Source of the DNA: Lachnospiraceae bacterium
Lineage (GTDB): Bacteria > Bacillota > Clostridia > Lachnospirales > Lachnospiraceae
Direction of reading: 5' to 3'
DNA: 34,004 bases
Assembly: GCA_015057205.1 (NCBI GenBank)
Contig: SVEW01000002.1
Location: 1-34,004, forward strand
The translations under genes were made by a program, and so were the position numbers. Below, piece by piece: positions 1 to 34,004 of the stretch. Under the pieces are notes generated by a model. The model did not search any database. It was not told the origin of the DNA and was given only the letters and a program-made list of their open reading frames with translations. Numbering within the stretch: the first letter of the stretch is position 1; each line of letters starts with the position of its first letter.

Positions 1-6
1 GGGGTG

Positions 7-165
7 ACAAACTTATATACTTTTCTTAACAACCACCCCCTGTTTGCAAATATAGCATTTCAAGCGGCAACAAACTTATATACTTTTCTTAACAACTACC
101 CCTATAAAACCCAAAAGACGACTGGAGGGTGTACAAATTATGGATTTCTTTCCTAAAAATGTTCC
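7..165. repeat. 33-bp direct repeat (2 near-identical copies plus a possible degenerate third) with 63-bp period; CRISPR-array-like, truncated at window edge
   Basis: acaaacttatatacttttcttaacaac[c/t]acccc at 7-39 and 70-102; a weakly similar acaaattatggatttctttcc... starts exactly 63 bp later at 133; the two 30-bp intervening sequences are unrelated. Confidence 0.45.
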
Positions 166-325
166 CAGTCTACCATCTATTAGATTAAAATGAGCTTATA
201 TTGCCGAAAACGCACCACCTATTTGCTAATTTTTCCGTGTAGGGGGCAGGTTATTTTTCTGTCATGATTTTTCGTACCGCCAATATCTTGCTATTGAATA
301 TATTAGGTGTAAATTTTGCTCATTT

Positions 326-811
326 CTATTTTCGTTCATCCGTCACCATATGTTTTACCCCATCGCTTGGATGCAACAACTCTGTCCGGAAAAATTCCGG
401 ATAATATTTCATCTCTATATCCGGCGAAATCCAACGTAAAAACTCCTCTTTATCACCCTCCATAAAGGTTTCGCTTTTTAATTCAAAATCCTTGGGCACC
501 TTCATATAAAAGAAAAAGACAATCTCGTAAATCTCCTTACCCAAATATGGTTCGGAATCCCCGTAAAAATAGCCTTCCTCGACAAACCCCAGTCTGTCAA
601 TTTCCATTTTTACACCGGTTTCCTCATACACCTCCCGCACTACTGCTTCTTCAGCGGTTTCTCCGAACTGAATTCGTCCTCCGACGGTATACAGATAATC
701 CGGATGATTATGGCTGCCGGCCATCAGGATTTTCCCCTCTTTCATAATAATTGCACCGACACGCAGGTTGATTACGCCCTCGCCGCATGGCACTGTCATG
801 TCCTTATTCAT
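326..811 (-). CDS. NUDIX hydrolase
   Basis: NUDIX box GRIQFGETAEEAVVREVYEETGV. Confidence 0.9.
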   Translation of the reverse strand: MNKDMTVPCGEGVINLRVGAIIMKEGKILMAGSHNHPDYLYTVGGRIQFGETAEEAVVREVYEETGVKMEIDRLGFVEEGYFYGDSEPYLGKEIYEIVFFFYMKVPKDFELKSETFMEGDKEEFLRWISPDIEMKYYPEFFRTELLHPSDGVKHMVTDERK

Positions 812-852
812 TTTCCTTTTTCAACCTTGTCCTTTCTCATCTTATTTTTCTC

Positions 853-1290
853 CTACCGCAATTTCTTTTCCATAATAATCTCGTCCTCGTCCACCTCACC
901 GGTATGTACAAACCCCAGTTTTTTATAGAGGTTCCGAGCTGCATCGTTTCCCTCTAAATAGCAAAGAACAACTCTATCGAATCTGCCATCCTTCTCCATC
1001 TCTTGAAGAACCAGCGCTGCCGCCTCGTATCCAAGCCCTTTCCCCTGATATCTTTGATCAATGAAAAAGTGACTGAAGTCATACGCACGCCACGCCTCAA
1101 TATCATAATACATCGCCATACCAACCGGCACTTCCTCATCATAAATAAAAAATGCCCTGCTTCCACATTCTCTATATGCAAACGCTCGCGCAAGGATTCC
1201 GGTAGTATCACTGACAAACTTCTTCTGGTCCTCCCGCACACTCAAATCTACTCTCCAATTATCCGGGTTCACTGCTTCTAAATGTAACAT
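853..1290 (-). CDS. GNAT acetyltransferase (PaiA/SpeG/diamine acetyltransferase-like)
   Basis: RYQGKGLGYEAAALVLQEM acetyl-CoA loop, NDAARNLYKKLGFVHTGEVDEDEIIMEKKL C-terminus. Confidence 0.9.
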   Translation of the reverse strand: MLHLEAVNPDNWRVDLSVREDQKKFVSDTTGILARAFAYRECGSRAFFIYDEEVPVGMAMYYDIEAWRAYDFSHFFIDQRYQGKGLGYEAAALVLQEMEKDGRFDRVVLCYLEGNDAARNLYKKLGFVHTGEVDEDEIIMEKKLR

Positions 1291-1306
1291 TTTTCCTTTA
1301 ACTCCT

Positions 1307-1897
1307 CTACTTTTTTAAATCTATTTCTTTTCCCACAACAGCTGCTTCTTCGCTGATAATTTCCATCACGGAATGCTCACTCTGCTCCCCGCGGTAATAC
1401 TTACGCGCCAGATTCATCACATTCATCATCTGCATAGGGCTTTCAAATTCCCACATAATCTCGAATGCCTCGTCAAACAAACACATATCACATTCCAGAT
1501 ACTTCCCGGTCAGCTCTACCTCATACAACTTGATTTTCTGCTTTTCTTCCGGAGTTGCATTTTCCCAGTCCTCGTCATATAATTTCTGACATTCTTCTAT
1601 ACTTTTAAAAAAATAATTTGCCTTCATTCTGCTTGGCGCATCCGGAAATTCATTTCGTCTCACATACTCGAAAATTCCCTCTGTTGCCCATTTTATCTCA
1701 TGCGTTGGCATCCCTTTTAAATTATATTGTGCAAGCACGCTTCCGCTGTATTCCGCGCTCAGAATCAACCCATAAAACATTTCAAAGCTGTGCTTCATTG
1801 CCTTAACAAAAGGTTCTACCAGCGCCCCATAATGCTTGTAATCTGTTGTAAATGACTGACCCGTCTGAATGGTCTCGCTCATATGATATACTTTCAT
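1307..1897 (-). CDS. Hypothetical protein (possibly DUF2441-like)
   Basis: Full-length 196-aa ORF with soluble composition; family guess only. Confidence 0.6.
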   Translation of the reverse strand: MKVYHMSETIQTGQSFTTDYKHYGALVEPFVKAMKHSFEMFYGLILSAEYSGSVLAQYNLKGMPTHEIKWATEGIFEYVRRNEFPDAPSRMKANYFFKSIEECQKLYDEDWENATPEEKQKIKLYEVELTGKYLECDMCLFDEAFEIMWEFESPMQMMNVMNLARKYYRGEQSEHSVMEIISEEAAVVGKEIDLKK

Positions 1898-1933
1898 TTA
1901 TTATCATTCCTTTCTTGTTGTGGTCTTTCTCCC

Positions 1934-2050
1934 TTAACTTTTTAATTCCAAAACCGTCACACACAGTTCCACCTCATCAAACTGCTCGGTTCCAAATTCC
2001 CGGAAGCCAAACTTTTTTCTGCAGGCGGTAACTAGAACGGTTCTCTTCAT
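1934..2050 (-). pseudogene. GNAT C-terminal remnant
   Basis: ATG..TAA ORF MKRTVLVTACRKKFGFREFGTEQFDEVELCVTVLELKS; KKFGFREFG is the typical last beta-strand region of GNATs; ATG overlaps the upstream gene stop. Confidence 0.6.
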
Positions 2051-2916
2051 TCCAAATCCAATGTCATCTGTTCATACCGCTCCGGCATCTTTTGCATATA
2101 ACGGAAGCAGTCCTCCGGCGTATGCAATACGCCGCGTTTCTCGCACTGCTCATGAAACATTCGCATCAATTCCGCATTGTGCTCGCTGTTAATCTCATAG
2201 CTATACCCGAATTTTTCCCGATACTTCTGGGATAACCCCGGGAAATGCTTATCAAGTGCCTGGTAATAATACTCCCGGTCACCTGCGCGCAGTGTCATGC
2301 CGATTCCGTAATTGATGATGCCTTTTACGCCGGCATCAAAGCAATACTCCATAATCGTTTCCACATTTTCTCTTGAATCCGTAAGATAAGGTAAAAAAGG
2401 GCTCATCCACACCACCGTCGGAATCCCATTTTTCTGAAACTCCTTCAGCACTTCGTAGCGTCGCTTGGTGTTGCAGACGCCCGGCTCAAGTTTTTTACTT
2501 AATTCCTCATCTGCAATCGTGAGTGTCATCTGCACAACTGCCTTCGCTTTCTCATGAATACTGCAAAAAAGATCCATATCACGCAGCACCAAATCCGACT
2601 TGGTAATCACTGCTGCACCGAACTCGTATTGGTCAAGAAGCTTAAGACATTTCCGCGTAAGCTGAAGCTCTTTTTCGCATGGCTGGTAGGGGTCACACAT
2701 GGACCCGGAACCGATCATACATTTCTTCCGCTTGCTTTTCAGAATTTTTTCCAACAATTCCGGAGCATTTTCTTTTACCTCAATATCCTCAAACGGGTGC
2801 GTAAACTGATAGCAATCGCTTCGCGAATCACAATACACGCACCCGTGAGCGCATCCTCGGTATATATTCATGCCGCCCCACTTCGTAAGCAGGGACTTTG
2901 CCTCTACAAAATGCAT
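2047..2916 (-). CDS. SplB/spore-photoproduct-lyase-like radical SAM protein
   Basis: YRGCAHGCVYCDSR CxxxCxxC cluster motif and overall SPL-family layout. Confidence 0.85.
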   Translation of the reverse strand: MHFVEAKSLLTKWGGMNIYRGCAHGCVYCDSRSDCYQFTHPFEDIEVKENAPELLEKILKSKRKKCMIGSGSMCDPYQPCEKELQLTRKCLKLLDQYEFGAAVITKSDLVLRDMDLFCSIHEKAKAVVQMTLTIADEELSKKLEPGVCNTKRRYEVLKEFQKNGIPTVVWMSPFLPYLTDSRENVETIMEYCFDAGVKGIINYGIGMTLRAGDREYYYQALDKHFPGLSQKYREKFGYSYEINSEHNAELMRMFHEQCEKRGVLHTPEDCFRYMQKMPERYEQMTLDLE

Positions 2917-2925
2917 AGCGTCTCC

Positions 2926-3543
2926 TTAATCAACCTGAAATGCACCTTTCACCAGATAAACTCCCAAAATAGCATTAAAAACGACCGCTGAAAACGTGCT
3001 GAATCGCTCAAACAGACCAAACACCGCTTTGGGCATTGCTCCCGTTCCAATTGCGCCAAGCAACATGGCCACAAAGCATACAATTGCCCAGTTGCTAAGT
3101 GAACGGATACCCTCCTTTCGCGCTCCAATTGCAACGAAAATAAGCGAGACCACCGAAAACAGCACTACCAAAATAGTTACCAGTAGATGCATGACATTCT
3201 GAAAATCGGTTGGGGCGCTTCCCTGTACCCATGGAAACATTTTATATCCCACAACGGTAATCCATTCCATGGCCGCAAAAAAACCGACACCCATCTTTAA
3301 TAGTTTTGACTTGCAATCGGCTACACCGACGCAGACTGCCATCACGGATATGACCGCACCGGGACCAAACAATGCATTCAGTCGCTCCGCCAATTCTGCA
3401 GACGGCGCCCCCACCGCACTCAAGTCGCTAACCGCCATACTCAGCCAGTCGTATCCCGGATATGCAAGTGGTGAAAAAAACACCATTGCCGCATAAGACA
3501 GTAAACTGATTATCCCAAATACTCCCAAATGTTTTAATTTCAT
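2926..3543 (-). CDS. DUF998-family membrane protein
   Basis: Multiple TM segments, PGYDWLSMAVSDLSAVGAPSAE motif. Confidence 0.7.
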   Translation of the reverse strand: MKLKHLGVFGIISLLSYAAMVFFSPLAYPGYDWLSMAVSDLSAVGAPSAELAERLNALFGPGAVISVMAVCVGVADCKSKLLKMGVGFFAAMEWITVVGYKMFPWVQGSAPTDFQNVMHLLVTILVVLFSVVSLIFVAIGARKEGIRSLSNWAIVCFVAMLLGAIGTGAMPKAVFGLFERFSTFSAVVFNAILGVYLVKGAFQVD

Positions 3544-3621
3544 TGACTCTTCCTCCCATGCTTTTTACCATTCTTCCTCTTTCAAAAATACACTAAGTCT
3601 ATTTTAAAGCAACTGCACTAC

Positions 3622-3650
3622 TTGACGCAAGCCCATTTTCGTGCTAGCAT
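3622..3650 (+). promoter_or_regulatory. Sigma-70/SigA-type promoter
   Basis: TTGACG (3622-3627), 17-bp spacer, TAGCAT (3645-3650); paralogous promoter at 12161. Confidence 0.7.
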
Positions 3651-3657
3651 GGTTAGT

Positions 3658-3715
3658 ATCAGATTGTGCATTTTCTCAAGCGCAATTTTGGGGTTGCAAG
3701 ACCCACAAATCTGAT
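3658..3715 (+). ncRNA. 5' stem-loop of a short transcript
   Basis: ATCAGATTGTG (3658-3668) pairs with CACAAATCTGAT (3704-3715), one bulge; begins at the predicted transcription start. Confidence 0.45.
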
Positions 3716-3736
3716 AGAAAGCGAGGTGCTTAAATT

Positions 3737-3799
3737 ATGAAAAACTACAGAACGAATATGAAATCTGAATATCTTTTAAGGACCTCGGTTGTATTGTAA
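3737..3799 (+). CDS. 20-aa small ORF MKNYRTNMKSEYLLRTSVVL
   Basis: GAGGTG Shine-Dalgarno 8 nt upstream of ATG; lies between a consensus promoter and an intrinsic terminator. Confidence 0.4.
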   Translation: MKNYRTNMKSEYLLRTSVVL

Positions 3800-3814
3800 G
3801 ATAGAATCTATTTT

Positions 3815-3846
3815 GCCGTGGTTTATTTGCCACGGCTTTTTCTTTT
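3815..3846 (+). terminator. Intrinsic terminator
   Basis: GCCGTGG-tttattt(g)-CCACGGC followed by TTTTTCTTTT. Confidence 0.85.
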
Positions 3847-3964
3847 ACCTTTCTCTGTTCTTTTTAAGATATTCATACAAGACTAATTTACCCATTAACC
3901 GTTGGACAATTGCGGCTAAAAATTCCGCGAACGCCCAACCTAAACATTTTTATGGAGGATTTCT

Positions 3965-4894
3965 ATGATGATTCTTAAAAAAATAACAGAAGAAAACTTT
4001 ATTGACGCTTTTCACTTAAACCTTGCGCCGGGGCAGGAAAACTTCGTTTCCCATCCGGTCCGCAGTCTTGCCCAGGCTTATGTCTATCGGAAGCAATGCC
4101 AACCTTTTGGTATCTATGAGGATAATACGATGATTGGCTATGTGATGGTCATTTACGATTATGACATCCCAGAATACGATATCTGGCACATGATGATTGA
4201 TAAATCGCAGCAGAATATGGGCTATGGCAGTCTTGCCTTAAATCTGGTTCTTGATTATATCAAAACCAAGCCTTTCGGTCCTTCCGACCGAGTTACCTTG
4301 ACCTGCAACAAAGACAATATTCAGGCGCTGCACTTGTACAAAAGCAAAGGATTTATAGAGACCGGAGCGGTAGACGACGAGGAAATTGAGCTCTCTTTAA
4401 CACTTCCTCACAAACATGCGAATGAGCCTATTTATCAAATGATTACGGATTTTTCCAGTCCTCTGTTTCAGAAAGCGTTCAAACAGTATTTTGCCGAGCT
4501 TGGTATAACCGTTAACGACTGGACCGGACTTTTTCAGGAAATGAGCGAGGATACGACAACCAGCGCCATTTTATCCACAACAAAAGACGGTTCTCTAATT
4601 GGCTTTCTAATGTTGGCACCACTGCCCACCACCAGTTGGTTTTTTGAAGAAACCTGCGGATTTATCCGGGAATTCTTTATTTTTCCGGAATTTCGCGGTC
4701 AGGGGCATGGTTCCACTCTGTTGGCCGCTGCTGAAAACCATTTCCGCTCTCAAAAAATCTGCACAAGCATTTTGACCACGGATACTGCCCCGGATTTTTA
4801 TCTCCGACATGGCTATCAGCGTGCCCACGGAGTCCGCGCAAAAAACGAAGATGCTGTATTCATCAAACATCTTTTTCCTTTACAAATGCAGTAA
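3965..4894 (+). CDS. Tandem-domain GNAT acetyltransferase
   Basis: Two GNAT domains: MGYGSLALNLVLDYI..LYKSKGFIETGAVDDEEIELSL and FRGQGHGSTLLAAAENHF..DFYLRHGYQRAHGV; GGAGG SD. Confidence 0.85.
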   Translation: MMILKKITEENFIDAFHLNLAPGQENFVSHPVRSLAQAYVYRKQCQPFGIYEDNTMIGYVMVIYDYDIPEYDIWHMMIDKSQQNMGYGSLALNLVLDYIKTKPFGPSDRVTLTCNKDNIQALHLYKSKGFIETGAVDDEEIELSLTLPHKHANEPIYQMITDFSSPLFQKAFKQYFAELGITVNDWTGLFQEMSEDTTTSAILSTTKDGSLIGFLMLAPLPTTSWFFEETCGFIREFFIFPEFRGQGHGSTLLAAAENHFRSQKICTSILTTDTAPDFYLRHGYQRAHGVRAKNEDAVFIKHLFPLQMQ

Positions 4895-5090
4895 TTAGCT
4901 CTTTGCAGGTAAAAAACAAAACATCGGGCGCATCTTCGGATTGATAGGACAGCGCAGTTACAAAGTTAGTCTCATTGGTATTGCTGACAACGATGCTTCT
5001 TTTGGGGACTTTTTCATAAATCTCAAGCAACTCGGGCCTTCCCTGAAAGAAGCATTGGCTGCGCATAATTGTCGTATGCTCCACATCCAA
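4863..5090 (-). pseudogene. Truncated flavodoxin/NADPH-FMN reductase-like fragment, fused upstream to a GNAT C-terminal remnant
   Basis: RSQCFFQGRPELLEIYEKVPKRSIVVSNTNETNFVTALSYQSEDAPDVLF matches the intact gene at 13554-14099; upstream codons encode VQSENTIVWMW, a GNAT tail also seen at 19375 and 27270. Confidence 0.75.
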
Positions 5091-5138
5091 ACAATCGTGT
5101 TCTCAGACTGCACCATTCCCAACGTTTTCTCCCCCCGC

Positions 5139-5384
5139 TCATCCCCCTTCCTCTGTCCTCTCATTGCCTGGCTGATATTCCAACAAATCCCCCGGCTGAC
5201 ACTCTAACGCTTCACATAGTTTCAATAAGGTTGACACCTTAATCGCCTTCGCCTTTCCCGTCTTCAAAATCGACATGTTTGCTATCGTAATCCCAACTCT
5301 TTCTGCCAACTCCGTTACACTCATTTTCCGCTTCGCCAACATTACATCAATGTTAAAAATAATCTTTCCTTCCATGTATCGCAA
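5139..5384 (-). CDS. XRE-family HTH regulator (YozG-like)
   Basis: MLAKRKMSVTELAERVGITIANMSILKTGKAKAIKVSTLLKLCEALECQPGDLLEY. Confidence 0.9.
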   Translation of the reverse strand: MRYMEGKIIFNIDVMLAKRKMSVTELAERVGITIANMSILKTGKAKAIKVSTLLKLCEALECQPGDLLEYQPGNERTEEGG

Positions 5385-5388
5385 CTCC

Positions 5389-5874
5389 TTAAATCGTGTA
5401 GTCGTTCTCTTCTTTCATCTCCGCAGCTTTATATACAAGATGGGATAAAGCCGCAGTTGCCACACCAATTGCAATTCCAACAACATCCACCATCAGCGAT
5501 GCTAACATTACCCCCGGGTGACTAAGATTCAATGCCAACATCACGAAATTTCCGGCAAAGAAATAGGCCGTATCGCCGATTGCCATGTTTGAAATCCACT
5601 GGAGTAATTTCGCATTTTTCAAACTAAAGGAACAATCCTTCCCAATGTTTGTGGCGATGCGAAAACAACACACTAACGCTGTAAAAAAGAGTACCCCTGT
5701 ACTGCACAAAAAAATCATCCACGGTCTAAATCGATTAGCGAACTCCGGGTATTCATCCACCACTGCCTGCCCGCACACCGGAAGAACCACGGTATATACC
5801 AAAATCGCACAAATTCCGACACCGATAATCATAATCTTCAACCAGTTAGCTAAATGTTTCTGTTTCATATCCAA
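5389..5874 (-). CDS. DUF2975 membrane protein, partner of adjacent HTH regulator
   Basis: 4 TM segments; YozG/DUF2975 gene pair organisation. Confidence 0.8.
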   Translation of the reverse strand: MDMKQKHLANWLKIMIIGVGICAILVYTVVLPVCGQAVVDEYPEFANRFRPWMIFLCSTGVLFFTALVCCFRIATNIGKDCSFSLKNAKLLQWISNMAIGDTAYFFAGNFVMLALNLSHPGVMLASLMVDVVGIAIGVATAALSHLVYKAAEMKEENDYTI

Positions 5875-5903
5875 GTACCTCCATTTCCTTTCCTTTTATG
5901 ATC

Positions 5904-5957
5904 ATTTTACATCATCCTTTCTCGTATGTCAATCATAATTTATCGTTTTACGATAAA
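5904..5957 (-). promoter_or_regulatory. Promoter of DUF2975/HTH operon with adjacent inverted-repeat operator
   Basis: Minus strand TTGACA-17-TAAAAT (5932..5904); TTTATCGT-ttt-ACGATAAA inverted repeat at 5939-5957. Confidence 0.65.
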
Positions 5958-6110
5958 GTTTTAATGTAAAAAACCGCAACCCACGATTTCTCAAGGATTG
6001 CGGAATACTTTATCTCTCGTGGCTCATCTCACGATATTCCCACCATTTTTCATGCCGTATTTTCTTTTTCGGAATTATTGATGCCATTTTGCCACCATTG
6101 AACTTTTTCA

Positions 6111-6923
6111 TTAGTAAGCGACTACCTTGGCTGTCTCCGGTAATCCATGGGTGTAGAGCATTTCTTTGTATTCGTCGTATTTTTCTTTGGGGACCTTAAT
6201 CTTCTTCAGGTTAATGCAATCACCGAATATATCATCACCTAGCTTACGCAACCCACTTGAAAACTTTACCTCTTTAAGCATCGTACAGTAACCAAAAGCG
6301 TACCTTTCAATTTTCCTAACAGAACTCGGAATTATAAGTGTTTCAACCTGGGTGCCTGCGAAGGCCGCTTCTTCAATCACTTGAATATTATCATTGAATT
6401 CTATTTTTTCTAGATCACATCCTGAAAATGCATTTCTTTCAATAACACTTACTCGTTTTGAAAATTTAATATCCTTAAGGCGCTCGCAATCCATAAAAGC
6501 TGCATTTCCAACTCTATCAACCTCATTGGACAATTCAACTTTAGTCGTCCACTTAAAATCGCAACATGCTTGTTGGCCTATATAAGCAATACCCTTTCCG
6601 AAAATAATTTTCTTACAACTTGGTATTAACTTCCACCAACAATGTTTTCGAAACCTCCACCACGGAACTAAATCATCTGTTTCTTCAGTCTCATCACATG
6701 TCCCCGAATCGCAATCTGCCATTTCCCCATTGCAACCCTTTGTTGCTTCAAATTTCAAAGCCCTTGTTCTCACGTTATATTCCCAATGAACCCCTGCATA
6801 GTCTACACCACTATAAATTCTAGGTGGTAATATATAATGATACAAAATAAAACCAGCAATAATCACTATAAGGAGAACATATCTTACTAATTTTATCTTA
6901 TTGCTCATGCATATTACCTCCAA
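6111..6923 (-). CDS. BspA-like leucine-rich-repeat (LRR_5) protein with N-terminal TM anchor
   Basis: Repeats of type IEEAAFAGTQVETLIIPSSVRKIERYAFGYC; N-terminal hydrophobic segment; C-term VPKEKYDEYKEMLYTHGLPETAKVVAY. Confidence 0.85.
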   Translation of the reverse strand: MEVICMSNKIKLVRYVLLIVIIAGFILYHYILPPRIYSGVDYAGVHWEYNVRTRALKFEATKGCNGEMADCDSGTCDETEETDDLVPWWRFRKHCWWKLIPSCKKIIFGKGIAYIGQQACCDFKWTTKVELSNEVDRVGNAAFMDCERLKDIKFSKRVSVIERNAFSGCDLEKIEFNDNIQVIEEAAFAGTQVETLIIPSSVRKIERYAFGYCTMLKEVKFSSGLRKLGDDIFGDCINLKKIKVPKEKYDEYKEMLYTHGLPETAKVVAY

Positions 6924-7014
6924 TCGTTGACAATTTTCAGAACCTCATCTTTATCAAGTTTTTCGCTTTTTATTCCAGTATTTTTTTCGAAATCAACTAG
7001 TCCATATGCTTCAA

Positions 7015-7161
7015 CTAAATATTGTCTTCTTGCTGAATCTCTTTTGCGCGACTATCGTTACATCCGCATAGTATTTTGCACCTTTTTCCCGATATTCCTA
7101 ACCCGGACATTGCACCAGCTACTGCAAGTGCTGCCGCCGTCAATCTTTTCCATGACTTCAT
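7015..7161 (-). pseudogene. Signal-peptide-bearing ORF remnant
   Basis: MKSWKRLTAAALAVAGAMSGLGISGKRC..; ends in TAG after 48 codons; near-identical N-terminus at 8473-8574. Confidence 0.55.
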
Positions 7162-7435
7162 GCTCCCCCATAATAGTTTTTTGTCAAGCAAAGACAGTGT
7201 TATTTTATCATGGCTTTTTCACGCAATCAACCTATATTCGAACTATTCCTTTGATTCGTTCATTAAAAACAGAAAAAACTTCCACGCCGGTTAATAGACG
7301 CGGAAGCTATGTGCTTTTAAGGATAACTTCACGAACGACACTTTGGCAGATTAATACGCCACCACCTTCGCCGTCTCCGGTAATCCATGGGTGTAGAGCA
7401 TTTCTTTGTATTCGTCGTATTTTTCTTTGGGAACT
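7076..7435. repeat. Long direct repeat unit shared with 8515-8860 (intergenic plus LRR gene 3' end)
   Basis: cattgcaMcagctactgcaagtgctgccgccgtcaatc...aatagttttttRtcaagcaaagaYagt...ccatggNtgtagagcatttctttgtattcgtcg in both; partial third copy at 9718-9780, LRR 3' end also at 6117-6200. Confidence 0.8.
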
Positions 7436-8451
7436 TCGACAGTAACCTTAGAATTGATTCCTTCAAACGCATGCAAAGAAACATTCTGGATATCTGTTCC
7501 TTCAATTCGAAGCCGTTCAATATAATGCGTGTTTCTCCAAACGTAGCCTTTGACTGTTGTCACATTCTTGGGGATACATACTTCCGTTATACCACTTTCA
7601 GCAAAAAGACACTCCTCTACTGTCAATATCTTATCTGGCAGTCCGATTTTCTCCAATTGTAAGCATCCTTGAAACGCATGCGATCCTATCACTTGCATTT
7701 CTCCCGTAATCGTTACATTTTTAAGCTTTTCGCAATCCTTGAATGCACAGTCCCCTATCCTTTCCACTGTTTCAGGAATTCCAATTGTCTCAATATCCGA
7801 TTCGCAAAAAGCCCACTCCTCGATGCTTCGCAGGCCTTTATTTAATTTTACTTTTTTTAGTCCACTCTTTTCGAATGCTGACGCACCAATCATTTGCAGT
7901 TTTTCAGGAAATGTAATTATCTTTAGGCATTTACATTCTTCAAAAGCACTATAACCTATTTTCCTAACATCATTTGAAAATACAACTTTCGAAAGCCTCC
8001 CAAAACCGCTACAGGTTAAAGCCCCTATAGACGTAATTCCTTTTCCAAAAACTACTTTTTGGCACTCTCCTTGGAATACATGCCATGGTGGAAGAAATTC
8101 CGGATCATCAGCATCTTCGCATCCACCTTCATAATCTCTCATCTCGCCCTTATTATCTGTTGTCTTTTCTAATGTCAGCGTCCGGGTTCCTGTATTATAT
8201 TCCCATGCTATTCCAACAGAATCCACACCGGAAAAATTTTTAGGCATGAGCATATACCGACACACTACTCCCACCGCAACAATAATCCCCAGCACGCCCA
8301 CTGCTATAAGTTTCTTCTTCACCATTATTTCCATTCTGTAATAACTTTCATTATTTCCCATATGTTTTGAAAAATCTACTAAACCAAAGTAGCCATCCTC
8401 CCATTTGCCTTCCACCGAATAGGTAACCTTATAACCCTCTACTTCATACAC
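7351..8451 (-). CDS. BspA-like LRR protein, likely true start near 8335 (MEIMVKKKLIAVGVLG)
   Basis: LRR_5 repeats, TM anchor, same C-terminus as neighbouring paralogues; upstream in-frame extension derives from another protein remnant. Confidence 0.8.
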   Translation of the reverse strand: MYEVEGYKVTYSVEGKWEDGYFGLVDFSKHMGNNESYYRMEIMVKKKLIAVGVLGIIVAVGVVCRYMLMPKNFSGVDSVGIAWEYNTGTRTLTLEKTTDNKGEMRDYEGGCEDADDPEFLPPWHVFQGECQKVVFGKGITSIGALTCSGFGRLSKVVFSNDVRKIGYSAFEECKCLKIITFPEKLQMIGASAFEKSGLKKVKLNKGLRSIEEWAFCESDIETIGIPETVERIGDCAFKDCEKLKNVTITGEMQVIGSHAFQGCLQLEKIGLPDKILTVEECLFAESGITEVCIPKNVTTVKGYVWRNTHYIERLRIEGTDIQNVSLHAFEGINSKVTVEVPKEKYDEYKEMLYTHGLPETAKVVAY

Positions 8452-8472
8452 CGTTTCGGTTCTTTCTTTGGC

Positions 8473-8574
8473 TTACGCCTGTTTTCCCTTCCATACATTT
8501 CCGGATATTCCTAATCCGGACATTGCAACAGCTACTGCAAGTGCTGCCGCCGTCAATCTTTTCCATGACTTCAT
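8473..8574 (-). pseudogene. Signal-peptide-bearing ORF remnant
   Basis: MKSWKRLTAAALAVAVAMSGLGISGNVWKGKQA then TAA, reading on in frame into VYEVEGYKVTYSVEGKWEDGYFGLVDFS. Confidence 0.55.
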
Positions 8575-8771
8575 GTTTTACTCCTCCCCATAATAGTTTT
8601 TTATCAAGCAAAGATAGTATTATTTTATCATTGTTTTTTCACACAATCAACCTATATTCGAACTATTCCTTTGATTCGTTTATTAAAAACAGAAAAAAAC
8701 TTCCACGCCGGTTAATAGGCGCGGAAGCTATGTGTTTTTAAGGATAACTTCACGAACGACGCTTTGGCAGA

Positions 8772-9740
8772 TTAATATGCCACCACCTTCGCCGTCTCGG
8801 GTAATCCATGGCTGTAGAGCATTTCTTTGTATTCGTCGTATTTTTCTTTAGGGACTTCGACAACTACCTCAGAGTTAATTTTTTTAAATGCAGTTTTTGA
8901 AACCTCTTCAATCTCTTTTGCTTCTAACCGAACATGCACAAGTTTTTTGTTACCATAAAATGCACTTTCTCCAATAGTCAAAACCGTTTGGGGTACATTA
9001 ATACTCTTCAAGTTTATGCATCCGCAAAATGTCAATTCGCCTATTTTTTTTAACGCTTTCGAAAGAGTAACTGATTTCAAAAATGTACAGTCCTTAAACG
9101 AACCCTCAATCGAACTTACAGTATCCGGAATAACTACCTTTTCAATATTGGTCTTCGAAAATGCAAATTCCTTTATTTCCACAAGCCCTTCATTTAAAGT
9201 AATTTTCTCTATTCCACTATTAAAAAATGCCATTTCGTCAATTGTCTTTAACTTTGGCGGACACTGAAATTTCGAAAGATGCGTGCAATCCATAAAAGCA
9301 TACTCGTCTATCTTAAGAATATCATCTGACATTTTAACTTGAGAAAGGCTCTGAAATCCTTTACAAGTGACGGCACCTATTTCCCTGATCCCTTTTTCAA
9401 AAACTACGTTTCTACAACTTGGCATAAGTCTCCACCAGCATCCGTTTCCAAACTTCCTCCACGGAGCGGCGCTCCCGTGCTCATCTTCTCCCTCACAATC
9501 TACCTCCTCATAATATCCCATTTTTCCATTACTCTCCTGTGTTGGCTTAAATTTCAGTGTACGAGTTTTGGTATTATATTCCCAATGAATTCCAGCGTAA
9601 TCTACTCCACTATAAACCCTTGGTGTTAACACATATCGAAATATAATAAATACCACAATTACCAATAACAAGATTCCAATTCGAATTGCATTCTTCCTAC
9701 TTTTCATCTTTCCATCCCATAATAGTTTTTTATCAAGCAA
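8772..9740 (-). CDS. BspA-like LRR protein with N-terminal TM anchor
   Basis: LRR_5 repeats and C-term VEVPKEKYDEYKEMLYSHGLPETAKVVAY shared with the two upstream paralogues. Confidence 0.85.
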   Translation of the reverse strand: MLDKKLLWDGKMKSRKNAIRIGILLLVIVVFIIFRYVLTPRVYSGVDYAGIHWEYNTKTRTLKFKPTQESNGKMGYYEEVDCEGEDEHGSAAPWRKFGNGCWWRLMPSCRNVVFEKGIREIGAVTCKGFQSLSQVKMSDDILKIDEYAFMDCTHLSKFQCPPKLKTIDEMAFFNSGIEKITLNEGLVEIKEFAFSKTNIEKVVIPDTVSSIEGSFKDCTFLKSVTLSKALKKIGELTFCGCINLKSINVPQTVLTIGESAFYGNKKLVHVRLEAKEIEEVSKTAFKKINSEVVVEVPKEKYDEYKEMLYSHGLPETAKVVAY

Positions 9741-9878
9741 AGATAGTATTATTTTATCATGTTTTTTTCACACAATCAACCGCATCCCCGTACCAGTCAA
9801 GTTAAATGTCTAAATTATTTTTTTCTGCCAATTAGAATATACTGTGCAGAAACATCATCCATTCTCCTTTCTTTTTAC

Positions 9879-10169
9879 GACACCATTTATCTAGAACGTG
9901 GCGAAGTAGTGCAGGCACGGTACAATTATATCGGAGATGAGGCTGATATAGATTATCAGTTAGCAACATTGTCCGATATTTTCTTCTTGGATGACGATAG
10001 AAAAGTTATGGTAGAGACATTGCCGGTTGAAGGAACCGTGGGCATCTACGAGGATAACGAAGTGTTGTTGGATTTTGTAAGACACACCCCGGGCATCTGG
10101 CACCATTGGAATGCAGATGATGACATAAAAGATGGATTTCGAAATCCGGTAGAATGGGAAGCTATTTGA
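9879..10169 (+). pseudogene. Plus-strand fragment of an unidentified protein
   Basis: LERGEVVQARYNYIGDEADIDYQLATLSDIFFLDDDRKVMVETLPVEGTVGIYEDNEVLLDFVRHTPGIWHHWNADDDIKDGF reads like coding sequence without a credible start. Confidence 0.4.
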
Positions 10170-10196
10170 TCCAATAATAAGGGGCTTTGGGGCGTG

Positions 10197-10412
10197 CTCG
10201 GCACATAGATTTCTCAAATCCTATGTACCTACGATTTTCACTTGTGTTGGGCACTTCTCGGCATATGCATTTCCAGAAGCCTATGTACCTACGTTTTCAC
10301 GCCACTTAGGGGAATTCCTCGGTATATACGCCTGGGAAATCCCATGTACCGAAAATGTTTCATTTTTCCTACAAATCAACGGTACATAGAACTCCCAAAT
10401 CCTGTATACCGA
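10197..10412. repeat. Four tandem imperfect hairpin units, about 60-bp period
   Basis: GGcACATAG..CTATGTaCC (10200), GGcATATGc..CTATGTACC (10260), GGTATATAC..CATGTACC (10321), GGTACATAG..CTGTATACC (10381). Confidence 0.7.
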
Positions 10413-10480
10413 GTCGGGCCACGGAATTGTCTCTAACCGAAATCGACTTCCAAATGTTTCATTAATATTTCCGATTACTG

Positions 10481-10516
10481 CGGGGCTGTAGCACTAAGTG
10501 ACTAGTGCGACATCCC
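10481..10516. repeat. Palindromic element
   Basis: GGGGcTGTaGCACTA-agtgac-TAGTGCgACAtCCCC, 13 of 15 positions paired; related element at 11449-11490. Confidence 0.6.
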
Positions 10517-10567
10517 CTTATTTGTATTTTACGGAGAAAAGGAGGGGCTTACCCTCTCCAGCCAATG

Positions 10568-11386
10568 CTATTGAATCGCCTTAAACAACCAGAAATGATT
10601 TTCGCCATCCTCCGTGTCTGTCACATTACAACCCAGATTCCGATTTTCACCTCTTGCGTATTTTGCCAAAAGCACACCCAGCATGGTGTTGGCAAATCCG
10701 GTCTTCCTCTTTTCCTCGTTAACCTTAAAAAGCAAGGCATACTCTGTATTACTCTCCAATCTCGGCATTTCACCCAGGAAATCTTTAACATGCTCCCAAC
10801 CGTGAACTTCGTAAAGCATCTCATAATGTGGATCCTTCAGAAAATCAATTTCCTCTTCTTCCGACTCAAGCTCCTCTCCATCCGGATATCCCGTCAAAGA
10901 AAAGTTTGCATCATCTTTTTTTCGAATAAGATCATCAAAGAATGCATTCACGTTTCCGATAACCTTATCTTCGTAAAACTCCTTATCCACACCAAACTCT
11001 TCTGTTGGGTCGTACTCCATCAAAGTCTTCGTAATCTGCTCCCGCCATGTTTCAATTCGTTTTTCCATAGTTGTCATTTCGTACTGATATGACTGCTGAA
11101 TTCTCTTGATATTCCGAAGTCTGGACTCCGCCTCCTTGATTTTCTCCTCAAATGCAGAATAAATCTCCTCATTCGAAGCATCTGCTAAGCCACGAATTTC
11201 TTCGATAGTAAAGCCTGCCGTCTGCAAGTTTTTTATTTTGACAAAATCTAACGCTTGCTCCTCCTCATAATACCGATACCCTGTCCATGAATCCACTTTA
11301 ACCGGTTTCAGAAGCTCCATACGATCATAGTATCGCAAGGTCTGAGGATTACATCCACACAATTGAGCAAATTCTTTAATCGTCAT
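10568..11386 (-). CDS. MerR-family transcriptional regulator with C-terminal effector domain
   Basis: MTIKEFAQLCGCNPQTLRYYDRMELLKPVKVDSWTGYRYYEEEQ. Confidence 0.9.
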   Translation of the reverse strand: MTIKEFAQLCGCNPQTLRYYDRMELLKPVKVDSWTGYRYYEEEQALDFVKIKNLQTAGFTIEEIRGLADASNEEIYSAFEEKIKEAESRLRNIKRIQQSYQYEMTTMEKRIETWREQITKTLMEYDPTEEFGVDKEFYEDKVIGNVNAFFDDLIRKKDDANFSLTGYPDGEELESEEEEIDFLKDPHYEMLYEVHGWEHVKDFLGEMPRLESNTEYALLFKVNEEKRKTGFANTMLGVLLAKYARGENRNLGCNVTDTEDGENHFWLFKAIQ

Positions 11387-11530
11387 ATCGCACCTCTCCT
11401 TTCCAAAACCGTTATATCATTGCAGTGCGCTGTAAGGTCAATACCTTTATGCAAATAAGGGACCTTGCACAATTAGTGCGACATCCTCATTTTTATGCTT
11501 TCCCATATCATAACAATTCCATCCCTTTTC

Positions 11531-12079
11531 TTATAACAGTCTCATCATAATTATTTCATCGTGATAGCTTCCATCCGGAAGTTTGAAAGCCCGCGGATTT
11601 ACACCATACTCTTTGAAGCCGAACTTTTTGTATAAGCCTCTGGCTTTTTCGTTATCTTCAAACACGCCCAACTCCACTTGCTCAAAACCATTCTTTTTCG
11701 CCTGCTCAATCGCTGTTTCCATCATCACACTGCCAAGCCCCATGCTGGTATATTTTTGCAAAATCGACATGCCCAGATACGCGCGATGACGGAATTTGAT
11801 TTGCGGGCGAATCATCACTACGCCTAAATCACCGATTACTTCCTCTCCCAGAAACGCCGTGACATAAAAATCCTTTTCACTATTATAAACCGCCTCTGTA
11901 ATACTACGGATTCGCTCCCGATCCATCTGCCCATCCTCCGGCTCTCTTGCCATAAAATGTGTTTCCGCACTTGTCGTTTCCCGAAGCTTTCGTATCTTCT
12001 CGGCTTCCTCTGGCTTCGCACTTCGAATAACAACGGTTTCACCAGTTTTTAGTACAATTTCTCGCTGCTCGATTCTCAT
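11531..12079 (-). CDS. GNAT acetyltransferase
   Basis: MGLGSVMMETAIEQAKKNGFEQVELGVFEDNEKARGLYKKFGFKEYG. Confidence 0.92.
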   Translation of the reverse strand: MRIEQREIVLKTGETVVIRSAKPEEAEKIRKLRETTSAETHFMAREPEDGQMDRERIRSITEAVYNSEKDFYVTAFLGEEVIGDLGVVMIRPQIKFRHRAYLGMSILQKYTSMGLGSVMMETAIEQAKKNGFEQVELGVFEDNEKARGLYKKFGFKEYGVNPRAFKLPDGSYHDEIIMMRLL

Positions 12080-12160
12080 TTCGTTTTTCCTCCTCTCTGT
12101 TCATTTGAAACCATCTCCCTTCCAAAATAAACTAAGACCATTCTAATGCAACTGTGCCAC

Positions 12161-12189
12161 TTGACGCAAGCCGATTTTCGTGTTATCAT
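12161..12189 (+). promoter_or_regulatory. Sigma-70/SigA-type promoter for the Rpn gene
   Basis: TTGACG-17-TATCAT; flanking sequence homologous to 3590-3650. Confidence 0.75.
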
Positions 12190-12224
12190 GAATGCCATCA
12201 TTACGAGGGCATCCCCCTCACATT

Positions 12225-12249
12225 CGTGCGGCCGCACGTTTCTATTTTT
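12225..12249 (+). terminator. Perfect 14-bp palindrome followed by a T-tract in the 5'UTR (attenuator candidate)
   Basis: CGTGCGGCCGCACG then TTTCTATTTTT. Confidence 0.4.
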
Positions 12250-12309
12250 CAAGTAAGATTTTCTTACAACAATCAATCGAATTTTAACAAAAAAGGAGTT
12301 ATATGATTT

Positions 12310-13344
12310 ATGAAAACTGAAAAACACCCATATTTTGCATCCGAAGAGGACTTTTATGCTTATTTAACACCAAATGCAGACCTATCCCGTGAGGTAACGG
12401 GCATGCACGCATTTTGGAAACAGCGATTACTAGACTGCATGACCGGTAAGAAAACCTTACCTTTCACCTATGATCCGTTTTTCAAAATAGTATTTAATCC
12501 CGACACCCATCCAGAGCGCTTGTCCAGCTTCTTAAGTGCGATTCTTGGCCGCGACGTCGAAGTGGTCACCGCCATTCCCGTAGAACACGTCCTACACGAC
12601 GGAAAAAGTGTTATTATCATGGATATTCTTGTCCGGTTAGATGATGGGTCTCGCGCAAATGTAGAAATCCAAAAATACGCCTCTGGATTCCCGGACCAAC
12701 GCATCAGTTGCTATTCCGCAGACGCCCTGATGCAGGAGTATCATGCCGCCAAGAAAAAGAGTCAATCAAAATCGTTTGATTATCGCGATGTCAACAAGGT
12801 CTACACCATTATTCTTTACGAAACATCCAAATCTCCGTATACTGATCCTGAATTCGCTGACACCTATATTCATCGTGGTAAAGTCACATTCGACAGTGGG
12901 ATTCAACTTACCTTGTTACAAGAATTTGCAATTATTAACCTTGATATTTTCAAGAATCACGCCTATACTAAAAGTAGGGAAGTAAACTCGTTAAATGGAT
13001 GGTTAAAGTTTCTTACAACAGAAAATGTTTCGGATATTGATACGGTTATCCGTGATTATCCCTGGCTAGCCGACATCTACAAAGAAACTGCCAACTATTT
13101 ACATAAACCAGAGGAGGTATGCAACATGTTTTCAAAGATATTAAAGGAAATGGATGAAAATAGTATGCTTCTGTTTGTGGACGAAGTAAAGCGTGAGCGG
13201 GACATTGCCTTCAAAGAGCGTGATGACGCCTTTCAACAACGTGATGACGCTTTCAAACAACTTGATGATGCCAAGAAAAGACTAGAAGAAATGGAGGCAC
13301 GACTAAATACGTTAGAAAAGCAATCCAAAACCGACGCGTTTTAA
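12310..13344 (+). CDS. Rpn-family recombination-promoting nuclease / PD-(D/E)XK nuclease family transposase
   Basis: YDPFFKIVFNPDTHPERLSSFLSAILGRDVEVV..IIMDILVRLDDGSRANVEIQKYASGFPDQRISCYSADAL; hydrophilic repetitive C-terminal tail. Confidence 0.85.
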   Translation: MKTEKHPYFASEEDFYAYLTPNADLSREVTGMHAFWKQRLLDCMTGKKTLPFTYDPFFKIVFNPDTHPERLSSFLSAILGRDVEVVTAIPVEHVLHDGKSVIIMDILVRLDDGSRANVEIQKYASGFPDQRISCYSADALMQEYHAAKKKSQSKSFDYRDVNKVYTIILYETSKSPYTDPEFADTYIHRGKVTFDSGIQLTLLQEFAIINLDIFKNHAYTKSREVNSLNGWLKFLTTENVSDIDTVIRDYPWLADIYKETANYLHKPEEVCNMFSKILKEMDENSMLLFVDEVKRERDIAFKERDDAFQQRDDAFKQLDDAKKRLEEMEARLNTLEKQSKTDAF

Positions 13345-13385
13345 CTTCATCTATTGCAATTTAGCAAGATTTCAGAACTCTATTT

Positions 13386-13415
13386 GCCGTGGTTTCTTAG
13401 CCACGGCTTTTTATT
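13386..13415 (+). terminator. Intrinsic terminator
   Basis: GCCGTGG-tttcttag-CCACGGC + TTTTTATTTT; paralogous to 3815. Confidence 0.85.
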
Positions 13416-13499
13416 TTCTACAATCTTCTGTTCTTTCGAGATATTCATACAAGACCTTTATCCAAAACAACTGGGTACTTGCGCCACAAGCACCCGTCT

Positions 13500-13585
13500 C
13501 AAACAATTTATGGAATGGATTATTTAAAGAATTGAATGAGGATGACGTATTCATTAAGCATCTTTTGCCTTCACAAACGCAGTAA
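13500..13585 (+). pseudogene. Internally deleted remnant of the second GNAT domain of the 3965-4894 gene
   Basis: NNLWNGLFKELNEDDVFIKHLLPSQTQ* aligns with NDWTGLFQEMSED and KNEDAVFIKHLFPLQMQ* of the intact paralogue. Confidence 0.65.
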
Positions 13586-14099
13586 GGTCAGCCACCGCTT
13601 TTTCACTTGACAGCAAATCGCCTGAGATGCTCCTTTTACCATAGCTTTTTGCCGATAAAAACAAAACATCGGGCGCATCCGCGGTTTGATAGGACAACGC
13701 AGTCACAAAGTTCGTCTCATTGGTATTGCTGACAACGATGCTTCTTTTGGGGACTTTTTCATAAAGGTCAAGCAACTCCGGCTTTCCCTGAAAGAAGCAT
13801 TGGCTGCGTTCGTTGAAGATAAAATAATTCGCGCAGGGATAATCACAATAATTAGGCAAGACAAAATAGACCATCGCACTCTGCGTGATAGCCTCCAGCA
13901 TGCCGTATTCCGCGTCCTGCATGTAGGGACATTTTTCCCGCTCATTGAAACATTCATAATTGCATTTTCCGCAAGGGTGAATATCCAGTTCCGAAAAATC
14001 GAATAAAACCGGCTCCTTCACCAGCGATTGAATTCTTCGTGCTATCTGCGCGCAATTTCCGTTTTGTCTAGAACTAAATGATATGATGGTTGTTTTCAT
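13554..14099 (-). CDS. Flavodoxin-like / NADPH-dependent FMN reductase family protein
   Basis: MKTTIISFSSRQNGNCAQIARRIQ..CGKCNYECF..YFVLPNYCDYPCANYFIFNERS. Confidence 0.8.
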   Translation of the reverse strand: MKTTIISFSSRQNGNCAQIARRIQSLVKEPVLFDFSELDIHPCGKCNYECFNEREKCPYMQDAEYGMLEAITQSAMVYFVLPNYCDYPCANYFIFNERSQCFFQGKPELLDLYEKVPKRSIVVSNTNETNFVTALSYQTADAPDVLFLSAKSYGKRSISGDLLSSEKAVADLTAFVKAKDA

Positions 14100-14689
14100 C
14101 GCGACCTCCTGAACGTGATTTTTGAAATCTCGTTATTCACATATTCCAATTCAAAATAATCGGTTGGGTTAATTTTTCCATGCAACACTTCCTGATTATG
14201 GTATCTGATACGTCTGGATTTGTTGGCAGCTTCCAACACCGCAACTTCACAATAGTTCAGAAAAAAAGCGCAAATTGCGGTTGCATGGGAAACCACCAGT
14301 GCTGTCTCTCCATCTGCCAACTCCTTAATGATTGCGTCCATCGCACTCTTCATTCTCATACTGACCATATTCAGGGATTCCCCACCGGGATTACAGAAAT
14401 CATAATCCTGATACTGTTTTAGCCAAAAGTCCTCTGTCGCATCCCCAATAAGTCGTTCATGCAGCTCCTCTTTCACGATTATCGGCTCGTCGGAAAGAAT
14501 CTTTGCTGTCTCAAGCGCTCTTTTGTATGGCGATGTATAAAACTTATCAACTTTTGAAAACAGCTCTTTTCTCGACTTGGCTAATTTTTTCCCCTCCTCA
14601 GAAAGCGGAATATACTCTGTTGGAAGAGCACATTTCTCCGGGATGGAATGTCTCATTAACAATATCGTTTTCCCCATCTTATACCTCAC
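14096..14689 (-). CDS. Histidine phosphatase family protein
   Basis: LLMRHSIPEK variant of RHG motif, FYTSPYKRALETAKIL, VVSHATAICAF. Confidence 0.88.
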   Translation of the reverse strand: MRYKMGKTILLMRHSIPEKCALPTEYIPLSEEGKKLAKSRKELFSKVDKFYTSPYKRALETAKILSDEPIIVKEELHERLIGDATEDFWLKQYQDYDFCNPGGESLNMVSMRMKSAMDAIIKELADGETALVVSHATAICAFFLNYCEVAVLEAANKSRRIRYHNQEVLHGKINPTDYFELEYVNNEISKITFRRSR

Positions 14690-15215
14690 GTAACCGAATC
14701 ACATACATCTGTGTCATTTCCTCAAAGGCCTCGCTGTAAAACTCTCTTACCAACTCACCGCCACAGTTTTTGATAACGCCCGCGGATGCAAGATTTTCCT
14801 TATCGCAGGAAAGCAATACCTCCTGAATACCGATTCGCTCGCAAACAGCAAGCGCCGCTTTTAATAAGTCCGTGCCATAATGCTTTCTACGCTCCGTAGG
14901 ACGCACGGAATACCCGATGTGTCCCGCCTCCTGCCGCATAAAATCATTCAGTGCCAATCGGATGTTGACCATACCCACAATCCGCTCGTCTTCCTCCCGA
15001 ACGTAAAAATAGGTAATGGCCGGCACTTTTTCTTCCGGAATATTGGCGATATCCAGACTTGCAATCACCTTTTTCAGCCACTCCTCGTAGGTAGATTCCT
15101 TTAAAAAGCGGTCCAGACTTCCGCTTCCGTTGATTTCGGAACCATATTCGTAAAATTCTTTGATGTACTCGATTGCCTTGTCTTTGTATTCCAGTGTTGG
15201 AAACACTAATTTCAT
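14679..15215 (-). CDS. GNAT acetyltransferase
   Basis: IGYSVRPTERRKHYGTDLLKAALAVCERIGIQEVLLSCDKENLASAGVIKNCGG. Confidence 0.92.
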   Translation of the reverse strand: MKLVFPTLEYKDKAIEYIKEFYEYGSEINGSGSLDRFLKESTYEEWLKKVIASLDIANIPEEKVPAITYFYVREEDERIVGMVNIRLALNDFMRQEAGHIGYSVRPTERRKHYGTDLLKAALAVCERIGIQEVLLSCDKENLASAGVIKNCGGELVREFYSEAFEEMTQMYVIRLREV

Positions 15216-15315
15216 GTCACACCCTCCTCATATCAATCGTTGTCATTTCTATTGCGCAAAGACGTTATTCGGCTGCATTAATCCATTCGTGTCCACATCT
15301 CAAATAGACCTATGG

Positions 15316-16605
15316 TCAAGGAAAGAACTTTTCTAAATATTCCGCAATACCATCCTCATCATTCGAACCAATAACCACATCTGCGACCTGCTTTACCTCA
15401 TCCAGCGCATTTCCCACGGCAACACCTGTTCCTGCCATTTTTAACATACCGATGTCGGCAAAATCATCCCCAAAGGAAATCACATTTTGCAAGGAAATAC
15501 TGCACTGCTCACATGCAACCCGAATGGCGTTTTCTTTTGTAGCATCTTTCTTTGTAAACTTATACCAACAACCATCGGAAAATCGAATCACATCACAGTC
15601 CGAAAATCTGTCCGCCAGCGCTTTTGCCTCTTTTTCATCAAAAATTTCCACGCACATCTTCAACGCTTCTTCAGAAAAATCCCGATAATCCGTCCAAATA
15701 CTCTCGCCCCAGTTTTTGTCCTCTTTCAGGGGATCCGTCTTGTAATTCCAGTAATGCGCATCCAGCGTATCGATGGTGATCTCCACATCTGCGCCGCAGA
15801 TTTTCCGAGCGGTAGTAATCAATTCCCTAGTGCGTTCCGCCGTAAAAAACGCCTTATGTATGTAATCTTTTCCTTTTTTCACAAGGGCTCCACCGCTGGC
15901 AATCATTATATCCGGGCAAAGTGCTCCCAAGTAAGTCAGGCAATTTTGCTCACTTCTCGAAGTGGCAACACCGATAAGGTACCCGTTCTTGCGACACTGC
16001 TCCAGTGCCAGAAGTGTCCGCTCGGAAATTGTTTTGTCGGAACGAAGCAATGTCCCATCTAAATCAAATAACAAAAGTTTTTTCATTGCGTCCCTTATCA
16101 ACAAAAGCGTCTTGTATTCACGTTGATTCCAGGCCTGCTTTCCTTCTTTTTCAAGCATCTGCGCATTCTTTGCAATGGCCTCCTCCAACGTACAAAGCAC
16201 CGGCTTGAACCCAAGCTCCTTTTCCGTATCCGTGTAGGCACAGGCGCTGCGTTCAGAACGAACTTCGCAAAAATATAAGCGGCTGATTTGATGCCATATC
16301 TTCGGTTCGAAGGTCGACGCTCTTTTTTCTTCTATCTCGCCAAACGGGGTAATGCTTTCCGGAATCACTTCGTATCCGGTTTCCTCTTTGACCTCTCGTA
16401 TGAGCGCCTGCTCGTCGCTTTCGCCTTCTTCAATTCCGCCCCCAGGCAGTTTCATTTCTCCAAAATCATTTTCAATCAGCGCCAGTTTTCCATCGACAAA
16501 AATGATGCCCCTTACCGCCACGCGGTAAATTTCTTCCATGTCCTGCGCATAATTCTGCGCATCCATTACCAATAGTTTCTGCATAAACCCTTCTCCCTTT
16601 CTCAC
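15316..16605 (-). CDS. NUDIX domain fused to Cof-type HAD phosphatase
   Basis: N-term GGGIEEGESDEQALIREVKEETGY; C-term LLLFDLDGTLLRSDKTIS...FGDDFADIGMLKMAGTGVAVGNA; continuous 429-codon ORF. Confidence 0.85.
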   Translation of the reverse strand: MRKGEGFMQKLLVMDAQNYAQDMEEIYRVAVRGIIFVDGKLALIENDFGEMKLPGGGIEEGESDEQALIREVKEETGYEVIPESITPFGEIEEKRASTFEPKIWHQISRLYFCEVRSERSACAYTDTEKELGFKPVLCTLEEAIAKNAQMLEKEGKQAWNQREYKTLLLIRDAMKKLLLFDLDGTLLRSDKTISERTLLALEQCRKNGYLIGVATSRSEQNCLTYLGALCPDIMIASGGALVKKGKDYIHKAFFTAERTRELITTARKICGADVEITIDTLDAHYWNYKTDPLKEDKNWGESIWTDYRDFSEEALKMCVEIFDEKEAKALADRFSDCDVIRFSDGCWYKFTKKDATKENAIRVACEQCSISLQNVISFGDDFADIGMLKMAGTGVAVGNALDEVKQVADVVIGSNDEDGIAEYLEKFFP

Positions 16606-16682
16606 TGTTTATTTAGAATCCACGCTGCCGTTTCTTCCACAAGCTTGTCTGCAATCCGAAGATGCACCATCCATGAAGCCAT
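16602..16682 (-). pseudogene. N-terminal fragment (26 aa), possibly of a zinc-dependent phospholipase C-like protein
   Basis: MASWMVHLRIADKLVEETAAWILNKQ*, start overlaps GNAT stop. Confidence 0.4.
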
Positions 16683-17224
16683 TAGTTCTTCTCCTTTTTA
16701 TTCCAGATATCCTTCGTGATCAGATTTACGTATTCGTTTCGTTTTTCGTGCAGCAAAACCACGTCCACGTCGTCCATTTTGCCCTGATACTGAAAACCGC
16801 ATTTTTCCTGCACGCGTTTGGATTTCTCGTTTCCTTCATAATATCCGCACCACACTTTTTCCATTCCGCGGTCTTCAAACGCATGTCGGATGATTTCCAT
16901 GGTTGCCTCCGGAACAATTCCTCTTCCCCAAAACGGCTTGCCAAGCCAATATCCCAGCTCGCATTCCTGATCCGTCTTCGCCATTTTGGTATGTTCCTTT
17001 AGCTCGATGGCGCCAATCGCCTTCTTATCCTCTTTCAAGCAGATTGCATAGGCCTCCGGTCTACTAAACACTGTCCGAATAATCTCCCTGCTTTCCTCTA
17101 AACTTTTGTGCGCCGGCCAACCGGCAATCGGCCCAACATCCGGGTCGCTGGCGTAGCGAAACAAATCCTCCGCATCCGCTTCTTCCCAATGCCGTAAAAT
17201 AAGTCGTTCTGTCTCAAATATCAT
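16682..17224 (-). CDS. RimJ/RimL-type GNAT acetyltransferase
   Basis: MIFETERLILRHWEEADAEDLF..ELGYWLGKPFWGRGIVPEATMEIIRHAFEDRGMEKVW. Confidence 0.92.
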   Translation of the reverse strand: MIFETERLILRHWEEADAEDLFRYASDPDVGPIAGWPAHKSLEESREIIRTVFSRPEAYAICLKEDKKAIGAIELKEHTKMAKTDQECELGYWLGKPFWGRGIVPEATMEIIRHAFEDRGMEKVWCGYYEGNEKSKRVQEKCGFQYQGKMDDVDVVLLHEKRNEYVNLITKDIWNKKEKN

Positions 17225-17337
17225 GTCAATTCCTCCTCATTCTTCATTACTATGTGCTGCTCGCGGCGAGTTTTACCGCCCATACCCCGACCCGCTCTGT
17301 GAACCGTAATTGACCGAGCGCTTTTGCGCGAGGGATG

Positions 17338-17362
17338 CTTCTTGACCGCCACGGTCAAGAAG
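17338..17362. repeat. Perfect 11-bp inverted repeat hairpin
   Basis: CTTCTTGACCG-cca-CGGTCAAGAAG. Confidence 0.75.
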
Positions 17363-17423
17363 ATTGACTCCGCCTCACAAATTTTTACCGCCCAGCGGAA
17401 GGGTCGCTCTGTGAACCGTAATC

Positions 17424-17882
17424 TCATCTCAATGCCATCACATACACCTGGCAAGGATTCCGCTCATCCCACAAAGTCGGGAAAACTTCAAACTCCTTAA
17501 ACCCTAACGCTTTATAAAAACAATTCGTTCTGTCATAAACCTCATATTTTCCCATTTGCACCGTCTTCACCTGCATAAAAGAATACCCTGCATTCGTCGT
17601 AGCCTCCTTCGCCTTTGCAAAAAGCTCCTTACCTAGACCCTTTCTGTGATACTCCTTTTTTACACCCAAAACATGCAATTCCATGGTATCCTTCCCTGTT
17701 TCCATTAAACACAACATTCCAATCGGCTGCTTCCCATCGTAAGCTGCAAAACATCTGCATTCGGCACTCTCAGAAATGTATTCTTCTCTGGCTTCCGCGA
17801 TTCCGAACCACTCCGGCAAACTTTCCAGAATCAGGCGTGTTACACGCTTCTTTTCATCCAGATTCGTAATTTCCTTGACCAT
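17424..17882 (-). CDS. GNAT acetyltransferase
   Basis: LGVKKEYHRKGLGKELFAKAKEATTNAGYSFMQVKTV..FYKALGFKEFEVFPTLWDERNPCQVYVM. Confidence 0.92.
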   Translation of the reverse strand: MVKEITNLDEKKRVTRLILESLPEWFGIAEAREEYISESAECRCFAAYDGKQPIGMLCLMETGKDTMELHVLGVKKEYHRKGLGKELFAKAKEATTNAGYSFMQVKTVQMGKYEVYDRTNCFYKALGFKEFEVFPTLWDERNPCQVYVMALR

Positions 17883-17887
17883 CCTCT

Positions 17888-18328
17888 CTACTCCATAAAC
17901 TTACTCATCATCACAAAATTAGAAACCGGCAAAATCCCGGCTTTTGCGTAAAACCGCTTGTGTTCTTCATCATTCACACTGTTTAACTCAAGAATAGATG
18001 CCCCCTTCTCGCGTATTACCTTTTCCAGATGTTTCAAAAAATCGGTTCCGTAGCCCTTTCCCTGATTTCCCATAAAGATAACGATTTCTTCCAGAAAATA
18101 GCCCCGAATATCATCAAATTCTTTGAAATATCCCATTAGATATCCGGTGATATGCTCCTCAGAATCCAACTGCACCAAGCACATCGAATCTTCCATTGTC
18201 AGCACCTGATGGATTCTTTTATATGCTTTTTCATACGTCCAGCAACACTCTTCCACCGTGTTGTAATATTCTATGTTTTTTTCAACTACATACGGTAAAT
18301 CTTGCTCTGTCATTTTTCTATAATTCAT
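17888..18328 (-). CDS. GNAT acetyltransferase
   Basis: GNQGKGYGTDFLKHLEKVIREKGASILELNSVNDEEHKRFYAKAGILP. Confidence 0.9.
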   Translation of the reverse strand: MNYRKMTEQDLPYVVEKNIEYYNTVEECCWTYEKAYKRIHQVLTMEDSMCLVQLDSEEHITGYLMGYFKEFDDIRGYFLEEIVIFMGNQGKGYGTDFLKHLEKVIREKGASILELNSVNDEEHKRFYAKAGILPVSNFVMMSKFME

Positions 18329-18713
18329 TAGCCTGTAAATCCTCCATAAATTCCTCTATCAACGCGATATCGCGCATGTCTTTTTCACGCCCCAACTCCC
18401 GCTTCATTTCCACCATTCCCTTTAGGGTAATCGTGGAAAAACCTTCCACTTCCGTGACGGTATCTTTCAACCAGTTTTCGAAAATCTCAATATGTTCTCC
18501 ACAGCGGAACCACCGGTTTCCACTTTCCGTGTATTTGTAAAAATATCCGGCCTTTTCCAGTTCATCTGCCATCCGGCTACTGCAGCCTAAGTCAATGTCG
18601 GCGGTTTCTTCCTTGATTCCGTATAAGACCATAGCCGCTCCGGTAATCACCCAGAACTCCCTGCGGTCATAGGGAAATGTTTCCAGATGCTTGATTATTT
18701 CGCTTTTGTTCAT
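18318..18713 (-). CDS. Nucleotidyltransferase-superfamily-like protein
   Basis: MNKSEIIKHLETFPYDRREFWVITGAAMVLYGIKEETADIDLGCS; start chosen at 18713. Confidence 0.65.
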   Translation of the reverse strand: MNKSEIIKHLETFPYDRREFWVITGAAMVLYGIKEETADIDLGCSSRMADELEKAGYFYKYTESGNRWFRCGEHIEIFENWLKDTVTEVEGFSTITLKGMVEMKRELGREKDMRDIALIEEFMEDLQANEL

Positions 18714-18721
18714 GCTGTCCC

Positions 18722-19363
18722 TCACTTCATGTCCAAAACCCAATCTTTGATTTCCAACAAATCCGCCACTATACAGGTTTCCTTCCCGGTAGGCTCTACA
18801 ACGCTTCCCTTCGGAAGATACAAAATGCTCGAAATCCCTGCATTCTGCGCGCACTCCACATCCAACATCCGGTCTCCCACGTAAACCGTATCAGCTTGCG
18901 ACAAATTGTGTTTTGCCATCAAATACTGCAACGCCTCCGGGCTTGGTTTTCTTTCAAATCCGTCCGCGCCGGTGATAATATCCTCAAAAAAATCATATAG
19001 CCCGGTATTCTTAAGCACCGGCTCCGTCGAAGTTCCCCGATGGGTAAATACATAATTGCAAATCCCCTGCTCTTTCAGAAAAGCGAGGATTTCCGCTGCA
19101 TGAGGAATCGGACGAATCTTCTTTTTCTCCTGTTCGGAAATAGCGGAATAGGTATCTTTTAACACGTCAAAGGAAATGCCTGTTTCTTCCTCTGTTTTAC
19201 TGATAAAAGTGCGAACTGAAGTGGTCATCACTTCCTTCAAAATGTCGCCCTTATTCATGAGGATATGGTAGTGTTCATAGGTTTTGTATAAGCTTGCCAC
19301 GATCACCTCGTAGGAATCAAGCAGTGTCCCGTCCAAATCCCAGATAAACGCTGTTTTTCCCAT
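18722..19363 (-). CDS. HAD hydrolase (phosphoglycolate phosphatase-like)
   Basis: FIWDLDGTLLDSYEV..YVFTHRGTSTEPVLK..KPSPEALQYL..VYVGDRMLDVECAQNAG. Confidence 0.9.
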   Translation of the reverse strand: MGKTAFIWDLDGTLLDSYEVIVASLYKTYEHYHILMNKGDILKEVMTTSVRTFISKTEEETGISFDVLKDTYSAISEQEKKKIRPIPHAAEILAFLKEQGICNYVFTHRGTSTEPVLKNTGLYDFFEDIITGADGFERKPSPEALQYLMAKHNLSQADTVYVGDRMLDVECAQNAGISSILYLPKGSVVEPTGKETCIVADLLEIKDWVLDMK

Positions 19364-19366
19364 AGC

Positions 19367-19651
19367 TTACCTCCACATCCAGATAATCGTGTTTTCGGAC
19401 TGTGTCAATCCGAGCTTTTTCTGCAATGCCATAGCGTAGCCTTTTCGGCGGAACTTCGGCATCACGTGCAAAAGTCCAATGCTGCCCTCCAAGTGCTCCC
19501 CGACAAAGCCAGCCATTTCCGTATGATAATAGGCCACCTGGTAGCACTCCAGTTTTTCCGCAAACGCATCCTGCCTTTGTTCTATAATTTTCCCGGTTCC
19601 GCGCTGCAGCACCCGGTCAATATTTAAATTCTCAATTGCTTTCACGTCCAT
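19367..19651 (-). CDS. Short GNAT-like protein (probably truncated)
   Basis: HLEGSIGLLHVMPKFRRKGYAMALQKKLGLTQSENTIIWMWR; only 94 aa. Confidence 0.6.
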   Translation of the reverse strand: MDVKAIENLNIDRVLQRGTGKIIEQRQDAFAEKLECYQVAYYHTEMAGFVGEHLEGSIGLLHVMPKFRRKGYAMALQKKLGLTQSENTIIWMWR

Positions 19652-19668
19652 CCCTCAATCGCTCCCTT

Positions 19669-20199
19669 CTAACCCCTGTTCTTATTCGTCACATAAAGAT
19701 GCGCAACGCCAAACAGCACCGCAAATCCAATTAAAAGATAATGTCGCATGGTGATTCCGCAAAGCAAAAATACGCAAATCGGAATTACCGCCAGTGCTGT
19801 CTGTTTCCAATACGTCTTTTTGCAGAAAAACATAATCCAGATGATCCCGTAGGAAAGCAGCAAAAGGATGTTTCCAAACATATACACCACAAAAGCTTCC
19901 GCAGAGAAAAATCCCATTTTCTCAAAATTAAAAATCATAAAAATCATGCAGCCATAACGCCCCACCTGCTCCAAACAGTTCATCCATTTGTTCTTACATT
20001 GGTTCTGCTGCCCCTTCGCTTTTATCGCATAAATGATATTCGGAATCAGCAACAAAATTACGATGCATAATCCCCATACATTTGGCCAGCCCATCCCCAA
20101 TTTTCCTGCAAAAAATACCGTCGTTGGGCCATCGGCTCCTCCGCTACATAATATGCTAAATGACATACGTTTTTCCCTCCATCCAAATTCAAACTTCAA
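19669..20199 (-). CDS. Multi-pass membrane protein with GGADGPT N-terminal motif
   Basis: SILCSGGADGPTTVFFAGKLGMGWPN and several TM segments; likely start MSFSIL near 20166. Confidence 0.65.
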   Translation of the reverse strand: MKFEFGWREKRMSFSILCSGGADGPTTVFFAGKLGMGWPNVWGLCIVILLLIPNIIYAIKAKGQQNQCKNKWMNCLEQVGRYGCMIFMIFNFEKMGFFSAEAFVVYMFGNILLLLSYGIIWIMFFCKKTYWKQTALAVIPICVFLLCGITMRHYLLIGFAVLFGVAHLYVTNKNRG

Positions 20200-20260
20200 A
20201 TCTTAGTTTACCGAATTTTCACACAATTGGCAATAGAAATCTTGCCTGTCATCGCCCCTT

Positions 20261-20704
20261 CTAAAATTCAATTTCTCCCGGAGTCCCCGGATACGGCACC
20301 ACGTCACGAATATTGTCCACACCGGTGATGTAGCGCATCAACCGCTCCGTTCCCAGCCCAAAACCGCTGTGCGGCGCGCTTCCGTAGCGACGCAAATCGC
20401 AATACCAGTCATAATCCGTTTCGGAAAGTCCACACTCACGGATGCGGGTAAGCAACTTCTCTAATCGTTCTTCACGCTGACTTCCTCCCACAATTTCGCC
20501 AATCTGCGGGAAAAGAAGGTCGGTCGCCGCCGGAAGGGTAAAGATTTTCTCGGATTTCATTAAAAGGTCAATGGCTTCTTTATAGGTAATTCGCGCAAAT
20601 TTCTGGGAAACTGTTTTTTGCAATTTTTCCAGTAATCCCGGTTCCACAAACTTGTCAAAAAAGGCCAACTCCTCCGATGCCTCCTTCATGCAGTAGGAAA
20701 TCAC
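20261..20704 (-). pseudogene. Truncated asparaginyl-tRNA synthetase with internal deletion
   Basis: [33 protein letters not shown] and [47 protein letters not shown]-terminal half and a central block absent. Confidence 0.75.
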
Positions 20705-20769
20705 GCTTTTGCAAAAGCTTTCGAAAGTGTTGTTCCGTCATTTGTTCCATAGCTTTTTTCTCCTTATTT

Positions 20770-20873
20770 TGGTGTCGTCCTCTCACTAAGGCTCCAGTTC
20801 CTGTCGCCTAGTGTTTGGACGTGGCTCGCACTAACCTCACCAGCGCCCTTTAGGCTAGCTTCGCTAAGTGTTC
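20770..20873 (-). ncRNA. Structured leader-like region upstream of the asnS remnant
   Basis: Stem-loops TAGC-gaa-GCTA, GCGCT-ggtgaggtt-AGTGC, and ACGTCC-aaa-CACTAGGC..GCC-t-TAGTG-aga-GGACG. Confidence 0.35.
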
Positions 20874-20875
20874 TG

Positions 20876-20915
20876 CACAAAAAGACCACATTTTTCCAAC
20901 GAAAAAATGTGGTCT
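20876..20915 (-). terminator. Intrinsic terminator, 13-bp stem
   Basis: Minus strand AGACCACATTTTT-tcgttgg-AAAAATGTGGTCT-TTTTG. Confidence 0.85.
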
Positions 20916-20931
20916 CACTTTCTAAAAAATT

Positions 20932-20978
20932 CCAAAAGAAAAACCACAGCCGAAAGGCATCTGCCAATCGCTGTGGTT
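20932..20978 (-). terminator. Second intrinsic terminator
   Basis: Minus strand AACCACAGC..GCTGTGGTT-TTTCTTTT. Confidence 0.75.
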
Positions 20979-21006
20979 CGCAATTGACGATGCCTAAATA
21001 TTATTA

Positions 21007-21111
21007 TTATTTGATAACAATACGTAATAGCTCATCTTTCAGAATTTCTCCCTTGTATGCCATGACCTGTGTCGCATATGCCTGCGTCGGTCGAATCAGT
21101 TTTAATGTCAT
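21007..21111 (-). pseudogene. GNAT deletion remnant (34 aa)
   Basis: MTLKLIRPTQAYATQVMAYKGEILKDELLRIVIK* matches N-term MSVKLIRPTQDYAKQVMKYKEEMLAN of the GNAT at 27466-27999. Confidence 0.7.
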
Positions 21112-21130
21112 TTTCTTTCATCCTCTCTCG

Positions 21131-21901
21131 TTATCGCCGTTTTTTCATAATCTCAAGCATATGGTTACCCGCAAACTTGCGAGCCTCATCCTTATAACGC
21201 AAGATACGAACTCTGCGCATTGCAGGATTTACATATACCCCCATGCTCTCTAAGCGCTCCGACATATAGGCCTGCTTGGATTGGATATCCTGCTTTATGG
21301 AAACGGTTCGCTGCACGGCATTATCCACGATGTTTTCCATGTTTTTGTTAAAGGACTCTTCCACGCGAATTACCATGCGGTCAAAATGCAAAAGCGCCGT
21401 TACGGTCAACGTCGTATCCATGATAAAAACCGCCACCCCGACAAGTGCCCAGAATTCCATCCAAATTGGCGCCACGCGGTCCACCATTTTTTCTGAAAAA
21501 GGGGCAATCGCATACACCACCAGTAATCCGCCGAAGCCGAATCCCAGACTGGTAAAAAGGCTGATTCTTCCATGCAAATTCAAGGGCAAATTGCTGTAAT
21601 CCCACCATAACGCATGAAACGTTTTCTCCAAAGCCCAGGAAGTGACATATTCCAAAACCGCACTTCCCACCACGGATACCACAAAAATCTGCCATGGCAC
21701 AATCGATGCGCCGGATGCTTCGACCGCTCTGACCACCAGGGAAATTGCCACTGCGCCCACTCCGTAAATCGGGCAGGCCGGTCCATATAAGAACCCGCGA
21801 TTTTCCCATTTTCCGCCTTTTACCGTGCAATAGATGGTCTCGTAAATCCATCCCATGCAGCAATACACAATAAACAAGCATACATAACGACTAATCCACA
21901 T
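21131..21901 (-). CDS. Putative ABC-transporter type IV (CmpB-like) membrane protein
   Basis: GWIYETIYCTVKGGKWENRGFLYGPACPIYGVG motif, multiple TMs. Confidence 0.85.
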   Translation of the reverse strand: MWISRYVCLFIVYCCMGWIYETIYCTVKGGKWENRGFLYGPACPIYGVGAVAISLVVRAVEASGASIVPWQIFVVSVVGSAVLEYVTSWALEKTFHALWWDYSNLPLNLHGRISLFTSLGFGFGGLLVVYAIAPFSEKMVDRVAPIWMEFWALVGVAVFIMDTTLTVTALLHFDRMVIRVEESFNKNMENIVDNAVQRTVSIKQDIQSKQAYMSERLESMGVYVNPAMRRVRILRYKDEARKFAGNHMLEIMKKRR

Positions 21902-22379
21902 CTTTTTTTCTCCTATTCAGAATCGTCTCCCTTGTGGAAACCAGTTTATCTGCCATACATACCAGCCAGGCCTCGCGACTCTTGGGAATCGTTTTTAACG
22001 TCAACGGCCACATATGGCTTTCGATGACCTGTTGTATTTCCGCTTCAACATGCAAAAGCTCCTTTGCATTCTCGCTGGCACGCTTCGGATGGGAAAAGCC
22101 ATGCAAATGATGACTTCCATCCCCTTCATAATGCCAATCATACAGGTAAAAATCATGCAGCATCGCGCCTTTTACAAGCACCTGCTCATCGGCCTTCAAA
22201 TGTAATTTTTTGTTTAAATGATAGCTTAATTTGGCAACATTTACGCAGTGTTCATAGGTGGATACCGTTCCATGCTGAATGTACTTCTTCATCTCCTGCA
22301 CATGCTTATCCTCTTGCATGGCTCCCAGAATCGCATTGACTGCGCGCTTGTCATTTTTCCATTTTTCCTTACTTCGCAT
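21891..22379 (-). CDS. HD-domain phosphohydrolase
   Basis: YEHCVNVAKLSYHLNKKL..GAMLHDFYLYDWH..VIESHMWPL. Confidence 0.85.
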   Translation of the reverse strand: MRSKEKWKNDKRAVNAILGAMQEDKHVQEMKKYIQHGTVSTYEHCVNVAKLSYHLNKKLHLKADEQVLVKGAMLHDFYLYDWHYEGDGSHHLHGFSHPKRASENAKELLHVEAEIQQVIESHMWPLTLKTIPKSREAWLVCMADKLVSTRETILNRRKKDVD

Positions 22380-22708
22380 AATGAACCCTTTCCTAACCTC
22401 GTTCACTGGTACAAATAATCATGCGCCCCTTCACCGTCAAAGCGCCCAAGATTTTCCGGATAGCAAGCATTGCAATCACCTTCTTAATCAAAAAAATCCT
22501 CTATGAAATTCATTTTATCATAGAAGACCTTACTTTTTCAATTCGCAAATATCTACCTATCAAATAACTAATATGAGCAAATACCCTTTGTTCAGAGACT
22601 CATTATAAAGGTATAATTTAGACGTTCCATCGTAGTCTCCGCACTGTAAGTACCGATACTTGGTTCCTTCCGCTTCCTTGAGCGCAGTAATCTGCTTACG
22701 CAACCCTA

Positions 22709-23287
22709 CTATTTCTGCGCATGCTCCTCCTTTACATTTAAGGCCAACCCACATAGTTGCACACCATCCCACTCATATAATTCTGTCAATTCATCCGTTT
22801 CTGCATTGTAATGGTAAAGAATGCATGGATTCCACAAATTCACATTAAGCTCAACAAAAGCAAAATACTGTCCCGCATCAACAATCGCCGTAAAGCCGTA
22901 AATATCGTGTTCCGTTTTTTCCGAAATTTTCCTCATCATGGCTTTTACCTTTGCATCTGCTTTTACTTTCTTCCCCTCCGCATCCAACATCTTCGTCGCC
23001 TTTAATGTAACAACAATCCTTCCATTCACAATATCGGATGAAAAATCACCGGCCACCCCTTGCAAAACCTCTGCTTTATCCGGCACAAACGAAGCCGTCT
23101 CCTTCAGTCTTCCATTATCTGTGACCACAAAATAATGCTCTTTCCCATCCTTCGAATCCAGTATCTTTACTTTTACAACTGGCTTTCCAGCTCTTGCATA
23201 CCACAGCGTCGCGGCGGAACTAACAATTATAATTAGACACAAAAGCAAGAAAATTTTTCTCTTTTTCCCTTTCAGCATACCCATCAC
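22709..23287 (-). CDS. Membrane-anchored/secreted hypothetical protein
   Basis: N-terminal TM KIFLLLCLIIIVSSAATLWYA followed by soluble region. Confidence 0.65.
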   Translation of the reverse strand: MMGMLKGKKRKIFLLLCLIIIVSSAATLWYARAGKPVVKVKILDSKDGKEHYFVVTDNGRLKETASFVPDKAEVLQGVAGDFSSDIVNGRIVVTLKATKMLDAEGKKVKADAKVKAMMRKISEKTEHDIYGFTAIVDAGQYFAFVELNVNLWNPCILYHYNAETDELTELYEWDGVQLCGLALNVKEEHAQK

Positions 23288-23310
23288 TCCTCATTCTTCT
23301 CATTGCCGGG

Positions 23311-23514
23311 CTAATATTCCAACAAATCTCCCGGCTGACACTGCAGCACTTCACACAACTTTATCAGCGTGGACATTTTGATTGCCTTAGCCTTTCCATT
23401 TTTCAAAATTGACATATTGGCGATGGTAATTCCCACCCGGTCCGCCAACTCCGTCACGCTCATTTTCCGCTTCGCAAGCATTACATCAATGCGAAAAACA
23501 ATGTTTCCTTCCAT
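23311..23514 (-). CDS. XRE-family HTH regulator, paralogue of 5139-5384
   Basis: MEGNIVFRIDVMLAKRKMSVTELADRVGITIANMSILKNGKAKAIKMSTLIKLCEVLQCQPGDLLEY. Confidence 0.9.
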   Translation of the reverse strand: MEGNIVFRIDVMLAKRKMSVTELADRVGITIANMSILKNGKAKAIKMSTLIKLCEVLQCQPGDLLEY

Positions 23515-23525
23515 ATCGGCACCTC

Positions 23526-23714
23526 CTATATGGTAAGCTCGTTTTCTTCTTTGAGTTCTGCTGCCTTATACACCAGATGAGACAGGGCCGCTGCCGCAAC
23601 GCCAATCGCAATTCCGACAAAATCTACAACCAATGATCCCAAAAGCACGCCCGGATGACTCCTATTCAGTGCCACCTTTTTTTCTACTATAGTCCTACTC
23701 TTATTGTTTGTCAA
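23526..23714 (-). pseudogene. Truncated DUF2975 (C-terminal third only)
   Basis: LNRSHPGVLLGSLVVDFVGIAIGVAAAALSHLVYKAAELKEENELTI vs LNLSHPGVMLASLMVDVVGIAIGVATAALSHLVYKAAEMKEENDYTI in the intact copy. Confidence 0.8.
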
Positions 23715-24091
23715 CTATAATTTATTGTATATCGATAAATAGTTTTCGTATTGCATCAAATAGCGGCGAATAGTTGCTAAATAGTAGCCCGAGAGGCTAT
23801 ATATCGTCATTGCTAGCCCTTTTTCCCCCTTTTACATTGTCAAAAAATTGCTGGACTTTATTTTTACGTGCCGTCCGGATAATTCAAACGGTTTTGAACG
23901 TAGTCAAAAAAAGTTGGTTACCTTCAAAAGTCGTTGATTTGTTTGAATGGACCGTAAATCGCTCTGTTCACGGATGGGTGATTACGTGCCATCAAGCCAA
24001 AATCAATTAATACGATGGTAGTCTACTCCTTACAAAACCGAAAATGCTACGTGCAAACAATGCAAAATTCTATGATCTGAAGGTAAAAATA

Positions 24092-24170
24092 AAATCCGGA
24101 AATTTTTGACTACGTGCAAAAATATAAAAACTAGCCTAGTGCACGTAATAGCCATAAAATTTCCGGATTT
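24092..24170. repeat. Nested inverted repeat element
   Basis: Outer perfect 15-bp arms AAATCCGGAAATTTT (24092-24106)/AAAATTTCCGGATTT (24156-24170); inner 7-bp arms TACGTGC (24111-24117)/GCACGTA (24141-24147). Confidence 0.85.
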
Positions 24171-24546
24171 GTGCACAAAAATGGTAAAATAATCGCACCA
24201 TCCGATACACCCTATCAATTATTTTTTCATCTCGCATCTTTATAACTACATTCTCCTTTATGACATGGTCCTCCTCGCCGACTTGATACATCAGGAAGAA
24301 ACGTGATGTCACATAATCCCCTTGCCGTCTTGCGTCAAATACGTTGACACTTCTCAGCTTTACAGGACCTTCCAATAAAATTTCATTTTTGGAAACAGTG
24401 GACGTAATCATTTTCTCCGTTTCCTGCTGATACTCCTGCAACACCTTCCCTATCCCTCCCTCGCGCTGATACCGGGCGATACTTTCCGCCTTAACCGGAA
24501 CCGTTTTTTCCATAGCAAACATCGTATGCTGCTGCCCGCTCTGCAT
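24136..24546 (-). CDS. Hypothetical protein, possibly 3' part of a frameshifted gene
   Basis: ORF overlapping 24491-24730; see findings. Confidence 0.5.
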   Translation of the reverse strand: MQSGQQHTMFAMEKTVPVKAESIARYQREGGIGKVLQEYQQETEKMITSTVSKNEILLEGPVKLRSVNVFDARRQGDYVTSRFFLMYQVGEEDHVIKENVVIKMRDEKIIDRVYRMVRLFYHFCAQIRKFYGYYVH

Positions 24547-24730
24547 TCAGCTGTTTTAGCACCATCCATTCCATGTAGGTCGCGGTCCCCTCGATTTCTT
24601 CTACACATCGCTCATATTGCGTCTCATAAGAAAAAATTTCGAAGGCTCCGTCCTCCTTTAATTTTGCAAAAAACAACTCCGTCATCTTCAAGGCATACCC
24701 CTTTTTCCCTCCACTTTCTTCTATCTTCAT
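24491..24730 (-). CDS. Hypothetical protein, possibly 5' part of a frameshifted gene
   Basis: MKIEESGGKKGYALKMTELFFAKLKEDGAFEIFSYETQYERCVEEIEGTATYMEWMVLKQLNAERAAAYDVCYGKNGSG. Confidence 0.5.
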   Translation of the reverse strand: MKIEESGGKKGYALKMTELFFAKLKEDGAFEIFSYETQYERCVEEIEGTATYMEWMVLKQLNAERAAAYDVCYGKNGSG

Positions 24731-24785
24731 GCCTTATAGGCAATCGCCCATGCATCACATGAGCAATCGCCTACGTAGCATTCCA

Positions 24786-25877
24786 TTATTCTTTCGTTTT
24801 CTCTACCCATTCTGTCCAGCGGGAATCCGCCTGCATTTCTGCCAAAACGTTTTCTCTCTTTGGAACATCCCACCAGGGCCAAAGCTCCGGCAGTTCCGCA
24901 CAAAACGCTTTTTCTTCCAACTGATCCAACTGCTTCGCATAGGCAAGCGCTGTATCCAGTGCCAGGAAAGCCTCCTCTTTTTTCTCGGCACGCCACAGAT
25001 AATAGGAACGGAGCATCTGGATGCAGGCCAATAGACCAAAATCTTTTCCGTAATGATGATCCGGTAAAATCTGTGCAAACAAGCCTTCCGCATTTTGGAG
25101 ACGTTCTGCCGCCATAATCGGCGGAATCGTTGTATCATCCAAAACGATATGGACCATCAAATCTGCGCTTTGCTGCACCGTTGCCCAAAGCGCCTCTCGC
25201 ATTGCATCAATGGCCTCTTTTCCATCATATGCCTGGATGCGAAGAAATGGCCTGGATGCTGTCAACTCCGGTGCCGACTCTGCTAAACGCAAGGCTTTCT
25301 CATGCTCTCCGGTATTTTTATAAAGCTGTGACAGTTCCTCTATCGTCTTTTGGCGTAGCTCCCCACTTGGAAGTGATAATAGAAGCTTCTCATAAATCTT
25401 GATTGCTTCCTGCCATTCAGGGTAGGTTTTGTGTTTTGCGGTGTCATACACGCTGTATCCGTCGTCTCCAACGATATGAAATTCCCCATGTCGTACATAG
25501 CCGGCGTTAAAAAGAACCGAAGCAAGGTCAAGGGTCAGCTTCTCATTGCCCGGAAATTCAATCAGGGCTTCCCTCGCAAGGGAAATGCATTCCTCCATGC
25601 AGACATCATTTCCGTTGTTCTGATGGTTCATTTCATGAATCTTTTTTGCAAGGGCATTCACCTTTTTCTCCCGCTCGTTGTCATATCCAAACAGTTCATC
25701 AATGGAAACGCCAAAATAATTTGCAATGGACGGGATCATTCCCATGTCCGGATAGCAGATTTCCTTTTCCCATCGGGACACTGCCTGTGCCGTTACGCCA
25801 AGCTCGGATGCCAACACATCCTGTGTTCTTCCGTCTCTCAGACGAAGTTCTTTAATTCTTTCTCCTAATTTGATCAT
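24786..25877 (-). CDS. XRE-family HTH protein with TPR-like C-terminal region
   Basis: RIKELRLRDGRTQDVLASELGVTAQAVSRWEKEICYPDMGMIPSIANYFGVSIDELFGYD. Confidence 0.9.
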   Translation of the reverse strand: MIKLGERIKELRLRDGRTQDVLASELGVTAQAVSRWEKEICYPDMGMIPSIANYFGVSIDELFGYDNEREKKVNALAKKIHEMNHQNNGNDVCMEECISLAREALIEFPGNEKLTLDLASVLFNAGYVRHGEFHIVGDDGYSVYDTAKHKTYPEWQEAIKIYEKLLLSLPSGELRQKTIEELSQLYKNTGEHEKALRLAESAPELTASRPFLRIQAYDGKEAIDAMREALWATVQQSADLMVHIVLDDTTIPPIMAAERLQNAEGLFAQILPDHHYGKDFGLLACIQMLRSYYLWRAEKKEEAFLALDTALAYAKQLDQLEEKAFCAELPELWPWWDVPKRENVLAEMQADSRWTEWVEKTKE

Positions 25878-25991
25878 TGCTTTGCTCCTTCTTTTTCGTT
25901 TTCCACCGGTGTAACTTCATTATACGGTGTGCAGTGGAGCGTTTCAATTATCAATCTGTTGTTTTCTTTTCAACCTTCTGTTTAGTTCCTT

Positions 25992-26384
25992 TTAAATCCA
26001 CCACTCCGGCGTCAACTCACCTAAAGTCACGATTTTTTCCTTCTCATAATCAAGCATAATCTCCACATTCTGATATCTGCCCGGCATGAGCTGTGTCATA
26101 AATTCTCTGCAGGCGCCGCAGGGAGCCGCGGTGGTTCCGTCCGGCATGAGAGCCAACACCCGGCGAATCTCATGTTCCCCTTCGGTAATCATGTGAAACA
26201 TGGCATTGCGCTCCGCACAAATCCCAAGGGTGCAGGCGGTATCCACACATACACCGGTGTAAATTCTGCCGCTTGCAGCTTCAATCGCCGCCGCTACGCC
26301 ACCAGCCTCGATTCGTTCCGAAATCTCCCGCGGATTTTGCACCGCTTTTGCCGCATTATATAACTCTGTCCAAATCTTTTCCAT
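25992..26384 (-). CDS. Cytidine deaminase-family protein
   Basis: CAERNAMF and PCGACREFM zinc-binding motifs. Confidence 0.9.
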   Translation of the reverse strand: MEKIWTELYNAAKAVQNPREISERIEAGGVAAAIEAASGRIYTGVCVDTACTLGICAERNAMFHMITEGEHEIRRVLALMPDGTTAAPCGACREFMTQLMPGRYQNVEIMLDYEKEKIVTLGELTPEWWI

Positions 26385-26398
26385 ACTGTTTTCCTCTC

Positions 26399-26932
26399 TT
26401 ATCGCTTTGCTGCCTCAATCATCGCCAACGCATCCTCCAACGATACGCAGTCCGCATATGTTCCGGGCCAAATCATTTCATTATAATATTTGTACGTGGT
26501 TTCTGCGTCCATGTAATCGTTGTCAAATGTGGAATTCGCACTCTCCGGAAGCACAATAAAAAAGTCCCGCTCATCGGCAGCCCGCACTGTTGCATCCACG
26601 CAGAAATTGGTCATCAGACCAATAATCATCAAATGCTTATCCCCTAAGGATTCCAAATAATCCGCAAATTCCGGATTGCTGAAACAACTGCCCTCTTTTT
26701 TGACAAAACGTTTCTCGTCGCCCTTCGGCGCAATGTACTCTGCAATCGCAAAGTCCTCGTCCCCGATGGAAAAGCCGGAGCCCGGACCGTCATCGTGCTG
26801 CACATAAATTACTTCCAGCTTATTCTTGCGTGCTGCTTCCAAAATCGTTAAGGTATTTTTCTGAAAGCGCTCAAATTCATACAACCGCTCATCTGTAATT
26901 CCTTTTTGAATGTCCATTACCAATAAAATCAT
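26399..26932 (-). CDS. Isochorismatase-like cysteine hydrolase
   Basis: ILLVMDIQKGI..VIYVQHDDGPGS..HLMIIGLMTNFCVDATVRAADE. Confidence 0.9.
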   Translation of the reverse strand: MILLVMDIQKGITDERLYEFERFQKNTLTILEAARKNKLEVIYVQHDDGPGSGFSIGDEDFAIAEYIAPKGDEKRFVKKEGSCFSNPEFADYLESLGDKHLMIIGLMTNFCVDATVRAADERDFFIVLPESANSTFDNDYMDAETTYKYYNEMIWPGTYADCVSLEDALAMIEAAKR

Positions 26933-26939
26933 GATAAAT

Positions 26940-27274
26940 CCTCTCCTCCTATTCTTCGAACCATGTAAAGCTTGATACCACTCCTGCTTCCAACCATACT
27001 ATCTTCTTCCCCGTTTTCGCAAAGCAACTTCAGTGCCGCCTTCGGATCGTCCTGCAAAACCGCATAGCCCGTCGCCCTGCACCACCCTATTCAGTAGGTT
27101 TCCGGCAATTCCCTGATTGCGGTGAGCTTCTTCAGTGTAAACCGCGCGAACATTTGCCCAAAAGCCTACCGCTTTCTTTGAAAAAATGGCTTTTATTCCG
27201 ATGCCGATGATTACCAAACCAACTACTGCCCATATGATAAAACCAAGTTCTGCTCCGCTCATAGCTACCTCCAC
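26940..27274 (-). pseudogene. Chimera: small membrane protein N-terminus fused to a frameshifted GNAT C-terminal fragment
   Basis: MSGAELGFIIWAVVGLVIIGIGIKAIFSKKAVGFWANV-RAVYTEEAHRNQGIAGNLLNRVVQ, then frame shift to GYAVLQDDPKAALKLLCENGEEDSMVGSRSGIKLYMVRRIGGEDLS*. Confidence 0.7.
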
Positions 27275-27450
27275 ATCCAGCTAATCGTATTCTCGGACTG
27301 TGTCAATCCGAGCTTTTTCTGCAATGCCATAGCGTAGCCTTTTCGGCGGAACTTCGGCATCACGTGCAAAAGTCCAATGCTGCCCTCTAAATGCTCTCTT
27401 TCAAAAAGTGTCGTTATATAGTCGATTGCAGCATTGGTTATTTCTTTCAT
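27265..27450 (-). pseudogene. Short chimeric GNAT fragment
   Basis: MKEITNAAIDYITTLFEREHLEGSIGLLHVMPKFRRKGYAMALQKKLGLTQSENTISWMWR; last 38 aa nearly identical to 19367-19651. Confidence 0.7.
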
Positions 27451-27465
27451 ACATCCTCCTTACGT

Positions 27466-27999
27466 TCACGCCGTTATGTCTATCCAATACCTCTGAATCG
27501 TGCCGCATTCTCCTAGTCCGATATCATCCTTTATTTCGTTTTCCAGCACACCACCGTTTTTCACAATCGTTCGGCGAGATGCCTCGTTGTCCCGCTCACA
27601 GCAGACAAGAACTCTGTCGTCACCGTACTCCTTGCAAATTGGTAAAAGCAATTTCAGCATTTCACCGGCATAGCCCTTTTTCCTCTCCGACGGCAAAATA
27701 CTGTACCCGATGTTGCCACCGTATTGCAGCAGAAACGGAGATAAGGGATGTCGGTAATCGATAATGCCAACAACCTTATCATCTTCTGTTCGCACACATA
27801 AAAATACCTCCGAAGGCACGTACCCTTCTCCAAATTTTTTCTTCAGACGGTTTTCAAAATCAATCCATTCCTCAAAAGAATCCACGTCTTCCAAACTTGC
27901 GCAACCATCCAGCCGATCGCCATTTGCAAGCATTTCCTCTTTGTATTTCATGACCTGTTTTGCATAATCCTGCGTTGGTCGAATCAGCTTAACACTCAT
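27466..27999 (-). CDS. GNAT acetyltransferase
   Basis: MSVKLIRPTQDYAKQVMKYKEEML..IGYSILPSERKKGYAGEMLKLLLPICKEYGDDRVLVCCERDNEASRRTIVKNGG; start 27999, not 28242 as in the ORF track. Confidence 0.9.
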   Translation of the reverse strand: MSVKLIRPTQDYAKQVMKYKEEMLANGDRLDGCASLEDVDSFEEWIDFENRLKKKFGEGYVPSEVFLCVRTEDDKVVGIIDYRHPLSPFLLQYGGNIGYSILPSERKKGYAGEMLKLLLPICKEYGDDRVLVCCERDNEASRRTIVKNGGVLENEIKDDIGLGECGTIQRYWIDITA

Positions 28000-28014
28000 T
28001 CTCTCTACCTCACT

Positions 28015-28240
28015 AAAATCTCTTCTCCATTTCCTGCAAAACCAAGGACGCCGCCTCGTAACCAAAGCCTTTCCCCTGGTATCTACAGTCAATGAAAAAC
28101 TCGCCAAATTCATACGCTTTCTAATTTTCAATATCGTGATAGGTCGCCATGCCAACCGGCTCTTCCTCGTCATAAACAATAAATGCCTTGCTTGCATCAA
28201 AAATCCGAAACATAGGTTATCCCTTTCCATCTTTTCTACC
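28015..28240 (-). pseudogene. GNAT pseudogene with in-frame TAG
   Basis: MFRIFDASKAFIVYDEEEPVGMATYHDIEN*KAYEFGEFFIDCRYQGKGFGYEAASLVLQEMEKRF matches the 853-1290 GNAT; stop replaces the Trp codon region. Confidence 0.75.
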
Positions 28241-29048
28241 ACGAATTACGAACCACGTTCCCCTTCAAGTAAAGGTTTCCTCTCACATCCTCTTTCACAG
28301 CAAGAAGTTGTTCTTTTTTTACCAGATAGGAAACATTCTGCCGGGAACATTCCAAAACTTCACAGCAATCCGACGTATCGAGTAAATTCCCCTTGGCAAA
28401 ACACAGAAAATCGTCAAGTCGAAGCGGAATCGTCTGTCCTCGCTCATAAAGCAGCTTTGCCGGGATGTCAATGGTATCATAAAACGTAATATAATATCCG
28501 CCGGTTCCTACCTCACAGGAATGATATAGACTGTCGTTTTTCAAAATCTTTGCGACACCTTCCACATCCTCCATCTGATGTAAATCCACTTTTTTCACCG
28601 TATCGTCCTCAAAAAAGCAAAGAATCTGCTCCCCCCCACAAGGTACACAATCGATTACATTCTTTCTCCTTTGAAGAACATAATCCGGCAAGTTTTCCAA
28701 CGGCTTGATATAGAAACTGTCCTGAGAACACTTCCCCTTCGACACCTTCAAAAATTCCATTTCATCATACGTTTCCATTTTATGATTTTTAAGAATTTCG
28801 CTGATATTCTGCCGCCCGCTTGGAATAACGCGTTCTTTTACCCATCGGAAGCTTAAGTCTCTTGACACCGTATAAATCCCTTTTTTCACAAGATTAGTAA
28901 ATAAAAGCGGCGCCGTCCACTCATCCAAATCCTCCTGCAATTCAATAATGAATTCTTTGCGTTTCTCGTAATACAGCAACACAGCAACCGCCATGCCTGT
29001 CTCATCATTGATAATCTCATACAGTTTCATATAGCTTATACCTCTCAC
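28236..29048 (-). CDS. DUF2442-like domain plus C-terminal HTH protein, HipA partner
   Basis: VIDCVPCGGEQILCFFEDDTVKKVDLHQM..GGYYITFYDTIDIPAKLLYERGQTIPL resembles DUF2442; LLDTSDCCEVLECSRQNVSYLVKKEQLLAVKEDVRGNLYLKGNVVR HTH-like. Confidence 0.55.
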   Translation of the reverse strand: MRGISYMKLYEIINDETGMAVAVLLYYEKRKEFIIELQEDLDEWTAPLLFTNLVKKGIYTVSRDLSFRWVKERVIPSGRQNISEILKNHKMETYDEMEFLKVSKGKCSQDSFYIKPLENLPDYVLQRRKNVIDCVPCGGEQILCFFEDDTVKKVDLHQMEDVEGVAKILKNDSLYHSCEVGTGGYYITFYDTIDIPAKLLYERGQTIPLRLDDFLCFAKGNLLDTSDCCEVLECSRQNVSYLVKKEQLLAVKEDVRGNLYLKGNVVRNSW

Positions 29049-29835
29049 AAATCATCTGCCAGATTTTCTCCATCAGCAGATCCGGAATCACACCGTCCAA
29101 CCCTTCAAACAGAAATGCACGATCCTTTTCTTCCAACTTTCCAGAAAAAACATTTGCCCTGTCTGCAATCAGATTCAAATTCTCATAACAGGATGTACTT
29201 CCGATAAAATTGTTACACTTTCGGTCTTCCTTGATATCAAACTTCCGGATTTCCTCCTTAGAAAGACACGAATATAGAAGTGACAGACCATGGTCAAAAA
29301 GCGGCGCGATCCGCAAAGTATGGGCTCTACTATTACGCAACACTTCGATATTCGCACCGTGGCGGTCACGATTCAAAATGATAAAGTCCACCGCCAGCAT
29401 GGTATCAATGTAGTTCTGCCATCCCATGCGCTTGCAAAAATCATAATGCGACTCACCCTTTTCGGCATTCACCAGATAATAATCGTCCAACGCTATTTTC
29501 TGCTCGCCGCGTTGTTTGAAATCCTCAGAGCCACACAGGTAAGTCCGGTATTCCCGCCCTTCGATTTCCACATCCGCATGGATTAAGTCATATCGCAAAT
29601 GCTCCACACCCAGGCACGTAAGCAGTCGATCCACAATAAGCTCGTTTACACATTCATGGCCGATGATTCCTTTGACAGAATCATACAACGATAATTTGTA
29701 ATACTGTTTCCTACCGTCCAGCCGTCCCTCTGATTTTAAAAATGTTCCAGCCGTCCCACTTGAACTACGAATATGAGACCAATTCAAGTAAGTCAGATCT
29801 TGTTTTTCTTTAATAAGCAAATGATTCCCTCCCAT
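29017..29835 (-). CDS. HipA-like serine/threonine kinase-fold protein
   Basis: DFIILNRDRHGANIEVLRN catalytic motif and IAPLFDHGLSLL; true start may be TTG at 29820 behind GGGAGGG. Confidence 0.75.
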   Translation of the reverse strand: MGGNHLLIKEKQDLTYLNWSHIRSSSGTAGTFLKSEGRLDGRKQYYKLSLYDSVKGIIGHECVNELIVDRLLTCLGVEHLRYDLIHADVEIEGREYRTYLCGSEDFKQRGEQKIALDDYYLVNAEKGESHYDFCKRMGWQNYIDTMLAVDFIILNRDRHGANIEVLRNSRAHTLRIAPLFDHGLSLLYSCLSKEEIRKFDIKEDRKCNNFIGSTSCYENLNLIADRANVFSGKLEEKDRAFLFEGLDGVIPDLLMEKIWQMICERYKLYETV

Positions 29836-29891
29836 TTGACGTGCGTCAAAAATTTTTATTCATTATACCATTTTATTTGACGCGCGTCAAA
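29835..29891 (-). promoter_or_regulatory. Promoter with two palindromic operators for the HipA-like operon
   Basis: TTTGACGTGCGTCAAA (29835-29850) and perfect palindrome TTTGACGCGCGTCAAA (29876-29891); minus-strand TTGACG-17-TATAAT (29890..29862). Confidence 0.8.
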
Positions 29892-30089
29892 CAAATAATT
29901 TCCTCCGCCATGCAAAAGGAAGTCACTTCCCCGTTGGGACGGTAGTGCGCAATAAACCTTTCCGTACTTTCGAATTATCTCCATTACAATCGGCGAGCTT
30001 TGTCCACATTCCCAGCTTACACCCTGCTCATGGGCAGTTTTGTATCGTTCTTCGTATGCTTCGTAATATTTCAAGTTCTGCATTCTCAT
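29856..30089 (-). pseudogene. N-terminal fragment of a SAM-dependent methyltransferase-like protein
   Basis: MRMQNLKYYEAYEERYKTAHEQGVSWECGQSSPIVMEIIRKYGKV then non-homologous reading into the operator region. Confidence 0.45.
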
Positions 30090-30165
30090 TTCCTCTCACC
30101 TGTGAATATACATCCGCGACAGCTCCTCTTCGCCGTCACCCTGCACCCCAAAACGATATTCCGAT

Positions 30166-31287
30166 TTACTGTTTTGCCCGCTCGATCCCTTGCTTCATAA
30201 TACGATTCGCTGCGAACAAAAAGGCAATCCGCGGGAATTTGTGCGTCTTCGTATAAATTTCCGCAAACTCCCCGCCTGTCTGCACAACTCCTGCCATTTC
30301 TGTAAGGCCATCATACACATTCTTTCCCGGACCATTGCTGCCATAATGAAGCAACGGTGCTATCATTCCACCGGCCCCGATCGCAATCGCGCCATAATAT
30401 TGCCCTCCGCTCTTTTCGCACCATTCCTTCACCATGCTAAGCAAATTCACCAATTGTTTGCTTTCGTAAAATCCCATATTGGAAACAACGTAGATTTTCT
30501 GATTGCTATGAAGGCGCGTTTTTTCCAAAAGCTCCATTAGACGTAACAACACCGATGGTATGCCGTCCACATACAAAGGAATTCCAAGTACAAGTTTCTC
30601 CGCGGATTGTACCATTGGCACAAGTTCCGAAAGTCGTTTTCCATAAGTATATAGATTAATGCTTTCCATATCGCCTTCCATCCCGTTTGCAAGCACATCC
30701 AGGAATTTTTTGGAATTTCCTTCCTCCCCATGGGGACTGCAATTTAAAAGAATTGTTTTTCCCTCCACAATAGGTTGCTGTGTACTTGCGGTCGTCTCTT
30801 CGACTTCCTGCTCACCCGCTTCCTCGAACCGGACCTCTTTCACCGTCGCATTAAAATTTCTGCAAACCGCCTTCACATAACGACTCGCCTTTTCTTTTTC
30901 CGCATCGTTCAGTCCCTTTCCAAGAAAAATAAACCGGAATGGCTTCTTTTCGCGATATCTTGGCTTATGATGGGTTTCACCCTTGTAAATACGAAAGAAC
31001 GGAAGAATATAGCCGATGCTTCTGTCCATAACATTTTTTACAAAACTGCTAAACCCTCCATAGGTATAATGGCTGATAATGACAACCTCCTCAGCCCTAT
31101 GAATCCGCTCTCCCATTCGCTCAAAGCCGTCTTTGATTACACAGACGCCTGTTTCCTTCATCCAACATCCAAAACAACCGGCACAAGGTTTAATATCCCC
31201 ATTCGGTGCCACAACATCCCATCCTTCATACTCCGCAGCAACTTTTCCCCATTCTGCCTCGCTTAAATCATGAATTAAAAGTTTCAT
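30166..31287 (-). CDS. Tandem flavodoxin-fold (NADPH-dependent FMN reductase-like) protein
   Basis: CAGCFGCWMKETGVCVIKDGF..ISHYTYGGFSSFVKNVMDR and second domain ILLNCSPHGEEGNSKKFLDVLANGM..LGIPLYVDGIPSVLLRLMELLEKT. Confidence 0.8.
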   Translation of the reverse strand: MKLLIHDLSEAEWGKVAAEYEGWDVVAPNGDIKPCAGCFGCWMKETGVCVIKDGFERMGERIHRAEEVVIISHYTYGGFSSFVKNVMDRSIGYILPFFRIYKGETHHKPRYREKKPFRFIFLGKGLNDAEKEKASRYVKAVCRNFNATVKEVRFEEAGEQEVEETTASTQQPIVEGKTILLNCSPHGEEGNSKKFLDVLANGMEGDMESINLYTYGKRLSELVPMVQSAEKLVLGIPLYVDGIPSVLLRLMELLEKTRLHSNQKIYVVSNMGFYESKQLVNLLSMVKEWCEKSGGQYYGAIAIGAGGMIAPLLHYGSNGPGKNVYDGLTEMAGVVQTGGEFAEIYTKTHKFPRIAFLFAANRIMKQGIERAKQ

Positions 31288-31365
31288 ACTTCGCCTTCAT
31301 CCTCCTCATCCTTCTCTACTTTTATATTATCATACTACATCCCCTACCAGACCTCAAGAACAGAA

Positions 31366-31430
31366 AAAAAGCCCGGCAGTCGTCGCATTTTTACACAACG
31401 CTGCCGGACTTTCCAGTCCCCTTAGCCCAC
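31366..31430. terminator. Stem-loop terminator, possibly bidirectional
   Basis: aaaaaaagcCCGGCAG..CTGCCGGacttt. Confidence 0.6.
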
Positions 31431-31472
31431 TGCTCTTACGAAATCGTAGCGTGAATACGCAAAAAGTTTCCT

Positions 31473-32570
31473 CTACGCTTCTTTATTACGGAATCGCTCC
31501 GCCTGCTGGCGAATCAACTCTTCATCTTCGAAATAGTTAATCTGCATTGCAGCCTTTACTTCCGCCAAGGTCTGACGTCCCTTGGCTCTTGCAGCCTCCG
31601 TTCCTTTACGAAGAACCTCGTAAACACCCGGAATATCCTGCTCCCATTTCGCTCTGCGCTCACGAATCGGCGCAAGTTCCTCTTCCAATACTTTAATCAG
31701 GAACTTCTTAACCTTCACATCGCCTAATCCGCCTCGCTGGTAATGATCCTTTACTTCCTGCAGATTCTTGTACTCATCCCAATATTTCTCGAAATGCTCA
31801 TCCTTGCAAAAAGCATCCAGATACGTAAACACTGTATTGCCTTCGATCTTGCCCGGATCTTCCACGCGAATGTGATCCGGATCGGTATACATACTCATAA
31901 CCTTCTTCTTCACCTCTGCCGGCGAATCGGAGATATAAATACAATTACCAAGGGACTTACTCATCTTCGCCTTACCGTCGGTTCCCGGAAGACGACAGCA
32001 ATTCTTATTATCCGGCAAAAGCGCCTTCGGTTCTACTAAGATACCTTCCCCGTAAATATTTCCAAAACTACGTACAATTTCTCTGGTCTGCTCTAACATC
32101 GGCAGCTGATCCTCACCAACCGGCACCGTGGTTGCCTTAAATAAGGTAATATCTGCCGCCTGGCTAATGGGATAAGTCAAAAATCCCACCGGAATACTGG
32201 TCTCAAAATTACGAAGCTTAATTTCCGCCTTCACCGTTGGATTACGCTCCAAACGAGATAACGTCACCAGATTCATATAATAAAAACTCAGTTCGCACAA
32301 CTCCTGTACCTGGGACTGAATAAACAAATGGCATTTCTCCGGATCCAATCCACAAGAAAGGTAATCTAACGCCACTTCAATAATACTTTGGCGAATCTTC
32401 TCCGGATTATCTGCGTTATCCGTCAATGCTTGTGCATCCGCAATCATAATATAAATTTCATCGAATTCACCACTGTTCTGTAACCGCACGCGTTCCCGCA
32501 ACGATCCTACATAATGTCCAATATGTAGTTTACCGGTCGGGCGGTCTCCTGTAAGAATAACTTTACTCAT
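31473..32570 (-). CDS. trpS: Tryptophanyl-tRNA synthetase
   Basis: [17 protein letters not shown] (HIGH-type) and [11 protein letters not shown] (KMSKS). Confidence 0.97.
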
Positions 32571-32667
32571 ATCTCTCTCATCCTTTTGCTCTATCTGTTT
32601 TCACGTTTTCAACATACTTAAATTTCATTATAATGAGTCTCTCGCAAAAAGTCAAAACCTTTAGTCC

Positions 32668-34004
32668 TTAAAGTAAATCTTTTGGTATCAAATCCTTTAA
32701 TGACGTAGTCACCTTCTGCGGTGTCTCCGGTGTAATATGCTCCGAAATCTGTCCGGAAATCCGTTTTACTTCCGCCTCAAATTCCCGAGCCGACAACAAA
32801 TGGCATCCCGCACCGGCAATAATCACCTGCTCCAATCCATCCGAAGTCGCTACGGTCACATCGTACTTGCGTCCCATTTGATGGGCGCACCGCTCGATAT
32901 ATTGATCCGCCGTTTCAGCCTCTTTGGTATACACCACCGTAATATTTTTGTAAGGCAGAATCTCCGTTTGATGCCCCTTTGTCTTATAGGCATCATACAC
33001 CAGAATCACCGTCTGCTTCGTATATCCCTGATAGTTGCACAAAATATCCTTCAGCCGGTTTCTGGCCCCTTCGATATTGTTCTCTGCCAGTTCTTTTAAC
33101 GAGGGCCATGCAAAAATAATATTGTATCCGTCTACCAACAAATAACTATCCTTCTTGGCCGCCGGCTTATTCTTATGCCGCGCCTCTTTCTCATAGTCGT
33201 AATCGGCCGGTTTTTCTTTTTGCACAGAAGGTTTTTCCTTTGGCACCTTCTTCTTTCCGTTCCAGGTGCCCCGGGCACGACTGTCATCCAGGGTATCTTC
33301 CTCAAATTTTGACGGAATACTGCCGTAGGTTTTTTCAAAAATCTCCTTCAGTTCCTTCTCCGTCATAGCCGCATCCTTTGGTGCAATGCCAAGAATCCGC
33401 TTTTCTTCTTCCCGACGTTTGCCTTCGGCTTTCACTTTTTCCGCTTCAAGGAACATTTCGTATTCCTGAATCTCACCGGCACTTTTGCCATCGGAAACCA
33501 ACGGCAAATGCATGTATTGCTCTACCTCATACCACGGCACCACCGTGCCTGCCCCGTGGGTGCAAAACACCGATGCCGACGGATTGCGCAAATCGCTTTC
33601 CGGATCGTAGGCAAGCTGCTCTAAGACTTCCTCCTGGTTGTGACAGGGCGCGTATCCCTGTAACCTGCAATGTAACTTGCCCAATCCACCGGTATAGGAC
33701 AAAAGCTCTGTCTGATAGCCATTCATAGTAGCCACCGGGGCAATACCGGTAATCACCGATGAATCCCCCTCCACCATCGGTGCATCAAACTTGGCAAACA
33801 TGGCAGACAAATCCGTCATAGCCCGCCCCACCTGTCCGGTAGGCACCTTCATAGTAAAGGCGAACATCGGCTCCAGCAACACATTTTCCGCTTTCATGAG
33901 TCCCTGACGTACCGCCCGATACGTAGCCTGGCGGAAATCACCGCCCTCCGTATGTTTCGGATGCGCCCGCCCGGTTACCAACGTAATTACCATGTCAGTA
34001 ATTG
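32668..34004 (-). CDS. TetM/EF-G-like translational GTPase C-terminal half fused to a YacP/Rae1-type NYN endoribonuclease domain (5' end beyond window)
   Basis: EF-G domain IV/V-like region (GRAHPKHTEGGDFRQATYRAVRQGLMKAENVLLEPMFAFTMKVP..) and NYN domain SYLLVDGYNIIFAWPSLKELAENNIEGARNRLKDILCNYQGYTKQTVILVYDAYKTKGHQTEILPYKNITVVYTKEAETADQYIER..VTVATSDGLEQVIIAGAGCHLLSAREFEAEV; frame stays open to the window edge. Confidence 0.85.
   Translation of the reverse strand, partial: ITDMVITLVTGRAHPKHTEGGDFRQATYRAVRQGLMKAENVLLEPMFAFTMKVPTGQVGRAMTDLSAMFAKFDAPMVEGDSSVITGIAPVATMNGYQTELLSYTGGLGKLHCRLQGYAPCHNQEEVLEQLAYDPESDLRNPSASVFCTHGAGTVVPWYEVEQYMHLPLVSDGKSAGEIQEYEMFLEAEKVKAEGKRREEEKRILGIAPKDAAMTEKELKEIFEKTYGSIPSKFEEDTLDDSRARGTWNGKKKVPKEKPSVQKEKPADYDYEKEARHKNKPAAKKDSYLLVDGYNIIFAWPSLKELAENNIEGARNRLKDILCNYQGYTKQTVILVYDAYKTKGHQTEILPYKNITVVYTKEAETADQYIERCAHQMGRKYDVTVATSDGLEQVIIAGAGCHLLSAREFEAEVKRISGQISEHITPETPQKVTTSLKDLIPKDLL

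Follow-up and report, generated by a model that had tools for sequence, protein, structure and literature searches.

A minimal HipA-type kinase and its HipS-like, DUF2442 and helix-turn-helix partner: a conserved gene pair of Lachnospiraceae and a predicted self-repressed kinase-antitoxin module

On the minus strand of a 34,004-nucleotide stretch of a Lachnospiraceae genome (contig SVEW01000002.1, assembly GCA_015057205.1; hereafter the window), a gene for a HipA-like kinase overlaps a second gene on its 3' side, and two palindromes lie around the promoter of the pair. This raises the question of whether the two genes represent a toxin-antitoxin module of the hip family in which the kinase comes first, or a regulatory system of another kind. 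The first-pass annotation had named both possibilities, and the elements on which it was built are all there (Table 1): both open reading frames, a pair of palindromes at a distance of 41 bp and, in the kinase, the sequences NRDRHGANIEVLRN and PLFDHGLSLL.

Table 1. Features of the kinase-partner locus, with positions in the window
Feature	Position	Strand	Details
Putative operator O1, TTTGACGCGCGTCAAA	29876..29891	.	Palindrome, 16 bp; covers the -35 box
Predicted sigma-70 promoter	29862..29890	-	TTGACG (29890-29885), 17 bp, TATAAT (29867-29862); 11/12 promoter positions matched
Putative operator O2, TTTGACGTGCGTCAAA (+ strand)	29835..29850	.	Palindrome, 16 bp; 41 bp from O1
HipA-like Ser/Thr kinase core	29017..29820	-	ORF; 267 aa from TTG 29820 (272 aa from ATG 29835)
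Partner: HipS-like domain + DUF2442 + HTH	28236..29030	-	ORF, 264 aa; predicted antitoxin and autorepressor
HipS-like domain of partner	28692..29030	-	Residues ~1-113; hhalign to HipN HipS-like domains 96.7%, 4.5e-10 (single profile-profile comparison)
DUF2442 domain of partner	28428..28664	-	Residues ~123-201; PF10387 in 34/66 homologues, best 6.4e-8; Foldseek 3k8r (TM 0.69), 2auw
C-terminal HTH_17/MerR-Xis type domain of partner	28239..28424	-	Residues ~203-264; PF12728 in 53/66 homologues, best 3.7e-9

The HipA-like character assigned earlier to the kinase held, but the length of 272 aa is probably not correct. Translation probably starts at the TTG rather than at the upstream ATG, since GGAGGG is found 6 nt before this TTG and since an in-frame start further upstream is lacking in strain XBB1006, a close Lachnospiraceae relative of the window genome (99% identical). 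The partner probably starts at its ATG, giving a 14-nt overlap with the kinase gene, rather than at GTG 29048. In a profile comparison, the kinase aligned with HipA, HipT and HipI (hhalign probability 96.6%, 5e-10), and its AF2 model (pLDDT 93.4) had CtkA as the best Foldseek match, followed by HipT and HipA. The expected motifs are a Gly-rich loop S20-S21-G-T-A-G25, K42, which is taken as the ATP-site Lys by position only, the catalytic N150-R-D152-R-H154-G-A-N157 and the Mg-binding D176. NRDRHGAN aligns with the D309-H311-N314 motif of HipA and LFDHG with D332, so that the catalytic Asp, His and Asn and the Mg-binding Asp each have their HipA counterpart. Loss of these residues would have spoken against the first-pass annotation; among 71 homologues, however, K42, N150-R151-D152-R153, G155-A156-N157 and D176 are invariant, and the catalytic residues overall are invariant or nearly so. 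With an Asp/Asn pair, a Mg-binding Asp and an ATP-site Lys in a HipA-like fold, the protein belongs to the HipA-homologous superfamily and is, as judged from its sequence, a minimal HipA-type core that lacks the N-terminal lid domain. It remains unnamed in routine annotation because Pfam HipA_C scores it at 13.6 bits, below the cut-off of 30.5, and because a scan against NCBIfam gave no match.

For the partner, a DUF2442-like middle and a C-terminal HTH had been proposed. Both were recovered through 66 members of the family (Table 1), whereas in the window partner alone they stay below the Pfam cut-off. The AF2 model (pLDDT 94.4) starts with strands (residues 2-31), helices (42-97) and a further strand (106-111), followed by the DUF2442 and then by the HTH, in which C228, R230, Q231 and N232 are conserved. 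Foldseek related the protein to NE0471, which combines DUF2442 and HTH, to HipA and to a DUF2442 structure, and the HTH region to the DNA-binding domains of BldC, MerR and phage Xis. As the E-values of these matches are weak (best 5e-3), the domain calls rest mainly on profiles. The DUF2442 probably serves in dimerisation or sensing. HIRAN did not appear in the list of Pfam families matched by these 66 proteins, and DUF3037 and DUF1829 were absent from the Pfam scan of the same proteins.

These domains bear on the idea that the locus is an ordinary hipBA operon with the gene order reversed (hipAB or hipEB). Kinase-first hip operons, some of them with HTH antitoxins, have indeed been described under the names hipIN, hipJS, hipMP and hipEB (PMC8262856), so that the gene order, correctly noted as departing from classical hipBA, is not in itself new. 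However, the HTH is here of the HTH_17/MerR-Xis type and part of a three-domain protein of 264 aa, a gene for an XRE HipB was looked for in the operon and none was found, and the N-terminal subdomain that is missing from the kinase resides in the partner. The locus thus shows neither the small XRE HipB upstream nor the full-length HipA by which classical hipBA is recognised, and a mere reversal of gene order is hardly credible as an explanation.

The N-terminal subdomain had been overlooked in the first-pass annotation. It is built from strands and helices and ends with a closing strand; W63, R67, P70, R73-Q74-N75 and D104 are its marked residues, and the PADLOC model PDC-M03B matches the window partner at residues 61-120 (1.4e-5). 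Two canonical PDC-M03 loci encode a kinase and a protein in which the HipA N-terminal domain PF13657 is joined to HIRAN (2.7e-12); the HipS-like domain of HipN itself scores as PF13657. Short relatives of the partner, which consist of the HipS-like domain alone, align with HipN (97.4%, 1.1e-11) and with fused HipA-like kinases of Firmicutes, in their N-terminal domain (98.1%, 1e-13, over 103 columns), and HipN in turn aligns with classical HipS/HipA (92.8%, 4e-7). Each of these E-values refers to a single profile-profile comparison. A direct profile comparison of the partner's N-terminal domain with four classical HipS/HipA sequences gave no signal, and the tie to these proteins therefore goes via HipN. 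By these profiles, the first ~113 residues of the partner share their ancestry with the HipS-like region of HipN antitoxins and with the N-terminal domains of the fused Firmicutes proteins. The AF2 model shows a succession of elements similar to that of the published HipS fold, in which four strands and three helices are followed by a closing strand (PMC10627512). HipS inhibits HipT through a Trp that it inserts close to the Gly-rich loop (PMC10627512), and by analogy the HipS-like domain is likely to be the kinase-inhibiting part of the partner. W63 is nearly invariant in the partners, but its role may be structural, since a Trp at the same motif is also conserved in the fused kinases. The partner can accordingly be described as a HipS-like domain, a DUF2442 and a MerR/Xis-type HTH, predicted to unite inhibitor and repressor in one chain. 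Other combinations occur among the relatives: in three loci (L107, L141 and L132), a single chain carries an XRE or HTH_17 domain, a HipS-like domain and the kinase.

In front of the pair, the proposed TTGACG-17-TATAAT promoter was borne out, and a TG before the -10 box identifies it as an extended -10 promoter. With O1 on the -35 box and O2 between the predicted transcription start site and the start codon, the layout is the autorepression layout claimed at the outset, and it recurs in the family. When TTGWC-N4-RWCAA was searched in the 180 bp upstream of the kinase, the operator was found over the -35 in 83 of 91 relatives, as compared to 0.75 expected from shuffles; elsewhere in these loci, 664 kb of sequence gave 6 matches, a background of 0.0016 per 180 bp. 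The TTGAC of the operator is the -35 in the relatives, the spacer being 17 bp in most of them, and the operator sequence differs by clade (TATTTGACGCGCGTCAAATA, ACTTGACATATGACAAGT, ACTTGACATTTATCAAGT). Of the eight relatives without a strict match, five have one mismatch and two (L094 and L097) have no HTH; in the remaining one (L089), the HTH is present and the operator missing. The operator was likewise not found in two further HTH-less loci (L116 and L117) or in the HIRAN-type loci L154 and L155. With one-mismatch forms counted, it accompanies 88 of 89 partners with an HTH and none of 6 without, although this association reflects few independent events because the loci are related by descent. 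The spacings of the twin sites cluster at 32-34, 41-45 and 51-52 bp, which approximates three, four and five turns of the DNA helix (p about 0.01 in a simple randomisation of distinct spacings, again among loci related by descent). Judged from these sequence features, the pair seems to repress its own promoter. Besides O1 and O2, no site with fewer than two mismatches was found in the 2.2-Mb draft genome, and a wider regulon of the operator was rejected on the basis of these two sites being the only ones. In XBB1006, a third TTTGACGTGCGTCAAA site lies ~200 bp 3' of the module, before a downstream acetyltransferase gene, and would fit a remnant or a small regulon.

Conservation of the pair elsewhere was a further check on the first-pass annotation. 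Genome contigs confirmed 99 relatives, of which 80 were retained. In every locus where the contig continues (~90 relatives), the partner gene lies directly 3' of the kinase gene and usually overlaps it. Clustering of 979 neighbouring ORFs placed the kinase in 96 loci, the partner in 95 and the next cluster in 9, with no sign in these clusters of a third conserved component. By this measure the two genes form a cassette that is conserved and complete in itself, and its distribution is patchy and independent of context. A close full-length kinase was present in ~15 of 200 sampled Lachnospiraceae genomes, and among 148 genomes drawn across the class, a full-length partner was found in one (G225) besides the window's own. 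In gut and rumen Lachnospiraceae, the small kinase thus appears, from the loci compared, always to be followed by a second gene for a predicted kinase-capping and a DNA-binding domain. Between the window (28224-29908) and XBB1006, the module is 98.9% conserved, while the sequences on either side differ through insertions or deletions up to the points where synteny is regained. The minus strand of the window (1-31000) contains many small single-gene units, encoding GNAT acetyltransferases, NUDIX, HAD and flavodoxin-like proteins, and forms a variable-gene region.

One neighbour deserves separate mention. The trpS gene is located ~1.7 kb upstream on the same strand, and as HipT acts on TrpS (PMC6581861), the kinase could be thought to target TrpS in the same way, with the adjacent trpS as part of the module. 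However, trpS is not conserved next to the modules of the relatives, and it is the sole copy found in the draft genome, which means that there is no spare resistant copy. We therefore rejected trpS as a functional partner; its proximity appears to be coincidental, and a HipT-like action on TrpS is very improbable.

In a rapid maximum-likelihood phylogeny of 49 kinases, whose deep branches are long and unsure, the kinases with a DUF2442-HTH partner form one clade (88% SH-aLRT) that is nested with HTH-less relatives (98%). This fits a single gain of the DUF2442-HTH part, and the simplest history suggested by the tree is that of a kinase with a free lid domain to which DUF2442-HTH and operator were later added. 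As to carriage by phages, a phage collection gave weak matches only; two viral contigs were hit, one of them with a shortened kinase, and there was one close match on a plasmid. On a viral contig with phage genes (L175:7989-8501), an in-frame deletion leaves ~82 residues from the start of the kinase directly followed by the final 87 of the partner, comprising the end of the DUF2442 and the HTH; the operators are retained. On plasmid pNP95 (NZ_CP043029, L176), kinase and operator are intact and the frame of the partner shifts near its start, by either a true frameshift or a sequencing error.

Several of these observations could also be accommodated by a split kinase, in which the HipS-like domain completes and activates the enzyme and the HTH holds down the amounts of the two proteins, the system then being a signalling or regulatory one and not a toxin-antitoxin pair. 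The lid domain of HipA belongs to the active enzyme, and the partner could for this reason activate instead of inhibit. N-terminal domain and kinase are joined in one chain in several Firmicutes relatives, and the kinase is unusually conserved: its mean pairwise identity is 59%, as compared to 31% for the DUF2442 and 42% for the HTH of the partner, which could fit a housekeeping regulatory kinase. An intact kinase next to a broken partner on pNP95 would likewise be odd for a toxic kinase, unless the frameshift is a sequencing error. On the other hand, HipS, the characterised free form of the domain, inhibits (PMC10627512), and a tight autorepression layout in a patchy, context-free cassette is typical of toxin-antitoxin systems. 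On balance, we consider a split kinase unlikely.

A role in phage defence of the HipAD/PDC type would be compatible with the kinase-antitoxin reading. In such a system, the partner would sense infection, through its DUF2442 or through loss of binding to the operator, and free the kinase for abortive infection. The PADLOC PDC-M03 models match all 71 scanned kinases (PDC-M03A matches that of the window at 4.1e-8) and 57 of 66 partners, and PtuA, DRT2 and several PDC genes were found among the neighbours. An HTH-less relative (L094) adjoins an AAA ATPase gene and a PtuB-like HNH gene, resembling Septu. In the validated DS-6/HipAD system (HipA with DUF3037; PDC-M66), deleting the partner causes toxicity, and phage defence depends on the kinase (PMC12548924, PMC13092281). 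However, PDC-M03 is itself a candidate system, and a distant one, and many neighbours are housekeeping genes. Defence genes are present among 113 neighbours, but 107 control genes also match PADLOC models, and since control regions of the same family match defence models as well, an enrichment is not established. By analogy a phage-defence role is plausible, and we hold it as a tentative reading with less than an even chance. A more specific version, that of a new hip family whose partner acts as inhibitor, as DNA-binding repressor and possibly, through its DUF2442, as a sensor of infection or stress, and so couples release of the operator to release of the kinase during phage defence, is doubtful.

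Taken together, we consider it probable that the locus is a two-gene, self-repressed kinase-antitoxin module of the hip family. Domains, catalytic residues, gene order, conserved operator and the association of operator and HTH can all be read directly from the sequences compared. This reading is favoured because the pair is conserved with nothing else conserved nearby, because the catalytic residues align with HipA and the N-terminal domain of the partner is homologous to the HipS-like domain of HipN, because the operator is conserved at the -35, tracks the HTH and has clustered spacings, and because the DUF2442-HTH kinases form a single clade. It is also favoured by the precedents of HipS acting on HipT, of the HipAD partner deletion and of DhiTA. 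In the proposed mechanism, the first gene would encode a minimal kinase core, and the HipS-like domain of the partner would substitute for the missing lid by docking on the kinase and keeping it inactive. DUF2442 and HTH would bind both inverted-repeat operators, of which O1 covers the -35 and O2 lies close by on roughly the same face of the DNA, and thereby shut the shared promoter. Loss, degradation or titration of the partner would then free the kinase and reopen the promoter, and the free kinase would phosphorylate a target, an aminoacyl-tRNA synthetase being in keeping with the family, and slow growth, plausibly in response to stress or phage. We infer the DNA binding of the partner, the inhibition and toxicity of the kinase, its target and its trigger.

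If this is true, a single protein combines the free lid (HipS) of HipA-type kinases with a DNA-binding repressor, and the module packs into two genes a function for which hipBST uses three. The lid domain occurs fused to the kinase, free, with HIRAN or with DUF2442-HTH, and the operator goes with the HTH; these arrangements would form a natural series for studying how a lid becomes an antitoxin. As the family scores under the Pfam and NCBIfam thresholds, common bacteria of the gut and rumen carry it without a name; it would represent a version of the hip toxin-antitoxin family missed by current annotation, with a compact, conserved pair of predicted repressor and operator.

Among known systems, hipIN, in which the HipI kinase is followed by HipN with its HipS-like domain and HIRAN (Gerdes et al. 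2021; PMC8262856), shares with the module a kinase-first bicistron, a short core without N-subdomain and a 3' partner that opens with a HipS-like domain, and the same layout was seen in the PDC-M03 loci examined. However, HipN ends in HIRAN instead of DUF2442 and HTH, and the module has a dedicated palindromic operator and a kinase on a separate, well separated branch. With hipBST (HipB XRE, HipS and HipT), the module has in common a lid domain on a separate protein and, by prediction, an operon that encodes both repression and inhibition, but it consists of two genes, the predicted inhibitor and repressor form one downstream-encoded chain, and its HTH is not XRE. The window genome also has a true hipBST (G000:C122 about 3741-4031, L147), with a HipB-like XRE protein of 74 aa, a HipS of 106 aa (PF13657 at 4.7e-26) and a HipT of 332 aa. 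HipAD likewise combines a HipA-like kinase with a large, predicted DNA-binding partner other than HipB, but that partner is a DUF3037-DUF1829 protein, and PDC-M66A matches only 1 of 71 kinases. The fused Firmicutes HipA-like kinases (~380-470 aa) have a homologous N-terminal domain and kinase core in a single chain, some with XRE or HTH_17 in front. NE0471 (PDB 2auw) shows the DUF2442-HTH layout, and in DhiTA (DUF4160/DUF2442) a DUF2442 protein is the partner in a toxin-antitoxin pair (PMC8198452), but neither has a kinase or a HipS-like domain. In the published open-licence papers searched, we found no protein that joins HipS-like domain, DUF2442 and HTH and has a conserved paired operator, no work on PDC-M03 by name and none of relevance on HipA with DUF2442 or in Lachnospiraceae. 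Kinase-first hip operons and HipS-like partners are thus already known, and what is new, as far as searched, is the HipS-like, DUF2442 and HTH chain with its paired operator.
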